DNA of 64,000 nt from Candidatus Saccharimonadota bacterium (GTDB lineage Bacteria > Patescibacteriota > Saccharimonadia > Saccharimonadales > UBA4665). Below, piece by piece: positions 1-64,000 of this stretch (the stretch's first letter is position 1; each line of letters begins with the position of its first letter). The stretch covers positions 1 through 64,000 of the forward strand of contig JAGORO010000001.1 in NCBI GenBank assembly GCA_018062785.1, read 5' to 3'. The translations under genes were made by a program, and so were the position numbers. The notes under the pieces are model-generated. The model ran no database searches, was not told the origin of the DNA, and worked only from the letters and a program-made list of their open reading frames with translations.

Positions 1-76
1 TGGCAGGGGTGACAGGACTTGAACCTGCAACCAACGGTTTTGGAGACCGCTACTCTACCAATTGAGCTACACCCCT
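1..76 (-). tRNA. tRNA-Trp (CCA)
   Basis: Minus-strand cloverleaf: acceptor arm AGGGGTG pairs with CACCCCT, the anticodon loop is CTCCAAA (anticodon CCA) and the T-arm carries GGTTCAAGTCC. The 3' CCA is encoded at 1-3, so the gene ends exactly at the window edge. The cognate synthetase trpS is about 8 kb away. Confidence 0.95.
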
Positions 77-205
77 ATACCGACGATCGTGTCGCCGAAC
101 ATACGCATTATACCCTCTAACGACGTCGTCTCCAATACTACAGGACGGATACTGCACCCAGCACTTTAACTGTAATGATTCTTACAAAAATAGACTCTTC
201 GTCTC

Positions 206-234
206 TTGTCATTTAGAAAGCACAAGCGTATAAT
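206..234 (+). promoter_or_regulatory. Promoter of the glucan operon
   Basis: TTGTCA (206-211), a 17-base spacer and a perfect TATAAT (229-234). Transcription would start near 241, giving a short leader of about 35 bases with AAAAGG before the ATG at 276. The rest of 77-275 holds nothing I can support. Confidence 0.75.
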
Positions 235-275
235 TTAGAAGTAAACAAAGCTGACGGTAAAAGGTACGTATATTC

Positions 276-1511
276 ATGAGGGTATTGATGCTTGGGTGGG
301 AACTGCCGCCTCACTATGTAGGAGGGATGGGTATCGTTTGTGAGCAGCTTACTCGGCAGATGGCAAAAGATGGCCATGATATTGAATTTATACTTCCCTT
401 TTACGCCGACTTCGGCCATGTCACACACATGAAAGTCACCGCAGCAATTGACCAAGATGCCGAAACATTGATGCAGAGCGGTGGTACATACGACTCTACT
501 CGATTCGAAGTTACAAAAAACGGTCAGCACATCGTGACCCGAAGTCTTTACGAGCAGGTTCATGCCTATGCTCAGAATGTTGGTCGTGTTGTCGAGTACG
601 GCCAGTACGACCTCATCCATGCCCACGATTGGCTCACACTCCGCGCCGGAATAGAAGCCAAACGCGCCACTGGCCTTCCGCTGTTCGTCCATATCCATGC
701 CACCGAATTCGATCGAGCTGGCGGAGGATATGGTAACCCTAAGGTTCGTGAGATCGAATACATGGGCCTGCATATTGCCGACCATATCTTTGCTGTCAGC
801 CAACGTACCAAAGACACGCTTATCAATGAGTACTTTATCCCTGCCGAAAAGATTACCGTTACGTCAAACATGATGGATATTCCTGCCGATCTCGTTAATG
901 AAGAGCACGACACATACGTATACTTACAAAAAATGCGCTCACTCGGATACAAAGTGGTCGTAAACGCTGGCCGCATGACGATGCAAAAAGGTATCTATCA
1001 CTTACTGCAAGCGGCTCGCAAAGTCGTCGATAAGCAGCCGAAAACCCTCTTTTTGCTAGCCGGTGGCGGCGAGCAGATTCCAGAACTTATCGAAGAAGCA
1101 GCAGCGCTTGGCCTCAGCGGTAATGTTCTTTTTACGGGTCGAATCGAAGGCATTGGCAAGCAGTGGCGTGATGCTTTTCGTGTGGCAGATGTTTTTATTA
1201 TGCCTTCGGTATCAGAACCACTTGGCCTTGTCCCCTACGAGGCGATCGCCTATGGGGCGCCTGCAATTATTTCTAACCAGTCGGGTATTGCCGAAGTTCT
1301 CCAAAACGTCCTGAAGGTTGATTACTGGGATACCGAAAAGATGGCAGATCAGATTTGTGCAGTATTGCGCGAACCAACCCTCCATGACACACTGCTCGAC
1401 AATGCTCAGTCAGAGGTCAAAAAACTTACATGGGCTCCTGTAGCGCAAAAAATTTACGATAGGTATCAAACCGTGCTCAAAACACGTAAACCAGTCGGGG
1501 CATACGTATGA
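276..1511 (+). CDS. Glycosyltransferase, GT4/glycogen-synthase type
   Basis: 411 aa GT-B fold glycosyltransferase, probably cytoplasmic and probably extending or making an alpha-glucan. The N-terminal domain has the WELPPHYVGG motif (8-17) typical of glycogen/starch-synthase-like enzymes and HAHDW (115-119). The C-terminal nucleotide-sugar domain has the EPLGLVPYE motif (about 313-321) with the two conserved glutamates. It is first in a three-gene operon, and its TGA overlaps the ATG of the GH57 gene (ATGA), so the two are translationally coupled. The GT/GH57/GH15 trio suggests a storage-glucan cycle. Sugar donor (ADP- or UDP-glucose) and product cannot be read from sequence; a maltodextrin or other alpha-glucosyl acceptor is possible. 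Confidence 0.85.
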   Translation: MRVLMLGWELPPHYVGGMGIVCEQLTRQMAKDGHDIEFILPFYADFGHVTHMKVTAAIDQDAETLMQSGGTYDSTRFEVTKNGQHIVTRSLYEQVHAYAQNVGRVVEYGQYDLIHAHDWLTLRAGIEAKRATGLPLFVHIHATEFDRAGGGYGNPKVREIEYMGLHIADHIFAVSQRTKDTLINEYFIPAEKITVTSNMMDIPADLVNEEHDTYVYLQKMRSLGYKVVVNAGRMTMQKGIYHLLQAARKVVDKQPKTLFLLAGGGEQIPELIEEAAALGLSGNVLFTGRIEGIGKQWRDAFRVADVFIMPSVSEPLGLVPYEAIAYGAPAIISNQSGIAEVLQNVLKVDYWDTEKMADQICAVLREPTLHDTLLDNAQSEVKKLTWAPVAQKIYDRYQTVLKTRKPVGAYV

Positions 1512-2719
1512 GCAAGCGTGCGATAGTCCTATACCTCCACGTACATCAGCCCTTTCGTGTTCGACAGTACACCGTCTTTGATACTGGAGTAACGCACGAC
1601 TACTTTAATGCGCCCGAAGGCTCCAGAGAGAATAATGCCGATATTATTCGCAAAGTTGCCCAAAAGTCATATTTGCCAACGAACGCTGTACTTATGCGAA
1701 TGCTGGCCGAACACCCAGAGTTTAAACTATCGCTATCTATCACCGGCACCGTCCTAGAACAGATGGAACGGTATGCCCCAGACGTCCTGCAAAGTTTCCA
1801 AGAGCTCGTTGCAACCGGACGCGTAGAGATTGTCGCCGAAACGTACCATCACTCATTAGCATTTTTCTACAATCGTTCAGAGTTTGAGGCACAAGTTGGT
1901 ATGCATCGCGACATCGTTTATAAACTATTCGGGCATAACCCAACTGCATTTCGTAACACCGAGCTAAGCTACAATAACGACCTCGCCAATTGGGCGGACA
2001 GTGCTGGCTACAAAGCTATCCTGAGCGAAGGTTGGGATCCGGTACTTGGATGGCGCAGCCCGAACTTCGTTTACCGCCCAGCACATACCGAGAATATTCG
2101 GCTACTAACCAAGAATTACAAGCTGAGCGACGACATTGCCTTTAGGTTTAGTAACACCGGCTGGGAAGATCATCCGATGACAACGAACAAGTTTATGCAA
2201 TGGACGAAGGATTCATGGGATCAGCCACTTATAAACCTATTCATGGATTACGAGACTTTTGGCGAACACCAATGGGAAGAAAGTGGCATCTTTGCCTTTC
2301 TAGAACACCTACCTCACGAATGGCTGGCCGAGCCAGATCACACCTTTATGACCGTCACGGAGGCTGCCGAAAGATTTGACGCAGTCGATACCATCGATTG
2401 CCCACAAACAATAACTTGGGCAGATACCGAGCGTGACCTTACGGCTTGGCTCGGCAATAAGATGCAACAAGGAGCCATACATTCGCTCTATGATCTTTCT
2501 GGCCTTGTGCTAGGTACTGGTGATCTCGCCCTAATCGAAGATTGGCGTAAGCTCCAAACCAGCGACCATTTTTACTACATGTGCACGAAATACTTTAATG
2601 ATGGTGATGTTCACGCCTACTTTAGTCCATATACATCACCGTACGAGGCCTTTATGGCCTTTATAAACGCGTATCACGACATAAAGTTTAGACTAAGTGA
2701 GCATGGGGTCGAAGTATGA
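1508..2719 (+). CDS. Glycoside hydrolase family 57 (alpha-amylase or glucanotransferase)
   Basis: 403 aa GH57 enzyme acting on alpha-1,4-glucans. It begins with the LYLHVHQP motif of the family. The probable nucleophile Glu lies in RNTELSY (about residue 152) and the probable acid/base Asp in FMDYETFGEHQW (about 246). No signal peptide is seen, so the substrate is presumably intracellular glucan. It overlaps the upstream GT gene by four bases, and GH15 starts 49 bases downstream with its own SD. Family assignment is firm. Whether it hydrolyses, disproportionates or branches glucan is not decided by sequence. Confidence 0.88.
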   Translation: MSKRAIVLYLHVHQPFRVRQYTVFDTGVTHDYFNAPEGSRENNADIIRKVAQKSYLPTNAVLMRMLAEHPEFKLSLSITGTVLEQMERYAPDVLQSFQELVATGRVEIVAETYHHSLAFFYNRSEFEAQVGMHRDIVYKLFGHNPTAFRNTELSYNNDLANWADSAGYKAILSEGWDPVLGWRSPNFVYRPAHTENIRLLTKNYKLSDDIAFRFSNTGWEDHPMTTNKFMQWTKDSWDQPLINLFMDYETFGEHQWEESGIFAFLEHLPHEWLAEPDHTFMTVTEAAERFDAVDTIDCPQTITWADTERDLTAWLGNKMQQGAIHSLYDLSGLVLGTGDLALIEDWRKLQTSDHFYYMCTKYFNDGDVHAYFSPYTSPYEAFMAFINAYHDIKFRLSEHGVEV

Positions 2720-2768
2720 GCGTCATGAGCAATCTAACTGTAAACCACCAGATAGGAGGAGCAAACTA

Positions 2769-4712
2769 ATGGCACGCTCGGTCATACTCGGTAATGGCAG
2801 TCTCACGGTGGGGATTACTCGAAAGGGCCATGTGCATGACTTCTACTATCCATACGTTGGGCTCGACAACCTATCTACATCGCGAGGCAGCCGACACAAA
2901 ATCGGCGTCTGGGTCGACAATACCTTTAGCTGGCTCGATAGCGATGACTGGCAGGAGCTAATCAGTCTCGAATCCGACGCGCTTGTCAGTAATGTCATGT
3001 TTGTTAACGAGGCTTTGCAGCTCGAAATTCGCACCACTGACTTTGTCGACTACCATACCAACGCTTTTTGTCGCCAGTTTACTGTGCATAATCGCTCCGA
3101 CCGAGAGCGCACAGTTCGACTATTTTTTCACCAAGCCTTCGAAATATCCCGCGCGGGCCGAGCAGACACGGCTTTGTATGTTCCGAGCGAGGAGACAAGG
3201 TACATTCTCGACTATAAGGGCCGTTGCTGCCTCTTGATCTACAGCGAGTTGGCCGATGGCACACCCTTTGACCAATGGGCCGTGGGTAATTATGCCATTG
3301 AGGGTAAGGAGGGCACTTGGCGAGACGCAGAAGATGGCGAATTGTCTGGTAACACCGTTGAACACGGTGGCGTAGATTCTGTTATTCGCAATACTATTTC
3401 ACTGTCTGCAAATACATCCGAGGTTGTCAATTATTGGATTATTGCGACAGATTCACAGTTTAGCGCCGAAAAGATGCACGACAAACTTCGCAAAGATGGC
3501 CTACATAGTCGTTTATCGTTGACGCGCTCTGCGTGGGCAGAGTGGCTTACTACGGCCAAACCTAGCTTGAAGCTGATGAACGAGACCGAAGCGACTGCGG
3601 TCAAGAAGTCCCTCATGACAATCAAGGCCCACACAGACAAGCGTGGTGGAATTATCGCGAGCTGCGATTCGAGTATTTACAATTACGGCCGTGATTACTA
3701 CAGCTATGTTTGGCCAAGAGACGGTGCCTACGTTATGTGGCCACTAATTCGACTTGGCTATACGATTGAGCCAAAAAAATTCTTCGAGTTTAGTCGAGAT
3801 ATCATGCATCGTAATGGTTACATGATGCACAAGTACCAGCCGGATAAGGCTATCGGCAGCACTTGGCACCCACTAATTCACGGATCTCATATTGAACTTG
3901 CGATACAGGAAGACGAGACTGCCATAATCCTTTTCATGCTAGCTGAGTTTTACAAAGAATCTGGTGATAGAGAGTTTGTCGAGAGCTTATACTTAACGAT
4001 GGTCAAACCGATGGCGAATTTTATGGCCAGCTTCATCGATGAAATAACGGGCCTACCGCACGCCAGCTACGATCTTTGGGAAGAAAAATTTCTAACGAAC
4101 TCCTATACAACAGCGCTCGTAATAGCCGCACTCTACGCGGCCGCTGACTTCGCAGACGAATTCGAATACCCCGATGACGCTGTTTCATGGCGACAAGCGG
4201 CCGACGGAATAGCTAAAAACCTAGCCGTTTTTTATGATCCAGAGCGTCAGATTATCCGAAAAGGCTTTTTACTCCAAGAAGATGGCTCGCTGCAATTCGA
4301 CAACACGCTCGATGTATCAAGTCCATTTGGCGCTATGATGTTTGCCAGCAAGGCGTTCGGTGCGCATTCTATACGAAGCAGCTTTGATGCCATCGAGAAA
4401 CTCTTTTTACCTAACTGCCCTTCGGGTGGCGTTATGCGTTACGAAAATGACTACTATTTCCGCATATCCGATACGTACTACGGAAACCCTTGGTTTGTGA
4501 CGACACTTTGGTTAGCGCAGTACTACGTCCAGACCAGCCAAACAGCCAAGGCCGAGGATCTTTTGCAGTGGACGATTCGACATGCCCTGCCGACAGGCAT
4601 CCTAAGTGAGCAAATTCATCCAGAAACTGGCGAGCCAATCTCCGTAACACCGCTGGTCTGGTCTCACGCCGAGCTTATCAACATCTTGCTCGATATGCGT
4701 AGCGGCGATTAA
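2769..4712 (+). CDS. GH15 glucoamylase-type glucan glucosidase
   Basis: 647 aa GH15 enzyme releasing glucose from the non-reducing ends of alpha-glucans. An N-terminal beta-sandwich (about 1-260) precedes the (alpha/alpha)6 barrel. The barrel carries YVWPRDGAYVMW (about 312), QEDETA with the likely general acid Glu (about 380) and SEQIHPETG with the likely general base Glu (about 612). I chose the ATG at 2769 because AGGAGG lies nine bases upstream (2754-2759); an in-frame upstream ATG at 2697 falls inside the GH57 gene and has no SD. No secretion signal. Last gene of the operon, followed by a strong terminator. It would complete a glucan synthesis/degradation module. Confidence 0.9.
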   Translation: MARSVILGNGSLTVGITRKGHVHDFYYPYVGLDNLSTSRGSRHKIGVWVDNTFSWLDSDDWQELISLESDALVSNVMFVNEALQLEIRTTDFVDYHTNAFCRQFTVHNRSDRERTVRLFFHQAFEISRAGRADTALYVPSEETRYILDYKGRCCLLIYSELADGTPFDQWAVGNYAIEGKEGTWRDAEDGELSGNTVEHGGVDSVIRNTISLSANTSEVVNYWIIATDSQFSAEKMHDKLRKDGLHSRLSLTRSAWAEWLTTAKPSLKLMNETEATAVKKSLMTIKAHTDKRGGIIASCDSSIYNYGRDYYSYVWPRDGAYVMWPLIRLGYTIEPKKFFEFSRDIMHRNGYMMHKYQPDKAIGSTWHPLIHGSHIELAIQEDETAIILFMLAEFYKESGDREFVESLYLTMVKPMANFMASFIDEITGLPHASYDLWEEKFLTNSYTTALVIAALYAAADFADEFEYPDDAVSWRQAADGIAKNLAVFYDPERQIIRKGFLLQEDGSLQFDNTLDVSSPFGAMMFASKAFGAHSIRSSFDAIEKLFLPNCPSGGVMRYENDYYFRISDTYYGNPWFVTTLWLAQYYVQTSQTAKAEDLLQWTIRHALPTGILSEQIHPETGEPISVTPLVWSHAELINILLDMRSGD

Positions 4713-4748
4713 ATTCTCTTCTGCGCTTCATGCGATAGGCCCACAAGT

Positions 4749-4772
4749 AAAAAAGACCTTGCGGTCTTTTTT
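4749..4772. terminator. Bidirectional intrinsic terminator
   Basis: Ten-base stem AAAAAAGACC / GGTCTTTTTT with loop TTGC between the convergent GH15 (+) and rpmG (-) genes. It has A/T runs on both sides and can serve both transcripts. Confidence 0.85.
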
Positions 4773-4792
4773 AGTCAAGATCAGGCGCGAGA

Positions 4793-4996
4793 TTATTTCT
4801 TGGGCTTGACTTCGTTTCTACCAAGGTTTTTCTTGGTCTCTGTAAAAATCACGTGCTTACGTAGCTTCTTGCTGTATTTGCGCAATGAAAGCTTCTCGGG
4901 AGTGTTCATCGTGTTTTTGGTCGTATAATATATACGTTCACCAGACTCTTCGCTGACCAAGCCGACTAGTTTACGTTTTTCACCTTTTTTCGCCAT
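4793..4996 (-). CDS. rpmG: Ribosomal protein L33
   Basis: 67 aa large-subunit protein L33. The [19 protein letters not shown] segment (24-42) is diagnostic. It lacks the CxxC...CxxC zinc ribbon, so it is the zinc-independent form. No SD is visible before the ATG; a TACAAT -10 box lies 10 bases upstream. It stands alone, convergent with the glucan operon. Confidence 0.9.
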
Positions 4997-5006
4997 ATCG
5001 TAGTAG

Positions 5007-5035
5007 ATTGTAACAGATTAAACTCCAAAGGTAAA
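5007..5035 (-). promoter_or_regulatory. Probable rpmG promoter
   Basis: TTTACC (5030-5035), 17-base spacer, TACAAT (5007-5012) upstream of rpmG. The transcript would have at most a few untranslated bases. Confidence 0.5.
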
Positions 5036-5078
5036 CCCCTATATCGCCGCTTCTTGTAGCGTACTTACTGCGCAAAAT

Positions 5079-5107
5079 AAAACACCGAGTGATCAGCTCG
5101 GTGTTTT
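5079..5107. terminator. Hairpin, likely terminator
   Basis: Eleven-base perfect stem AAAACACCGAG / CTCGGTGTTTT with a seven-base loop, flanked by A and T runs. It lies upstream of rpmG and downstream of the tRNA-Tyr/Thr unit on the minus strand, where it would stop tRNA read-through. Confidence 0.7.
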
Positions 5108-5170
5108 ACCCCTTTGCAAAGAGAGCGCTGTTTGCTCGCTTCAATTGTTTATCCGCGGAGCAAATGTAGT

Positions 5171-5228
5171 TGCCAAGTAAAATTTTTCGTTGCTTGGCAC
5201 TGTAAGTAGTTTTTGTTTGCTGCTTACA
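5171..5228. other. Two adjacent hairpins in a gene-free stretch
   Basis: The gap 4997-5367 has no credible gene. Besides the promoter and terminators listed, it holds two hairpins: TGCCAAG/CTTGGCA (5171-5177 with 5193-5199) and TGTAAGTAG/CTGCTTACA (5201-5209 with 5220-5228, one G-T pair). Function unknown. Confidence 0.4.
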
Positions 5229-5326
5229 ATCATCACTATACGCTTATGCTTACGTTATGTCAAGCAACTGCATAAGTCACCACTCGAATAGGCAAAAGAC
5301 CTCGAGCTCTACGTCATGGCGACTAC

Positions 5327-5372
5327 CACCAAGAATAAAACGCCACCTTTTGGTGACGTCTTCTTCTTGGTG
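5327..5372 (-). terminator. tRNA-Tyr terminator that pairs with the tRNA 3' end
   Basis: On the minus strand CACCAAGAA (5372-5364) pairs with TTCTTGGTG (5335-5327), enclosing an inner hairpin ACGTCACC-AAAA-GGTGGCGT followed by TTTTA. The outer stem includes the discriminator and encoded CCA of tRNA-Tyr. Confidence 0.6.
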
Positions 5373-5454
5373 CAGGGAGAGGGATTTGAACCCCCGTAGG
5401 CATTACGCCGTCTGATTTACAGTCAGATACGATTGACCACTCCGTCATCCCTGC
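5368..5454 (-). tRNA. tRNA-Tyr (GTA)
   Basis: Acceptor GCAGGGA/TCCCTGC, anticodon loop CTGTAAA (GTA) and a long variable arm as expected for bacterial tRNA-Tyr. CCA is encoded (5368-5370). Confidence 0.95.
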
Positions 5455-5466
5455 CTAGATTGTAAA

Positions 5467-5543
5467 TGGAGCCACCTGTCGGATTCGAACCGACGACCCT
5501 CGGTTTACAAAACCGATGCTCTAACCAACTGAGCTAAGGTGGC
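5467..5543 (-). tRNA. tRNA-Thr (TGT)
   Basis: Acceptor GCCACCT/AGGTGGC, anticodon loop TTTGTAA (TGT), CCA encoded. It lies 12 bases upstream of tRNA-Tyr on the same strand, presumably in the same transcript. Confidence 0.95.
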
Positions 5544-5603
5544 ACGTCTACTGACAGCAACAAGTGTATCAAAACAGAGGTAGTCTGGCAATACCAACTG
5601 CCT

Positions 5604-5632
5604 TTATTCTCTTGGCTTCGTTGTGCTATAAT
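5604..5632 (+). promoter_or_regulatory. Promoter of tRNA-Thr (GGT)
   Basis: Extended -10 TGCTATAAT (perfect TATAAT at 5627-5632) with a poor -35 (TTATTC at 5604-5609, 17-base spacer). The tRNA starts 11 bases after the -10 box. Confidence 0.65.
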
Positions 5633-5642
5633 TACCCCTGTT

Positions 5643-5717
5643 GCCGTCATAGCTCAGTGGTAGAGCATCGCCATGGTAAGGCGGGGGTCCCGAGTTCAAT
5701 CCTCGGTGACGGCTCCA
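5643..5717 (+). tRNA. tRNA-Thr (GGT)
   Basis: Acceptor GCCGTCA/TGACGGC, anticodon loop ATGGTAA (GGT), CCA encoded (5715-5717). Position 32 is A rather than the usual pyrimidine. It is followed 23 bases later by the PspC gene, which may be co-transcribed. Confidence 0.92.
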
Positions 5718-5740
5718 GAACAGTATAACCAGAGAAAATT

Positions 5741-5929
5741 ATGAAAAAATTGTATCGCTCGAACACGAATAAAATGATCGCCGGTATTTGTGGTGGCCTA
5801 GAGGCCTACACCAATATCGACGCAACAATATGGCGTATTCTGTTTGTATTGATTGCCCTGCCTGGTGGTATTAGTATTTTTGTGTATTTTATTCTCTGGT
5901 TTATTATCCCCGATGATTCATCGTCTTAA
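5741..5929 (+). CDS. PspC-domain membrane protein
   Basis: 62 aa, essentially a bare PspC domain. An N-terminal basic stretch with KMIAGICGGLEAY (12-24) is followed by one hydrophobic span (about 32-56) ending in IIPD. In other bacteria PspC domains sense or stabilise the inner membrane under envelope stress. No pspA, pspB or pspF is nearby, so its role here is open. It follows tRNA-Thr without a clear terminator. The SD is weak (AGAGAAAATT before ATG). Confidence 0.85.
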   Translation: MKKLYRSNTNKMIAGICGGLEAYTNIDATIWRILFVLIALPGGISIFVYFILWFIIPDDSSS

Positions 5930-5983
5930 CCCCACAAGCCTACAGGCAACTGATTGGCGCATACTCTCTACAGTTCCAGCACT

Positions 5984-6637
5984 CTAAACGACGACTTTGC
6001 GAGGTCGCAGAATGCGCTTTCGTTTGCCCGAAGGTACAATAAGCTTTGCGACTTTCTCTTCGTATTCTTTTGCCACGTCTTCTTGGCCCCGCTCGCGGTA
6101 GGCTTTTGCAAGGAGGGTATATGTCTCTTGGTTTGGTTCGAGCTCGACGGCTCGCTCTAACGAATGGAACATCAACTTGTCATTGCCTAGCTTTTCGCTC
6201 ACTTTTGCATACGCTATGTGTCTAGCGGCAAGATTATCCTCGAATTTAAGTGCCTGCTCAAATGCTATTGCAGCCTTCTCATAATTTTCGGTTTCGTAAT
6301 AAATCAGCCCTAGGTTGTGCAAGCTCGATGGAGTAACCTCGATACTACTGGCAATCTCGAAACAATCGATGGCATCACGATATTCCTTCTGCTTGGCGTA
6401 GAGAATACCTAATCTGTTGTAGGCCGCAGCGTTCTTCTCGTCAATCTTAAGAATAGTTAGTAATGCTTTTTCTGCCCGCAAAAACCTATTTTCGCGCATG
6501 CCTTGGTGTGCAATATCCCACAATTTGCCAATCTTGTCTCCGACTTTACGAGACACGTCGTTTTGAGACTCATCCTTCACGGCGGTATGCGCTAGGCTCG
6601 CCAAGCCAAAAAATCCAACTACTAGAAGTTCGTACAT
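5984..6637 (-). CDS. Membrane-anchored TPR protein
   Basis: 217 aa. The N-terminus (1-17) is hydrophobic and could be a signal anchor. It is followed by about four tetratricopeptide repeats (about 50-185), for example AAAYNRLGILYAKQKEYRDA and SLHNLGLIYYETENYEKAA. The C-terminus is very basic (KRKRILRPRK). TPRs are protein-interaction scaffolds; the partner is unknown. It is the last gene of the trpS-rluA-holB-TPR run and starts 28 bases after holB with GAAAGG as SD. No enzymatic domain is seen. Confidence 0.75.
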   Translation of the reverse strand: MYELLVVGFFGLASLAHTAVKDESQNDVSRKVGDKIGKLWDIAHQGMRENRFLRAEKALLTILKIDEKNAAAYNRLGILYAKQKEYRDAIDCFEIASSIEVTPSSLHNLGLIYYETENYEKAAIAFEQALKFEDNLAARHIAYAKVSEKLGNDKLMFHSLERAVELEPNQETYTLLAKAYRERGQEDVAKEYEEKVAKLIVPSGKRKRILRPRKVVV

Positions 6638-6664
6638 TGTTACCTTTCAGTATATCACAAGCGA

Positions 6665-7537
6665 TTAAAACGCAGTGGCAAGCTCACACATAACAAGCTT
6701 GGCATTCGAGTTATTTTGTAGCTGTCGAATTGCACGATGACTTGCCGCGGCTACCGTCGACCATCGTTCTGCGGAGGCTCTCGAAGCAGCATGCCTAGTG
6801 GCGGCCGAACTAAGCACCATCACCGATTCACAAATTTGTAGTGCCTTTTCTCTGTCTTTAGATATCGTTCCGACCTGTACGAGTCGCCCATAGATATCAC
6901 GCCCAAGAAACTGTTTCGCATCTGCGAAAATCTGTTCTACTTCGGTCGATTCTTCAGTGAGGTAGTGCAAAACAGAACCAACGGACGAACCGTGAAGCCG
7001 CATCGCTTGTTTTACCTTTTCTAGAGCAAACCCCTTGGTTTCAAAAAATGTTTCGATTTCACTTGTCCGTGGAGCGCTCACCGTAACGATAGCAGCTCTG
7101 GAGCGAATTGTAGGCAAAAGGGTCTGTACATTCGATGTCGTGAGAATGATGATTGTATCCTCAGGAGGCTCCTCGAGGCTCTTAAGAAGAGCATTTTGCG
7201 CCGGAGTAGACATAGTGTCTGCATCTTCGATGAGTATCGCACGTCGCTTTAGGCCTAGCCCAGGAACCTTTCTAAGTAAAAAATCATGTAGATCACGTAT
7301 CGCATCTATAGCAATACCTCCCTTGTTGGGCTGAATCGCTACCACGTATGGACTCTTGGCGAGGCTTTTAGGCGACACGCCTAAAACCGCAGCGGCAAAA
7401 CAGCTCGCAACTGCCCCTTTGCCGAGTCCAGCCGGTCCAGCAAGGATAATCGCCTGAGGTGGGCTTGATACAAGACCGTTCAAGGTCTTGCTGGTATGCT
7501 CATGCACAAGTAGCCCAGTAAAGTCTATCGAACCCAC
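6665..7537 (-). CDS. holB: DNA polymerase III delta-prime subunit
   Basis: 290 aa AAA+ clamp-loader subunit. Walker A-like GPAGLGKG (about 36-43), Walker B-region ILIEDADTMS, the NALLKSLEEPP motif, sensor-1 LTTSN and SRAA (arginine-finger region) appear in order. I chose the GTG at 7537 because AAGGAG lies eight bases upstream; a TTG two codons earlier is only two bases from the SD. It overlaps the end of the pseudouridine synthase gene by 13 bases. It loads the beta clamp together with delta and gamma/tau, which lie outside this window. Confidence 0.88.
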   Translation of the reverse strand: MGSIDFTGLLVHEHTSKTLNGLVSSPPQAIILAGPAGLGKGAVASCFAAAVLGVSPKSLAKSPYVVAIQPNKGGIAIDAIRDLHDFLLRKVPGLGLKRRAILIEDADTMSTPAQNALLKSLEEPPEDTIIILTTSNVQTLLPTIRSRAAIVTVSAPRTSEIETFFETKGFALEKVKQAMRLHGSSVGSVLHYLTEESTEVEQIFADAKQFLGRDIYGRLVQVGTISKDREKALQICESVMVLSSAATRHAASRASAERWSTVAAASHRAIRQLQNNSNAKLVMCELATAF

Positions 7538-8403
7538 GACCAAAACTCCTTGGGTACTTCCGCCGAAAACACTTTTCGCTCACTACCCTTAGGTATTGTA
7601 ACCTCTAGTTCTGCGGCGTGAAGAAACAGCCTGTCCGCCGGCTCGCCGCCATACATTGTATCGCCAACTATAGGATGACCTAGCTGTAGCAGATGCACAC
7701 GGAGTTGGTGCGTACGGCCGGTTTCTGGCGTGAGCTTAAGCAAACTATAATCTCCGTCTGCAGCCTCGATCTTGTAGGTCGTTTTGGCGGGCTTTCCCTG
7801 ATTGCCCACGCGAAATGTCGCGGGCGCCTTTGGGTTTCTCTCGATAGGCATGTCAATAACGGCCGCTTCGTGTTTTGGCATTCCCCGAACAACAGCATAG
7901 TAAGTTTTTTTTGTCTTACGCTGGCTAAATTGCTTTTGCAAATGCATGAGTGCGGTGGTATTTTTAGCACAAATCATGATGCCGCTGGTAGCCCTATCAA
8001 GACGGTGCACAATGCCGGCTCGAGCATTCACTTCGCCCTCGAGTGGCGCACCTTTGGCTGCACAATGTCGGAACAGCCATGTTGCCACCGTTGGCTCAGG
8101 GTTAAACGCTCCTTTACTATGCGTGAGTAGCCCAACTGACTTGATAATAACGACGCAGTCATCATCCTCAAACACGATTGGCAGTTCGATGTCTGGAATC
8201 GCTTGCTGCTCCGCGTCATCATAGTCGACATCTATGCTATCACCCGCCCGCAACTTAACGCCGGCTTTTGTCTGTACGACACCATTAACCTTCACCTTGC
8301 CTTCGTCGATCAGCTTACTCGCAAATGCCCGACTCAGTTCCGGCAAGAGCTCAACGACCTTCTGGTCGAGTCGTTGTCCGCGGGTATGCTCAAGATTCGC
8401 CAT
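7525..8403 (-). CDS. RluA-family 23S/tRNA pseudouridine synthase
   Basis: 292 aa. The N-terminal S4 RNA-binding domain (about 8-70) precedes the catalytic domain with HRLDRATSG, whose Asp is the catalytic residue of the RluA/RluD/TruC group. Further family motifs are TKKTYYAVVRG and the ETGRTHQLRVHL segment. With an S4 domain it resembles RluD or the RluD-like paralogues, but the target uridine cannot be assigned. It lies between trpS and holB in one operon, 11 bases after the trpS stop. Confidence 0.88.
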   Translation of the reverse strand: MANLEHTRGQRLDQKVVELLPELSRAFASKLIDEGKVKVNGVVQTKAGVKLRAGDSIDVDYDDAEQQAIPDIELPIVFEDDDCVVIIKSVGLLTHSKGAFNPEPTVATWLFRHCAAKGAPLEGEVNARAGIVHRLDRATSGIMICAKNTTALMHLQKQFSQRKTKKTYYAVVRGMPKHEAAVIDMPIERNPKAPATFRVGNQGKPAKTTYKIEAADGDYSLLKLTPETGRTHQLRVHLLQLGHPIVGDTMYGGEPADRLFLHAAELEVTIPKGSERKVFSAEVPKEFWSWVR

Positions 8404-8414
8404 GTTGCGCCAAA

Positions 8415-9446
8415 TTACCTCAGCCCGACAGCTTGATGGACTTTTAGTAATGTAGCGTTGGCTACTTCGTTCATCTTTGCCTCGGAGGCTGTAATAACAG
8501 AGAGGAGCTTATCTTCATTTACCATTGCCAATCTCGATTGAAAATCGGTCAAAAATGTCTGGACTGCCTCGGCAACCTCTTTCTTAAAGGTACCGTACTC
8601 GGTCATGCCATCGTACTGCTTGGCGACTTCGTCGAGTGACCGGTTTTTGAGGAGGGCTAAAGTCTGTAATAAATTGGAAATACCTGGCTGATTTTCGTAA
8701 TCGAGATGGACGGCACCGACATTGTCGGTCGTAGCGCTCATAATTTTCTTAGCCGCAGCGGCTGGATCGTCACCCAAGAAAATAATGCCCTTATCGGAGG
8801 CATCGCTTTTGCTCATTTTTTTGCTTGGATCGACGAGGTCTTTAATGCGCAGTCCTTGGTCATTACCAAAAAACTCGTGCTGTTTTCTTACTGGCTCCGG
8901 CACAATAAATAATTCTTGGGCAAACTTGGCGTTCATGCGTTCGGCTATGTCGCGGGCAAATTCCAAGTGCTGCGACTGATCATCGCCCACTGGTACGTAC
9001 GAGGCGTTGTAGAGCAAAATATCAGCTGCCATCAGCACCGGGTAGTCAAACAGCCCGACAGAAATGTGGTCGTCACCGAGTTTCGGCGACTTATCTTTGT
9101 ACTGCGTCATGCGACCCATTTGTCCCATACCCGTAAAACTATTGAGGATAACGGTTAGCTCACTATGGGCAGGTATGTAACTCTGGCGGTAAATATGCAC
9201 GCTTTCGTGACCCAGTGGCAAACCAGCCGCCACGAACAACTTGAGATTGTGCATGATTTGCCCCTGCAGCTGACTATGATCTATGGGAGTTGTGAAGCTA
9301 TGCAGATCTGGCACAAACAGATTGATCTGGAATTCTTCGGCATGGTTTTTCGCCATGTCGATAAGCGGTAGTAAGCCGCCAAAGTAGTTGCCAATGTGCA
9401 GATCGTTATTAGCCCGTAGGCCAGTCAAAATCACCTTTTTAGTCAT
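8415..9446 (-). CDS. trpS: Tryptophanyl-tRNA synthetase
   Basis: 343 aa class I synthetase charging tRNA-Trp. The HIGH box is HIGN (about 17-20), the tryptophan pocket region includes GDDQSQHLEFARDIAERMN and the KMSKS box is intact in DPSKKMSKSD (about 208). Normal length for bacterial TrpS. It is first in its operon. The -10 box TATACT ends six bases before the ATG and there is no SD, so a leaderless mRNA is likely. Confidence 0.95.
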   Translation of the reverse strand: MTKKVILTGLRANNDLHIGNYFGGLLPLIDMAKNHAEEFQINLFVPDLHSFTTPIDHSQLQGQIMHNLKLFVAAGLPLGHESVHIYRQSYIPAHSELTVILNSFTGMGQMGRMTQYKDKSPKLGDDHISVGLFDYPVLMAADILLYNASYVPVGDDQSQHLEFARDIAERMNAKFAQELFIVPEPVRKQHEFFGNDQGLRIKDLVDPSKKMSKSDASDKGIIFLGDDPAAAAKKIMSATTDNVGAVHLDYENQPGISNLLQTLALLKNRSLDEVAKQYDGMTEYGTFKKEVAEAVQTFLTDFQSRLAMVNEDKLLSVITASEAKMNEVANATLLKVHQAVGLR

Positions 9447-9452
9447 GTAGTT

Positions 9453-9458
9453 AGTATA
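9453..9458 (-). promoter_or_regulatory. -10 box of trpS (leaderless start)
   Basis: TATACT six bases before the trpS ATG, overlapping no SD. The -35 region is poor (TTCTAA at 17 bases). Confidence 0.5.
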
Positions 9459-9475
9459 CCTTTTCTTTAGATACT

Positions 9476-9766
9476 TTAGAAATACGCACCGTGGAATGGT
9501 ACTTGCTTGCGCGCATCGTCGAGCTCTGCCTCGGACGATCGCAAAAGAGCTGTAGCGCAGGCCATCTTTGCCACCTCAAGTACATCAGGATGTGTTACAA
9601 ATTGCGTCGCAATCTCATGGCTCGAGCGCGTGTCGCACGATGTATCGACGCCCGCACTTGGCAGCACCTTCATTATTTTGTAAACCACATCCGTGCATAA
9701 GAGCTGCCTGCCTGGCGTTCGAAGTGCACAATTTCCGCAATCAAGTTCGGGGTTAGTTTGGCTCAT
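9476..9766 (-). CDS. Unknown protein, 96 aa
   Basis: 96 aa with no recognised domain. The ATG at 9766 is chosen because GAAAGGA lies four bases upstream; an in-frame extension to 9832 would run through a terminator hairpin. The N-terminus has CGNC and two more cysteines follow (about 24 and 46). The C-terminal half is alpha-helical in appearance. Its stop is 30 bases from the trpS start. Could be a metal-binding or redox small protein, but this is not supported beyond the cysteines. Confidence 0.55.
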   Translation of the reverse strand: MSQTNPELDCGNCALRTPGRQLLCTDVVYKIMKVLPSAGVDTSCDTRSSHEIATQFVTHPDVLEVAKMACATALLRSSEAELDDARKQVPFHGAYF

Positions 9767-9796
9767 GGGTTCCTTTCGGTTGTAGTTTGTTATAAA

Positions 9797-9817
9797 AAAC
9801 CGCCTGTTTGGCGGTTT
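9797..9817 (-). terminator. Intrinsic terminator
   Basis: Stem AAACCGCC/GGCGGTTT with a five-base loop, followed on the minus strand by TTTATA. It ends the transcript of the 227 aa gene upstream. Confidence 0.8.
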
Positions 9818-9945
9818 CTTCAATTCTTTCAATCTCGTTAACTAAACAGAACAAACCGCCAATTTCCTGCCGGTAAACCAATACTGCCTAGCTGTCTGCT
9901 TTGTCATGGTCACTATTTATACGCTTACCATATCCTTTTGTCAAA

Positions 9946-10629
9946 CTAGTTAGTTGCATCGGTTATTGCAACCAACTTAAAATGATCTGGCTCGTGCTCT
10001 ATATCATCGACGATGGTCCTGGCCCGTTTTAGGTAATAGTTGAGGTCTAGCTTGTCGCCACGCGGTTCGGTCAGGCTACCATAGTACGCCCTTAGAAACA
10101 TCACAATTGCAGAAATCGCCACCGACGAGTCCGGAATGCGCCCCGAGGCCATAGTATTCGCCGTCGAGAGCAATGCCTGATTTTTGCCCTCGTAGTAATG
10201 CGCTTTGCTATCGCGCGGCACCGATAGCTCTTCTGCTCTGCTTGCAACCGTGCCGAGCAACACTAATCCTTTTGCAAGACTTTGACTAGCAGTCGTACTA
10301 GCAACTTCGAGCGCAGCTTGTCTATCTTGAGCGCTCTGAGCGTCAACACCCTTAAGTGCATGGTCAAGTCCAAGCCCCAATGCTGGCGAGTGATCTTTGC
10401 CAAAACCAATCCGCACGCCCTCTAACACTGTATGTGTGTGCGCAAGATCCTCACCAAGTGACGGTACTGCTAGCCCAATGCTAATCTTGGTCTGCGCAAT
10501 TAGCTCGTCTGACATGCCTACGGCAGTAAGTACCTCGCCGCAAAGTTGCCCCTGTGCATTAACCGAGAGGTGCCGCTCTTCATACACCGTCGGCGCTATT
10601 TCAAAACTAGAGTATGTACTCATCGCCAT
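9946..10629 (-). CDS. Unknown soluble protein, about 227 aa
   Basis: No domain recognised. It is hydrophilic with Ala/Leu-rich helical stretches (about 85-150) and no signal or membrane segment. A second ATG two codons in (10623) fits the promoter better: TTGAAA, 16 bases, TAAAAT ends nine bases before it. There is no SD. It is followed by its own terminator. Nothing in the neighbourhood suggests a role. Confidence 0.55.
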   Translation of the reverse strand: MAMSTYSSFEIAPTVYEERHLSVNAQGQLCGEVLTAVGMSDELIAQTKISIGLAVPSLGEDLAHTHTVLEGVRIGFGKDHSPALGLGLDHALKGVDAQSAQDRQAALEVASTTASQSLAKGLVLLGTVASRAEELSVPRDSKAHYYEGKNQALLSTANTMASGRIPDSSVAISAIVMFLRAYYGSLTEPRGDKLDLNYYLKRARTIVDDIEHEPDHFKLVAITDATN

Positions 10630-10756
10630 TCAATTTTACTCTTTAGTGTCATTATTTCAACTTTGTTACACACGGGTTTACACTCATCCAGATCGTCTGC
10701 TACTTCCAATAAGCCTTTGGTTTTACCGTTAGCCTAGGCAACGCATCAAAACCTGC

Positions 10757-11095
10757 CTACTCGTTACTACGAAGAGTAAGGCCTTTGAATAGGCCACCGC
10801 AAGCAATGATGTTTACGATATCACCGGCGGAATTCTTTGCTGTCATCTCATAGCCAACCGCATCTTTTTGGTCACAGCCCTGAAGGCCAACAGCAATATG
10901 ATTTACCTCTGTTACACGAGCGTCGCTATACCCCGAGCCGTTTGCAAAGTCTTCTGCTTTTTCAGCGCCAATCCGCGCATCCGCAACAAAACCAGCCGAA
11001 ATATTTAAGGCTACGGTTGCCACAGCTAAGCCAGTAATTGTCTTCCAGCCGACCCTTACTCCCTCATGATCTCGTGAGTTGTAGTATGTATTCAT
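10757..11095 (-). CDS. Unknown small membrane-anchored protein, 112 aa
   Basis: One hydrophobic segment (about 17-40: WKTITGLAVATVALNISAG) followed by a polar, probably exported C-terminal part with three cysteines (two in a GLQGCDQ / IIACGG arrangement). No domain recognised. It has a near-perfect promoter directly before the ATG and no SD. Secreted or surface-anchored protein is an inference from topology only. Confidence 0.55.
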   Translation of the reverse strand: MNTYYNSRDHEGVRVGWKTITGLAVATVALNISAGFVADARIGAEKAEDFANGSGYSDARVTEVNHIAVGLQGCDQKDAVGYEMTAKNSAGDIVNIIACGGLFKGLTLRSNE

Positions 11096-11101
11096 CTTGC
11101 T

Positions 11102-11130
11102 ATATTACTACATTTGTAATATTTTGTCAA
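11102..11130 (-). promoter_or_regulatory. Promoter of the 112 aa gene, leaderless
   Basis: TTGACA (11125-11130), 17-base spacer, TAATAT (11102-11107), then six bases to ATG. The clearest leaderless promoter in the window. Confidence 0.7.
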
Positions 11131-11161
11131 TCTTTCGTGTGCTATCGTAGGTCCGATTCTG

Positions 11162-11779
11162 CTACTCATCTACAACGATCGCTTCGCCGTCATGGAGAGT
11201 TCTGTACGGCATGTTGTGCTGCTCCAGATATTCTACGTACTTATCGACATCGGCCGACTCCGGATGATCCGACTTATAGTGTGGCACAAAGGCATAGTCA
11301 AGTACGCCCAAGCCCTCCCAGATAGTCTCCTTAGTGTAACCATCCGAGTGCAGATGAACATCATCAACCAATTCTATTCCTCGTAGTGATGGCGACAATA
11401 CGCACCCTGCAGCACTAAAGCCACCGTATGCAAGGCCACTATTCAGTAACTCTGGTAAGGTCTCATTCAGACCAGTTTGTTCATACGCCTTACGCAATAC
11501 AAATGCGTTCCCACCGAGTAGCCAGATGCCGCCAAAGCCAGAAAGTACGTTCGCCAGCTCGTCTTTTTTGCCAAAGTAATTCCTCAGGTCAAGTTTACTG
11601 GCATCGAGCCCAAGTGAACCTAAATGCTCTATACACTCCTGCGTACGTGCATCTTTACGAGTTTCATCGAACCCATCTCGAGAGTTATCGATGACCGCAA
11701 CGTTTCCACCCTCGCCGACCATTTCGAGATATTTCTCAAACTCATCGCCGTACTGATACGAAGACAAATACAATTTCAT
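11162..11779 (-). CDS. Peptidase S51 family (dipeptidase E / cyanophycinase-like)
   Basis: 205 aa, class I glutamine-amidotransferase-like fold serine peptidase. GGIWLLGGNAFVLR (about 83-96) and the nucleophile elbow GGFSAAG (Ser about 121) are family features. The later VPHYKSDHPE segment should supply the His. The S51 group includes dipeptidase E (Asp-X dipeptides) and cyanophycinase; length fits dipeptidase E. No signal peptide. TATACT lies seven bases before the ATG, immediately after the terminator of the ribosomal operon. Confidence 0.8.
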   Translation of the reverse strand: MKLYLSSYQYGDEFEKYLEMVGEGGNVAVIDNSRDGFDETRKDARTQECIEHLGSLGLDASKLDLRNYFGKKDELANVLSGFGGIWLLGGNAFVLRKAYEQTGLNETLPELLNSGLAYGGFSAAGCVLSPSLRGIELVDDVHLHSDGYTKETIWEGLGVLDYAFVPHYKSDHPESADVDKYVEYLEQHNMPYRTLHDGEAIVVDE

Positions 11780-11786
11780 ACGATGT

Positions 11787-11792
11787 AGTATA
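11787..11792 (-). promoter_or_regulatory. -10 box of the S51 peptidase gene
   Basis: TATACT seven bases before the ATG; no SD. It begins right after the U-run of the rpsI terminator. No clear -35. Confidence 0.4.
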
Positions 11793-11794
11793 CC

Positions 11795-11816
11795 AAAAAC
11801 CCCACCGCAGTGGGGC
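11795..11816 (-). terminator. Terminator of the rpsI end of the ribosomal operon
   Basis: GCCCCAC-TGCG-GTGGGG followed by TTTTTGG on the minus strand. It closes the long secY-to-rpsI transcript. Confidence 0.85.
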
Positions 11817-11835
11817 TCGGAAAGAGAAGCGCCGG

Positions 11836-12038
11836 TTTGGCTTTAGCCAAATGCGAATTTATTTCGCAAGTAACTTTTTAGGGCTCTGGACTTTGAGCTA
11901 GAATTCATTTTCTTCGTGAGAAGTGGAGGAAGCTGTGCATAAGGCACTGCGACCGAGCATCGGAGCGAAAAAATGTATTCTAGCCAAAGAGGCTGGCAGT
12001 GTTTCGGCTCTGCCGAAAGCAGGCCAGCCGTTCCAGAG
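11836..12038. ncRNA. Structured 3'-UTR or RNA element after rpsI
   Basis: Between the rpsI stop and its terminator the sequence folds into a three-way junction. Closing stem: 11884-11890 with 12032-12038 (CTCTGGA/TCCAGAG). Arm 1: 11891-11911 with 11970-11989, including a 14-base helix with one mismatch. Arm 2: GGCTGGC/GCCAGCC (11991-11997 with 12023-12029) enclosing TTTCGGC/GCCGAAA. Two small hairpins follow (11836-11851 and 11852-11868). The strand of action is not certain, but transcription from rpsI would produce the minus-strand form. It does not match RNase P, tmRNA or SRP signatures I know. Confidence 0.5.
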
Positions 12039-12040
12039 GT

Positions 12041-12448
12041 CTAGCGTTTGGTGAATTGGCGCTGTTTCCTAGCACCCTTAAGACCGAATTTCTTACGCTC
12101 ACGCTCACGACTGTCGCGACCAAGCAGGTCGGCGCGTCGGAGTGTGCTCTTAAGGTTTTCATCTTTTTCTACGAGTGCCTTGGCGATGCCGAGTCGAATG
12201 GCATCGACCTGACCTGCGTGGCCACCACCAGTCACCACGACAGTGATGTCGAACTTGCTGATAGGCGTTTCGATAGCCGTAAATGGCTTTTCTAGCTCAG
12301 CAAGAAGCAGTTTGCTGCCGGCAAAGTACTCCGTAGCGGGCTTGTCGTTAACGGTAATGTTACCTTTGCCGTTCATGATACGCACGCGTGCTGTTGCACT
12401 CTTGCGACGTCCGAGAGCGTAGTAATAGTTTGTCTTTGTATCTGCCAT
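12041..12448 (-). CDS. rpsI: Ribosomal protein S9
   Basis: 135 aa small-subunit protein whose C-terminal tail reaches the P-site tRNA. The start YYYALGRRKSATARVR and the terminal KGARKQRQFTKR are diagnostic. Its ATG overlaps the stop of a 36-codon mini-ORF (TAATG), with AAAGGAG as SD inside that ORF. Last gene of the alpha/L13 section. Confidence 0.97.
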   Translation of the reverse strand: MADTKTNYYYALGRRKSATARVRIMNGKGNITVNDKPATEYFAGSKLLLAELEKPFTAIETPISKFDITVVVTGGGHAGQVDAIRLGIAKALVEKDENLKSTLRRADLLGRDSRERERKKFGLKGARKQRQFTKR

Positions 12449-12558
12449 TACTTAGCTCCTTTCTTTGAAATGAGACAAACCACACGGTTTTTCTCATCGC
12501 GCAGGGCAAAAAAATGTGATTTTTCGCTCTGGCTGCTCTTTTTCCTATGAGCAAACAT
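12448..12558 (-). CDS. 36-codon mini-ORF between rplM and rpsI (family copy 1)
   Basis: Predicted 36 aa basic peptide beginning MFAHRKKSSQSEKSHF and containing FALRDEKN and VCL. Its ATG overlaps the rplM stop and its TAA overlaps the rpsI ATG (TAATG at both ends). An SD-like AAAGGTG lies at the end of rplM. Bases 12470-12546 match five other copies in the window almost exactly. They also fold into two hairpins: CAGAGCGAAAAA/TTTTTTGCCCTG, and ATGAGA-A-AAACC/GGTTT-G-TCTCAT. No known domain. Either a real small protein, a coupling leader peptide, or a mobile hairpin element that keeps the operon translatable. Confidence 0.6.
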   Translation of the reverse strand: MFAHRKKSSQSEKSHFFALRDEKNRVVCLISKKGAK

Positions 12559-13007
12559 TACTTTACACCTTTCTTGAGGCTTAGTTTTTCTGGTTTCTGT
12601 GCATGGTGATTGTGCTCTGTACCGCCGTAAATTTTAAGGCGAGCTAAGCGACCGTCGCGGAGTTTATTAACAGGAAGCATGCCACGAACAGACTCGAAGA
12701 TCGCACGGCTAGAATCTTTGGCCATGATGTCCTTGAGCTTGTCTTCGCGCAAACCGCCGGGGTAACCGCTGTATCGGTAGTACATCTTCTTTTCCATCTT
12801 GTCGCCAGATACTACGAGAGCATCTGCGTTGATGATGACTACGAAGTCACCGCAATCGATATGTGGAGTAAACTGAGGCTTGCTTTTACCGGTAAGCAGC
12901 GTTGCTACCTGAGTAGAAAGACGGCCGAGCGTAGTCTCTGAGGCGTCAATAACGTACCATTTACGTGTAACATCAGAAGGCTTTGCTGAAAATGTTTTTT
13001 GTGCCAT
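12558..13007 (-). CDS. rplM: Ribosomal protein L13
   Basis: 149 aa. RKWYVIDASETTLGRLSTQVA (16-36) and the MLPVNKLRDGRLARLKIYGG segment are typical of L13. It starts directly at the rplQ stop (one-base overlap). Usually rplM is directly followed by rpsI; here a mini-ORF is inserted between them. Confidence 0.97.
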   Translation of the reverse strand: MAQKTFSAKPSDVTRKWYVIDASETTLGRLSTQVATLLTGKSKPQFTPHIDCGDFVVIINADALVVSGDKMEKKMYYRYSGYPGGLREDKLKDIMAKDSSRAIFESVRGMLPVNKLRDGRLARLKIYGGTEHNHHAQKPEKLSLKKGVK

Positions 13008-13459
13008 TATTTTGCCTCCTTTACTGGGGCCTTAGCCTGGGATGGCCTTTTGGCCTCTGTTGGGTTCTTTTCGGCTGCTTTGGCAACTGGTGCCTCGGTA
13101 GGGTCGTTTACGAAGCTTACGCGGGCCATCTGTGCGTTATCGCCACGGCGAAGCGCGGTGCGCTCAACGCGTAGATGGCCACTAGTGCGTCCCTGTAATT
13201 TTGGTGCGATCTCGTCTACGAGCTTGTGGGCGGTACTTACCGTCTGCAAGGCACTGATGATTTGTCGTCGGTTGTGAAGGTCGCCCTTCTTTGCCTTGGT
13301 GATGAGTCGTTCTACATAGGGAACGACTGCTTTCGCCTTTGGCAGTGTTGTTTCGATAGTTTCATAGATGATGAGCGACTCGGCAAGGCTCTTGATCAGA
13401 GCTGCACGCTGGTCGCGCTCTCTATGGAACTTCGTTCCTTGATATCCGTGTCTGTGCAT
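13007..13459 (-). CDS. rplQ: Ribosomal protein L17
   Basis: 150 aa. MHRHGYQGTKFHRERDQR at the start and the TLPKAKAVVPYVERLITKAK core identify L17. The C-terminal extension (about 118-150) is Ala/Lys/Glu-rich and low-complexity, a pattern repeated in several ribosomal proteins here (S5, L22, L23, S17). It follows rpoA with a two-base gap, the classic alpha-operon order. Confidence 0.96.
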   Translation of the reverse strand: MHRHGYQGTKFHRERDQRAALIKSLAESLIIYETIETTLPKAKAVVPYVERLITKAKKGDLHNRRQIISALQTVSTAHKLVDEIAPKLQGRTSGHLRVERTALRRGDNAQMARVSFVNDPTEAPVAKAAEKNPTEAKRPSQAKAPVKEAK

Positions 13460-13461
13460 GA

Positions 13462-14391
13462 CTAAAGCTCCAACTCCGCAAGTTTATCTTTTACTTCGTC
13501 GAGCGCTTTGCTACCAAAACCTTTGAGGTCGCGTAGTTCTACATCGCTCAGCGCAAACAGGTCTTGGATGGTGTGAATGTCATTGTTAATCAATGCATTT
13601 GTAGTGCGAGCTGTGAGGTTAAGGTCTTCGATGCTTGTTGCTAGGACAGCACCGTCGTCGGTGGCAGTTGCAACTGCGGCAGTCTCTGTTTCTTGGACAG
13701 GAAGTCGCGTCTTGCCGGCAAGTGCTGCGTATTGGTTGACTAGAATAGCTGCCGCCTCTTCGAATGCATCTCGAGGTGATATGGTGCCATCGGTGTCGAT
13801 AGTGATACTCAAGCTGTCGAGGTCGCTGACCTGACCAACACGAGTTTTCTCTACGCGGTATCGAACGCGCACGACTGGGCTAAAGATGGCATCGAGTGCA
13901 ACGTAGTCGCTAATTTTCTTTGCAGTGCTTTCTTCGATGGTGCGGTAACCGCGACCGGTTTCTACAACGATGTCGCAGGTAAATGTTGCCTTATCGTCGT
14001 CGATTGTAGCAATGGCTTGGTCTTTATTGACGACTTCTACATCGGCAGTAGTCTGAATGTCTTTGCCGGTAATAGCTCCTTTGCCTTTTTTGACAATGCG
14101 TAGTGTCTGCGCATCGTCGCCGTATACACGAAAACGAAGCTGCTTAAGGTTGAGCATGATTGCTACGACGTCTTCTTTGACGCCTTTTACGGCGGTAAAT
14201 TCGTGCGTGACACCATCGATCTTGAAGCTAGTAACTGCAGCACCGGAGATGCTCGACAACAAAACGCGACGAAGGCTGTTCCCAAGAGTCATGCCGTAGC
14301 CGTTCTGTAGTGGCTCGACAACAAATGTTGCGCTCGCATCGTGGTGGTCGTCTACCGAAACAAGTCCTGGTGTGTGAATCATTTTTGACAT
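13462..14391 (-). CDS. rpoA: RNA polymerase alpha subunit
   Basis: 309 aa from the chosen ATG at 14391 (starts at 14439, overlapping rpsD, or 14382 are possible). The N-terminal dimerisation domain contains GYGMTLGNSLRRVLLSS; the linker is short and Ala/Thr-rich (about 230-250). The C-terminal DNA/activator-binding domain is complete (IEDLNLTARTTNALINNDI to the LKGFGSKALDEVKDKL helix-hairpin-helix). The SD is GGGAAGG, somewhat distant. Assembles with RpoB and RpoC encoded at 39.9-47.3 kb. Confidence 0.97.
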   Translation of the reverse strand: MSKMIHTPGLVSVDDHHDASATFVVEPLQNGYGMTLGNSLRRVLLSSISGAAVTSFKIDGVTHEFTAVKGVKEDVVAIMLNLKQLRFRVYGDDAQTLRIVKKGKGAITGKDIQTTADVEVVNKDQAIATIDDDKATFTCDIVVETGRGYRTIEESTAKKISDYVALDAIFSPVVRVRYRVEKTRVGQVSDLDSLSITIDTDGTISPRDAFEEAAAILVNQYAALAGKTRLPVQETETAAVATATDDGAVLATSIEDLNLTARTTNALINNDIHTIQDLFALSDVELRDLKGFGSKALDEVKDKLAELEL

Positions 14392-14416
14392 AGTACTTTT
14401 TCGTATCCTTCCCTTA

Positions 14417-15034
14417 TTATCGTGAGTAGTACTCAACAATTAGTTGTTCTTTGATCTCTGGCTCTGCGTCGTCACGAACAGGAAGTCCTGTGATGGTAAC
14501 AGCCACCTTCTTGCGATCAACCTTTTGCCAAGTTGGCGTAGCCGATGGTGCTGGGCTGGTTTCGTCAAGTTTCTTGAAGTATTCGCTACCCTTGCTGTGT
14601 TCGCGAAGGGTAATTTCATCGCCAGCACGAAGACGAATTGATGGAATGTCTACTCGACGACCATTAAGCATAAAATGACCGTGGGTGACTAGCTGACGAG
14701 CGGCTCGGCGACTTGGCGCAAAACCAGCTCGGTACACTGCGTTATCGAGGCGTCGCTCAAGATATTGCAAGAGTGCGGCACCTGATTCGCCAGGTGTACG
14801 AACGGCTTCAGCCATCAAGTTACTGAATTGCTTTTCGAGCAAGCCATAAAGACGCTTAACCTTCTGTTTTTCACGAAGCTGCAGTGCGTATTGGCTTGGC
14901 TTATTGCGCATACGCGCATTTGCGGCCTGACCAGGCATGTTGGTGCGCTTGGCGAGTGCCTTGTGTGCCTTGGGGTGAAGAGCGTAACCTTCACGGCGAG
15001 ACATCTTAACGATGCTTTGTCTATCGCGGGCCAT
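14417..15034 (-). CDS. rpsD: Ribosomal protein S4
   Basis: 205 aa 16S-binding assembly initiator and, in many bacteria, the alpha-operon repressor. It has the KRLYGLLEKQF motif and a standard S4 domain (RRLDNAVYRAGFAPSRRAARQ onward). The N-terminal zinc CxxC motif is absent, so it is the zinc-independent form. An insertion rich in Pro/Ser/Thr lies at about 160-170. Gap of two bases to rpsK. Confidence 0.97.
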   Translation of the reverse strand: MARDRQSIVKMSRREGYALHPKAHKALAKRTNMPGQAANARMRNKPSQYALQLREKQKVKRLYGLLEKQFSNLMAEAVRTPGESGAALLQYLERRLDNAVYRAGFAPSRRAARQLVTHGHFMLNGRRVDIPSIRLRAGDEITLREHSKGSEYFKKLDETSPAPSATPTWQKVDRKKVAVTITGLPVRDDAEPEIKEQLIVEYYSR

Positions 15035-15036
15035 GA

Positions 15037-15441
15037 TTATACTCTCCTTGCTTTCTTAGGGCGAACGCCACCATGTGGCACGCCCGTTACGTCGGTAATG
15101 CTTTCGACCTGGATGCCAAGTGTTTGCATAGCACGAACAGCAGCATCTCGACCAAGACCAACACCCTTGATGAAGGCGTTGACCCGACCAAGACCATATG
15201 TCTGCTTGGCAAGACCACCAGCTTTTTCTGCCGCGACTTGTGCAGCGTACGCGGTACCCTTTTTAGAGCCACGGAAGCCACACGCACCAGCGCTACTAGC
15301 TGCTAGTGCACCACCCTGAGGGTCGGTAAATGTAATGATTGTATTGTTGAATGTAGCCTGAATGTGAAGTTGACCACTTGGGACGCTTCGCTTTGCTTTT
15401 CGCTTCTTGGCTACAGGAGTTTGTTTGGTTGTATCTGCCAT
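15037..15441 (-). CDS. rpsK: Ribosomal protein S11
   Basis: 134 aa platform protein. HIQATFNNTIITFTDPQGG, AASSAGACGFRGSKKGTAYAA and the terminal PHGGVRPKKARRV are diagnostic. It has a Lys-rich N-terminus and lies seven bases after rpsM. Confidence 0.97.
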   Translation of the reverse strand: MADTTKQTPVAKKRKAKRSVPSGQLHIQATFNNTIITFTDPQGGALAASSAGACGFRGSKKGTAYAAQVAAEKAGGLAKQTYGLGRVNAFIKGVGLGRDAAVRAMQTLGIQVESITDVTGVPHGGVRPKKARRV

Positions 15442-15448
15442 AGTAATC

Positions 15449-15835
15449 CTAAGTCTTAGATGCTACTTTCTTAGCGGTGCCACCCACAGTTACTTTTCGA
15501 CCACGGCGCGTTCGCGCATTGGTTTTGGTCCGCTGGCCACGGCTTGGCAGGTTTTGCTTGTGTCGTAGACCACGGTAACTACCAATATCTTTTAGTCGTT
15601 TGATGTTACCGCTAACGACACGTTGCAATTCACCTTCTACCGTCAACTTTTCGTTAACGTATTCTTGAATACGAGAAATTTCTGCATCTGTGAGATCTTT
15701 GGCTCGCACCGTTCGTTCTACTTTGGCGTGAACCAAAATATCGTCAGCAGTCTTAGGGCCAATGCCGTAAACATACGTCAAAGCTACCCAGACTTGCTTT
15801 TCGTTTGGAATAGTTACACCTGATATTCGTGCCAT
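15449..15835 (-). CDS. rpsM: Ribosomal protein S13
   Basis: 128 aa head protein contacting tRNA and L5. MARISGVTIPNEKQVWVAL begins the protein and RGLRHKQNLPSRGQRTKTNAR is the conserved C-terminal motif. The ATG at 15835 is chosen for its match to the family start and GGGG six bases upstream; an in-frame upstream start (15865) lies within the mini-ORF that precedes it. Confidence 0.97.
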   Translation of the reverse strand: MARISGVTIPNEKQVWVALTYVYGIGPKTADDILVHAKVERTVRAKDLTDAEISRIQEYVNEKLTVEGELQRVVSGNIKRLKDIGSYRGLRHKQNLPSRGQRTKTNARTRRGRKVTVGGTAKKVASKT

Positions 15836-15837
15836 AG

Positions 15838-15948
15838 CTACCCCTGCCTCTCTGTTATGAGACAAACCTTGCGGTTTTTCTCATCGCGCAGGGCAAAAAA
15901 ATGTGATTTTTCGCTCTGGCTGCTCTTTTCCCTTTTCGATACAACCAT
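15838..15948 (-). CDS. 36-codon mini-ORF between rpmJ and rpsM (family copy 2)
   Basis: Predicted 36 aa peptide, MVVSKREKSSQSEKSH..., with the same LRDEKN and VCL motifs as copy 1. Start is five bases after the rpmJ stop; the TAG ends two bases before the rpsM ATG. SD GGGG lies in the rpmJ end. Element core 15857-15933 differs from copy 1 by only a few bases; the second hairpin loop here is GCAA, a GNRA tetraloop. Confidence 0.6.
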   Translation of the reverse strand: MVVSKREKSSQSEKSHFFALRDEKNRKVCLITERQG

Positions 15949-15952
15949 ACGC

Positions 15953-16069
15953 CTACCCCTGCCTCTGCTTATGCTTAGGTTTAAGTTTGTTGATTACGTA
16001 AAGACGGCCCTTGCGACGCACAATCTTGTCGTCGGGGCTAATCTTTTTTACACTTGCACGCACTTTCAT
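15953..16069 (-). CDS. rpmJ: Ribosomal protein L36
   Basis: 38 aa: [20 protein letters not shown] then [18 protein letters not shown]. The family's CxxC...C...H zinc ligands are replaced, so it is a zinc-independent L36. GGAAGGAG lies 12 bases upstream of the ATG. It sits between infA and rpsM as in most bacteria. Confidence 0.93.
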
Positions 16070-16076
16070 GTACGGA

Positions 16077-16247
16077 TCATGCTCCTTCCAGCGATGACTC
16101 ACTGCTAATATTGATAATTTGTCGGACCAACGCCCCCTCAGATTGATCCGTACTAACGATCTTTGCTTTGCTCGGATCTTTCCGGATGAACCAATCTGAA
16201 GAGCTGTTAGCCCTTACGGTAGGTGATACGACCCTTTGACAAGTCAT
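16077..16247 (-). CDS. Candidate small ORF between infA and rpmJ
   Basis: A frame open for 56 codons with protein-like composition ([17 protein letters not shown], then [12 protein letters not shown]). The only standard start in this frame is an ATG inside infA in another frame (16247); no SD is evident. It ends at a TGA overlapping the rpmJ SD. It could be a degenerate or unusual small gene, or chance. It overlaps a stable inverted repeat (16138-16199). Confidence 0.25.
16138..16199 (-). promoter_or_regulatory. Long-stem structure in the infA-rpmJ gap
   Basis: TCAGATTG + ATCCG pairs with CGGAT + CAATCTGA (13 base pairs with a four-base bulge) around a 32-base loop that contains a further GATCCG/CGGATC option. 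The position, upstream of rpmJ-rpsM-rpsK-rpsD, matches where S4-controlled alpha-operon leaders occur in other bacteria. Function here is inferred. Confidence 0.4.
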
Positions 16248-16428
16248 ACGGCGTAAGCTCTACCGTCACCACATCTCCGGGAACAATACGAATAAAATGT
16301 TTTCGCATCTTACCAGCGACGTGCGCTATAATCTTGTGGCCGTTTTCGAGTTCTACCCGAAATTGAGTCCCCGGAAGGGTCTCTACAATTTTTCCAGATA
16401 GTTCGATAACCTCTTTACTTCCAGCCAT
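16207..16428 (-). CDS. infA: Translation initiation factor IF-1
   Basis: 73 aa S1/OB-fold protein binding the 30S A site. [22 protein letters not shown] and [20 protein letters not shown] are the standard IF-1 motifs; normal length. Lies 63 bases after secY. No adk or map gene intervenes, unlike many bacteria. Confidence 0.97.
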
Positions 16429-16491
16429 AATTATAACGTCAATGCATTATAGCATTTTTTACGACGCCTTGTAAACAGTTATTTACAGTTC

Positions 16492-18018
16492 TTACTTCTT
16501 TGACTTTGCAGCTCGTTTGGCAGCTGATCTTTTGGGCAAGAATTTGAGTCTTTTGCCGGTTATCGCACCCGATTCCGCGCCCGATGCTGTGTCGTAGAAA
16601 AAGTCGTCCTTGGCGTACTGGTCGTACGTTACCATCAAGGCACGCGACTCAACGGCACGCAGTGTCTCAAGTGAAACGGCCACGAGAATAAGGATACTTG
16701 TACCACCGATAGCGAGGTTAGCAATATCAGGACTAATGAAAAGCTGCGCAATAATCGGCATTACCGCAAGAATACCGAGCGCCGTTGCACCAAAGAGCGT
16801 CAAGCGTCCAATAAGCTGCCCAAGGTACTTCTCAGTGCGCGAACCAGAGCGCACCCCCTCAATAAATCCACCTTGCTTTTGCAGGTTCTCAGAAATTTCC
16901 TTGGTGTTGAAGGTAAAGCCGGTATAGAAATAAGTAAACAAGAAAACGAGCAAGAAGTACACAACGGGGTAGATCAAGGGCTGCCAACCGCCAGATGCCA
17001 AGGTGTCTGGTGTTGGGTTCTGGAACCACAGTGTCAGTTTTTGGCCCAAAGCTTGCCATTTTGGATTTGCGCTACCGGCTAGTAGTGTCCCAGCAAAACT
17101 TGGCACACTCAGGAATGCCAGCGCAAAAATCATCGGGATAACACCGGCCGTAATTAGCTTGACGGGCAGAATGGTTGTAACCCCACCGTATGCTCGATTG
17201 CCCTCTACACGCTTCGCAAAGTTGACGGTAATGCGCCGAGCGGCTTCGTTTAGCATCACCACGGTCCATGTCACTAGCAAGATTATGCCAACAATGACTA
17301 GACTGTACCAAAAGGCCTTTTCGTTGATAGGTAGCTTCTGCCCAAACAGTACCCACTGATCTTTCTTGTCATAGATAGACCCTCCGAGCTGTGCAATTAG
17401 GCCAGGCAGACTACTCACAATACCCACTGTAATCAAGAGTGAAATACCATTACCGACTGATCGTTCTGTAACCAGTTCTCCCATCCACATCAAAAGCATC
17501 GAGCCACCAGTGAGAGCCGCAACCATGAGCACCCATTGCCAGATACTCGCATTAGCGGTAATATCGCCCACACCACCGACGGCTTGAGCATATTGTCGAA
17601 CAAGATAAATTGAGCCGATTGCCTGGGTAATAGCCAGCGGGAAGGTAAGCATACGGGTGTATTGGTTGATCCGTTTCTGTCCAGATTCACCCTCTTTGCG
17701 CATCTCTTCTAGCTTTGGTAAGGCCTTGGTAAGAAGTTGCATGATAATGCTAGCGTTAATGTACGGCCCAAGTCCAGCCAATACAATAGAGAACTTTTGC
17801 AGTGCTCCACCACTTAATACGTTCATGAAGTTCAGGAACTGCGGTGAGTTTTCGGAGCTAAAGACGTTATCGAGTACCTGCTTAAGCGTTGCTGGATCGG
17901 CAAGCGGCACAGGAATATGCGCTAAAATTCGAAATATAATGATAATACCGAGTACACCCAAAACACGACGTCGCATATCAGCGTGCGCAAATGATTTTGC
18001 AATAATTTTCCAGTTCAC
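16492..18018 (-). CDS. secY: Preprotein translocase subunit SecY
   Basis: 508 aa, longer than the usual 430-440 because of extended loops, including one rich in Asn/Pro/Thr near residue 340. Ten membrane segments are recognisable. The plug/TM2 region is present (GGALQKFSIVLAGLGPYINA), as is the cytoplasmic loop KRVEGNRAYGG. Start is GTG with AGAAGG upstream. It has its own promoter in the gap after the EamA gene and heads the secY-infA-rpmJ-...-rpsI transcript. The Lys-rich tail suggests ribosome contact. Confidence 0.95.
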   Translation of the reverse strand: MNWKIIAKSFAHADMRRRVLGVLGIIIIFRILAHIPVPLADPATLKQVLDNVFSSENSPQFLNFMNVLSGGALQKFSIVLAGLGPYINASIIMQLLTKALPKLEEMRKEGESGQKRINQYTRMLTFPLAITQAIGSIYLVRQYAQAVGGVGDITANASIWQWVLMVAALTGGSMLLMWMGELVTERSVGNGISLLITVGIVSSLPGLIAQLGGSIYDKKDQWVLFGQKLPINEKAFWYSLVIVGIILLVTWTVVMLNEAARRITVNFAKRVEGNRAYGGVTTILPVKLITAGVIPMIFALAFLSVPSFAGTLLAGSANPKWQALGQKLTLWFQNPTPDTLASGGWQPLIYPVVYFLLVFLFTYFYTGFTFNTKEISENLQKQGGFIEGVRSGSRTEKYLGQLIGRLTLFGATALGILAVMPIIAQLFISPDIANLAIGGTSILILVAVSLETLRAVESRALMVTYDQYAKDDFFYDTASGAESGAITGKRLKFLPKRSAAKRAAKSKK

Positions 18019-18055
18019 GTAGTTTGTTACCTTCTCTTTAGTCTAGATAGCTTCT

Positions 18056-18084
18056 AGTATACATAGTTTTGCCCCCAGAGCCAA
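18056..18084 (-). promoter_or_regulatory. secY promoter
   Basis: TTGGCT (18079-18084), 17-base spacer, TATACT (18056-18061), about 38 bases before the secY GTG. Confidence 0.55.
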
Positions 18085-18108
18085 TATCCCGCTACCGTGG
18101 ACCGAACA

Positions 18109-19026
18109 CTAGTGGTGCTTGAGGATTTTGTGATGGTATGCATGATCATGCCGATGCTCCACCACAAATACACCGAGCAGGATAAGGATGCCGCCGACCG
18201 CCACTTCGAGTGAAAGTGCTTCTCCAATGAAAAAAATCGGGATGAGAACCGAAAGCAATGATTCAAAATATATAAGCGCGCTTATAGAAGCCGATCCAAT
18301 CTTTTCGTAACTCCATACTGTAAGTGCTCGCGCAATCAACGCAGAAAAAATTGCCGCATATAAAATGCCCGCGATAGCAGCCTTCGACACCGCGCTCGGC
18401 AAATTCATACCCGTCATCCACCAAATTACTAGGTTAACTATTGTCACCACCCAAGAGATAACTCCTAGGATTGCGAACATGGGTATTCTGAATGTCGTAT
18501 TAAGTCGTTTGCTGTCGACGGTAGACAACGGATAGATGACACAAACTATAATCGCAAGTAAAGTGGCCAGCGGAAAGAATTCGAACTCGCCCCTTTGACC
18601 AAGCGCGACCGGAAGTAGGACAATTGTAGCCGCACCGAGCGCTGACAATGATATACCAAGCCGAGCCCGCCGTGATATCCTCTCGCCCGTGAAGCGCGCA
18701 GAATAGATGACGAAAATGATTGGGCAAAGTAGCATAAGCACACTAACGAAACTCGCCGTACTATGCTTGAGAGCTAGAATAAAAAATACCGACGAAGCGG
18801 CAACGGTTAGACTAGCTCGCTGCAGAACCTCTACCGAATCCTAGGTGAATGCGTTTCTCGCTTTCCAGATTGCCGGCACGCAGAGTATCGCCACAATGCC
18901 CGATCGAAGTACATTGACCAAAAACGGATCAATCTCAAGCACAGCTATACGCATAAACGTCGCGTTTGGGGCGCCGAGTACCATTGCCAGCACGGCCAGT
19001 AAGAACCATTTTTTATTTTTATTCAT
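18109..19026 (-). pseudogene. EamA/DMT-family transporter with an in-frame TAG
   Basis: Read through, this frame encodes about 305 aa with roughly ten hydrophobic segments, the size and two-repeat layout of EamA drug/metabolite transporters. The start ATG at 19026 (MNKNKKWFLLAVLAMVLGAP) follows a -10 box. A single TAG at 18841-18843 interrupts it after WKARNAFT. The frame stays open and membrane-like on both sides (QRASLTVAASSVFFILALKH after the stop). Its position inside the spc operon, between rplO and secY, is unusual. It is flanked by a terminator and the secY promoter, so it is a separate unit. Recent pseudogene, read-through gene or sequence error. Confidence 0.75.
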
Positions 19027-19043
19027 TTGCCTATAGTATAGCA

Positions 19044-19070
19044 AAAACCTCTGGTTATACCAGAGGTTTT
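19044..19070 (-). terminator. Terminator after rplO
   Basis: AAAACCTCTGG/CCAGAGGTTTT, 11-base stem with a TATAA loop, followed by TTTTTGC on the minus strand. It ends the rplC-to-rplO transcript before the EamA gene. Confidence 0.85.
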
Positions 19071-19089
19071 GACATTTTAACAACTAGTG

Positions 19090-19563
19090 TTATTTGTCTT
19101 TTTTCTCTTTGGCTGTCTTTGGTCGCATAACGCGGGCAACTTGTGTGAATGAACCACCCTTTGCCTGCAATGCCTCGACTGCTTTGGCACTTGCGCCCTG
19201 AAGACTGACATCGACTTTTTTGCTGACTTCACCGCGGAAGAGTAGTTTTACAGAGGTGAACTCATTTTCGACGAGACCGGCATCTGCGAGTGCCTTGTTG
19301 TCTACTTTGCTGCCAAGAGCCGCAAGTTGATCTGTGTAGACATTCGATGCTGCCGTTCGGAAGCTACGAAAACCGCGGAGCTTTGGCAGCCGCTGCATGA
19401 GTGGGTTTTGGCCACCTTCGAAGCCTGGCTTCTTGCTGTAACCAGTGCGCGCACCCTGGCCCTTCGTGCCACGACCGGCAGTTTTACCACGACCAGCAGC
19501 GATACCACGACCAACTCGCCGGCTTGATTGCTTGTTTGTAGAGGTTAGTTCGTGATACTTCAT
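19090..19563 (-). CDS. rplO: Ribosomal protein L15
   Basis: 157 aa. The Gly/Arg-rich RRVGRGIAAGRGKTAGRGTKGQ stretch and the FEGGQNPLMQRLPKLRGF motif identify L15. Its ATG overlaps the stop of mini-ORF copy 3, and AAGGAGG lies eight bases upstream inside that ORF. rpmD (L30), which normally precedes rplO, is absent. Confidence 0.97.
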   Translation of the reverse strand: MKYHELTSTNKQSSRRVGRGIAAGRGKTAGRGTKGQGARTGYSKKPGFEGGQNPLMQRLPKLRGFRSFRTAASNVYTDQLAALGSKVDNKALADAGLVENEFTSVKLLFRGEVSKKVDVSLQGASAKAVEALQAKGGSFTQVARVMRPKTAKEKKDK

Positions 19564-19673
19564 TACTTGGCCTCCTTCTTATCCATGAGACAAACCTGAT
19601 GGTTTTTCTCATCGCGCAGGGCAAAAAAGTGTGACTTTTCGCTCTGGCTGCTCTTTTCCCTGAACAAAATCAT
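19563..19673 (-). CDS. 36-codon mini-ORF between rpsE and rplO (family copy 3)
   Basis: Predicted 36 aa peptide MILFREKSSQSEKSH... with FALRDEKN and VCLM. Its ATG overlaps the rpsE stop and its TAA overlaps the rplO ATG. AAGGAG (in rpsE) is its SD. Compared with copies 1 and 2 it carries AAA to AAG and CAT to CAC. Both changes are synonymous, and together they replace an A-T with a G-C pair at the top of hairpin 1. It occupies the place where rpmD (L30) would be. Confidence 0.62.
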   Translation of the reverse strand: MILFREKSSQSEKSHFFALRDEKNHQVCLMDKKEAK

Positions 19674-20296
19674 TACTTAGTCTCCTTTTTGGCGGGTTTC
19701 TTGTCGGCAGCTTTTTGGGCTGCTTTGTGCTTGGTTGTTACCCAAGTGCTGCTTGGCTGTAGTGCCTCGAGTCCAGCAATTGTAGCGTAGGCAATGTTTG
19801 CTTTGTTGCTTGAGCCAAGCGACTTAGACAGGGCATTGTTGACCCCAGTTACTTCTAGGATAGTTCGTACGACACCACCAGCGATGAGTCCGGTACCAGG
19901 AGCAGCGGGCATAATAAGAATGCGTGCGCCACTGACCTTAGCGTCAGTTTCGTGAGGCAAGGTGCCTTTGTAGAGATTGATCTTGACCATGCTCTTTTTG
20001 GCTACTTCGGTTGCCTTGCTGACAGCTGCAGTTACGTCTGCACCCTTTGCGAGGCCAATACCAACCTTACCCTTGTGATCACCCACAACGACGAGAGCAC
20101 GGAATCGGAATCGACGACCGCCCTTGACGACGCGGGCAACGCGGTCGATATGAACCACTCGCTCATCAAATTCTTTTGGCTCTTGTGGAGCCTGGTTGCG
20201 GTTGTCGCGACGAGGGCCACGAGGTGGACGACCGCCAGTGTTGTGACGCTGAGCACCAGCTTCGGCGGCAGCTTGTTTGATAGCTTCTTCGGCCAT
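19673..20296 (-). CDS. rpsE: Ribosomal protein S5
   Basis: 207 aa. The double-stranded-RNA-binding domain has VVHIDRVARVVKGGRRFRF, followed by GLAKGADVTAAVSKA and the GTGLIAGGVVRTILE motif. The ATG at 20296 is chosen because GGAG lies nearby and it avoids overlapping rplR; an upstream start (20341) is unlikely. It has a Gly/Arg-rich N-tail (about 13-38) and a Lys/Ala-rich C-tail. Confidence 0.96.
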   Translation of the reverse strand: MAEEAIKQAAAEAGAQRHNTGGRPPRGPRRDNRNQAPQEPKEFDERVVHIDRVARVVKGGRRFRFRALVVVGDHKGKVGIGLAKGADVTAAVSKATEVAKKSMVKINLYKGTLPHETDAKVSGARILIMPAAPGTGLIAGGVVRTILEVTGVNNALSKSLGSSNKANIAYATIAGLEALQPSSTWVTTKHKAAQKAADKKPAKKETK

Positions 20297-20297
20297 A

Positions 20298-20651
20298 TTA
20301 GAACTCCAATCCTTTCTCGCGGGCTGCGTCTGCAAGCGCACTTACTCTACCGTGATATTTGCGACCTGCTCGGTCAAATACGACTGATGTAATCTTGGCG
20401 GCCTTGGCTTTGGCGGCAATCTCTGCGCCAACCCATGCAGCCTTCTCGGTAAGGGTGCCTTTGGCAGCCTTTGAGCCGACACTTGTAATACTTACTAATG
20501 TTTTGTGAGCGGTGTCATCGATAATTTGTGCGCTAACATTCGTGTTGCTAATAAACACTGTCAGTCGTGGACGTTCTGTTGTACCGATGACTTTTGCGCG
20601 AATGCGGTTTTGGCGCAAACTGCGGTTCTTGAGCTTGAGTGATAGGCTCAT
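20298..20651 (-). CDS. rplR: Ribosomal protein L18
   Basis: 117 aa 5S rRNA-binding protein. RIRAKVIGTTERPRLTVFIS and the terminal YHGRVSALADAAREKGLEF are diagnostic. Spacing to neighbours is one base on each side, as in a tightly coupled spc operon. Confidence 0.97.
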   Translation of the reverse strand: MSLSLKLKNRSLRQNRIRAKVIGTTERPRLTVFISNTNVSAQIIDDTAHKTLVSITSVGSKAAKGTLTEKAAWVGAEIAAKAKAAKITSVVFDRAGRKYHGRVSALADAAREKGLEF

Positions 20652-20652
20652 A

Positions 20653-21192
20653 CTACTTATCCTTTCCTGACTTACCAGACTTGCGCAAAATTCGCTCGTC
20701 GATGTACTTAATACCTTTGCCCTTGTATGGTTCTGGCTTCTTTAGTGCGCGGATTTCTGCTGCGACCTGACCAACTTGCTGCTTGTCGACACCACTGACG
20801 GTAATCTTGTTCTGCTCGACAGTAGCCGTAACACCCTGAGGCAGTTTGTAGACTACTTCGTGGCTAAAACCAATGTTGAACTTTAGGTCTGTGCCAACCA
20901 ATGCAACACGGAACCCAACACCGTTTAGCTCCAGCTGCTTACTGAAACCCTGGCTTACACCGACAACCATGTTGTTGATGAGCGCGCGGATGAGGCCGTG
21001 CTTGGCGCGAATTTTTGGCTCATCGTTTGCACGAGTGACCGTTAGTACTCCGTCTTCTACTTTGACGGTAATTCCCTCTAACTGAGGGGTCTCCAAGTTC
21101 CCTTTGGCCCCAGACACCTTGATGGCATCTGAGTCGACAGTGATTGTCACACCGCTCGGGATCTGGATGGGTAGTTTTCCTACTCGACTCAT
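20653..21192 (-). CDS. rplF: Ribosomal protein L6
   Basis: 179 aa with the two L6 domains. MSRVGKLPIQIPSGVTITVD starts it, and PEPYKGKGIKYIDERILRKSGK near the end is the conserved rRNA-binding motif. Preceded by an unknown 72 aa gene rather than directly by rpsH. Confidence 0.97.
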   Translation of the reverse strand: MSRVGKLPIQIPSGVTITVDSDAIKVSGAKGNLETPQLEGITVKVEDGVLTVTRANDEPKIRAKHGLIRALINNMVVGVSQGFSKQLELNGVGFRVALVGTDLKFNIGFSHEVVYKLPQGVTATVEQNKITVSGVDKQQVGQVAAEIRALKKPEPYKGKGIKYIDERILRKSGKSGKDK

Positions 21193-21208
21193 ATCTTACC
21201 TTCCTTAC

Positions 21209-21427
21209 TTACTTAACTTCTCTTTGACGCTTAATCTCTGTGTCAAACTGCGCAATACCTTGTTCTATGCAAAATTCAACCAAAGCTGCATCGGTCACAC
21301 CACGCTCAACTAGCTCTACCTCAAGTCTTTCTCGTAGACTATCTCTTTGAGTTTCTCCGCCAAAATAAGCTGAGTTATTTGCTATAGTCTGTGTGGCTAA
21401 TTTGTGACCTTCTGGGTTATGCGCCAT
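21209..21427 (-). CDS. Unknown 72 aa protein inside the spc operon
   Basis: Charged, helical, no Cys. SLRERLEVELVERGVTDAAL (30-49) looks like a small helical bundle. Inserted between rpsH and rplF, where most bacteria have no gene. Only one base separates it from rpsH and 16 from rplF, so it is co-transcribed and coupled. SD is weak. No domain recognised; a ribosome-associated or lineage-specific subunit is possible but unproven. Confidence 0.6.
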   Translation of the reverse strand: MAHNPEGHKLATQTIANNSAYFGGETQRDSLRERLEVELVERGVTDAALVEFCIEQGIAQFDTEIKRQREVK

Positions 21428-21428
21428 A

Positions 21429-21830
21429 TTAATATACTTGGCAGATTAGCTCGCCGCCAACTCCTTGTTGCTTGGCTTCTTCACCGGTCATAAGGCCCTT
21501 CGAAGTCGAAATGATCAGTATACCTCGACCACGCTTGACCTGAGGTACTTCGCGGGCGTTGGTGTAAGCGCGTCGGCCTGGCTTGCTCAGTCGCTTAATC
21601 TCGGTAATCTTGGCGTTTTCACCCTCGAGATTAATGACGATTTTGAGCTGCTTGCCAACGGTGAGGTCACTGACCTCTACGTCGTGTAAGAAGCCGTTAT
21701 TGCGCAAGGAGATTGCGACGTTTTCTTTGATCTTGCTGTGTGGCAGGCTAACTTCGCTCTTCCCAACGGCAATTGCGTTGCGAATCCGAGTTAGCATGTC
21801 TGCAATTGGGTCTGTTGTTGTGACGCTCAT
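21429..21830 (-). CDS. rpsH: Ribosomal protein S8
   Basis: 133 aa. TDPIADMLTRIRNAIAVGK at the start and ISTSKGLMTGEEAKQQGVGG at the end are standard. One base separates it from rpsN. S8 represses the spc operon in E. coli by binding near rplE; I cannot confirm that site here. Confidence 0.97.
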   Translation of the reverse strand: MSVTTTDPIADMLTRIRNAIAVGKSEVSLPHSKIKENVAISLRNNGFLHDVEVSDLTVGKQLKIVINLEGENAKITEIKRLSKPGRRAYTNAREVPQVKRGRGILIISTSKGLMTGEEAKQQGVGGELICQVY

Positions 21831-21831
21831 A

Positions 21832-22101
21832 TTACCAGCTCGCTTTCGTTACACCAGGGATTTCGCCCTTGCTTGCGTGTTCTCGGAATGCAATACGACT
21901 CAGGCCAAATTGACGCATGTACGCGTGTGGTCGACCAGTCTCTACGCAGCGGTTCTTCCAGCGGGTTGGGCTGGAGTTGCGTGGTAGTTTTGCAAGACCG
22001 TCGTAATCACCGAGTTCTTTTAGTTCTGCTCGCTTCTTTGCGTACTTAGTGATCATCTTCTGACGCTTGAGGTCGCGAGCAAGGATTGATTTCTTTGCCA
22101 T
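21832..22101 (-). CDS. rpsN: Ribosomal protein S14 (zinc-independent type)
   Basis: 89 aa long form. [21 protein letters not shown] and the [24 protein letters not shown] region are typical. The CxxC zinc pairs of the short form are missing, so it needs no zinc. Confidence 0.97.
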
Positions 22102-22102
22102 A

Positions 22103-22708
22103 TTATTTGGCCTCCTTCTCGAATGGCATACCGAACTTAGCCAGTAATGCCTTAGCGTGTTCTTTCTCTTCTGCGCGGACTACAAATACGATTTGCATAC
22201 CGTGTGCAGTGGTGGTTTCTTCGAATGTCAGCTCTGGGAACACAGACTGGTCTGTAAGGCCGATGCTGTAGTTACCTTGCTTGTCAAAAGCTTTGGCAGA
22301 AACACCGCGAAAGTCTCGCAAACGAGGCAGGACAATGTTGATGACACGGTCCATAAATTCGTACATGCGGGCGCCACGAAGCGTCAGCTTAAGGCCAATC
22401 ATGTTACCTTCGCGAAGCTTGAATCCGGCGATAGAGTTCTTGGCGACTGTTTCGACTGGCTCCTGGCCAGTTACCTTGCGAATAGTGTTCTTGGCGGTTT
22501 CAATGACTTTTTTGTCGTCCTTAGCCTTGCCAAGACCAATGTTTACGACAATCTTTTGGAGGCGAGGCACTTGGTGCACGTTGTCGAGCCCTAGCTCTTT
22601 TTGCAGCTCAGCTACAAATTTGTCGCTGTAATCCTTCTGTAGTCGCGCAACGTATGTCGATGCTTTAGCAGCTGGCTTCTTGGGAGTTTTAGCGGTTGAT
22701 TCAGCCAT
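22103..22708 (-). CDS. rplE: Ribosomal protein L5
   Basis: 201 aa 5S rRNA-binding protein with an extra Lys/Ala/Thr-rich N-terminus (1-18). [16 protein letters not shown], the [21 protein letters not shown] segment and [11 protein letters not shown] are conserved. It shares one base with the rplX stop (TAATG). Confidence 0.97.
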
Positions 22709-23103
22709 TACAGTACCTTTCCTTCCGTACTTTTCTTGCCCTTAGCATCCTTGCTAGCCTCAATCTTGATCTCTTTGCCGCTGCCAGCAAACACACGCAT
22801 TTTACTGCCGTCTTTGTTGAGCTTGTAAGCAACGCGAGCTGGCTTCTTCGTGCTTGGGTCAACGACAGCGACCTTGCTCACCCAGATTGGCTTAGTGATC
22901 TCGATGATTCCACCTTGTGGGTGAGCGCGATCTGGCTTCTGGTGCTTCTTGACGATGTTGATACCCTCGACAGTCACCTTGTTTTCGTTAGGGTGAGTGG
23001 CGACGATTTTGCCTTGCTTGCCTTTGTACTTGCCAGCCAAGACTTGCACGAGATCACCCTTCTTTAGGCGAATCTTGTACAGTTTCTTCTCATTTACTTT
23101 CAT
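22708..23103 (-). CDS. rplX: Ribosomal protein L24
   Basis: 131 aa. The KOW motif KKGDLVQVLAGKYKGKQGKI and NKVTVEGINIVKKHQKP identify L24. The C-terminal part (about 100-131) is a Lys/Gly-rich extension. One-base overlaps with rplN and rplE. Confidence 0.96.
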   Translation of the reverse strand: MKVNEKKLYKIRLKKGDLVQVLAGKYKGKQGKIVATHPNENKVTVEGINIVKKHQKPDRAHPQGGIIEITKPIWVSKVAVVDPSTKKPARVAYKLNKDGSKMRVFAGSGKEIKIEASKDAKGKKSTEGKVL

Positions 23104-23471
23104 TAGAGTACCTCCGGAGCAAGACTGATAATCTTAGCGTATCCCATGTCACGAAGTTCGCGTGGGACTGGGCCAAAGATACGAGTTGCTTTAGGTTGTT
23201 TATCATCACCCACAATGACTGCTGCGTTGTCATCAAATTTGATAGTCGAGCCGTCTTTGCGCTTGATTTCTTTTTGAGTTCGTACGACTACGGCGCGTAC
23301 GACAGACTTCTTCTTAACGTTACCGCTTGGGTTCGCCTGCTTAACAGTAGCCGTAATGATATCGCCAACTTTGGCGTAACGCCGACGAGTGCCGCCCAAC
23401 ACACGAATGCAAAGGATTTCCTTGGCACCGCTGTTGTCGCAGACGACGAGGCGAGATTCTTGTTGTATCAT
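23103..23471 (-). CDS. rplN: Ribosomal protein L14
   Basis: 122 aa, normal length. [20 protein letters not shown] and [25 protein letters not shown] are the family hallmarks. Forms bridge B8 with 16S rRNA. Confidence 0.98.
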
Positions 23472-23472
23472 A

Positions 23473-23817
23473 CTACTTCTCCTCCTCGACTACTTCTTCG
23501 GCAGCTTTCTTAGCCTCTTTGGTAGCTTCTTTGGCGGCGCGTTCTGCGGCACCAGATTCAGCCTCGACGTGAGCTACGCCAGCCTTCTCGACAATTGTCT
23601 CGAGCGCAAAGCTTTTGCGGCGGCTAATTGGGCGAGTCTCGACGATGATAACTTTGTCGCCAACGTTAGCTTCGTTCTTTTCGTCGTGAGCCATAATTTT
23701 CTTACTCGTCGTGTACTGCTTGCGGTACAACGGATGGGTCTTTTTCTCGCGAACGGTAACGACGATTGTCTTGTCAGTTTTGTTGCTAGAGACGACACCA
23801 GTGATTGATTTGGCCAT
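23473..23817 (-). CDS. rpsQ: Ribosomal protein S17
   Basis: 114 aa. The OB-fold core ([21 protein letters not shown] to [19 protein letters not shown]) is about 80 aa. The rest is a Glu/Ala/Lys-rich tail that is unusual in being acidic at its end. Overlaps rpmC by one base. Confidence 0.96.
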
Positions 23818-24017
23818 TATTTCGCCTCCTTAACTAGTTGTTCGCTTAAAACGGTCAGCATTCGAGCCAAGTCTTTGCGCTTGCCGCGTACGGCACGGAC
23901 GTTCTGGTTGTCGCCCATGTAGATGTGGCGGCGCAACTCTGCAATCTCGTCTCGGAGCTTCACGGTTTCAGCGGTAAGCTCTTTGGTGCTGAGCTTTCGG
24001 ATATCTGCAATTTTCAT
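23817..24017 (-). CDS. rpmC: Ribosomal protein L29
   Basis: 66 aa two-helix protein near the exit tunnel. MKIADIRKLSTKELTAETVK and the NVRAVRGKRKDLARMLTVL segment identify it. ATG 24017 is chosen because GGGAGG lies nine bases upstream; an upstream start at 24026 has no spacing. Confidence 0.95.
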   Translation of the reverse strand: MKIADIRKLSTKELTAETVKLRDEIAELRRHIYMGDNQNVRAVRGKRKDLARMLTVLSEQLVKEAK

Positions 24018-24018
24018 A

Positions 24019-24432
24019 CTATGCACCCTCCCTTACCAGGAATTTAGTCTTTACGGGTAGCTTGTGTGCAGCAAGTCGCATTGCTTCGCGAGCAACTTCT
24101 TCTTGCACGCCCTGCATTTCGAACATAACTGTTCCAGGTCGCACCTTTGCTACGAAAAATTCTGGATTACCCTTACCGCTACCCATCTTGACATCAAGGG
24201 GCTTGCGAGTAACAGGTGTGTGAGGAAAAATACGGATCCAGATCTTACCACCACGCTTAATGTGACGGGTCATTGCCTGTCGGGCAGCCTCGATCTGACG
24301 CGAAGTGATTCGCTCGTGTCCTTGAGCCTGAAGAGCGTATTGGCCATAGGCAATGTAGTTACCAGCGGTAGCCACGCCACGGATCTTGCCCTTGCGGACC
24401 TTTCGGAACTTGGTTCTCTTAGGCAACAACAT
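24019..24432 (-). CDS. rplP: Ribosomal protein L16
   Basis: 137 aa A-site protein. [19 protein letters not shown] at the start and [20 protein letters not shown] are diagnostic. Start at 24432 is supported by GGGGG nine bases upstream; longer frames run back inside rpsC. Confidence 0.97.
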
Positions 24433-24433
24433 C

Positions 24434-25060
24434 TTATTTGTCCCCCTTGTAGATCCAGACCTTGACGCCGATGACGCCAGCAATAGTCTGGGCGCGAACG
24501 CCTGCGTAATCGATATCCGCACGGATAGTGTGGAGAGGCACCGAGCCTTGTGCTTCTTTTTCGCGTCGGCTCATTTCTGCGCCATTGAGTCGGCCAGCAA
24601 CTTCGATTCGGATACCTTTAGCACCGGCACGCATAGTAGCTGCAGCAGCGCTCTTGATAGCGCGGCGGAAGCTCATACGACGCTCGAGCTGGTGGGCGAT
24701 GTTCTCGGCCACGAGTTTTGCGTACATGTCTGGCTTTTTGACTTCTTCGATATTGACGCGCACCGGTACGCCGTAGACTTTCTCGATTGCGGCCTTGATC
24801 TCCTGCGCGCCTTGACCGCCACGACCGATAACAACACCGGCCTTAGCAGTAGCGATTGTTACGGTAACGAGGTTGGGTGAACGCTCGATGTCTACTTTGT
24901 TGATTGCGCCACGAGAGCCAAACTTGTCCTGTATGAGCTTGCGGACCTTTAGGTCAGCAGCGAGGTAGCTAGCGTATTCACGCTTGCCAACGAACCACTT
25001 GCTTCGCCAGTCTTTGTTGGCCTGGAGACGCATAGAAATGGGGTTAACTTTCTGTCCCAT
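24434..25060 (-). CDS. rpsC: Ribosomal protein S3
   Basis: 208 aa mRNA-entry protein. [20 protein letters not shown] starts it. The KH domain has [15 protein letters not shown] and the C-terminal domain [20 protein letters not shown] 25060 is preceded by GAGGAGA. Confidence 0.97.
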
Positions 25061-25061
25061 A

Positions 25062-25451
25062 CTACTTCTCCTCTTTCTTAGCTGCTGGCTTAGCTGCAGC
25101 TGGTTTCTTTGCTGGTCGCTGATCGCCATCAACCATAACGCGGATGTGACTACTGCGCTTCATGAATGGTAGCGCACGGCCCATAGCCGCAGGGCGATAT
25201 CGCTTCATGCGAGGCCCGTGGTTAACAGTGATTTCAACGATACGAAGTGAATCGGCCTTAAAACCGTGGTTGTGTTCGGCGTTTGCCTGCGCACTCTTGA
25301 CCGTCTTGAGTACCGGCAATGCAGCGCGGCGCGGTGTGTGCTCAAGGATGACGATAGCGTCGGCGACACTTCGGCCACGAACAAGGCTGGCAACTTCGGC
25401 AACCTTGCGTGGACTCATGCGAACACCTTTAGATTCTGCTTTTACTGCCAT
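25062..25451 (-). CDS. rplV: Ribosomal protein L22
   Basis: 129 aa tunnel protein. KGVRMSPRKVAEVASLVRGR and the RYRPAAMGRALPFMKRSSHI loop are typical. The last about 18 residues are Lys/Pro/Ala-rich. Follows rpsS by two bases. Confidence 0.97.
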   Translation of the reverse strand: MAVKAESKGVRMSPRKVAEVASLVRGRSVADAIVILEHTPRRAALPVLKTVKSAQANAEHNHGFKADSLRIVEITVNHGPRMKRYRPAAMGRALPFMKRSSHIRVMVDGDQRPAKKPAAAKPAAKKEEK

Positions 25452-25453
25452 CT

Positions 25454-25726
25454 TTATTTACCTTTCGCTAGCTTTCCACCGTGCGAACGGAACTTACGAG
25501 TTGGGCTAAATTCGCCAAGCTTGTGCCCGACCATGTTTTCGGTAACGAAAACCGGTACGTGTACTTTGCCGTTGTGAACAGCGAACGTCTTGCCAACGAA
25601 ATCTGGAGCGATTGTGCAAGCACGGCTCCAAGTCTTAATGATTGTGCGATCCTCCGGGCCAAGCTTTGCTACTTTACCAGCGAGCTTCGGATCGATAAAT
25701 GGCCCTTTCTTTAGTGAACGACTCAT
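25454..25726 (-). CDS. rpsS: Ribosomal protein S19
   Basis: 90 aa. [19 protein letters not shown] and [20 protein letters not shown] are diagnostic; the TRKFRSHGG motif is near the end. Normal length, tightly spaced. Confidence 0.98.
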
Positions 25727-25729
25727 CCG

Positions 25730-26560
25730 TTATTTCCTCTTGGCCGCGTGACGGCTTCTTACGATCATAGTATTGGTACTCTTGCGGCGGCGAGTCTTGT
25801 AGCCAAGCGTCTTCTGACCCCAAGGTGTACGAGGCGCCTTCGCCATTCGGTGTCGACCACCATCACCACCACCGTGTGGGTGATCTACGGCGTTCATCAC
25901 CACACCACGGACACTTGGGCGCTTGCCCTTGTGGCGCGAACGGCCAGCCTTACCGACTTTAACATTCTGGTGCTGCTCGTTGCCAACGGTACCAATGGTA
26001 GCCGTGCAGGTAAGGAGCACCTTGCGGACTTCGCCACTTGGCAACTTGACCTGAGCGTAGTCGCCTTCTTTGGCCATAAGCTGCGCACCATTACCAGCAC
26101 TGCGCACCATTTGGGCGCCACGGCCGGGCTGCATTTCGATAGCGTGGATGGTTGTACCGACCGGAATGTTTTTGATAGGTAAGCGGTTGCCCATTTCGAT
26201 TGGCGCTTCTTCGTGAGCAACCAGTTTTTGGCCAACGTGCATACCATTTGCAGCCACGATGTAGTGGTACACACCGTTACTGTCCTTTACTCGAGCAATT
26301 CGAGCGCTACGGTTTGGGTCGTACTCGATGTGCTCGATTGTACCTTCGCCTTGGAAGTTAAAGTTCACCAGTCGGTAGAACTTGCGAGCACCACCACCTT
26401 GGTGACGAGTTGTAATGCGACCTTGGTTGTTGCGACCAGAACCACGCTTCTTTGATACAAGTAGTGACTTGAGTGGCTTCTTGGTGGTAATAGCCGTAAA
26501 ATCTTGGCTACTCATACCGCGTCGACCAGGAGTCGTTGGGTTATATTGTTTGATCGCCAT
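25730..26560 (-). CDS. rplB: Ribosomal protein L2
   Basis: 276 aa peptidyl-transferase-region protein. MAIKQYNPTTPGRRGMSSQD at the start and MNAVDHPHGGGDGGRHRMAK at the catalytic-site loop, including the conserved His. ATG 26560 is chosen for GGAGG seven bases upstream and for the family start; a longer frame to 26596 belongs to the mini-ORF region. Confidence 0.98.
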   Translation of the reverse strand: MAIKQYNPTTPGRRGMSSQDFTAITTKKPLKSLLVSKKRGSGRNNQGRITTRHQGGGARKFYRLVNFNFQGEGTIEHIEYDPNRSARIARVKDSNGVYHYIVAANGMHVGQKLVAHEEAPIEMGNRLPIKNIPVGTTIHAIEMQPGRGAQMVRSAGNGAQLMAKEGDYAQVKLPSGEVRKVLLTCTATIGTVGNEQHQNVKVGKAGRSRHKGKRPSVRGVVMNAVDHPHGGGDGGRHRMAKAPRTPWGQKTLGYKTRRRKSTNTMIVRSRHAAKRK

Positions 26561-26562
26561 AA

Positions 26563-26673
26563 CTACGCCTCCACTCCGTTCCGGCTCATGAGACAAACCT
26601 GACGGTTTTTCTCATCGCGCAGGCAAAATGGTGCACATTTTGTCTGGCTGCTCTTTTCCCTAATAAAAACCAT
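26563..26673 (-). CDS. 36-codon mini-ORF between rplW and rplB (family copy 4)
   Basis: Predicted 36 aa peptide MVFIREKSSQTKCAPFCLRD... followed by VCLM. ATG overlaps the rplW stop; the TAG ends two bases before the rplB ATG. AAGGAGG in the rplW end is an ideal SD. Here hairpin 1 is the short form CAG-A-CAAAATG/CATTTTG-C-CTG, and the peptide has three Cys. The coding frame keeps 36 codons although the hairpin is three bases shorter, because the C-terminal end is longer. Confidence 0.62.
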   Translation of the reverse strand: MVFIREKSSQTKCAPFCLRDEKNRQVCLMSRNGVEA

Positions 26674-27050
26674 TATTTAGCCTCCTTTTTCGCAGGCTTG
26701 TCGGCCTTTTTAGCCTCTTTGGCTTTAGCTTCATTTGCCTTGGCAATTTCTTCTTCGGCAGCGGCAAAGAAAGGTAAGTGACTGCCTTCCTTAAGCGTTA
26801 CGTAGGCTTTCTTGATATCATTTTGCGAACCACGCTGGTTGCTCGAACGCTTGCCAGTCGTGTTCATAACTCGCTTGGTCTTACCCTTACGGTTTACGAG
26901 GCGCACGCTTTTGACTTCTACATCAAATTGCTTTGCGAGCGCGTCTGCAACTTCGTATTTGTTGGCTTCGACAGGTACATCGACCGTAAATGTATTGGTC
27001 GCTTGGCTTTGCGCAAAGGCCTTTTCGCTAAGTCGAGGTTTGATAAACAT
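26673..27050 (-). CDS. rplW: Ribosomal protein L23
   Basis: 125 aa exit-tunnel rim protein that docks trigger factor. MFIKPRLSEKAFAQSQATNT and VNRKGKTKRVMNTTGKRSS identify it. The C-terminal about 25 residues are Lys/Ala/Glu-rich. ATG 27050 fits AAGGAGG eight bases upstream; it overlaps the mini-ORF copy 5 stop. Confidence 0.96.
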   Translation of the reverse strand: MFIKPRLSEKAFAQSQATNTFTVDVPVEANKYEVADALAKQFDVEVKSVRLVNRKGKTKRVMNTTGKRSSNQRGSQNDIKKAYVTLKEGSHLPFFAAAEEEIAKANEAKAKEAKKADKPAKKEAK

Positions 27051-27160
27051 TACTTTGCCTCCTTCGTGATCATGAGACAAACCTGACGGTTTTTCTCATC
27101 GCGCAGGCAAAATGGTTCACATTTTGTCTGGCTGCTCTTTTCCCTACGAAAATCGATCAT
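27050..27160 (-). CDS. 36-codon mini-ORF between rplD and rplW (family copy 5)
   Basis: Predicted 36 aa peptide MIDFRREKSSQTKCEPFCLR... with VCLM near the end. TAATG overlaps at both the rplD stop and the rplW start. The junctions are a direct repeat: AAGGAGGCAAAGTAATG occurs both before and after the ORF, as if the cassette had been inserted or duplicated together with its start signal. Hairpin 1 is the short form. Confidence 0.63.
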   Translation of the reverse strand: MIDFRREKSSQTKCEPFCLRDEKNRQVCLMITKEAK

Positions 27161-27822
27161 TACTTTGCCTCCTTCGTAGTAGCCTTGGCGGATGGCGCGA
27201 GCCACTCTTCGACGGCCGCAAGTGCATCGCTCGTTACGATAATGTGGTGCGCGTTCATAATGTCGTACACGTTAACGTACTTAGCAGATACGAGCTTGGC
27301 AGTCTGGATGTTGGCAGTCGCTCGCTTGAGCTCATCGGTCTTGTCCGCCACAACAATAAGTGTGTTGCGAACCGCGCCGAGCTTTTCGAGCAGCTTGACC
27401 ATCTCGGCCGTCTTGCCTTCTTTGCTTGCCAGTTTCTCGATTACGACAATCTTGTTGCCTTCGTTTGCAAGCGTCAGTGCCTGTCGCAGCGCAACGTGCT
27501 TTGAGGCAACCGGAAGCTTCTTGGTGTAGTTTTCTAGCCCAGTTGGACCAAACACGATACCACCACCGCGCCAGATTGGGTTACGGGTAGAGCCGAATCG
27601 TGCACGACCGGTACCCTTTTGCTTCCATGGTTTCTTACCACCACCGCGAACAAGACCACGAGTCTTGGTAACGGCAAGATTGTCCCGTCCATTCGCAAGG
27701 TAGGTCTCGTAGGCCTGCTTGACGAGCTGGTGGCTTTTGACCTCTACGCCAAAGACGTCGTTGCTGAGCTTAGCAGCAGTTGTAGCCTTCGTGCCAGAAG
27801 CGGTAAATGTAGGAGTAGCCAT
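27160..27822 (-). CDS. rplD: Ribosomal protein L4
   Basis: 220 aa. KTRGLVRGGGKKPWKQKGTG and RFGSTRNPIWRGGGIVFGP form the tunnel loop; the C-terminal domain carries VYDIMNAHHIIVTSDAL. L4 represses the S10 operon in E. coli; the rplC leader here is structured, but an L4 site is not recognisable. Two bases from rplC. Confidence 0.97.
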   Translation of the reverse strand: MATPTFTASGTKATTAAKLSNDVFGVEVKSHQLVKQAYETYLANGRDNLAVTKTRGLVRGGGKKPWKQKGTGRARFGSTRNPIWRGGGIVFGPTGLENYTKKLPVASKHVALRQALTLANEGNKIVVIEKLASKEGKTAEMVKLLEKLGAVRNTLIVVADKTDELKRATANIQTAKLVSAKYVNVYDIMNAHHIIVTSDALAAVEEWLAPSAKATTKEAK

Positions 27823-27824
27823 AG

Positions 27825-28448
27825 TTATTTCTCCTCCCCTTTGATAATTACAATGCCTTTGCGTGGGCCCGGAACGGCACCGACCACACCGATGTAGCCC
27901 TTGTCTACGTCGACAAGTGCGACGTGCAAGTTACGTACGGTGACTTGCGTTGCGCCCATCTGACCAGCCATTTTCTTGCCCTTCAGGATGTGCTGAGGGT
28001 ACATCGAGCCGATCGAACCAACCTTACGGGTGTTACCCTTACCACCGTGGGTTTTGCGCTGTCGGTGGAAGTTGTGCCGCTTGATAGTACCAGCCCAACC
28101 CTTACCTTTACTCGTACCAGTGACGTGCACAGTGTCGCCAACAGAAAAGACCTCGGCGGTTAGTTCTGCTCCAACCTTGAGGTCTTCGGTGATTTCATCA
28201 ACGCGAAATTCGCGCATAATCTTTGGCATCTTCTTGCTATTTTTTAGGTGACCGACTTGCGGCTTTGCGGTTTTATCTTGTTTTGCTTCCTCAAAACCAA
28301 CCTGTACGGCTGTGTAGCCATCGGTTTCGTCGGTCTTGACCTGCGTAATTACGCAGGGACTAGCGGAAAGCAGCGTCACAGCCTGAACAGTACCATCTTC
28401 TGCAATGGTAGAAGTCATGCCGATCTTTCTCGTAATGAGTGCCTTCAT
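27825..28448 (-). CDS. rplC: Ribosomal protein L3
   Basis: 207 aa. MKALITRKIGMTSTIAEDG and the GTSKGKGWAGTIKRHNFHRQ loop with THGGKGNTRKVGSIG are characteristic. First gene of this transcript because rpsJ has been separated. SD AAAGGA lies four bases before ATG. Confidence 0.97.
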   Translation of the reverse strand: MKALITRKIGMTSTIAEDGTVQAVTLLSASPCVITQVKTDETDGYTAVQVGFEEAKQDKTAKPQVGHLKNSKKMPKIMREFRVDEITEDLKVGAELTAEVFSVGDTVHVTGTSKGKGWAGTIKRHNFHRQRKTHGGKGNTRKVGSIGSMYPQHILKGKKMAGQMGATQVTVRNLHVALVDVDKGYIGVVGAVPGPRKGIVIIKGEEK

Positions 28449-28541
28449 AGTGTCCTTTACGGTTATAGTTAGTGTTACTTTTCAACGACATTTATGCCTT
28501 GTACATTGACATAAAAATATTGGTGGCAAGCGGTTTCGCCC

Positions 28542-28562
28542 CTGTAAATGTTTGTTTTACAG
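28542..28562 (-). promoter_or_regulatory. Hairpin in the rplC leader
   Basis: CTGTAAA/TTTACAG with a seven-base loop in a leader of about 155 bases between the promoter and rplC. A candidate autoregulatory site by position only. The rest of 28449-28612 shows no gene beyond a six-codon ATG frame. Confidence 0.4.
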
Positions 28563-28612
28563 TCTTGACCTGTCTCACATCACCAATCAAATCATTGATT
28601 CGTACCTAACAG

Positions 28613-28640
28613 AGTATCACGAAAACCTAACTCCTGTCAA
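28613..28640 (-). promoter_or_regulatory. Promoter of the rplC-rplO operon
   Basis: Perfect TTGACA (28635-28640), 16 bases, GATACT (28613-28618); TACTCT two bases further downstream with an extended TG is an alternative. It lies just upstream of the 3' end of the protease-like gene. Confidence 0.65.
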
Positions 28641-28658
28641 GGTGTTGCAAAAACTACA

Positions 28659-29597
28659 CTACCGTGTAACTTCTGGGTTGTTGAGTAGCGACGCCTCGCT
28701 GTCTAAAATTTGCTCGGCGCATGCGGCTCGTCTACGGTGTCTCACTGCTCGTGCTGCAGATACGATTGCAGCTCCACCTAGTGACGTCACGACAATATCT
28801 GTCATCATTGTCTCTTGGTAACCAGTTTTTAGTGCCGCACCAAGCAACACTGCCGCTCCACACTGCGCCCAGCAAACCCCAGACTCAATGCGTTCGTTAA
28901 TCATTTCAGAGCGAAGATTAGGATAGGTGTGCATGGTAAAAGCTCCTTGTAGGCTGCTACTAGTACTGATTGTATGATAGCTAGACATGCCAGCACTTTG
29001 CAAGTGGTGTGTTAGTCCTAAGCTACGACAAACTTCAGAAACTAGTGCATTACTGTGCCACGCAGATCGTACGAAGCTCTGGGCTATTTCTTCTGCACAT
29101 GGGCCACAAAATTCTCCTTGCGGGGTGCTAGTTTCGGCGTAACCGTTCATGACACGGCCGCCAAGCACGCAGTGATCACTATCGTTTTTGGGTGAAAACG
29201 GTGGCCTTAACCTCACCAAGTGAGCAAACTCGTGAATTACGGTCTTGCGAATCGTATTCGGATTACGCGCGTTATTATTGCCAGTCCAAGCACTTGCCCA
29301 TCATCTGGCGCCACGACTGTGCCGAGCAAATCGTTCATCCCCGTACGCCCGAGTTTGTAATCCTGCAGTGATCTCCGCGTGAGCAACATACTTGAAATTT
29401 GGCAAGCATTCGAAGTTTACATCATCTAAGCGTAGTTCACGCCGCTTATCACAACCACACCGAAGCTCACCGTATTCGACGGGGATGACTTGTTGGCCGC
29501 TAATTATAGAAATGTACCCTAGACCTTCTTCTACTTTTTGTATCTGCTTTGATAGGCTCACTGAATCCTGAAATATAGCAACTTCGAACTGCTTCAC
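28659..29597 (-). pseudogene. Archaemetzincin-like zinc protease with an in-frame TGA
   Basis: Read through one TGA (29301-29303), this 313-codon frame encodes an N-terminal part of 98 aa and then a metalloprotease core. The core has VIHEFAHLV (the HExxH zinc motif), a downstream DHC...RVM and an FCGPC pair. That order (HExxH, HC, xM, FCxxC) resembles archaemetzincins (peptidase M54), although the third His is further away than usual. The C-terminus has hydrophobic stretches (about 230-290). The part after TGA has no start codon before HExxH, so the active site is lost unless the stop is read through. Start GTG, weak SD. It lies between rplC and rpsJ. Confidence 0.6.
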
Positions 29598-29649
29598 GAA
29601 TTCGCTGTAGCAGATGAATCAATATAGCGTCAAATCAAGACAGCTAGTA

Positions 29650-29922
29650 CTAAATACTCACGAATAGACCATAGGGGGCAAGATAGCCGAATAGTGCCGC
29701 GACAACAATGACTGCGTATTCGATTTTGCGATCGACCCTAAAATGCTCGTGTGCCGTAAACATCAGTGCAATGATCGCTCCGATTGGTATCGGTATCTGT
29801 AAGTTGTGCGTTGTGTGAGTAATTTTGAGCCACATCGAGCCCATGATGACGTACAGCACCATCTTAAGGACAAATGCGCCATCAAAATCAATTGGTTGGG
29901 GTTTTTGTTTTCGTTTTGCCAT
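29650..29922 (-). CDS. Unknown small membrane protein, 90 aa
   Basis: Basic N-terminus (MAKRKQKPQP) followed by three hydrophobic segments (about 17-34, 43-58 and 69-88), suggesting an inside N-terminus. No domain recognised. A TATAAT box lies six bases before the ATG with no SD, so the mRNA is probably leaderless. The protease-like gene follows 52 bases later and may be co-transcribed. Confidence 0.6.
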   Translation of the reverse strand: MAKRKQKPQPIDFDGAFVLKMVLYVIMGSMWLKITHTTHNLQIPIPIGAIIALMFTAHEHFRVDRKIEYAVIVVAALFGYLAPYGLFVSI

Positions 29923-29928
29923 ACCCGA

Positions 29929-29934
29929 ATTATA
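29929..29934 (-). promoter_or_regulatory. -10 box of the 90 aa gene
   Basis: Perfect TATAAT six bases upstream of ATG; -35 not clear. Confidence 0.5.
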
Positions 29935-29952
29935 TCACAGTTGTATCTATTT

Positions 29953-30879
29953 CTAAGCTCGCACTACACTCATGAGTATCTGCCCCGAGAGTGGAACAAA
30001 AGCCGTTGTTACGCCCCTATCCTCGCGTAGTGCGCGCTCGAGCGGTCGAACAACAGGGTTTGCCCAAGCTTCCTCGCTATGTTTTGTAAATACAGCTGCA
30101 TTCCCATCGTATTCAGCTTGCGCTTGTTCCAGTGTCGGTAAAGCTTTTTGCACGCCACCATCCAGTTCACCACTGAGTACCAAGAACCTACCTTGGCCAA
30201 AAAGCCGTACGGTCGTGCCGCTCTGTGAATTGGTGACGTCCGCATAACGGCTGCGGCGGCATACGATATGCGCTGGAACAGTGCCTTTTTCGTCTGCCAA
30301 TGAGCTCATTGGAGTCAGACGGTAAGTAGGCGAGCTACGGACCTTGTCCGTATAGTCATGAACCTCCAATAAATTCTCGGCAGATGCAATAATTCCGTTA
30401 ATGTGTGTCTTTAAAGCACCAAACTTATCCCAATCTCCCGCTTGGCGGACCCCACCCCACTCAACAGTTACTTGCTCTAATCGCCTAATTCCTAGCGGTG
30501 CCGGAAGCTCAAAAGCACGGTTTGCTACCGATCCTAGAAATTTGATAAACTCACCCGCTGCCTTGGGCTTACCGGCTAACTCAAGGTATTCAACAAAGTG
30601 CGGACCATCGAGACTAAGATAACCCATGTTACCCTTTTGACTGAGCTGCCTCTTGGCGCCATCAATAAGTGTCGCATGGTTTACGTACTCAAGATAGGTA
30701 GCTATCTGCTCGGGAGTCCGAGCATGAGCCATGAATCGATCTTTGAATGCTTGTGACTCTACATTGTCAAGGGGTGTAATCATGCGAGCAGGCCAACCCT
30801 GCTCTTCGGGGTGATCAAGACCAGGTAGGCTCGTAAATTGTTTCGGCTGAAGCTCGGGGCTTATTTCTGTCATCGTCAT
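29953..30879 (-). CDS. Unknown protein, 308 aa
   Basis: Soluble protein without signal or membrane segment and no domain I recognise. The N-terminal half (about 40-130) is helical; the middle has LTPMSSLADEKGTVPAHIV and a beta-rich stretch TTVRLFGQGRFLVLSGEL. Start at 30879 (ATGACGATG; the second ATG is also possible). It has a promoter with a perfect 18-base palindrome over the -35 box, suggesting specific repression. Part of the insertion between rpsJ and rplC. Confidence 0.6.
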   Translation of the reverse strand: MTMTEISPELQPKQFTSLPGLDHPEEQGWPARMITPLDNVESQAFKDRFMAHARTPEQIATYLEYVNHATLIDGAKRQLSQKGNMGYLSLDGPHFVEYLELAGKPKAAGEFIKFLGSVANRAFELPAPLGIRRLEQVTVEWGGVRQAGDWDKFGALKTHINGIIASAENLLEVHDYTDKVRSSPTYRLTPMSSLADEKGTVPAHIVCRRSRYADVTNSQSGTTVRLFGQGRFLVLSGELDGGVQKALPTLEQAQAEYDGNAAVFTKHSEEAWANPVVRPLERALREDRGVTTAFVPLSGQILMSVVRA

Positions 30880-30885
30880 TGTCGT

Positions 30886-30914
30886 ATTATATCATACTTA
30901 TAGACTTTTGTCTA
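30886..30914 (-). promoter_or_regulatory. Promoter of the 308 aa gene, leaderless
   Basis: TAGACA (30909-30914), 17 bases, TATAAT (30886-30891), six bases to ATG. Confidence 0.65.
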
Positions 30915-30916
30915 TA
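30899..30916. promoter_or_regulatory. Palindromic operator candidate
   Basis: TATAGAC-TTTT-GTCTATA, a perfect 7-4-7 inverted repeat covering the -35 box of the 308 aa gene. Typical geometry for a dimeric repressor; the regulator is not identified. Confidence 0.5.
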
Positions 30917-30917
30917 C

Positions 30918-30951
30918 ACACAAAACCCACCTATTACAGTGGGCTTTGTGT
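30918..30951 (-). terminator. Terminator after rpsJ
   Basis: ACACAAAGCCCAC pairs with GTGGGTTTTGTGT (one mismatch). The T-run is imperfect but the position, just after the rpsJ stop, fits. Confidence 0.55.
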
Positions 30952-30959
30952 TCTACTGA

Positions 30960-31289
30960 CTACATCTTGATTTCGACGTCACAGCCTGCAGGCAAGCTGA
31001 GGTTCATGAGGCTATCGATAGTCTTTGGCGTTGGCTCAAACACGTCGATAAGACGCTTGTGAATACGCATTTCAAACTGCTCACGGCCCTTCTTATACAC
31101 ATGAGGGCTTTTAACTACCGTAAAAGTACTTTTACGGGTTGGGAGAGGGATTGGCCCAGCTAGGCTTGCGCCAGTGCGTAGCGCCGTCTCGACGATCTGC
31201 TTGGCGGCTTGATCGATAATCTTGTGGTCGTAGGCCTTTAGACGAATACGAATTCGTTGCTTTCCAGCCTCTGTTTTGGCGTCTGCCAT
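30960..31289 (-). CDS. rpsJ: Ribosomal protein S10 (NusE)
   Basis: 109 aa. [20 protein letters not shown] and [19 protein letters not shown] identify S10; [12 protein letters not shown]-like segment present as [16 protein letters not shown]. Unusually it is not followed by rplC: it has its own promoter, a 165-base leader and a terminator. Also an antitermination factor with NusB/NusG. Confidence 0.97.
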
Positions 31290-31455
31290 AGTGGTAAATC
31301 CTCCGGATTTATTAGGTTATAGGTTGTAGGCTATAGGTTATAGTCGCTAGACCGCACCTGCCTATATAAACCGTCGGAACGTACCGACATTGGCACTGTA
31401 ACCTCTTGACGATCTATATAGAAACCGGCACGAGTTCTCAGCACAATAGTTTACG
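31290..31455 (-). other. rpsJ leader
   Basis: About 165 bases between the predicted start and the ATG. It contains GTCGG-TACGTT-CCGAC, two TATATAG palindromic patches and a short repeat of AGGTTATA (31311-31341, seen also at 39431-39456). SD GGAGGA precedes the ATG. Structure suggests regulation; no known motif. Confidence 0.4.
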
Positions 31456-31461
31456 GGAGAT

Positions 31462-31490
31462 ATTATAGTGTCTCTTCGGCTATTTGACAA
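31462..31490 (-). promoter_or_regulatory. rpsJ promoter
   Basis: TTGTCA (31485-31490), 17 bases, perfect TATAAT (31462-31467). Same hexamers as the glucan operon promoter. Confidence 0.8.
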
Positions 31491-31504
31491 GATGCGCCAC
31501 AATC

Positions 31505-31981
31505 TTAGCCTTTTGTGCGCTTGTGTAAAGGCTTAATGATGTCAACTGCTCGCTTGCCATGAATCAAAATGTGTGGCTTGCTGAGATACAGTAATGCCTT
31601 AACCCGTCTGCCCTTCATCTGCAAAAGATGGCTATGGAGGTGAGCGACCGATCGTGTCTTGCTCTTGGGCGCTCGCGTGTATAGGTTATAGCCTTTCGCC
31701 TCAAATTCAGCCGCTAGATTGAGATGGTCGATCTTCTCTTGGTCGGTAAATTCGGCAAAACCTGCTCGATGTTCCTTGGGTAAAATCATTAGATGATCGC
31801 TGACCTCGACACCTTCAAAAAGATCATACGAGACTCGATTACGAGCCACGCGCATAGTGCTGTTCTCGGTAATCACTTCTACTAGAAATTTTGGGTCACA
31901 AAAATTACAGGGGCGCTTCTCAGTTTTGTCTCGAGTATTGAGTTTTTGAGCTAGTTTTGCCTTTTGGCGATATTGCAGCAT
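31505..31981 (-). CDS. HIT-family nucleotide-binding protein
   Basis: 158 aa. The histidine triad is HLHSHLL (about 114-120, HxHxHxx with the middle His catalytic). An N-terminal CNFC pair (about 25-28) is the zinc site seen in HIT/GalT-like proteins. Substrate is probably an AMP-linked or dinucleoside polyphosphate compound, but not defined. It lies between the J-domain gene and rpsJ. Confidence 0.82.
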   Translation of the reverse strand: MLQYRQKAKLAQKLNTRDKTEKRPCNFCDPKFLVEVITENSTMRVARNRVSYDLFEGVEVSDHLMILPKEHRAGFAEFTDQEKIDHLNLAAEFEAKGYNLYTRAPKSKTRSVAHLHSHLLQMKGRRVKALLYLSKPHILIHGKRAVDIIKPLHKRTKG

Positions 31982-32045
31982 AAAATCCCTTATTTCAACG
32001 TCTAGCGTATCAGATATTCCTTGCTTAGCGATAGTGTTTTAAAGA

Positions 32046-32474
32046 CTACGACTTTGGTGGCTTTCGTTTCGACACTCTGCCAAATGTGATGTGTTTGCGC
32101 AGTGCACGTAACGGTCTTTGTGGTGGGTTTTCGGCTCGAAAGTCGCTCACAACAGAATTCAAAAAATCGTCGACCTCATCGTCGGTCAGGTTACTAATAA
32201 GCGCATTGTTCTCGCCGTCCGCTTCGTAGCGATATCGTAGCATTTCCGTGCCAGTTTCGGCTTGATGCATCAGATCGTATGCGCGACGCTTGCTGTCGTC
32301 TTTGAGTGTCTGATAGGCTTGGTTAAGTTGTTGCATCTTTTCAGCATCACCACCGTCTAGGTCTGGATGAAGCGCTTTGGCATGCCGCATATACGACCGT
32401 CGCACCTCGGCCCCAGTCGCACTCAGCTCAGTACCGAGCAATGCGTAGTAATCTACAAAACTTCTTTTTGACAT
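32046..32474 (-). CDS. J-domain protein (DnaJ-like)
   Basis: 142 aa. The J domain (about 8-75) starts DYYALLGTE and has the HPD signature in KALHPDLDGGDAEKM, needed to stimulate Hsp70 ATPase. There is no G/F region or zinc domain, so it is not canonical DnaJ; the C-terminal 65 aa is acidic then basic. ATG 32474 is chosen: TATACT lies seven bases upstream and there is no SD. A longer frame to 32552 would overlap the promoter. Confidence 0.8.
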   Translation of the reverse strand: MSKRSFVDYYALLGTELSATGAEVRRSYMRHAKALHPDLDGGDAEKMQQLNQAYQTLKDDSKRRAYDLMHQAETGTEMLRYRYEADGENNALISNLTDDEVDDFLNSVVSDFRAENPPQRPLRALRKHITFGRVSKRKPPKS

Positions 32475-32481
32475 CTGTATA

Positions 32482-32487
32482 AGTATA
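32482..32487 (-). promoter_or_regulatory. -10 box of the J-domain gene
   Basis: TATACT, seven bases before ATG, no SD: likely leaderless. Confidence 0.45.
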
Positions 32488-32569
32488 CCGCATGTTGGGG
32501 TGTAGGGTAGATGTTGGACGCTGGAGAAGGCATCCATGCTTGATAATCTCACTGATGGGAACGAAGTGA

Positions 32570-32661
32570 ACCTTGCTTTTGCTACAAAGTAGCAAAAGCA
32601 AGGTCTAGGGGGAGAGACCTTTTGGCATATATGTCAAAAGGCTGGAGGGGCGAGTCCCTCC
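32570..32661. repeat. Hairpin array between the J-domain gene and tuf
   Basis: The gap 32553-32784 has no gene but three hairpins in a row: CCTTGCTTTTGCTAC/GTAGCAAAAGCAAGG (15 perfect pairs, loop AAA), CCTTTTG/CAAAAGG (32618-32641) and GGAGGGG-CGAG-TCCCTCC (32644-32661). The third, its flank AAGACTATAG and the later ATCTCATCCGCTCCCAA (32718-32734) recur in the rpoC-side array at 39.5 kb. Confidence 0.6.
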
Positions 32662-32784
32662 AAGACTATAGTGAGGTTTACTTAACCATAGCTTAGTTAC
32701 CTATGGTTGCTTTATAATCTCATCCGCTCCCAACTTCTAACGGCTACTGTCCAGCCTAGGTCTTACGTCTTTGCAACCCTACAA

Positions 32785-32812
32785 AAAAGAGCCTCCCAGG
32801 GGAGGCTCTTTT
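32785..32812 (-). terminator. tuf terminator
   Basis: AAAAGAGCCTCC-CCTG-GGAGGCTCTTTT followed by TTGTAGG; 12-base stem. Confidence 0.88.
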
Positions 32813-32832
32813 GATACAAATGTGTAGTCAGA

Positions 32833-34017
32833 TTATTTCGTAATCTTAGTGACAACACCAGCACCAACGGTACGGCCACCTTCACGAATAGCGAAGTTTA
32901 GACCCTGTTCCATGGCGATAGGTGCAAGCAACTTAACCTTGAAGGTTACGGTGTCGCCTGGCATGACCATTTCTTTGTCGGCTGGGAGTTCAACCTCACC
33001 AGTTACGTCCGTTGTGCGGAAGTAGAACTGAGGCTTGTAACCCTTAAAGAATGGCGTGTGTCGACCACCTTCTTCTTTGCTGAGGATGTAGACCTCTGCA
33101 TCGAATTCGGTGTGAGGGGTGATCGTGCCCGGCTTAGCAAGCACCTGACCACGCTCGATGTCGTCGCGCTCGATACCTCGAAGCAAGATACCAGCGTTGT
33201 CACCAGCCTGGCCTTGGTCGAGGCTCTTCTTGAAGGCTTCGACACCGGTAACGACGCTCTTCTGAGTTGGACGGATGCCGACAATTTCAACTTCGTCGTT
33301 GATCTTGACGATACCAGCTTCTACACGACCAGTCGCAACAGTGCCGCGACCCTTAATAGAGAACACGTCTTCGATAGGCATCAGGAAGTCTTTGTCGAGG
33401 TCGCGAGTTGGCTCTGGAACGTAGTCATCCATAGCCTTGATGAGTTCCATAACTGCATCTTCGTTTGCTGCGTCGCCTTCGACAGCCTTTGCAGCAGAAC
33501 CCTTGATGATTGGGCAGTCGCGGTCAAACCCGTTCTTCTCTAGAAGATCACGGATTTCTTCTTCGACGAGCTCCACGAGATCTGCGTCTGCGAGGTCCAT
33601 CTTGTTCATGAATACAAGGATCTTTGGCACACCAACCTGCTTGGCGAGCAGAACGTGCTCACGAGTCTGAGGCATAGGGCCATCAGCTGCAGATACAACC
33701 AAGATTGCACCATCAACCTGAGCAGCACCGGTAATCATGTTCTTGACGTAGTCGGCGTGACCTGGCATGTCGACGTGTGCGTAGTGGCGCTTTTCGCTTT
33801 CGTACTCTTGGTGAGAAGTAGCGATGGTAATACCACGAGCCTTTTCTTCTGGAGCGTTGTCGATCTGGTCGTAGGCAACTGGCTTGTTTACGTCGCTTGG
33901 AAGCTTCTTCGCAAGTGTTGCAGTAATAGCTGCAGTTAGAGTTGTCTTGCCGTGGTCGACGTGGCCCATAGTACCAACGTTGACGTGCGGCTTGCTTCGG
34001 TCAAATGTTCCTGCCAT
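32833..34017 (-). CDS. tuf: Elongation factor Tu
   Basis: 394 aa GTPase delivering aminoacyl-tRNA. G1 GHVDHGKT (18-25), G2 RGITI, G3 DMPGH (Met instead of the usual Cys), G4 NKMD, G5 GSA; domains 2 and 3 complete to the terminal GVVTKI. SD AAGGAG. It has its own consensus promoter rather than depending on fusA transcription. Confidence 0.98.
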
Positions 34018-34070
34018 AGAGAGAGGACTCCTTGTGGTTATTAGTTTATTAGTTGTTCACGCGGTCCATA

Positions 34071-34105
34071 TTGCTTCGGTTATGTGTATGTTTACACCAA
34101 AGCAA
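34071..34105 (-). promoter_or_regulatory. Hairpin in the tuf leader
   Basis: TTGCTTTGG pairs with CCGAAGCAA (one G-T) around a 17-base loop, in a leader of about 107 bases. Regulatory role inferred only from position. Confidence 0.35.
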
Positions 34106-34130
34106 CGCCCTCACGCGAGATACGGTGTTA

Positions 34131-34159
34131 ATTATAGGTAAGTGCTGCGCTTTTGTCAA
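34131..34159 (-). promoter_or_regulatory. tuf promoter (perfect consensus)
   Basis: TTGACA (34154-34159), 17 bases, TATAAT (34131-34136): both hexamers perfect, the strongest promoter in the window. The -35 box lies just outside the 3' end of the small upstream gene. Confidence 0.88.
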
Positions 34160-34162
34160 AAT

Positions 34163-34444
34163 TTAGTCAACAGAGGTCAGCGAAACGGTAATTTCCGGTC
34201 CCTCTGGATAGCCGTACACAGAAAATCGTCCGTAGCAGCGCGGTGCACACGTCGCTTCAACCGAGACAACAGCCGGAGGAATCTCCGCGCAATCTAGAGC
34301 ATTCAACACCCAAAACGCCATTGCCTCGACAACCTCAGTGTCGATCTTCTTCGACCAGTCCATCGTGCAACTCACAGACTGCGAGCAGGTATCCGGTCAG
34401 AATACCGTTCGTTCGCCTTCATGAAACTCAGATGTAAACAGCAT
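34163..34444 (-). CDS. Unknown small gene between fusA and tuf, possibly interrupted by TGA
   Basis: The frame downstream of a TGA (34397-34399) gives about 60-77 aa (MDWSKKIDTEVVEAMAFWVL... ending SLTSVD). Extending through the TGA gives 94 codons from an ATG at 34444, only 13 bases after the fusA stop. Neither start has a clear SD. Cysteine-containing (EATCAPRCYG). No domain recognised. It may be an intact short gene starting at GTG 34375 or ATG 34363, or a nonsense-interrupted one. Confidence 0.4.
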
Positions 34445-34456
34445 CGCTACACGATA

Positions 34457-36550
34457 CTATTTAGCGTTTTTGGCAATGATCGCGTCCGCAACATTGTTTG
34501 GAACGTCTGCATAGTGGTCAAGCTCCATGCTTGAGCTGGCACGACCCTGTGTCATAGAACGCAGGTTGGTGGTGTAGCCAAACATTTCACCAAGAGGCAC
34601 AAAAGAAGTAATCTCCTTGATGCCGCCCGCGAGGTCTTCCATGGACTCAATACGACCACGCTTGCTGTTTAGATCGCCAATGACGTCACCCATGAATTCT
34701 TCTGGCGTAACGACGACGACTTTCATGACGGGTTCGAGCAACGTTGGCGTCGCTTTCTTAACACCTTCTTGCAGACCCATCGAACCAGCGATCGAGAATG
34801 CCATTTCGTTGGAGTCAACTTCGTGGTAACTACCGTCGTACAGCTCGACCTTAACATCTACCACTGGGTAGCCGGCAATCACACCATTGCCCATGGCCTC
34901 TTCGATACCTTTGCGCACAGCTGGGATGTATTCACTAGGAACCACACCACCCTTAATGCTGTTAATGAACTCAAAGCCCTTGCCGGCTTCATTCTGGCTC
35001 AGTCGTAGCCAAACATCACCATACTGACCACGTCCACCAGATTGGCGAACAAACTTTCCTTGAACTTCGACAGCGTCCTTACGGATCGTTTCTCGGTAAG
35101 CAACTTGTGGCTGACCAATGTTGGCTTCGACGCTAAATTCGCGCTTCATGCGGTCGACGATGATTTCGAGGTGCAGCTCACCCATACCAGAAATAATGGT
35201 CTGGCCAGTTTCGTCATCTACCTTGACGCGGAAGGTTGGGTCTTCTTCGGCAAGTCTTTGGAGCGCGAGACTCATCTTTTCTTGGTCGGCTTTGGTTTTT
35301 GGCTCGATAGCAATAGACACTGGAGGCTCTGGGAAGGAGATATTCTCGAGAACAATCGGGTGAGCCGGATCGCAAAGGGTGTTGCCGGTAGTCGTGCCCT
35401 TGAGGCCGACGATGGCAGCAATGTCACCAGCTCGGACTTCGGTCACATCTTCTCGGTCATTGGCTTTCATGCGCACAATACGACCAACGCGCTCTTTTTC
35501 GCCCGTCGAGCTATTGAATACGTAGCTACCAGACTTTAAAACACCCGAGTAGACACGGTAATAGGCCAGCTTACCAACGTATGGGTCAGAGGTGATTTTG
35601 AAGGCGAGGCCAGCCAGTGGCTCTTCGGCACGTGGTTTGCGCTCGATTTTGTCGCCAGTTTTAGGGTGTTCACCCCAAATACTGTCGACATCTTCTGGGC
35701 TGGGTAGGTAATCATTAACCGCGTCGAGGACTTTTTCGACGATAACACCACGACCATCTCCACCGGTAACTGGGAAGAAGTTACCGCCCAATACCGCGGT
35801 GCGGATAGCTTGCTTGATCTCTTCAGTCGTAAGGCCTTCTTCGCCAACTTCGAGGTATTTCTCGAGCATGGCTTCGTCTTCGGCCACGGCGTTTTCTACG
35901 AGCAGTGAGCGATATTTCTTTGCCTTGTCGAGCATGTCAGCTGGGATTTCGCCCTCGACGAGCTCTTTGTCGTGGAAGTCGGTGTAGGTGTAGGCCTTCA
36001 TGTCTACAAGGTCGACGACTCCGTTGATGCTCTGCTCAAAACCGATTGGCAGCGTGATGGGGAAGGCGTTTTTGTTCAGTCGAGCGTGGATGGTATCGAT
36101 GGACTTGTAGAAATCGCCACCGGTTTGGTTGATTTTGTTAATAAAACAAATACGCGGCACGCTATACTTGTCAGCCTGTCGCCAAACGGTCTCAGATTGA
36201 CTTTCTACGCCCATCTTGCCATCAAACACCACACAAGCCCCATCGAGCACACGAAGTGAACGCTCCACTTCAGCAGTAAAGTCGATGTGTCCGGGAGTAT
36301 CGATGATGTTGATCTGCTTACCCTTCCAAAAACACGTTACAGCCGCCGAAACGATGGTAATACCTCGCTCGCGTTCTTGGTCCATCCAGTCGGTCAGCGC
36401 ACCGCCATCATCACCACGAACGGTGCCGATTTTGTGCTTAATACCTGTGCGGTACAAAATACCTTCTGTTGTTGTTGTCTTACCCGCGTCGATGTGAGCA
36501 ATAATGCCCATGTTGCGGATGTCTTTCATTTCTACTGTTTTATCTGCCAT
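34457..36550 (-). CDS. fusA: Elongation factor G
   Basis: 697 aa translocation GTPase, five domains, normal length. G1 AHIDAGKT (18-25), G2 RGITI and G3 DTPGH are normal. G4 reads NKIN ([10 protein letters not shown], about 137-140) instead of NKMD, replacing the Asp that normally reads the guanine base. The codon is AAC, clearly readable in this sequence. Domain IV motif region [10 protein letters not shown] is present. Lies between the 110 aa gene and the small gene before tuf. Confidence 0.97.
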
Positions 36551-36574
36551 ATACTACTACCCTTTCGTTCCTAA

Positions 36575-36907
36575 CTATTGATGTGTGCCGAGGACACCCT
36601 CGGCCATTCTACGCCTTACAAAATCAGTCATAGTTTCACTTGGATTTATGCCTTCGGCATATCTTTCGCGGGAGATAACATTACTAGCCACACTCGTTAA
36701 TGGACGAGCTACTGCGCTTTCGATTGCCTGCACCACCACAGTGCCTACTATTACATAGGATGCCATCATATGCGCACCAGTCCCCGCAGACCTTTCCGCA
36801 ATATCATATGCCCTCTCAGCGTCGACCCTGCGACGCTCTGCCCTGTCTATATTCCATAGGAATACTCGAGCAGAAGCACGAAAGTTACTTTCAGAGGGTC
36901 GTTGCAT
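36575..36907 (-). CDS. Unknown 110 aa protein between rpsG and fusA
   Basis: Arg-rich N-terminal half (RAERRRVDAERAYDIAERS), then a hydrophobic segment (about 47-66, MMASYVIVGTVVVQAIESAV) that could span the membrane. GAGG lies nine bases before the ATG, and it is five bases after the rpsG stop, so it is an operon gene. No domain recognised. Function unknown; position in the str operon is unusual. Confidence 0.65.
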   Translation of the reverse strand: MQRPSESNFRASARVFLWNIDRAERRRVDAERAYDIAERSAGTGAHMMASYVIVGTVVVQAIESAVARPLTSVASNVISRERYAEGINPSETMTDFVRRRMAEGVLGTHQ

Positions 36908-36912
36908 GCTAC

Positions 36913-37392
36913 TTAGCCTCGAGCGAAATGAGCAAACGCTCGGTTAGCTTCGGCCATCTTGTGCGTGTCTTCGCGCTTCTTTACGGCCGAACCTTGGCTG
37001 TTGTAGGCGTCCATGAGCTCGAGGGCAATGCGGTCACTCATGCTCATGCCTTTACGGGCACGTGCAGCCTGTACAAACCACATCGTAGTTAGGTGGTTTT
37101 GACGCTGGCCCTTAACCTCAAAAGGAATCTGGTAGTTGGCACCACCAACACGGCGAGAGCGAGTCTCGACCTGTGGGCGGATGTTGCCAAATGCTTGATC
37201 GAACACGTCGAGCGGGTTCTCTACCTTGAGCTTGTCGGCAGCCTTTTGCATACCGTTGTACACGAGTGTTTCGGCAACTTGTTTTTTGCCATCACGCATC
37301 ACACGGTTAATCAATCGCTGTACGGCAACACTGTTGTACATGCGATCAGCTGGAATGTCTCGTACGAGAGTTTTGGTTACTTTCCTAGGCAT
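36913..37392 (-). CDS. rpsG: Ribosomal protein S7
   Basis: 159 aa head-assembly protein. RLINRVMRDGKKQVAETLVY, RRVGGANYQIPFEV and the C-terminal SAVKKREDTHKMAEANRAFAHF are diagnostic. One-base overlap with rpsL. Confidence 0.97.
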   Translation of the reverse strand: MPRKVTKTLVRDIPADRMYNSVAVQRLINRVMRDGKKQVAETLVYNGMQKAADKLKVENPLDVFDQAFGNIRPQVETRSRRVGGANYQIPFEVKGQRQNHLTTMWFVQAARARKGMSMSDRIALELMDAYNSQGSAVKKREDTHKMAEANRAFAHFARG

Positions 37393-37805
37393 TACTTGCT
37401 CTCCTTCTTGGCGCCGTACTTAGAACGGCCTTGTTTGCGGTTTTGTACGCCCTGAAGGTCAAGTGCGCCACGAACGATGTGATAGCGCACACCAGGAAGG
37501 TCCTTTACACGGCCACCACGCACCATAACAACAGCGTGTTCCTGTAGGTTATGGCCCTCACCGCCGATGTACGCCCAAACTTCGTAACCATTGCCGAGTC
37601 GAACACGAGCAACTTTACGCAGCGCCGAGTTTGGCTTCTTTGGCGTCTTGGTTGTGACCTTTACGCAAACACCACGCTTAAATGGCGCAGCCTTCTCGTA
37701 GTTTTTGGTCTTGAGGTTGTTGGTAACCCGCATAAGCGCAGGTGATTTGCTCTTGGTAAGCACTTTTTTGCGCGGCTTACGCACGAGCTGATTGATAGTA
37801 GGCAC
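37392..37805 (-). CDS. rpsL: Ribosomal protein S12
   Basis: 137 aa decoding-site protein. [37 protein letters not shown] and [20 protein letters not shown] are conserved. The streptomycin-position lysine in TPKKPNS is wild-type. Start is GTG with AAAGGGG six bases upstream. First gene of the str operon. Confidence 0.97.
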
Positions 37806-37925
37806 TAGTAGCCCCTTTCCGAGGAATTACCTCCGTTATATTCGCTGAAGAGAATGTATCTCCTCTACCGTCAAACATCTTGGCTATGCGACCGAGATGG
37901 ACTCGAAATTGATAGTAACCGGCCT

Positions 37926-37954
37926 ATTGTACTATATATGCGCATACACCTCAA
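37926..37954 (-). promoter_or_regulatory. Promoter of the rpsL operon
   Basis: TTGAGG (37949-37954), 17 bases, TACAAT (37926-37931). The leader of about 114 bases holds GAGGAGA/TCTCTTC and a GAGG-TAATT-CCTC hairpin just before the SD. Confidence 0.6.
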
Positions 37955-37977
37955 GTACTCCGAGGTATTTTATATGT

Positions 37978-38005
37978 TTGAAACACGGCTCCTTTGCGGT
38001 ATAGT
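37978..38005 (+). promoter_or_regulatory. Promoter of the 430 aa gene
   Basis: TTGAAA (37978-37983), 16 bases, TATAGT (38000-38005); divergent from the rpsL promoter. Confidence 0.55.
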
Positions 38006-38050
38006 AAAACCATAAGCAAGTAATATCTTATAGCGAGGGAGTGGGAAGAT

Positions 38051-39343
38051 ATGGATTCAGATTTTAAGCCTTTAGCAAACAGTGGCTCAGATGCAGGGCT
38101 GACAAGTGGGGACGCAAAGCCTATCACGGTTACGAGCTCATCATCTGCCAACGCTTTTGGCGGTTCGAGCACGGCTACTAGCAGTCCTAGTAGTACGAAC
38201 AGCTTAGATGGCGTATCGGCAAAGAGCACTACGCCAAGCTTAGTTACCAGCTCCCCAATGGCGAGCGTGAAGCCCGAGCCAAGCCCTACTATCGCGGCGG
38301 CTGCAGCTGAGTTTGACAGCATCAAACCAGCAATACCCCCCTCCAACACACTGAGCTTTTCAAGCAAAAAGGATGACGATCTAGACCTCAGTGACCTTGA
38401 CAACGCAAAGGCAACCACTGCCGAATCAAAGCCGATAGAAAAAACCCCTTCCACCCCTTCCAAAAAGCCGAAGAGTCGCACTTGGGTGTACGCGCTATCA
38501 TTGCTGCTCGCTATGGGAGTTGCTGGAGCCGCCGGCTGGTTTGCGCACGCCTACTTCAACAAGTCTACTCCAGCACCAGTTGCCAAAGCGCCGGTAGTAT
38601 CCGCACCGGTCAAAGTCGAAGCGCCACTAACCGCAGCCTCTCTCATTGCAGAGTTAAGCAAGACCGCAACTCCCGCAGCTTACGTCGAGGGATACGCTCC
38701 CTACTCCAAGCCCGATGGCGCCACCTTTGCAGTCCAGCCAATTGCCACCCAGGAAAAGTCCGTCAACTTTAGCGTTACCGACGCCAACAAAGAAGCCGAG
38801 TACGTAAAGGTAAAGACTTGGTTAGAGGGCAAAGGACTAACTGCGACCATAGATAACCCTACCGAAGCCAGCAAAACACCTTCGACTACGTTTATGGCCA
38901 AGGGTGCTGAACTATTTTGTTCTACTATCGTCAGCAATGCTGGCACAACTACGGCCACGCCCGACGCCCGACTATTCGTGCGCTGTGCCGACAAGGCCGA
39001 CTACACCACTCTCATCACTAAATTAACGCCACTTTACGATCAGTACATTGCCAGAAACCCAGATGCCAACAAAGATGGCAAACTCGTTATGACCGACTAC
39101 AAAGATGTAGCTAGCAAGACCGCTGGCTACCTACTAGCCGAACCCAGTGTTGGCAGCACAAGTGGCGGTGGCGCTAAAGCCCTTTTCTACCAATCCTCCG
39201 ACAAGCAGTGGCACTACGTGGCGAGCCATCAGAGTACGACAGCATCAGTGCCATGCACCACATTCAACACTCCCGAGCTCAAGAAAGCCTACCAAGGCCA
39301 AGCCTGCGCCAACGGCACCACACAAGACACCATTAAGATGTAA
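38051..39343 (+). CDS. Ser/Thr-rich membrane-anchored protein, 430 aa
   Basis: Residues 1-145 are disordered and Ser/Thr/Pro/Ala-rich with a Lys/Pro cluster at the end. One membrane segment follows (about 147-168, WVYALSLLLAMGVAGAAGWF). Residues 170-195 are a Pro/Ala/Val linker, and the rest (about 195-430) is a folded, probably extracellular domain with three Cys. The only plus-strand gene between 6 and 54 kb. No domain recognised; the layout suits a surface protein. SD GGGA lies about eight bases upstream. Confidence 0.7.
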   Translation: MDSDFKPLANSGSDAGLTSGDAKPITVTSSSSANAFGGSSTATSSPSSTNSLDGVSAKSTTPSLVTSSPMASVKPEPSPTIAAAAAEFDSIKPAIPPSNTLSFSSKKDDDLDLSDLDNAKATTAESKPIEKTPSTPSKKPKSRTWVYALSLLLAMGVAGAAGWFAHAYFNKSTPAPVAKAPVVSAPVKVEAPLTAASLIAELSKTATPAAYVEGYAPYSKPDGATFAVQPIATQEKSVNFSVTDANKEAEYVKVKTWLEGKGLTATIDNPTEASKTPSTTFMAKGAELFCSTIVSNAGTTTATPDARLFVRCADKADYTTLITKLTPLYDQYIARNPDANKDGKLVMTDYKDVASKTAGYLLAEPSVGSTSGGGAKALFYQSSDKQWHYVASHQSTTASVPCTTFNTPELKKAYQGQACANGTTQDTIKM

Positions 39344-39370
39344 TACTACTCTCGCCCATTGGAGCACAAA

Positions 39371-39397
39371 AACGACCGAGGAATGCGCTCGGTCGTT
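39371..39397 (+). terminator. Terminator of the 430 aa gene
   Basis: AACGACCGAG/CTCGGTCGTT with a seven-base loop followed by TTTTTATG. Confidence 0.85.
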
Positions 39398-39512
39398 TTT
39401 TATGTAGCCCCATTGATTAGACTACAGGCGTTAGGTTATAGGGTGAAGGTTATAGGCTCTAGTAGGTTAAGATACATCCTGCACGGTTGCACCTTAACCA
39501 CACTATAGTCTC

Positions 39513-39775
39513 GGAGGGGCTCGCCCCTTCTTAGATGTTAGAAAATCTCATCCGCTCCCAATGTTTTACGTCCATGCCAGCACTACCTTGGTTGGCGTAT
39601 TTTATCAAGGGGAGGGCTCGCCCTCCCCGTTTGTAATCGAACTTAGTTCGATTACTGCACTCCCCGCCCCTAAAGCACGGCAGCGGAGCTGCCTGTGTCA
39701 TCTTTGGCTCCAATGTAACGTAGGGGATGAAGGTATTCCTCTCCCGAATAGCTTTTCCTTCCGAAAAGCTATTCG
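39513..39775. repeat. Array of perfect hairpins between the 430 aa gene and rpoC
   Basis: The 570-base gap 39344-39914 has no gene I accept. Besides two terminators it holds at least five hairpins: 39513-39530, 39609-39628 (GGGGAGGG-CTCG-CCCTCCCC), 39633-39655 (GTAATCGAAC-TTA-GTTCGATTAC), 39679-39693 (GGCAGC-GGA-GCTGCC) and 39745-39775 (CGAATAGCTTTT/AAAAGCTATTCG). The two G-rich ones have a CGAG loop on the minus strand, identical to the one at 32.65 kb. ATCTCATCCGCTCCCAA (39545-39561) is shared with 32718-32734. Confidence 0.6.
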
Positions 39776-39864
39776 CTCGGTTAGCGTCTCGTAAGGTGGA
39801 ATGGAAGTTTTTCTGATGTCTAACGTCCACCCCATACCTTCTCATGCAAATGGCCTAAAATACA

Positions 39865-39892
39865 AAAATCTCCCCAGTATTGGGGAGATTTT
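39865..39892 (-). terminator. rpoC terminator
   Basis: AAAATCTCCCC-AATACT-GGGGAGATTTT then TGTATTTT on the minus strand; 11-base stem. Confidence 0.88.
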
Positions 39893-39914
39893 TTATTGTC
39901 GCACACGCGAGGAG

Positions 39915-42900
39915 CTACTCGTCATCAGCAGCGTTTCGCACGCCATCTTCGATGCTTTCGGTATCTTCGTGAGTCATTGTGTCATCTGCAACTGACACTT
40001 CGTCATCGTCGTCGAGACTTGGACGCATGTCACGAAGCGGTGCTTCGGCCGATACAATCTCTTTATCTATATCGACACGAGGGGTAAACTCACCATCATC
40101 GTCACCTTCGTCCAGTGCGTTGCTAGCACCATACCCAGTACCAACTGGAATCTTGCGACCCAAAATGACGTTCTCTTTAAGACCAAAGAGGCGGTCAACA
40201 CGTCCAGAAGTAGCAGCGCTAATCAGTACACGAGTGGTGTCCTGAAAGCTAGCTGCGCTAAGGAACGAGTCTGTCGAGAGCGAAGCTTTGGTGATACCGA
40301 GCAAGAGCTGGTTGGCTCGAGCCGGTTGTTTACCTGCAGCCAGTAACGCTTCGTTAGCTTCTGCAACTGCAAGCTTACTAACAACGTCGCCAGTCACGAA
40401 TTCACTGTCACCGGCGTCTTCTATCTGAACGCGGCTAAACATCTGTCGAACAATGATCTCAAGGTGCTTGTCGGCAATATTCTGCCCCTGTCCTGCGAAA
40501 ATCCCAAGGATCTCGTTCATGATGTATCGTTGGGTTGGCTCAACGCCACGAAGCTGCATCAGATCCTGAAGGTTGATAGAACCGTTCGTAAGCCTTTGTC
40601 CAGCATATACGGTATCGCCGTCTTGGACCATGAGCTGTTTGAAGCCAGGAATTTCGTAGCGAACAACGCTCTTGTGAGCAGGTGTAATGACAACCTCTTT
40701 ACCGGCGACATCGAGTCGACCTGCTACGGGTGCAACGAGTGGATCTGCGCCACCTTTGTTACTTGCCACCACATCACCAATAGCTACGTCACTGCCGTCA
40801 GCGACCGCAACCGTGCGACCATCTAGCGAAAGACGGACGGTGTCTTTGTCGTCGGCTGTAATCTGAACAACATACTTTTGGCCCTCTTCCCAGACATTTG
40901 CCACACCTTCGATTTCGGTAAGGTAGGCTTGACCCTTTGGCATACGAGCTTCAAACAACTCTTCGATACGCGTAAGGCCTTGAGCGGTGTCGTCGGCAAC
41001 GGCCGCACCCGAACGGTGCTTTGAGTCGAGAGATAGCTGCGTACCGGGCTCGCCGATAGATTGCGCAGCAATCACTCCGATTGGGCTGTGGCTAACGGCT
41101 AATTCGCCCGTTGCAGGATCGATGCCATAGCTTTTTTGTGGTACACCATGTACCGAGCTAGCGCTTAGCGCACTCAAGATTTTCACACCGTCAAGTTTTT
41201 CATCTGCCTCAATTGCCTCGGCGACATCCTTAGAGAATAGTTCGCCAGCCTTGATATGACCCTTGATGTCCTCTGCGGCATAGCGACCCTCGAGACGGCT
41301 CGCATATGGCACGCCGATGGTCTTCGCGTCCTCTCGGAGCATTGCAAAGCCTAAGTCTGCAGCGTGTTCATCGTCATCGATAGTAAAGACATCTTGGGAC
41401 ACGTCCACAAGTCGTCGTGTTAGGTATCCAGCGTCAGCGGTTTTAAGGGCAATGTCGATGACAGCCTTTCGCGTACCACGGGTACCTGTAAAGTATTCTA
41501 GCGGAGAAAGACCTTGGAGATATCCGGACTTCACCGGAAGCTCAATTACGTTACCGGTTGCGTCCTGGAAAACGCCGAGCATACCGACCGACATCTTCAT
41601 CTGGGATACGTTACCACGGGCACCAGAAGTAATAGCAATCGCCATTGAGCCATCCTGCCCCTGCATTTGCTGGGTAAGCATATCTTGTACCTTGGCATCG
41701 ATCTTTGTCCAGCTATCTACCGTTAATCGGTGTCGTTCTTCGTCTGTTATGAAACCTTGTTCGTACTGGTCGGCGATCTCGACGCTTCGAGTATCGCCAT
41801 CTTTAATGACACTTTCGAGACCAGTAATAGGCTCGAAGTCGTCCATACCCATCGAGAGCCCAGACATTGTTGCGTAGCGGAAGCCTAGATCTTTGAGGTT
41901 ATCAGCAATCTCGGCAGTCTTGGCGGCACCGTACTTCTTATAGACGGCAGCCATCACCTTTTGAAGATACTTCTTAGTCATAGCTTCGTTTTGGAACGCA
42001 AAGTCGCTTGGGAAGATTTCGTTAAAGAAGAATCGTCCAAGGGTTGCCTGTTGCAGCTCCCCATTCATCGGCAAACTTATACTACTCTGCAAGTCGATGA
42101 GACCGGCATCAAATGCCATGCTCGCTTCGTCGAGGCTCGAGAACACTTTTGGTGCATCTTTTTCAGAACCTGGACGTTGGTATGTTAGGTAGTAGCAGCC
42201 GAGCACGATGTCTTGCTCGATGTGCAAGATTGGCGTACCGTCGGCAGGCTTTAGCAAGTTACGGTTTGCGGCCATGATGTCACGCGCTTCGTTCTGCGCA
42301 GCATCACTGAGTGGCAAGTGCACAGCCATCTGGTCACCGTCGAAGTCGGCGTTAAAGCCCTTACAGACGAGTGGATGGAGCTGAATAGCACGACCCTCAA
42401 TCAGTACTGGCTGGAACGCTTGGATACTAAGGCGGTGAAGTGAAGGCGCACGGTTCAGAAGAACGTACTTGCCCTTGATTACTTCATCGAGCGCATCCCA
42501 AACCTCAGTCTCGCCGGTCTCGATCATGCGGGTTGCCGAACGAATATTGTGAGCCTGATCACGAGCAATTAACTCTCCGATCACAAATGGCTTGAACAGT
42601 TCGAGTGCCATCATCTTCGGTAGACCACACTCACTAATCTTAAGCTCTGGACCAGCCACGATAACCGAACGACCAGAATAGTCGACACGCTTACCGAGTA
42701 GGTTTTGGCGGAAACGACCCTGTTTGCCCTTTAGCATATCGCTCAGACTCTTGAGGCGACGTCGCTGACCAGTCGCAGCCACAGCGCGACCACTTCGGGC
42801 ATTGTTATTATCGATCAAAGCATCGACAGCTTCTTGCAGCATTCGCTGCTCATTACGTCGAATAACCTCTGGTGCATTTAGCTCCATTAGTTTTTTGAGT

Positions 42901-43901
42901 CGGTTGTTTCGGTTAATAACACGTCGGTACAAGTCGTTTAGGTCAGAGGTAGCGAATCGGCCACCAGTAAGCTGTACCATTGGACGGAGATCCGGAGGAA
43001 TCACCGGCAAAATACTCAAACACATACTACCCGGCAAAATCCCAGCTCGCTCCATGCTTTCGAGTAGTCGAAGACGCTTCATGAGCTTCTTCTTGCGCTG
43101 ACCCTTGGCCTCTTCGGCTTCGGCCGTGAGGTCAGAGATAAGCTGCTGCAGGTCAACAGCGTCAAGGAGTTCCTTGAGCGCTGCGCCGCCCATACCAACG
43201 GTAATCATGTCGCGCAATTCACGCGGCAAGGCACGGTAGTCGGTCTCGCTCATGAGGTTGAGTTTGGCGAGCGTGTCGAGCTGAGCCTTAAGGGTATCCC
43301 ACTGCTCGGTGACTTCTTCGATCTCTTTGGTTTGTGCCTCGGCTAGCGCTTTAACATCCGCGCCGTCCTCTTTGGCGGCGGCTTCGTTGCGAAGCTTGAT
43401 GGCCTCAAGTGCAGCCTCGAACTCGGCTTCTTTGTCGGTTCGGTACTGATCTCGTTTTGCCTCGTCCACAGTCTTAACAATGTAGCTTGCAAAGTAAGCA
43501 ACTCGTTCGAGGTTCTTGACCGTAAGGCCAAGCAGTAGACCGACAGCACTTGGCGTACCACGCAGGAACCAGATGTGCGCAACTGGAACAGCCAAGCTAA
43601 TGTGGCCCATTCGTTCACGTCGGACAATGCTGCGCGTCACCAGCTCGCCGTTTTTGTCGACGGCCGCTTCTCGGCTACGCACACCTTTGTACTTAGCGTC
43701 GTGCGGGTTAATGTCCTTAACGGGACCAAAGATTCGCTCGCAGAAAAGACCATCGCGCTCGGGTTTTTGAGTTCGATAGTTGATGGTTTCAGGCTTTAGA
43801 ACTTCTCCGTGGCTCCAGTCCAGCATTTGGTCCGAGCTGGCAACGGCAAGTCGCACCGCGTCAAAATCGGCAATATTTGTTCCGTAAGAATATCGGCGCA
43901 T
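39915..43901 (-). CDS. rpoC: RNA polymerase beta-prime subunit
   Basis: 1328 aa. The catalytic NADFDGDQMAVHLPLS (three Mg-binding Asp) is intact, as are the bridge/trigger-helix regions and IGVIAAQSIGEPGTQL. The N-terminal zinc-binding domain reads KDINPHDAKYKGVRSREAA where CxC and CxxC are expected. The second zinc site before IGVIAAQS has no Cys either. So neither canonical zinc ion can be bound. It has a Ser/Asp/Glu-rich C-terminal tail. Overlaps rpoB by one base and ends at a strong terminator. Confidence 0.97.
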   Translation of the reverse strand: MRRYSYGTNIADFDAVRLAVASSDQMLDWSHGEVLKPETINYRTQKPERDGLFCERIFGPVKDINPHDAKYKGVRSREAAVDKNGELVTRSIVRRERMGHISLAVPVAHIWFLRGTPSAVGLLLGLTVKNLERVAYFASYIVKTVDEAKRDQYRTDKEAEFEAALEAIKLRNEAAAKEDGADVKALAEAQTKEIEEVTEQWDTLKAQLDTLAKLNLMSETDYRALPRELRDMITVGMGGAALKELLDAVDLQQLISDLTAEAEEAKGQRKKKLMKRLRLLESMERAGILPGSMCLSILPVIPPDLRPMVQLTGGRFATSDLNDLYRRVINRNNRLKKLMELNAPEVIRRNEQRMLQEAVDALIDNNNARSGRAVAATGQRRRLKSLSDMLKGKQGRFRQNLLGKRVDYSGRSVIVAGPELKISECGLPKMMALELFKPFVIGELIARDQAHNIRSATRMIETGETEVWDALDEVIKGKYVLLNRAPSLHRLSIQAFQPVLIEGRAIQLHPLVCKGFNADFDGDQMAVHLPLSDAAQNEARDIMAANRNLLKPADGTPILHIEQDIVLGCYYLTYQRPGSEKDAPKVFSSLDEASMAFDAGLIDLQSSISLPMNGELQQATLGRFFFNEIFPSDFAFQNEAMTKKYLQKVMAAVYKKYGAAKTAEIADNLKDLGFRYATMSGLSMGMDDFEPITGLESVIKDGDTRSVEIADQYEQGFITDEERHRLTVDSWTKIDAKVQDMLTQQMQGQDGSMAIAITSGARGNVSQMKMSVGMLGVFQDATGNVIELPVKSGYLQGLSPLEYFTGTRGTRKAVIDIALKTADAGYLTRRLVDVSQDVFTIDDDEHAADLGFAMLREDAKTIGVPYASRLEGRYAAEDIKGHIKAGELFSKDVAEAIEADEKLDGVKILSALSASSVHGVPQKSYGIDPATGELAVSHSPIGVIAAQSIGEPGTQLSLDSKHRSGAAVADDTAQGLTRIEELFEARMPKGQAYLTEIEGVANVWEEGQKYVVQITADDKDTVRLSLDGRTVAVADGSDVAIGDVVASNKGGADPLVAPVAGRLDVAGKEVVITPAHKSVVRYEIPGFKQLMVQDGDTVYAGQRLTNGSINLQDLMQLRGVEPTQRYIMNEILGIFAGQGQNIADKHLEIIVRQMFSRVQIEDAGDSEFVTGDVVSKLAVAEANEALLAAGKQPARANQLLLGITKASLSTDSFLSAASFQDTTRVLISAATSGRVDRLFGLKENVILGRKIPVGTGYGASNALDEGDDDGEFTPRVDIDKEIVSAEAPLRDMRPSLDDDDEVSVADDTMTHEDTESIEDGVRNAADDE

Positions 43902-46900
43902 TATTTGTCCTCCTCAGTAATTTCATTCTCATCGAGGCTTGTAACAGATACGACCTCATCTTCATTCTCAATCGGGTTGCCATCAGCGTCCTCGAACTCG
44001 AAGCCACTGCTAGCTGCCTCCTCTTCGGTAACATCTACCCCAGAAATTACGGAAGTTGGCGCCTCGACGGTCGAGGGGTGGGTAGCTTCTTCGTGGATAT
44101 TGGTAGCCAAGATTGCCTCGGCGTCTACCACCGTATCGCTGGCCACTAGGTCAACCTTAAGGCCAAGACCTTGTAGTTCCTTGACAAGCACATTAAAGCT
44201 CTCTGGTACCTTAGGACCGACAATCTCGGTCTTCTTGATGATGCTTTCGTAAGCCTTCGAACGTCCATAGACGTCGTCCGACTTGATAGTAAGCATTTCT
44301 TGAAGGGTGTTGGCCGCACCGTATGCTTCGAGTGCCCACACCTCCATCTCACCAAATCGCTGGCCACCATTCTGGGCCTTACCACCAAGTGGCTGTTGTG
44401 TGACCATAGTGTATGGACCGGTTGATCGAGCGTGGATCTTGTCGGCAACCATGTGGTTGAGCTTGATCATGTACATGCTACCGACCGTGGTGCGCTCTTT
44501 GTAGGCGCCACCAGTACGGCCATCATATAGCTGTTGCTTGCCGTCTTCTGGGAAACCAGCTTCTTTCAGTAAATCTCGGATTTTCTCGATAGAGACACCA
44601 TTGAAGCTTGGACTAGCAACCTTCATGCCAAGGGCACGAGCCGCCATACCAAGGTGTGTCTCGAACAACTGGCCGATGTTCATACGGCTCGGGACACCAA
44701 GTGGGTTTAGGATGATGTCTACCGGCGTGCCGTCTTCCATGAATGGCATGTCTTCGACTGGCAGGATTCGGGCAATAACGCCCTTGTTACCGTGTCGACC
44801 ACCGAGCTTGTCACCAACGCTAATCTTGCGCATTTGGGCCACAAAGACTTGGATCTGCATAAGCACACCGGCTTTGAGCTCGTGACCATTTTCGCGGCTA
44901 AATACCTTTACGCCAACGACCTTGCCGTGCTTGCCGTTGCTCATACGCTGGGACGTGTCACGGACCTCTTTGGCCTTTTCACCAAAGATAGCGCGCAGTA
45001 GGCGCTCTTCGCTCGAAAGCTCTTGTTCGCCCTTTGGCGTAATCTTACCAACCAAGATGTCGCCAGGATGAACCTCGGCTCCAATACGGACAATACCGTC
45101 ATCATCGAGGTGACGAAGTGCGTCCTCGGAAACATTCGGGATGTCGCGGGTAATGATTTCTGGGCCAAGCTTGGTCTCGCGGACTTCGATCATGTAGTCA
45201 ACGATATGCACGCTGGTGAGCGTGTCGTCTTCGACCAGTTTGCGGCTGATGATGATGGCATCCTCGAAGTTATAGCCAGCCCAAGGCATGAATGCCACGA
45301 CGAGGTCCTTGCCGAGTGCGAGCTCGCCACCTTGGATGCTCATGCCCTCGATGATTGGGTCGCCCTGCTTTACCTTGTCGCCAGTTTTTACAACGACGTG
45401 CTGGTTGATGCTCGTGCCCTCGTTACTGCGCACAAAGTGTTGTGGCTGGTAGGTAACTGAGCCAGATTTGTACTTAACGACAACTTCATCGGCTTCGGCC
45501 TTGGTGACTTCACCGTCGGCTTCGGCAACGACGAGCTGACCGGTGTTTAGCGCAGCTTCGCTCTCGACACCAGTACCAACAATTGGGCTTTCTGGCTTAA
45601 TGAGGGGCACTGCCTGACGTTGCTGGTTACTACCCATCAACGCACGGTAGACGTAGTTTTTCTCGATAAACGGAATTAGTCCGGCACTAGAACCAATGAT
45701 TTGGTTCTGCGATGCGTCCATGTGTGTTACATCGGCGGCATCAACGGTTGCAGCATGGAGCTTATTACGCACACTGACGCGCTCTTCACTGAATGCACCG
45801 GTACTTTTCAGCTCGTTACCAGAGCCGGCGATAACGGCCTCGGCCTCATCGGCAGCGTCGAGGTACACGATTTCGTCAGTTACCTTACCCTTCGTTACTT
45901 TACGGTACGGAGTTTCGATAAAGCCGTACTCGTTGACTCGAGCAAAGTTTGCGAGGTTAAGCACAAGACCCACGTTGGCGCCTTCGGGGGTTTCTACGGC
46001 ACAAATACGACCATAGTGTGTGGCGTGCGCGTCTCGTACCTCAAAACCGGCACGCTCACGGCTCAAACCACCAGGACCCATCGAGCTAAGACGTCGCTTG
46101 TGGGCGAGTTCGGATAATGGGTTGATTTGGTCCATGAACTGCGATAGCTGCGAGCTAGCAAAGAACTCGCGAACGGCAGCTACGACAGGTCGAGCGTTGA
46201 TAAGCTGCCCAGGCTGTACGGTTTCGATTTCGCACATGCTCATGCGGTCTTGGGTGTTTCGCACCATTCGGAGTAGACCGATGCGGAATTGGCGCTGTAC
46301 GAGCTCACCGACCATCTTGATACGTCGATTACTGAGCGAGTCTATGTCGTCACCGGCCTCTTGAGTGACGTTGAGACGAATAAGCTCGGCGATGATTGCC
46401 ACGAGGTCTTCGAGTCGCATAATGCGGTTTTCGGTCGTGTTCGGAATGTCGATACCAAGCCGTTTGTTAAGCTTGTAGCGACCAACTTTACTAAAATCGA
46501 ATCGCTTGAAGTTATAGAACATGTTCTCGAGCAAGCTACGAGCGTTGTCGACGGTAGCGAGGTCGCCTGGGCGCAACCGGCGATATACCTCGATGAGCGC
46601 TTCGGCGTGGCCCTTAGTTGGGTCTTTGTCGATGGTTGCCTGCAGGAAGCTACTTTTGCTCTGGTCGACGTGCTTAAAAGCTTCTTTCATGGTAGCTTCG
46701 GTCATACCAAGCGCACGAAGCAACGTCGTGATTGGGATTTTGCGCTTGCGGTCGATTTTTACGTAGAGTGCACCGTTGGCGGCGGTTTCGAACTCGAGCC
46801 ATGCACCACGGCCGGGGATAACCTTGGCGCTGTAGAGATTGGTTGTGCCGTGTGGTTCAGCGGTGTAGAAAACACCAGATGAACGGATGAGCTGGCTCAC

Positions 46901-47311
46901 AACGACTCGCTCGGCACCGTTAATGATGAATGTACCGCGCTTCGTCATCCACGGGTAGTCACCGAGGTAAATTTCTTGCTCTTTTACTTCACCTGTCACC
47001 TTATTTGTCAGCTCAACGACCGCCTTGAGAGGCGCTTCGTAGCTGATGTTGTTTTCACGCGCTTCACGCTCGGTAGTCTTTGGGTCCTCGAAGTGGTAAT
47101 CCTTAAAAATAAGGCTAAGTTTAGTGTTAGTGTAGTCATCGATTGGGCTGATTTCGTGCAAAATCTCGCCGAGGCCTTCGTCGACGAGCCATTGGAACGA
47201 TTTATTCTGGTGATCAACCAAGTTTGGAAGCTGCAAGCTATCCGAGTTTTCTGTGAAATAAATACGAGTCTTGTTCGTCGGTGCTTTCGACGATGTTACT
47301 GCTTTTGCCAT
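43901..47311 (-). CDS. rpoB: RNA polymerase beta subunit
   Basis: 1136 aa. The rifampicin region SSQLSQFMDQINPLSELAHK and the following GPGGLSRERAGFEVRD are readable, with the key Asp, His and Ser conserved. The KPGDKLGGRHGNKG-like switch is VGDKLGGRHGNKGVIARILP. The C-terminal 100 aa is acidic. It stands alone with rpoC and is not preceded by rplJ/rplL. Long leader of about 265 bases from its promoter. Confidence 0.97.
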   Translation of the reverse strand: MAKAVTSSKAPTNKTRIYFTENSDSLQLPNLVDHQNKSFQWLVDEGLGEILHEISPIDDYTNTKLSLIFKDYHFEDPKTTEREARENNISYEAPLKAVVELTNKVTGEVKEQEIYLGDYPWMTKRGTFIINGAERVVVSQLIRSSGVFYTAEPHGTTNLYSAKVIPGRGAWLEFETAANGALYVKIDRKRKIPITTLLRALGMTEATMKEAFKHVDQSKSSFLQATIDKDPTKGHAEALIEVYRRLRPGDLATVDNARSLLENMFYNFKRFDFSKVGRYKLNKRLGIDIPNTTENRIMRLEDLVAIIAELIRLNVTQEAGDDIDSLSNRRIKMVGELVQRQFRIGLLRMVRNTQDRMSMCEIETVQPGQLINARPVVAAVREFFASSQLSQFMDQINPLSELAHKRRLSSMGPGGLSRERAGFEVRDAHATHYGRICAVETPEGANVGLVLNLANFARVNEYGFIETPYRKVTKGKVTDEIVYLDAADEAEAVIAGSGNELKSTGAFSEERVSVRNKLHAATVDAADVTHMDASQNQIIGSSAGLIPFIEKNYVYRALMGSNQQRQAVPLIKPESPIVGTGVESEAALNTGQLVVAEADGEVTKAEADEVVVKYKSGSVTYQPQHFVRSNEGTSINQHVVVKTGDKVKQGDPIIEGMSIQGGELALGKDLVVAFMPWAGYNFEDAIIISRKLVEDDTLTSVHIVDYMIEVRETKLGPEIITRDIPNVSEDALRHLDDDGIVRIGAEVHPGDILVGKITPKGEQELSSEERLLRAIFGEKAKEVRDTSQRMSNGKHGKVVGVKVFSRENGHELKAGVLMQIQVFVAQMRKISVGDKLGGRHGNKGVIARILPVEDMPFMEDGTPVDIILNPLGVPSRMNIGQLFETHLGMAARALGMKVASPSFNGVSIEKIRDLLKEAGFPEDGKQQLYDGRTGGAYKERTTVGSMYMIKLNHMVADKIHARSTGPYTMVTQQPLGGKAQNGGQRFGEMEVWALEAYGAANTLQEMLTIKSDDVYGRSKAYESIIKKTEIVGPKVPESFNVLVKELQGLGLKVDLVASDTVVDAEAILATNIHEEATHPSTVEAPTSVISGVDVTEEEAASSGFEFEDADGNPIENEDEVVSVTSLDENEITEEDK

Positions 47312-47584
47312 ACGCTAGCGTATATCCCTTCGTTATAAATTGCTGGAGCTCTTGACTGACACCGTAAGGCACTACCGCCTGTACTGGGGTCGACGTCATA
47401 CTTCTATGTATGTTTTTGTTTGCGTTGACAAGGAAAACGCACTGGATATGTAGCATAGAGCTACAGCAGACCACACGATATTCCAATCTGTTTTCGCGAA
47501 GATACCTAAGCCGGAGATTTTGGGTGCTATTCTGACGGGCGCCGTCGTCAGCACAACCCGAGCTAACACTACTTCTTGGACCAT

Positions 47585-47613
47585 AGTATACAGTTAGTAA
47601 GAGGTACGGTCAA
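47585..47613 (-). promoter_or_regulatory. rpoB promoter and leader
   Basis: TTGACC (47608-47613), 17 bases, TATACT (47585-47590). The leader 47312-47578 contains a GACGGC/GCCCGTC hairpin and CATAC-TTCTAT-GTATG, but no accepted gene. An overlapping open frame near the rpoB start is noted in the rejected list. Confidence 0.7.
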
Positions 47614-47627
47614 GCATCAGCTCAATA

Positions 47628-48134
47628 CTAGAGTAGTGTACGGGCCATTTCGGCCGCACGCTCCGAAAACAATACGAAGTTTCTCAGTACATGTGGCTCA
47701 TGCTTAGCATCCCAAGCCACCGCGCCTGGGCTTCTATGGATATCCTCGAACTCCGGCGTATATCCGCGATTCCATGTTCGGTACAACGTACAGTGCCGCG
47801 AGTCAAAGTCTAGCCCGAATGTTTCGTCATAGTCATTTGGTTGCGACATAAGTAAGCGCAAGCCTTGTCCGTTGGATTCTTCCATAAATTCAAGCTGTAC
47901 ACGGCGCAACCATCCTGTCGAAAACTTCACTGTGTCAATGTTGTCAGGAGTCAGTGTGCTCTCGGTAGGAGAAAGGTAGTGCACTTCAAAATTTTGCTTG
48001 GCCTCGGCGAGCCGAATGACCGCACGCGATACCTTAGTTAGATTATCTGCATCAAGACACCTCATACCAGAGGAGATCTCTGGGACCTCGTACTTTGCTA
48101 GGACCTCCGCCTGCCACCTATTCCAATACTTCAT
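47628..48134 (-). CDS. Unknown protein, 168 aa
   Basis: Soluble, Trp/Arg-rich, no signal. No domain recognised; LTKVSRAVIRLAEAKQNFEV and a central beta-rich part (GWLRRVQLEFMEESNGQGLR) suggest an alpha/beta fold. It starts 41 bases after the clpP stop and may be read from the clpP transcript or from a TATATC box eight bases upstream. Confidence 0.55.
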   Translation of the reverse strand: MKYWNRWQAEVLAKYEVPEISSGMRCLDADNLTKVSRAVIRLAEAKQNFEVHYLSPTESTLTPDNIDTVKFSTGWLRRVQLEFMEESNGQGLRLLMSQPNDYDETFGLDFDSRHCTLYRTWNRGYTPEFEDIHRSPGAVAWDAKHEPHVLRNFVLFSERAAEMARTLL

Positions 48135-48174
48135 TTTTACACGATATAATTACTACCGCAAAATTGCAAACGAA

Positions 48175-48768
48175 TTAGTACTTTGGCGGTTTGGTAATAA
48201 TTTTGTCTACGATACCGTAGTCTAAGGCCTCTTTGGCCGTAAGCCAGCGGTCTCGCTCCATATCATCGTGAACTTTGGCCAATTTCTGACCAGTGTTTTT
48301 GGCCATAATCTCTTCGAGCAGTTTTTTGACACGCAGCGATTCTTGGAGGTCAATCTCTTGATCGGTTACCTTACCGCGTGTACCACTCGACGGCTGATGG
48401 ATCATTACGGTGCTGTGCGGCAGCAAAAATCGCTTTCCCTTCGTGCCGCTACTGAGCAGAAACGCCGCAGCACTGGCCTGCACACCAATACCGACTGTTT
48501 GTACGTCGTTGGTGATGTACTGCATGGTGTCGTAGATGGCTAGTGCATCATAGACGCTTCCACCTGGACTGTTGATGTACAGGTAAATATCTTTCTTTGG
48601 GTCTTGTGCCTGCAGGAATAACAGCTGCGCCACAATAGTATTGGCAGACGCCTCGTTAACCTGACTGCCCAAAAAAATGATTCGATCTTTTAGTAATCGA
48701 CTATAAATATCGTAGGCTCGTTCATAACGACCTTCGTTTTCAATAACCGTTGGGATTAGCACGCTCAT
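48175..48768 (-). CDS. clpP: ATP-dependent Clp protease proteolytic subunit
   Basis: 197 aa. Catalytic Ser in [15 protein letters not shown] (the usual GQAASMGA varied but Ser kept), His in VMIHQPSSG and Asp in [25 protein letters not shown] is the conserved substrate-groove motif. SD GGAGG. A perfect CIRCE operator precedes it, indicating HrcA heat-shock control. No ClpX/ClpC gene in the window. Confidence 0.96.
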
Positions 48769-48801
48769 TTTTTTACCTCCAGTCTCAGCATTTGTACAAT
48801 C

Positions 48802-48830
48802 ATACTACCCTAAAAATTAGCACTCGTCAA
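48802..48830 (-). promoter_or_regulatory. clpP promoter
   Basis: TTGACG (48825-48830), 17 bases, TAGTAT (48802-48807). The -35 box lies within the CIRCE spacer. Confidence 0.55.
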
Positions 48831-48843
48831 CCAAGAGTGCTAA
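48817..48843. promoter_or_regulatory. CIRCE operator (HrcA site)
   Basis: TTAGCACTC, nine bases, GAGTGCTAA: a perfect CIRCE inverted repeat. It overlaps the clpP -35 box and the last codons of the upstream 352 aa gene. Confidence 0.92.
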
Positions 48844-49898
48844 TACATCGTTTTTGGTGCTTGTTGTGGAGGGCGTATATTATTTTCCGCTATCGGCTGG
48901 TTCAGTACTGTATTAAGCTCAGATACCAGCTCTGCATAATCGTCGGTGCCGAGTCGTGTTTCGATGCCGCTAACGGAGTACTCGCATATTTCTTTTATAA
49001 ACGGATGGGTTTGCATATTTGCAATCTCAACAGAAAAAGCCCGCCAATCCGCACCTTCAGTTGGCGGGTGAGTGAATCCAATAGTTATCGCTTCAAGCTC
49101 AGTACCCCTTGCCGAGACTTCCATAAAACTGTCGTTACATTCAGCCGTATTTGCAAAATACAGTATCGAGGAGCTGGATGATTCAGGAAGTTGAGATAGT
49201 ATCGCATACATCCGACTAACCGTTGCCTGAGGTAACTGTCGCGCTGGAGCCATAGCGTCCTGAGGGTTCACGAATCCGTTTTCCATATCTGCCAAACCTT
49301 TTTCTAGGCGCTTTGCGGCTAATGAAAGCAAAGTTTGTAGGCGTGTCTTATACAAATACTCCCAGTACGCGTACGATGTTCCTAGGAGTTTTTTAAGCAC
49401 CGCAGTCAGCTCAACAAAAAAACTCTCTTTGTCGTTTCGTTTATCTGGCGCAACTCGCGACCAGCTATAAGCTCCAATAGCTAGACACATAAGCACAAGT
49501 TGACCGATTATAAACTTCGAGACGGGTATAGCGCTATAAAGCTGAACGAGAGATTGCGCCCACGACGGGACGCTCCTGATAGCGTCGCCGAGCAAAAGTA
49601 ATTGCAATATACCGAGTGTAAAGAAATGTATAACTATACCTATAGCTAGTGGCCAAATACTAGTCTTCGTCACTGCGCTAAAATATTCCTCGTCAGTCTT
49701 GCCGTCTCGTACTAGTCGGGTGGTGGCTACATATACGGCAAAAAGACACGCTATCGGCAAAAAACCTGGGCCGAGCACTACACCAAGTAGAAAAAATACA
49801 AAGCCCAGACTAAGTGTATTTCCTGTGCCGCCAAGCAGGCCTTCATTACGCTCAATAGGACTTGAGTGCAAGATCTTTGAACGTGGGCTTTGTATCAT
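48840..49898 (-). CDS. Unknown membrane protein, 352 aa
   Basis: Three to four hydrophobic segments in the N-terminal half (about 28-60, 82-105, 128-148), followed by a cytoplasmic or external soluble domain (about 155-352) with no domain I recognise. Begins five bases after the tig stop and is therefore read with it. Its 3' end carries the CIRCE operator of clpP. Confidence 0.65.
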   Translation of the reverse strand: MIQSPRSKILHSSPIERNEGLLGGTGNTLSLGFVFFLLGVVLGPGFLPIACLFAVYVATTRLVRDGKTDEEYFSAVTKTSIWPLAIGIVIHFFTLGILQLLLLGDAIRSVPSWAQSLVQLYSAIPVSKFIIGQLVLMCLAIGAYSWSRVAPDKRNDKESFFVELTAVLKKLLGTSYAYWEYLYKTRLQTLLSLAAKRLEKGLADMENGFVNPQDAMAPARQLPQATVSRMYAILSQLPESSSSSILYFANTAECNDSFMEVSARGTELEAITIGFTHPPTEGADWRAFSVEIANMQTHPFIKEICEYSVSGIETRLGTDDYAELVSELNTVLNQPIAENNIRPPQQAPKTMY

Positions 49899-49903
49899 AG
49901 TCG

Positions 49904-51190
49904 TTATCTTGTGGCGTATTCGACGAGCTTCTGAATGGTTTTCTCGGTCAAAACACGACTGGAGATATCACGACGAACCTCTGGTTTTTTGAGCTCTTCC
50001 TGCATCTGCGAGTCGGTATACTGTGCCTTGAGCAGTTCCATGCGCGCATTTAGCTCTGCCTCACTTACAGTCACACCCTCTTTGTCTGCCACCTCTCCGA
50101 GGCAAAGACCCGTCTTGACGCGGCGCGTAGCCTCGTCTTGGTAGGTTGCTTTGCGGTATTCATCCTCATTTTTGCCGGCAGCCTCAAGATGCTCTTGCCA
50201 AGTCACGCCACGGTACATAAGATTTTGCTTTTCTTCTGTTTCCATGCGGCCCATTTCGTCCTCTACGAGTGCTGCTGGAATTTCCACTTTCGACTTATCG
50301 GCGAGCGTAGCCAGTAGCTCGGTTTCGGCACTTCGCATGCTTTGGCTATCTTTTTCGCTCTGAATCTGACGTTCGATGTCGGCTTTTAGTTCGTCCAGCG
50401 TCTTAAATGATCCGAGTTTGCTCGCCCATGTGTCGTCGGCTTTTGGCTTGGCTACCTCGCGGACTTCTTGCACCTCGACCTCGAAACTTACCTTTTTGTT
50501 CTGCAAGTCTTTGGCGCCGTAATCTTTGGGGAATGTAACCGTAAATGTCTTTTCATCGCCTTTTTTTAGACCTACAAGCTCTGGCTCAAAGCCAGGTATA
50601 AATGTATTGCTGCCAAGTACCAGCGGGTATTTGTCGCCCTTGCCGCCTTCGATAGCGTCGCCTGTCTTAGCATCCTTGCCCACAAAGTTAATCACAACCT
50701 CATCGCCATCTTTGGCGGCACGCTTAACCTCTTTGCGCTCAGCATCACGAGCCTGCAAGTCATCGAGCACCGCCTGCACATCATCTTTGGTAGTTTTTTG
50801 CTGCTCTACCTTCACACGGAATTTCTTATAGTCTGGGAGTGTTATCTCTCCGACGACATCAACGGTCGCTTTGGCCTCGAGGTCTGTAAATGGCACAAAT
50901 TTGGTCAATTCCAAACTCGGTTGCCCAACGACACGGATTTTTTCTTGGGTCACTGCGGCGAGGAATAGCTCGTTCACGACCGTATCGATCACTTGCTGGC
51001 CGAGCAGGTTTTGGTCGACGTTTTTCTCAACCATGGCTGCCGGTGCGTGACCTTTACGGAAACCAGCGAGACTAACGTCTTTGCCTAGTCGCGTTAGAAC
51101 GGTCTTTTTGGCCGTCTCGAGCATTTCGGTGTCTGCAACGAGCGTTAGTTCGAGCTTGGTAGGTGAGAGTGATTTTTTCGTAATTTGCAT
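49904..51190 (-). CDS. tig: Trigger factor
   Basis: 428 aa ribosome-bound chaperone. The ribosome-docking signature is GFRKGHAP (about 43-50). A central FKBP-like PPIase domain (about 155-240, with DGDEVVINFVGKD) and the helical substrate-binding arms follow. Typical length. TACCAT lies seven bases before the ATG, a possible leaderless start. Its partner site L23 is encoded at 26.7 kb. Confidence 0.95.
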   Translation of the reverse strand: MQITKKSLSPTKLELTLVADTEMLETAKKTVLTRLGKDVSLAGFRKGHAPAAMVEKNVDQNLLGQQVIDTVVNELFLAAVTQEKIRVVGQPSLELTKFVPFTDLEAKATVDVVGEITLPDYKKFRVKVEQQKTTKDDVQAVLDDLQARDAERKEVKRAAKDGDEVVINFVGKDAKTGDAIEGGKGDKYPLVLGSNTFIPGFEPELVGLKKGDEKTFTVTFPKDYGAKDLQNKKVSFEVEVQEVREVAKPKADDTWASKLGSFKTLDELKADIERQIQSEKDSQSMRSAETELLATLADKSKVEIPAALVEDEMGRMETEEKQNLMYRGVTWQEHLEAAGKNEDEYRKATYQDEATRRVKTGLCLGEVADKEGVTVSEAELNARMELLKAQYTDSQMQEELKKPEVRRDISSRVLTEKTIQKLVEYATR

Positions 51191-51208
51191 GTGTACTATG
51201 GTAACAGA

Positions 51209-51670
51209 TTACTGCAGCGTCTTCCAGAATATGGTCAGGCAGCCAGCTAGCCATACCATCTCGACCAAAATTCCCCACGTGTATTCGTGCTGTATCCCCT
51301 TGTGAAATCGTCGAAACGCATTCATTTTTGCCTGTTTTATTTTGCCGTTTGCTTGCAAAAATATTGGCAAAGAGTATAGGTCTGGTGAGGCAGCAATGAA
51401 CGCAGCAATGCAAGCCAGCCACCACTGTTCTGGGCGTTGGATATAGAGCGTCGCTACCACCATAAAACACGCTACGACCTCGGCCATTAGCAACATCTTA
51501 AACCAGCGACTCGTTAAAATATCTCCCGAATCCAGCCGGCTGCCCATGCCAAAATGAGGCAAAAAATCCAAAACAAAGTGGGATACAAAAGCCAATCCCA
51601 CTGCCGCGACAGGATTACCAATACTCAGACCAATAAGTGCGCCGGTTAGCGAATGGTTCGTTGCGGTCAT
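51209..51670 (-). CDS. DUF457/YdjM-type membrane-bound metal-dependent hydrolase-like protein
   Basis: 153 aa. MTATNHSLTGALIGLSIGNP with the early His and HFVLDFLPHFG matches the short membrane proteins of the DUF457 type (YdjM-like). Three or four hydrophobic segments. Biochemical role undefined in most members. It overlaps hisS by four bases (ATGA). Confidence 0.65.
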   Translation of the reverse strand: MTATNHSLTGALIGLSIGNPVAAVGLAFVSHFVLDFLPHFGMGSRLDSGDILTSRWFKMLLMAEVVACFMVVATLYIQRPEQWWLACIAAFIAASPDLYSLPIFLQANGKIKQAKMNAFRRFHKGIQHEYTWGILVEMVWLAGCLTIFWKTLQ

Positions 51671-53001
51671 GACCCTTTAATACGATCTTGTCGTGTAGCA
51701 CGTTCCCTAAGCAGTTCTGTTGCGATGCGCTCGATGCTACGTGTGGCTTTTTGCCCTGTTCTGAGGTTCTTAATCTCGAATACGCGCTCTCTTAGCTCAT
51801 TTTCGCCAACAAAGAGCACCTGCTCAATTCCCCGTTTTTCGGCTGCTTTGAGCTGCTTATCAAGCTTACGGCCCGAGGTATCTACCGCCACATTCACGCC
51901 GGCTTCGCGCAGCTCATTAACGAGTCGCAGAGACTTTTCGTACATACCTTCGCCGACCAATACAATCTGCACGTCTGCCTCTGGTGCTAGAGGCGGTAAA
52001 AGCTTATGACTAACGAGGAAATTCTCGAGCGTGACGTCGCCCATACCAAAGCCAACGGTCGGCACCGGCTCGACACCAAAGGCTGCCACTAGCCCGTCGT
52101 ATCGACCTCCCCCAAACATACTCCGATTGTTTTCGGGGTCGGTATCGACGACTTCGAACACAATGTCTGTATAGTAATCGAAGCCACGCATCAGACTAAT
52201 GTCAAAACGGGCATTGTCGATCCCAGAGTCGTGCAGCATGGCGAGCAGTTTCTGAATATCCTGCACTGCCTCGACACTCTGTGCCTGACTAGGCAAGTCA
52301 GAAACCTTCTTTGCGTCTAGCAAGCCTACCAATTTCTGGAGCGTGCCCGATTCTCGCTGTGTCGGAGCCAAGATCGCGTCGACCTGCGCGAGAAACGAAG
52401 CTGGCTCCAGTTTTTGCTTCTTATCGACGAGCCGGATTAACATTTCACCCTGCGTGTCTGTGAGGTCAAGATAATCTCGGAATAGATAATCTGTAAGCTT
52501 ACGACTATTAATGAGCACTGTGTACATCTTGCGTGTCGCACCGAATGATCCCATAAGTCGATCGGCGACGGAGATTATCTCGTGCTCGGCTTCCAGCCCC
52601 ACAATGCCAAAAATATCAACGTTAAGTTGCCAAAACTCACGCAGACGACCCCGTTGGGGTCGTTCATAGCGCCACAGATTGGGTATACTATACCAACGCA
52701 CTGGGTAGGCTAGTTCTTGCCGTTTGGCCGCGATCATTCGACTCACACTCGGTGTCATCTCTGTTCGCACCGTCACGCTGCGGCGGCCACGGTCAAGGAA
52801 TGTATAGGTTTGCTCGTCAATAATCTCTTGGTTACCCTTGCTCAAATACAGTTCGGTCGGCTCCAGGATCGGCGCATCGTACTCTTCGTAGCCAAAACGC
52901 TCGCAGACTTCACGCATGCGAGAAAACATGTACTTTTGCACTCGCTTATCTTCGGGGTAAAAATCTCTAGCACCTTTGTATGGTTGTGTTTGTAGCGTCA
53001 T
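51667..53001 (-). CDS. hisS: Histidyl-tRNA synthetase
   Basis: 444 aa class II synthetase. Motif 1/2 region TEMTPSVSRMIAAKR and RWYSIPNLWRYERPQRGR. HisA-type motifs are present (SLMRGFDYYTDIVFEV, then MFGGGRYDGL), and the C-terminal anticodon domain is complete. Start at 53001 overlaps the upstream SLOG gene by four bases; GAGGA precedes it. Confidence 0.95.
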   Translation of the reverse strand: MTLQTQPYKGARDFYPEDKRVQKYMFSRMREVCERFGYEEYDAPILEPTELYLSKGNQEIIDEQTYTFLDRGRRSVTVRTEMTPSVSRMIAAKRQELAYPVRWYSIPNLWRYERPQRGRLREFWQLNVDIFGIVGLEAEHEIISVADRLMGSFGATRKMYTVLINSRKLTDYLFRDYLDLTDTQGEMLIRLVDKKQKLEPASFLAQVDAILAPTQRESGTLQKLVGLLDAKKVSDLPSQAQSVEAVQDIQKLLAMLHDSGIDNARFDISLMRGFDYYTDIVFEVVDTDPENNRSMFGGGRYDGLVAAFGVEPVPTVGFGMGDVTLENFLVSHKLLPPLAPEADVQIVLVGEGMYEKSLRLVNELREAGVNVAVDTSGRKLDKQLKAAEKRGIEQVLFVGENELRERVFEIKNLRTGQKATRSIERIATELLRERATRQDRIKGS

Positions 53002-53549
53002 AGTGTTTTTTCCTCTTTCAATTGTACCATCTCTAAAAGCCTATTAATTGCCTCTTCTGTATTTGTGAATGCTTCATAGCGATAACGGCATCGTCTATCT
53101 AAATAATCGTTTTCGAGTAGCTCCGACCAGCCACCTGTTTTAGCCATCACCACGACTGGTATATTCGCTTGGTATGCTACCGTTAGTTCATTTAGAGTTC
53201 CCGAACCCCCTCCTATACCAACCAGTCCATCGCAGCTCAGAGATTGGACCAGTTCTCTCCCGCCACCGCGAACCAATCCAGTCGCTATAACCGCCGTGGC
53301 CGCGTCTGGATTGAATATATCAAGACCCTTGTCATAAGTCACGCCTAAAGTCATTCCGCCGACTTGCCGAGCCGCCAATGCAGCTTGGGTCGATAACGAG
53401 TCGCAATCTTTCTCGGCCCCAAAAATCAATACACAGTTTCGCTTTGCTATACTAACGCCGACAGACCGTGCTATCTCCACCGTCGATTGTTCATACCCTA
53501 GATCAGCTGCCGAGCCAATAACTCCAATTTGCATTTTTCTTGTTTTCAT
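52998..53549 (-). CDS. SLOG-superfamily protein (TIGR00725-like)
   Basis: 183 aa Rossmann-like protein. IGVIGSAAD at the start and the GGGSGTLNELTVAY motif (compare PGGxGTxxE of the LOG family) place it in SLOG/LOG relatives. These bind nucleotides or nucleotide-derived ligands, and members include cytokinin-activating LOG enzymes and Mo-cofactor carrier-like proteins. Exact activity unknown. SD AGAGGA. In operon with hisS. Confidence 0.75.
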   Translation of the reverse strand: MKTRKMQIGVIGSAADLGYEQSTVEIARSVGVSIAKRNCVLIFGAEKDCDSLSTQAALAARQVGGMTLGVTYDKGLDIFNPDAATAVIATGLVRGGGRELVQSLSCDGLVGIGGGSGTLNELTVAYQANIPVVVMAKTGGWSELLENDYLDRRCRYRYEAFTNTEEAINRLLEMVQLKEEKTL

Positions 53550-53584
53550 AATTATTCCTCTGGTTACATTATTTGCTTCAATAA

Positions 53585-53612
53585 AAAAACGCCGGACATG
53601 GCCGGCGTTTTT
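53585..53612 (-). terminator. Terminator after the SPFH gene
   Basis: AAAAACGCCGG/CCGGCGTTTTT, 11-base stem followed by TTTA on the minus strand. Confidence 0.85.
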
Positions 53613-53729
53613 ATGTACAAATAAGCAACACTACTAACTAACCGGCAATCTCCGGCACTATATGGTTTTGGCTATTTATCCGAACTCTCATCATTCTATT
53701 GTAACACATTATCTTATTTTTGTCTATAT

Positions 53730-54644
53730 TTACGCTTTGGGCGTGGTCGAACGAGTAGTTTTATTAACCTGTTCGGCTGCGATCATTGCATCACGAATCT
53801 GCGACTGCAAATCTGCCATCCCACCAGGGCTGTGCGGCAAAAGAATAGTGCTGTTTTTGCCAGTTGTACCAAGGTTGGTAATGGTGTCGAGGTACTGTGT
53901 CATCATAACGAGGTTCATAGCATCTTGGCTGTTTACGCCACCGACGCCGCTCTTGAAATTGGCGACAGACTCCTGCAAACCTTCGATGATTGCTTTTCGT
54001 TGGTTGGCGATACCTTGACCCTGCAGCGCCTTGGATTCGGCTTCACCCTCGGCCGCCTTAACGACACGGATCTTGTCGGCTTCGGCCTGCTGGATTGCAG
54101 CTTCGCGAAGTCGCTGGGCAGCGTTAATCTCGTTCATGCTACTTTTGACCTTTTCGTCTGGGTTAATGTCGGTCACGAGCGCCTTAACGATAGCGTATCC
54201 AAAGTCGTCCATCACGGTGTCGAGCTCGGCCTTTACGGCAGTTGCGATGTCGTCCTTCATCTCAAAGAGTTGGTCGAGGTTAACGGCTGGTACACGAGCT
54301 CGAACGGTGTCAAATACATAGGCAGTAATTTGCTCCGTAGGATTCTGGAGCTTATAAAATGCATCCAGGGCCTTTTCTGCTGGCACGAAGTATTGCACAC
54401 TCACAATAACAAACACAAACACATTGTCTTTCGTTTTGGTTTCTACCTGTACATCGAGCTGCTGCACACGCAAGCTCACGCGGCCAGCAATCTGGTCGAT
54501 AACGGGAATCTTGATATTAAGACCAGCCTTGGAAGCCTTATTAAACTTACCAAACCGCTCGACTATTGCGATGGTTTGCTGCTTTACGGTATACAGCCCC
54601 GTAAAGATTAAGCCGATTAGTATAACGAGTATAACCCAAACCAT
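53730..54644 (-). CDS. SPFH/band-7 protein (stomatin/QmcA-like)
   Basis: 304 aa. N-terminal membrane anchor (about 1-18, MVWVILVILIGLIFTGLYTV), band-7 domain (about 19-180: TKDNVFVFVIVSVQYFV), coiled-coil region with INAAQRLREAAIQQAEADKI and a C-terminal helical tail. SPFH proteins scaffold membrane microdomains or membrane proteases. No NfeD partner is next to it. SD GGGAGG. Confidence 0.88.
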   Translation of the reverse strand: MVWVILVILIGLIFTGLYTVKQQTIAIVERFGKFNKASKAGLNIKIPVIDQIAGRVSLRVQQLDVQVETKTKDNVFVFVIVSVQYFVPAEKALDAFYKLQNPTEQITAYVFDTVRARVPAVNLDQLFEMKDDIATAVKAELDTVMDDFGYAIVKALVTDINPDEKVKSSMNEINAAQRLREAAIQQAEADKIRVVKAAEGEAESKALQGQGIANQRKAIIEGLQESVANFKSGVGGVNSQDAMNLVMMTQYLDTITNLGTTGKNSTILLPHSPGGMADLQSQIRDAMIAAEQVNKTTRSTTPKA

Positions 54645-54791
54645 TTGTGTCCTCCCTTAGTTTTCTAAGCCTAATAGTAACACCTTCGCCGCTGTGCCGC
54701 TACTGTTTCTTGCTTGGAATACGTCCATCTTGCATACTCCCGCCCCGCCTTTGCAAACCGCTCATTGTTGCGAGCCACTCTTGCCCTATGG

Positions 54792-54797
54792 TATATT
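54792..54797 (+). promoter_or_regulatory. -10 box of the 195 aa gene
   Basis: TATATT seven bases before the ATG at 54805, TTGCGA 18 bases further up (54768-54773). Leaderless. Confidence 0.4.
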
Positions 54798-54804
54798 TTG
54801 CCAA

Positions 54805-55392
54805 ATGTTATACAAACAGCGGTTTACCTATAAGGACGGTTATGAGCAGGTGTACCCTATGGGCGAACTCTTAGGGGTGCAGATTACGTTCGACGAAGCC
54901 CACGAGCTCAGGAAAAATGTATACCAAAATTTATTTTCTGGAGCAGATACTCGCATAAGGCCACCCGAGACACTGCCTGAGGAAACAGAGTCCATGGAAT
55001 ATTTGTTATTCTCGGGCTCTAAGAATCGGCAAGCCCCCGACTCTTCATCGTATTTTGAAGAAAGCATCTTTGTTGGTGGGCTCGTTCGTCAGGCGTCCGA
55101 TGGCGGTTGGAAGCTAATAGTCACCAGAAATCGTATGCGACGCACAGAGACACTCGATGAAAATCGCTTTCGAACTATTCTGCGCATTATTTGTGGTCCC
55201 GATGATGTTATCGAAGCAAGTCGAACCGTCAAAATAACCCACTCGCTCGCTGTCGACCCAGCCAAAGGGCTTATAGACGAAATTTCTGAGCCAAAATATC
55301 GCCGTGTCGGATTCACGATACCCATTACCTCAGACGACTGTAGCAACCTGTCGGCAACGCTCCAGGAACACTCCCGACTATCAACAACCTAG
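54805..55392 (+). CDS. Unknown protein, 195 aa
   Basis: Soluble protein; no domain recognised. The start at ATG 54805 (MLYKQRFTYKDGYEQVYPMG) is preferred over upstream in-frame starts because a -10 box ends seven bases before it. An acidic, Pro-containing N-terminal half is followed by two basic/beta segments (GGWKLIVTRNRMRR and RTVKITHSL). Divergent from the SPFH gene. Adaptor-like small domain protein is a guess only. Confidence 0.5.
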   Translation: MLYKQRFTYKDGYEQVYPMGELLGVQITFDEAHELRKNVYQNLFSGADTRIRPPETLPEETESMEYLLFSGSKNRQAPDSSSYFEESIFVGGLVRQASDGGWKLIVTRNRMRRTETLDENRFRTILRIICGPDDVIEASRTVKITHSLAVDPAKGLIDEISEPKYRRVGFTIPITSDDCSNLSATLQEHSRLSTT

Positions 55393-55448
55393 ACTTGTAA
55401 GAACAATGCCGAGTGACCGAGTGAGGTTTGACTACGACAAGGACTATC

Positions 55449-55570
55449 GCACAGCACCATAGCATGGTGCTGTGCTTCTCCGCCTCGAAGAGACATGAGC
55501 AAACCCCCGTTTTCTTTCGGTGCTGCACGACCCTTCACGCTAAATTTTACATTCGTAAAATTTGCGTGAA
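55449..55570. repeat. Two long hairpins downstream of the 195 aa gene
   Basis: GCACAGCACCA-TAGCA-TGGTGCTGTGC (55449-55475, 11 pairs) and TTCACGC(T)AAATTTTAC-ATTC-GTAAAATTTGCGTGAA halves at 55534-55550 and 55555-55570 (16 pairs, one bulge). The first may act as terminator of the plus-strand gene. No gene in 55393-55592. Confidence 0.5.
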
Positions 55571-55592
55571 GAACCAAGTTATTTCACCGTCA

Positions 55593-55633
55593 ACCAAGCA
55601 AAAAACCGGCTTTTGGCCGGCTTTTTGCTTGGT
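55593..55633 (-). terminator. tRNA-Leu terminator that pairs with the tRNA 3' end
   Basis: ACCAAGCAAAAAGCCGGC (55633-55616) pairs with GCCGGTTTTTTGCTTGGT (55610-55593), one mismatch. The first four bases are the discriminator and CCA of tRNA-Leu, as in the tRNA-Tyr terminator. Confidence 0.75.
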
Positions 55634-55713
55634 GCGGATGAAAGGACTTGAACCTTCACGCCTTGCGGCACGTGCTCCTAAGGCACGCGTGTCTACCATT
55701 CCACCACATCCGC
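55630..55713 (-). tRNA. tRNA-Leu (TAG)
   Basis: Acceptor GCGGATG/CATCCGC, anticodon loop CTTAGGA (TAG), long variable arm, encoded CCA. Confidence 0.95.
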
Positions 55714-55781
55714 TAACATTTGTACGCCTAACTTGTTAAGGTAGCTTGCACGTGCATAGCACCTGCTCGATTGATTCTACC

Positions 55782-55815
55782 GCACGCGTGCCTACCATTC
55801 CACCACATCCGCTAA
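55782..55815 (-). repeat. Partial duplicate of the tRNA-Leu 5' end
   Basis: 33 of 34 bases match 55683-55716 (the D-arm and acceptor 5' strand plus three upstream bases). It stops at the anticodon stem. Direct orientation, 99 bases from the real gene. Remnant of a tandem duplication or of a site-specific insertion. Confidence 0.75.
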
Positions 55816-55892
55816 AATGAGACAAACCTACGGTTTTTCTCATCGCGCCGGCAAAATGGTTCACATTTTGTCGGGCTGCTCTTTTCCCTCAT
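55812..55892 (-). pseudogene. Sixth, degenerate copy of the mini-ORF element
   Basis: Core 55817-55889 matches the five operon copies. A one-base deletion in the second loop shifts the frame: 26 codons (MREKSSPTKCEPFC...) ending at a TAG that overlaps the tRNA-Leu fragment. Two stem changes (CAG to CCG and CTG to CGG) keep hairpin 1 paired while changing Gln to Pro and Leu to Arg. It is not between ribosomal genes. The remaining 55893-56113 is AT-rich with no feature I can support. Confidence 0.7.
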
Positions 55893-56113
55893 ACAAAATT
55901 AAAAATTTGGGTAAAGGAGGTTATTAGTAAATATACAATACGATACCTACTTATTAGTAGACTACCAAACGACACAATTTTACCCTATTGCGGCTAAAAT
56001 GACCACCGAATTTATAGGGAATCTTCGATAATATTGTTATTTTTACTTATTTATGTTTCTGAAACCAGATACCCTGTTCTTTCGCGCTCTAGTTTAATAC
56101 TAATTTGAAACTA

Positions 56114-57562
56114 CTAGTCGTCTACTTTATACAGATTGCTCGCCACTCTCCACTCGTTGACCTTCTGGGCTATTAATTTCTTTGCCCTTGCCATATTTTT
56201 TCTTTTATTCATGTAGCTAGGTGATAAACCGTAAGCGTTTAGTGCTATTGCATCTACGCCGCTCATCACATCATGCCCATCAATTACTTTAATCGTTGGT
56301 CCAACTCTCCTCCACGCACGAGAATGCCTCAGTGTCCGGACAGACACATACCTGCTTCCGAGCACTTTATCGAGAAACAACCATACGTCCTCGACTGGTA
56401 TATCGTCTTTTGCAACTAGGTCTCCCTCCTCTAGAGTCTCCTTGCTAGCGTCCATCAGCTCTACAAGTCTTTGCTCTGTGGTATTGGCAGGAGTAATTAT
56501 TTCTTCTTGGAGAGGGGCGTTTAGAGCTAGCGTATTTTCAGTTGGCTGATAGCCTTTGGGGGTCTCTTTTTTAGCAACAACCCAACCGAACTCCTGAATA
56601 TGCTCGCCCCCTTTTATGGTAGTGAAGGTGTCGGTCATAGAGTCAGCCAATTCTTTGGGAACGGCCCTAAATATGGGTTGCCTGTGCTTGAGCACCTTGA
56701 CCCGTCCATCACCCATCTTACGAGTCACACGTCTTGCACCTCTTTGTAGAACCAGTTCTTTTTCCATCAGTGCATCATGCATTGTGGTGTGTTTAGCATT
56801 TTCATGCATCGAAATAAGTGATGCAACACAAGTCGTACGTTCATCTTCTGTTCTACAATCCCAACTATATAGCATTTCACCGAGCTCTTCACGCGTGAAC
56901 ACCCTGCTTGGAGCATTAATAAAAATGCTTGCCAGCTCAATGCTAGCCGTATTCAGACGTTCATCTTTTAGGCGTTTCCGTATTTGTTCATTATTGATTG
57001 GTTCGTTTTCGAGACGCTCATCTATAAAATGCTCTGTGATTGACAGAGCACCATCAACCAGACCACTGTTTCGTTCTTCTCTGCTTAATAGCGTTGGGAT
57101 TGGCCAAAATAAGCCAGGCGAAGCCTCGACAGCGTCAATCCTTTCCTGCAAGACAACTTTTGCCAGCTCACGCTCTGTAGCTTTTTCGGCCAGCTCTTTT
57201 TCTTCGACAGCCTTCCTCACCGCGCTCAGTTTACTGTCCATTAACGTAGGTATTGCTTCACTTATCAAAACCTCGTCGTGTTTGATGTCACTTTGCGTAT
57301 CCTCGTCAAGGGCTAATGGCTCATCCATCTCAGCTTTTTGTAAATACAAATCATTGAGCTCTTCAAGGATCTGATGGATCCCTAACTCTTCTCCAGCATT
57401 TTTCATCGACTCGAAGCTCTCAATTTGCTCTTGACGCAACACTTGCGTAGCAAGATCTAGGTATTGTGGAAATTTGATTTCAGCACGAAGACGCTCGTGA
57501 GAATTATTCTGTTCTATAATCTTCTCGGAAGCACTCTGGAATGCTTTACTCTATTGTTTCAT
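56114..57562 (-). pseudogene. Unknown 482-codon gene with TAG at codon 4
   Basis: A consensus promoter leads to ATG AAA CAA TAG, and the same frame then stays open for 478 codons. The first standard start after the TAG is GTG at 57442 (442 aa) without SD; the 36 codons before it look coding (ERLRAEIKFPQYLDLATQVL). The protein is acidic and helical at the N-terminus. The middle resembles a winged helix (FTREELGEMLYSW), followed by a basic segment GARRVTRKMGDGRVKVLKHR. No domain is recognised with confidence. Nonsense mutation, read-through, or initiation at the internal GTG. Confidence 0.55.
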
Positions 57563-57569
57563 TTAAATT

Positions 57570-57597
57570 ATTATACATGTTTTTGGCTTTTTGTCAA
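57570..57597 (-). promoter_or_regulatory. Promoter of the interrupted 482-codon gene
   Basis: Perfect TTGACA (57592-57597), 16 bases, perfect TATAAT (57570-57575), seven bases to ATG. Confidence 0.75.
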
Positions 57598-57602
57598 TTT
57601 AA

Positions 57603-58130
57603 TTACCCCCTATAAAACACCAGTTGGATGTCGCCGTAAGATTTGCTGGCGGCAATTTTGAGTCCGCATAGATCGCGTACTGGCTCGCTACCTGGCCACG
57701 ACAGTACAAATACCCCCCCGTCTGCAACATGGCTGACAAGTCGCTCGACAACGTCCGGACGGATGTCATCATACGGCGGGTCGACAAGCACAATGTCGAA
57801 CTGCTTCGACTGATTATTCCTAGACCAGCCACTAAGGTTTTTTCGCAAAATTGTAAGCCGGTCTTCAACACCCAGTTCGTCCATAGCCTTGGCTATCGAC
57901 TTTACGGCATCAGCGTCAATATCAATGGCAGTCACGCTTTTAGCGCCTCGACTAATCGCCTCGAATGCCAAAGCCCCACTACCGGCGTACGCATCGAGTA
58001 CCGTGAGATCCGAAACATCACCGAGCGCATTAAAAATTGCGCCGCGAGCCTTTTCGCTCATAGGGTGCGTACGATTCGTACGTGGACTATCGAATGTCCT
58101 GCCGCCTAAGTTACCCGCAATAATCCTCAT
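57603..58130 (-). CDS. rsmD: 16S rRNA (guanine-966-N2)-methyltransferase RsmD
   Basis: 175 aa. MRIIAGNLGGRTFDSPRTNR is the RsmD start. The SAM-binding motif is LDAYAGSGALAFEAISRGA and the catalytic motif is VDPPYDD (DPPY). ATG 58130 overlaps the upstream stop (ATGA) with GGAAGG before it; a longer frame to 58259 lies inside the neighbour. Standard size. Confidence 0.9.
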   Translation of the reverse strand: MRIIAGNLGGRTFDSPRTNRTHPMSEKARGAIFNALGDVSDLTVLDAYAGSGALAFEAISRGAKSVTAIDIDADAVKSIAKAMDELGVEDRLTILRKNLSGWSRNNQSKQFDIVLVDPPYDDIRPDVVERLVSHVADGGVFVLSWPGSEPVRDLCGLKIAASKSYGDIQLVFYRG

Positions 58131-58975
58131 TTGGCCTTCCGACCTCTGTTTGGCTGAGTCTGGGAAGCGATGACTGCCGCGTACCACGTTAACGTCACTG
58201 TGCGCACGATAATGGGCATAAGTTGCTTGCGCACCAGCTGCGCCAGCTTCGGCGTCCAAGCCGAATCATAAAATCTATCGTACAACTTCAGGTCGGCGAT
58301 AGCCTTAGCCGAATCCTGAAAATACGCCACAAACCCATCCTTCTCAATTCGTGCCACGTCTACAGAGTCGATGGTTAGCTTGCGGAGTCGCATAGGCACA
58401 AGCAGCACAGCCACGCCCATTTCGAAGGCAATATGCGTCGCCAGTAGGCCTTTGTCTCCCCACATTTTCCAGTTGTTGTGGATCTTTTTGCGCACTGTAT
58501 CGCCTGGCATCAAAATCTTGTCTTTTGGCGTGGTCCGTGTCTCGATGCCAGCTCCCCCGCGCAGGCGAATTAGCTCCTTTTCATACGGATAGTGGTGTGC
58601 CGGCGTGAGGCCATCAACCAGCCCATGTGCCAGCCAAGCTGCTTCAAAAGCCGCTCGTGTCTGGTTGCCCTCACGTAGCGCGGCGGTCAGTTCGGAAAAA
58701 TGTTTTTCCAGAATAGGAAAAATCTGCGTGTCGTCTGGGTCATATGGATCATAGTAGTGCCACGGTTCGTCCTTGGCTGGAGTTTTGCGCTTGACACCAT
58801 CTGGCCCGTCAAAGCCCTCAAACTGCAACAGCAGTCGCTTACGTGGGAAGGCTGCAATACGCTCGGGCCCAATCAGCTTTGCAAGCTGGGTGTGGCTCAT
58901 ACGGTCGATTTTTTGGTGCGCACCAAACCAGGCATCAAAATATTTTAGAGGTTTGAGGGTTGATCCTGAATACAT
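58127..58975 (-). CDS. Putative zinc-dependent phospholipase C-like protein
   Basis: 282 aa. The central AWLAHGLVDGLTPAHHYPY segment (about 112-130) has the H-xxx-D-xxxx-PAHH spacing seen in S1/P1 nuclease and PLC zinc sites. No signal peptide is clear, and the rest does not match a family I can name. A hydrophobic helix lies at about 180-196. It starts immediately after recG and overlaps rsmD by four bases. Enzymatic role is tentative. Confidence 0.45.
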   Translation of the reverse strand: MYSGSTLKPLKYFDAWFGAHQKIDRMSHTQLAKLIGPERIAAFPRKRLLLQFEGFDGPDGVKRKTPAKDEPWHYYDPYDPDDTQIFPILEKHFSELTAALREGNQTRAAFEAAWLAHGLVDGLTPAHHYPYEKELIRLRGGAGIETRTTPKDKILMPGDTVRKKIHNNWKMWGDKGLLATHIAFEMGVAVLLVPMRLRKLTIDSVDVARIEKDGFVAYFQDSAKAIADLKLYDRFYDSAWTPKLAQLVRKQLMPIIVRTVTLTWYAAVIASQTQPNRGRKAK

Positions 58976-58979
58976 ATGG

Positions 58980-61010
58980 TTAGTTTAGGTTTGTGACGGC
59001 GCGCAGTCTTGAAACGCGCTCGTATAACTCTGGGTATTGTAGCAAATTTTCACCCCGCTGCAGAAATTCTTCGGCAGCTTTGCGGGCGCTGGCAATCAGT
59101 TGCACATCCGAAAGTTTGGCCACCCGAAGATCTAACTCACCGTGCTGCAGCTGTCCGTAGAGCGCGCCAGGACCACGTAGCTCCAGATCGAGCTCAGCCA
59201 GCGTAAACCCGTCGTTGGTACTTTCGATAGCTCGAAGTCGACGCGTCGGCGGCTTACTGTCACTCAGCACTAGGAAACAGTACGACTGGTGTACACCCCG
59301 ACCAACTCTGCCACGAAGCTGATGGAGCTGACTAAGTCCAAAGGCGTCGGCCGACTCGATTATCATCACACTAGCGTTAGGTACATCCACCCCAACCTCT
59401 ATCACCGTTGTAGCTACTAGAATATCTAGCTCATGGGCCGCAAACGAAGTCATAATCTGGCTACGCTCCTCGGGCTTCATTTTGCCGTGCAGCAGCCCAA
59501 CTCGATAGTCTGGAAATTCTTTTTGCGCCATGCCCAGCATTTCTTCGGCGGAGATGTACTTATCTTCACTTTTTTGTATGCGAGGACAGACTATGTACCC
59601 TTGCCTACCGGCTGCCAGCTCTTCGCGTAAACGCGCATACATTGGCGAGCGCGAATTGGGTGAAATTAGTTGCGTCTCGATCGGCAATCGACCAACTGGC
59701 TTTTCGGCCAAAATGGCGATGTCCAGCTCGCCAAATAAGGTCAGCGCGAGCGAACGCGGGATGGGCGTAGCGGTCAGCAGCAGCACATGCGACGCGTGGC
59801 CAGCTTTTCGCATCAGCTCTTTGCGCTGTTCGACCCCAAACCGGTGCTGCTCGTCGATAATAATAAGCCCAAGCTTGTGCATATCGACCGAGTCCTGAAT
59901 CAATGCATGCGTGCCAATGATAAACTTGGCCTTGCCGTCGACAATTGCTTTGTGGGCTTGCGCCTTCTGAGTTGGTGTCATGGCACCGATTAGCAGACAA
60001 ATCTCGCCGGCAAGGCCAAGCGGCTGTAGCAACGACGTAATACTCTCGGCATGTTGCGTCGCCAAAATCTCCGTAGGTGCCATCAGTGCCACCTGATAGC
60101 CCCCATGCATAGCCATCAAGGCTGCCATAGCAGCCACCACCGTCTTGCCCGACCCAACGTCACCCTCGACCAATCGATTCATCGGGTGGTCGGACTGCAT
60201 ATCGGTATATATTTGCCAAACTGCTTTGCGCTGATCGTCCGTTAGCCGAAATGGCAGTTCGACGACAAATTTTTTGGCGATGGTCTCATCGAACGGTATG
60301 GTGAGGGCATGTTCGGCAGCTACTTCCTGCTTGTTGAGTAGGCTCGCTAGGCTAAGCTCCAGCACCTCGTCGAACCCAAGCCGTTTCTTGGCCGCTTCAA
60401 GCTCTTTGGCCGAGCCAGGAAAGTGCATGGTTTCCACGGCTTTCATTCTGGGAGCTAGGTCGTACCTCTGGAGCATCCATGCTGGAATAGATTCTGGCAT
60501 CTCGCGTAGCGCAGGCAAACAATTGCCAACAAACTGTCTGATTTGGCGGCTTGTTAGACCCTTTGTTTCGCGGTAAATCGGAATAATCCGTGCCGTATTG
60601 AGCGGAAAATCTTTGGCTTGTTCGCTACTAGGATTGGTAAGCTGAATCCGGCCACTTTTGTACTCGAACACACCAGAGAAAAAGTAAGTCTGACCAATTT
60701 TCATTCCGGTCGCTCGATATGGTTGATTAAACCACACAATGCGCATCGCTTCCGATTCGTCTCGCACGCTCGCCTCGGTGATGTGCATGCCACGCCGCAC
60801 GTAGCGGCCCTTGATCTCTAACAACGCTGCCTCGATAGTAACAGCCCCTGGCTGTAATTTGGCAATCGGTGTTATTTGCGAGTAGTCTTCGTAGCGGCGG
60901 GGTATGTTTAGGAGCAAATCTTCGACTGTTTCTACGCCGACGCGCTTTAACAGACCTACCATTGCTGGTCCGACGCCTTTAACTTTGTCTACAGAATCTC
61001 CTATACGCAT
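58980..61010 (-). CDS. recG: ATP-dependent DNA helicase RecG
   Basis: 676 aa fork-remodelling helicase. N-terminal wedge/OB domain (about 55-130, EAALLEIKGRYVRRGMHITE), Walker A GDVGSGKT (about 278), DEQH box, motif III TATPIPRS and the QLRGRVGRG motif VI, then the TRG region. ATG 61010 (MRIGDSVDKVKGVGPAM) fits family starts better than the upstream TTG at 61031; GTG 61013 is also possible. A TACAAT box lies just before. Confidence 0.95.
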   Translation of the reverse strand: MRIGDSVDKVKGVGPAMVGLLKRVGVETVEDLLLNIPRRYEDYSQITPIAKLQPGAVTIEAALLEIKGRYVRRGMHITEASVRDESEAMRIVWFNQPYRATGMKIGQTYFFSGVFEYKSGRIQLTNPSSEQAKDFPLNTARIIPIYRETKGLTSRQIRQFVGNCLPALREMPESIPAWMLQRYDLAPRMKAVETMHFPGSAKELEAAKKRLGFDEVLELSLASLLNKQEVAAEHALTIPFDETIAKKFVVELPFRLTDDQRKAVWQIYTDMQSDHPMNRLVEGDVGSGKTVVAAMAALMAMHGGYQVALMAPTEILATQHAESITSLLQPLGLAGEICLLIGAMTPTQKAQAHKAIVDGKAKFIIGTHALIQDSVDMHKLGLIIIDEQHRFGVEQRKELMRKAGHASHVLLLTATPIPRSLALTLFGELDIAILAEKPVGRLPIETQLISPNSRSPMYARLREELAAGRQGYIVCPRIQKSEDKYISAEEMLGMAQKEFPDYRVGLLHGKMKPEERSQIMTSFAAHELDILVATTVIEVGVDVPNASVMIIESADAFGLSQLHQLRGRVGRGVHQSYCFLVLSDSKPPTRRLRAIESTNDGFTLAELDLELRGPGALYGQLQHGELDLRVAKLSDVQLIASARKAAEEFLQRGENLLQYPELYERVSRLRAVTNLN

Positions 61011-61033
61011 CACGTTGTATCTATTGTACAAGA

Positions 61034-61768
61034 TTACCGTGAACGGTTTTTGGCCGTCTCGTGGGCCGTCAATTCTTCGGTATCATCAAGTGGTGTAAGG
61101 TCTAACCTTTCACCATATTTGCGCTCGAGAGCGAGTAGCAGGAGCGCGTCGGCAAATTTGGGATTTTTGGGCAGAATCGGACCATGGCTATAGGTGCCGA
61201 ATACATTGTGCAATCGACACCCTTCTGTGTCATCCTGACCATTATTGCCATCACCTTTTGTGGTCTTGGCCAGTGTGAGACTGGGGTCATCAAGGGCTGT
61301 CACGCCGCTATGATTCTCGTAACCGACAAGCTCACCCCAAGGCGAATCGTACACCGTATTGCCAATCATCCGAGTATCGCCGCCGACGGTCTCGAGTGGC
61401 AAAACACCAATGCCTGTAATTTCAATACCCTCATTCGTCGTGAATGTTCTGCCGAACAACTGGTACATCCCGCAGATCATCAGCATTACGACGCCATCAG
61501 CGGCCATCCGTCGTATTTGCTCAGCTTTTTGAGCAAGATCGTGCTGCACAGTGCCCTGGCCTGCGTCTTGGCCACCGCCGCCCAAAATGATGTCGGCTTC
61601 GTCTGGGATGGCCTCGCCAACACCGATGAGTTTCGTCTCAACCTCGATTCCACGCCACTTGGCACGACGCTCAAGCACCAAACGATTACCCGTGTCACCG
61701 TAAATATTCATCTCCTTTGGGTAGAGATGAACAAGGGTAAGTTTTTTTGACATTTGAGTTGTACTCAC
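61034..61768 (-). CDS. gatD: Lipid II isoglutaminyl synthase, glutaminase subunit GatD
   Basis: 244 aa class I glutamine amidotransferase. Nucleophile Cys in MLMICGMYQLFG (about 100) and His in YSHGPILP (about 196). Supplies ammonia to MurT for amidation of D-Glu to D-isoglutamine in peptidoglycan. The GTG start overlaps the murT stop (GTGA) with GGAGG seven bases upstream. The C-terminal 30 residues are polar. Confidence 0.9.
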   Translation of the reverse strand: MSTTQMSKKLTLVHLYPKEMNIYGDTGNRLVLERRAKWRGIEVETKLIGVGEAIPDEADIILGGGGQDAGQGTVQHDLAQKAEQIRRMAADGVVMLMICGMYQLFGRTFTTNEGIEITGIGVLPLETVGGDTRMIGNTVYDSPWGELVGYENHSGVTALDDPSLTLAKTTKGDGNNGQDDTEGCRLHNVFGTYSHGPILPKNPKFADALLLLALERKYGERLDLTPLDDTEELTAHETAKNRSR

Positions 61769-63042
61769 GATACTTCCTCCAGTCCGGAGGCGGCGTTAAG
61801 CAGCTCTATACGCACAGCCCTCATCGCCGTGTATGTACAAAAGATGATGCCCTTTTTGCCCGCTGGTAGTGCCTTGTCAAAGGCTCGTAGATAAGATTTG
61901 AGGTCACTCTCGGCCGTGGCGCGCGTAACCTCGTCGTATTTAAGCCGAAGCGCCATGTCGGCGGCACGGTCGCCGCCACAATAGGCGTCGTATTTTTTGA
62001 GAGCATCAAATTGCACATCCCATAGCCATGAAACGTCACGTCCATCCGCATAGTCATCGTTTATCATGACACCCACTTGCATGTACTCCTCATTGTCGAG
62101 CATTTTTAGGGCTTGGGTAAAGCCACTGGGGTTTTTGATAAGCTGCACCGTTAGTTTTCCGCCATTCGGCAAATCAACTACTTCTCCACGGCCAAACACC
62201 GGAGTTGCCGCACTAGTTGCCTTCCGAAGCGCAGCGATGTCGATGGTAGGCACAATCTCGTACAGCGCCGTTAGGGCCGCAGTGAGGTTTAGGGCGTTGT
62301 GCGCTCCGACTAGTCCAAAATGATACGTTTCGGTTTTGTCTCCGTGGCGAACTGCAACTTCTCCGCGCTCGTACGACTCAAGCCAGACATTTGGCGTGCC
62401 GACCAGCACGTGTTTGGCTGCGTCTTGATCATACAGCTGGTCGTCACTCTTGAACTGGTCGCGCATATGTTCCCTGTGCGCAAACCAACTAGTGCGTACA
62501 CCTTCTCGGGGAGTAATCTGCCCGACTCGTTCATCATTGGCATTCAGGGCCACCCAATCTGTAGCCGACTCGGCTATGGCCGTGAGTAGCTTGGCGGTCG
62601 TGTCTATCTCGCCAAAACGATCCATTTGGTCACGCATGATATTGAGTAATACCACGCCCCTTGGCTTCACTTGGCGCACAAAGTGCACAGCGTGCGCCTC
62701 GTCTTGCTCAAACACAGCGATGTCGTATGGTAATTTTCCCAACCAAGTGCTTTTGGCTATCGTCGCGCTCACAACGCCACGCACAAAATTACTACCAGTT
62801 TCGTTGGTCAGTACCCGCAACCCCTGTGACTCTAGGAGCGAGACGAGGAGGCTCGTAGTGGTGGTTTTGCCATTGGTACCCGACACAACTATCACGCCGT
62901 TCGGCAAGTCGCGGAGGGCATTTGCAAGAAATGAAGGCATGAGCTTCTCAACCACCAAACCTGGCAAAGCCGAACCACTCCGACCACTGATTTTTAAAGC
63001 TTTGTGCGTGGCCTTACCAAGCCAAGTGCCTACTAATTTCAT
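61765..63042 (-). CDS. murT: Lipid II isoglutaminyl synthase, Mur-ligase subunit MurT
   Basis: 425 aa. ATP-binding GTNGKTTTT (about 55-63), central Mur-ligase domain with NIMRDQMDRFGEIDTTAK, and the C-terminal DUF1727 part (GGDRAADMALRLKYDEV). The Cys4 zinc ribbon of Gram-positive MurT (between about 190 and 230) is absent: no Cys in that region. Start at the second of two adjacent ATGs because TACAAT ends seven bases before it. Together with GatD it indicates amidated peptidoglycan. Confidence 0.92.
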   Translation of the reverse strand: MKLVGTWLGKATHKALKISGRSGSALPGLVVEKLMPSFLANALRDLPNGVIVVSGTNGKTTTTSLLVSLLESQGLRVLTNETGSNFVRGVVSATIAKSTWLGKLPYDIAVFEQDEAHAVHFVRQVKPRGVVLLNIMRDQMDRFGEIDTTAKLLTAIAESATDWVALNANDERVGQITPREGVRTSWFAHREHMRDQFKSDDQLYDQDAAKHVLVGTPNVWLESYERGEVAVRHGDKTETYHFGLVGAHNALNLTAALTALYEIVPTIDIAALRKATSAATPVFGRGEVVDLPNGGKLTVQLIKNPSGFTQALKMLDNEEYMQVGVMINDDYADGRDVSWLWDVQFDALKKYDAYCGGDRAADMALRLKYDEVTRATAESDLKSYLRAFDKALPAGKKGIIFCTYTAMRAVRIELLNAASGLEEVS

Positions 63043-63049
63043 CATGTCT

Positions 63050-63055
63050 ATTGTA
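63050..63055 (-). promoter_or_regulatory. -10 box of murT-gatD
   Basis: TACAAT four bases before the first and seven before the second ATG of murT; leaderless. Confidence 0.4.
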
Positions 63056-63069
63056 TCAGTAATGCGAAT

Positions 63070-64000
63070 TTAGCGAGTGATTTCAATAAGTACTGTATCT
63101 TTGAGAGCTTTGCCACGGCGCAACAGCACCAAACCATTCTGAAAATCTTGGGATGACCATTTTTCCTCTGTAGACTTCGCCCCATTTATGGCGATGGCGT
63201 TGCCGGCTAGTAAACGCCGAGCTTCGGTATTTGAACTTGCCAGACCGGTGGCAACGAGTGACTCTACGACCGAGCCGCCCTCTTGCGCGGTAACTGACGG
63301 CAATTCTCCGCGTAGTGCATCGAGCACATCCTCTGCTTCTGCGAGCGGGATCTTGCCGGTAATAACATCAGTGACTTTTTGCGCAATTTGCATTGCCTCA
63401 TGGCCGTGAATAAACGCGGTAACTTCCTCGGCAACACGCCGCTGAGCAAACCGCTCGCGCGGATTTTCCCAGTGTTTCTGCATAATTTCGTCGATCTGGG
63501 ATTTGTCTAGGATAGTATATATCTTGGCATAGTCCTCAATGCCAGCATCGTCGAGATTAATCCAGAACTGATAAAACTGTGTCGGCGATGTCTTGACAGG
63601 ATCGAGCCAAACAGCCCCGCCTTCGGTCTTACCGAATTTGACCCCAGTAGATTTATTAACCACGAGTGGCGCGGACCAAACGTGCACCTCACCACCTTCC
63701 ATACGTCGGACTAGGTCGACACCAGCAATACTATTGCCCCATTGGTCGGCTCCGCAAATCTGCAAATTGACACCGTATTCGCGGTAGAGGTGAACGAAAT
63801 CATACCCCTGAATGAGCGCATAGCTAAACTCTGCGTAGGAAATACCGGTACCCTCTTCGCCAAGTCGAGACTGCACAAACTCGCGAGATAGCATTTGGCG
63901 CATTGGGACATGCTTACCGACGTCACGCAAAAACTCTAGGTAGCCAATGTCCTTAAACCAGTCGTAGTTATCGACCAGCGTAAATTCCTTGCCTGATAAG
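63070..64000 (-). CDS. tyrS: Tyrosyl-tRNA synthetase (5' end outside the window)
   Basis: At least 309 aa, the frame running off the right edge. ICGADQWGNSIAG is the tyrosine/tRNA-binding segment and KFGKTEGG is the KMSKS-type motif (KFGKT). An S4 RNA-binding domain closes the protein (VATGLASSNTEARRLLAGNA). The N-terminal HIGH part is missing because of the window end. The cognate tRNA-Tyr is at 5.4 kb. Confidence 0.93.
   Translation of the reverse strand, partial: LSGKEFTLVDNYDWFKDIGYLEFLRDVGKHVPMRQMLSREFVQSRLGEEGTGISYAEFSYALIQGYDFVHLYREYGVNLQICGADQWGNSIAGVDLVRRMEGGEVHVWSAPLVVNKSTGVKFGKTEGGAVWLDPVKTSPTQFYQFWINLDDAGIEDYAKIYTILDKSQIDEIMQKHWENPRERFAQRRVAEEVTAFIHGHEAMQIAQKVTDVITGKIPLAEAEDVLDALRGELPSVTAQEGGSVVESLVATGLASSNTEARRLLAGNAIAINGAKSTEEKWSSQDFQNGLVLLRRGKALKDTVLIEITR

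Follow-up and report, generated by a model that had tools for sequence, protein, structure and literature searches.

The 64,000-nucleotide stretch of DNA analysed here (hereafter the window; contig C13 of a 22-contig, 862 kb genome assembly of a Candidatus Saccharimonadota bacterium) contains upstream of rplC what is most probably a decayed archaemetzincin-like gene. A single-domain, archaemetzincin-like zinc peptidase would once have been encoded between a membrane-type gene and rplC, in a gene that is now presumably dead. In the present sequence, its coding frame shifts and then shifts back, with an internal TGA as a consequence, and one structural cysteine as well as the glycine of the HExGH motif are missing. 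As it stands, this copy cannot give an intact enzyme. We infer that the sequence is free of errors here and that no other product is expressed from the gene.

The coordinates of the relevant features are collected in Table 1. Following the TGA, the minus-strand frame encodes VIHEFAHLV and then HC, VMN and FCGPC, in this order along the joined frame, and on the plus strand this stretch is interrupted by many stops. The frame with its single TGA upstream of VIHEFAHLV, HC and FCxxC had been described in the original prediction and is seen as such in the translation. The open tail past FCGPC is longer than in the relatives and has two hydrophobic stretches when inspected by eye; it gave no family match and no Pfam match above the cut-off.

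Table 1. Features of the rpsJ-rplC region (positions in the window).
Feature	Position	Strand	Remarks
rpsJ	30960-31289		
Joined frame	29597-28659	-	GTG start at 29597; single internal TGA; from translation
N-terminal part of archaemetzincin-like gene	29372..29597	-	frame 1, GTG start; end uncertain by ~10 codons
Off-frame middle stretch	29283..29371	-	codon signal best in the frame shifted by one base; both ends approximate
TGA	29301..29303	-	within the off-frame stretch
C-terminal open frame, 213 codons	28662..29300	-	active-site part and tail
HEFAH, zinc-binding HExxH	29220..29234	-	Ala where 25/25 relatives have Gly
HC...R-V-M...FCGPC	29097..29174	-	third His, Met-turn Met, three of four structural Cys; Arg at second Cys position
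VMN	29145-29153	-	Met-turn methionine present; within C half
Tail past FCGPC	28662-29096	-	~145 open codons
Promoter-like TTGACA...GATACT	28640-28613	-	just downstream of the presumably dead gene, upstream of rplC
Structured RNA leader	28491-28608	-	upstream of rplC
rplC	27825-28448		

With the family profiles, which were built without the window, the C half (28662-29300) scored best of all 2388 stop-to-stop segments in the window, at E 6.7e-4 and 7.3e-4. The N half came third when the subgroup profile was used, with an E of 1.3 that is not significant, and the wider family profile did not list it at E 10. In the subgroup profile, it matches positions 5-64. In the shuffle control with the pieced protein, the real score of the N part was reached by 6 of 2000 shuffles and that of the C part by none of 500. 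Furthermore, homologues spanning both halves were found: the alignment of the window copy with the full-length genes of two other genomes (G084 and G024) covers both. Judged from these comparisons, the origin of the two halves from one ancestral gene is supported. Searches with the single sequence returned the window only, both in the genus (1/7 genomes) and in the family (1/93) at E 0.001, and also in the phylum (1/379) at E 0.01; they found no relative in viral_contigs or genome_contigs, and viral_contigs gave no match with the A6 profile either. Nothing above the cut-off was found in Pfam, NCBIfam or PHROGs for the window pieces or the pieced protein, and the pieced protein alone had no match in the PDB at E 10. 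A loose core search (E up to 10) matched eight of the 93 family genomes, i.e., the window's own, G084, G024 and five others; the matches in G001, G017, G018, G028 and G082 were not relative-like on reading.

When the 392 genomes of the order were searched with a profile seeded with the G084 and G024 genes plus three others, 38 matches were obtained, in 35 genomes. These correspond to 30 loci (eight matches were without a locus), of which 28 were examined (L062 and L063 were left out). The full motif HExxH...HC...C-x-M...CxxC is present in 25 of the 28, so that the look-up of intact orthologues proposed in the original prediction yielded 25 genes in 25 of the 392 genomes. As these relatives were picked by the motif pattern, the His, Glu, Cys and Met that they share follow from the selection itself; the glycine within HExGH was not a selection criterion and is present in all 25. 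One of these genes, with HExxH and four cysteines, is a paralogue in the window's own genome (L035, G000:C6:28424-28999), located between obgE-like and exonuclease-like genes (names by reading). Among the sibling genomes of the genus, only G002 has a motif-bearing archaemetzincin, elsewhere in its genome (C28). A second set of nine loci from genome_contigs has the motif in 9/9; eight come from Candidatus Saccharibacteria records and one from Candidatus Levybacteria (L073), and four of the proteins also belong to the 25 (as L043, L044, L046 and L047). Members of the Saccharibacterial archaemetzincin family are L035, L036-L056, L058-L060 and L065-L073. Besides these, one locus (L057, G485:C31:40295-40474) is a C-terminal archaemetzincin remnant inside its contig, with all four cysteines and no HExxH. 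It is a second degenerate copy and suggests that such genes decay elsewhere too.

The original prediction had linked the loss of a zinc enzyme to the zinc-poor character of the other proteins encoded here. The rpmJ product (L36; window 16069, minus strand) is indeed of the cysteine-free form, but the zinc-economy argument fails because the same genome keeps the intact zinc-site paralogue.

The profile of the 25 relatives, built without the window, ranked the solved archaemetzincins first among the known structures (AfAmzA, 3zvs, E 2.6e-14, and 4axq, 3.1e-14; MkAmzA, 2x7m, 5.9e-14; the Methanocorpusculum protein, 3lmc, 3.5e-10), with other metzincins next, from E 1.7e-6 (among the best 60 of 112 matches at E 1). 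The model of one intact relative (L065) was confident (pLDDT 89.3, pTM 0.88). Its top four Foldseek matches were all archaemetzincins, at E 1.8e-7 or better; they were the only ones below E 0.001, and the next match was at 0.041. With VIA, the model reached Z 15.7-16.8 with four archaemetzincin entries versus 11.8 for the next metzincins (note that the absence of a family from the fold comparison list carries no meaning). By the profile and the predicted structure of L065, the window gene and its intact relatives thus appear to be archaemetzincin-like, and the original prediction was right in this respect. The Pfam M54 cut-off was reached by none of the five relatives scanned (L035-L039), one of which (L038) just reaches that of Matrixin (24.1 vs 24.0).

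The archaemetzincin fingerprint is given as HEXXHXXGXXHCX4CXMX17CXXC in PMC3427221. The fold, HExxH, the later His-Cys, Cys-x-Met and CxxC are common to archaemetzincins (MEROPS M54) and the intact relatives, but in the Saccharibacterial family HExxH and HC stand 3 to 15 residues further apart (manual count). The window copy retains the HExxH zinc helix as HEFAH. The stretch HExxHxxGxxH is not preserved: the window has HEFAHLVRL, with the next histidine 16 residues after the second, and the relatives also carry an insert at this place. In HC-x4-C-x-M-x17-C-x2-C, the window copy has only three of the four cysteines. It differs from M54 archaemetzincins also in having alanine for the HExGH glycine, and it is broken, its domain being interrupted by the TGA and the off-frame middle instead of lying in a single open frame. 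A divergent archaemetzincin with the motif in common is AMZ-tk of Thermococcus kodakarensis; according to PMC4681839, it is an intact, proteolytically active enzyme, unlike the window copy.

The frame change was followed with a three-periodic codon model, for which 58 ORFs of the window served as the training set; it picked the true frame in 335 of 348 cross-validated 28-codon stretches. In 20-codon windows along the gene, frame 1 scores highest for starts from 29612 to 29402, the next frame for starts from 29387 to 29312, and frame 1 once more for those at 29297 and 29282. Over 29371-29283, frame 1 scores -12.8, the next frame +7.5 and the third -18.9 bits. An off-frame difference this large was seen in 12 of 15831 control windows, all within two ORFs (plus-strand 21583-21984 in the ribosomal-protein cluster, and the start of ORF 24022-24522), both non-genic at these places according to our own reading. 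Beyond 29282, frame 1 is best in most 20-codon windows, including most of the tail; exceptions are 29252-29193 over HExxH, where the third frame scores above frame 1 (0.9 vs -4.0), and two tail windows in which the second frame is narrowly best. These scores show that the coding frame moves at ~29371 and returns by ~29283, and that the TGA is a by-product, because it falls in the off-frame stretch. Homology agrees with this but does not prove the frame of the middle: with the next-frame middle the protein aligns to the subgroup profile in one piece (positions 6-162) at 22.3 bits versus 20.3 for the read-through, but 446 of 2000 shuffles of the middle score as well, and the wider profile shows no improvement (15.4 vs 16.0 for the read-through).

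It follows that the two ORFs are not simply one frame interrupted by a nonsense codon, as had been proposed. Frame 1 is otherwise open on either side of the TGA, as would be expected for a plain nonsense or recoded TGA inside one intact frame; given the codon scores around it, and given that TGA is a working stop in this genome, closing 7 of the 59 ORFs in the window that are non-overlapping and 120 aa or longer, this reading is extremely improbable. More serious, although still rather unlikely, is that the gene is unbroken in the living cell and the two opposite frame changes are sequencing or assembly errors. They lie ~90 bases apart and restore the frame, as paired indel errors would, the 213-codon C half is open and the genome is a multi-contig assembly. 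However, neither the change of the invariant HExGH glycine nor that of the second structural cysteine is a frame error; furthermore, of the 58 other ORFs in the 64 kb, only the two taken as non-genic have an off-frame window as strong.

The broken gene might also act as a working pseudo-protease or regulator, with the C half, or both halves, made as separate proteins. A precedent is CarG of Myxococcus xanthus, a catalytically dead archaemetzincin homologue (PMC3427221); CarG and the window copy would both have an archaemetzincin scaffold without protease function, but in CarG the catalytic glutamate is replaced in an otherwise working protein, whereas in the window copy the glutamate is kept and the frame is broken. 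The C half is open over 186-213 codons and keeps three histidines of zinc-ligand type, the methionine and three cysteines. Against this, the N half corresponds to the region that supplies strands and the backing helix to the fold in the L065 model, the model of the read-through window copy is poor (pLDDT 52, pTM 0.44; the distant alignment may partly account for this), and the C half as a query matched only itself in the 7 genus and 93 family genomes. A CarG-like role by analogy is therefore very unlikely, and it is highly improbable that selection maintains the C-terminal frame as a separate, non-catalytic protein derived from an archaemetzincin, bearing a new tail and produced within the ribosomal-protein gene cluster.

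Decay of the gene is thus the preferred reading, although an open C half of this length, with frame 1 leading in most of its tail, would be unexpected in an old pseudogene. A tree of 26 rows places the window copy together with L038, L039, L042, L056 and L060 (support 96/91), L039 being its nearest row (pair support only 86/66). The end branch of the window copy is 5.51, against 0.19 for L039 and a median of 0.82; this length may come partly from the pieced sequence. The intact copy of the same genome stands in another part of the tree (the branches are long and the placement is unsure), so the window copy does not look like a fresh duplicate. A segmentation of the window assigned 28482-29652 entirely to non-coding sequence; most direct frame changes in it were at joints of the listed ORFs, as judged by eye, and a few were among short ribosomal-protein ORFs outside that list, so this gene need not be the only broken one in the window. 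The codon bias of the two window parts (0.085 and -0.014 bits per codon) is low compared with the gene median of 0.226, but it does not demonstrate decay, because two intact archaemetzincins are equally weak (0.093 and 0.018). No close strain of the window species was found, and the decay is therefore undatable.

Between rpsJ and rplC, the window has a 308-aa ORF, a 90-aa membrane-type ORF and the archaemetzincin-like gene. The original prediction had spoken of an insertion separating rpsJ from rplC; the gene does lie there, but the gap is not peculiar to it, as the siblings have other ORFs before rplC. A relative of the 90-aa protein (90-103 aa) precedes rplC in five of the seven genus genomes (G000, G002, G003, G004 and G005) and was not found in those parts of G001 and G006 that were read. 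The other ORFs of the slot vary by genome (one of 146 aa in G003, one of 408 aa in G001 and two, of 148 and 133 aa, in G006), and none of the sibling ORFs listed before rplC is an archaemetzincin; the sibling interval was read fully back to rpsJ only in G003. In this genus, the rpsJ-rplC stretch (window 28449-30960; L006-L011, L077) has the look of a cargo slot with variable content.

More notable than the broken protease gene is the leader of rplC. The promoter-like element and the structured leader are kept in all seven genus genomes. The leader has 21 pairs, six of them changed on both sides among the seven sequences; in these, none of 500 shuffles reached the covariation score, and 21 of 500 had at least as many doubly changed pairs. 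With a covariance model, the leader was found in 9 of the 92 genomes searched of the family and in 4 of the 99 of the order, two genomes being common to both sets. This makes 11 places, namely the seven used in the model and four weak others (E 3.5e-4 to 6.3e-3), all 11 immediately before rplC. Rfam gave no match even at E 5, and our search of the open-access literature found no paper joining Saccharibacteria and a ribosomal protein leader. A promoter and terminator scan of 28400-31300 was not clearly richer than shuffles (5 vs 3.8 and 4 vs 2.6, respectively). Probably, the element is an autoregulatory ribosomal-protein leader. The dead gene would not be expected to disturb the ribosomal genes, because rplC has its own conserved promoter-like element and leader.

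By itself, the broken gene matters little, being most likely a case of ordinary decay in a known protease family. It also calls for caution with joined frames, in which a stop may simply result from frame changes. However, it led to an archaemetzincin family in Saccharibacteria, for which no paper was found in the open-access literature searched. This family is present in at least 25 of the 392 genomes of the order and is missed by Pfam M54 in all five members tested, and its intact members could be assayed.
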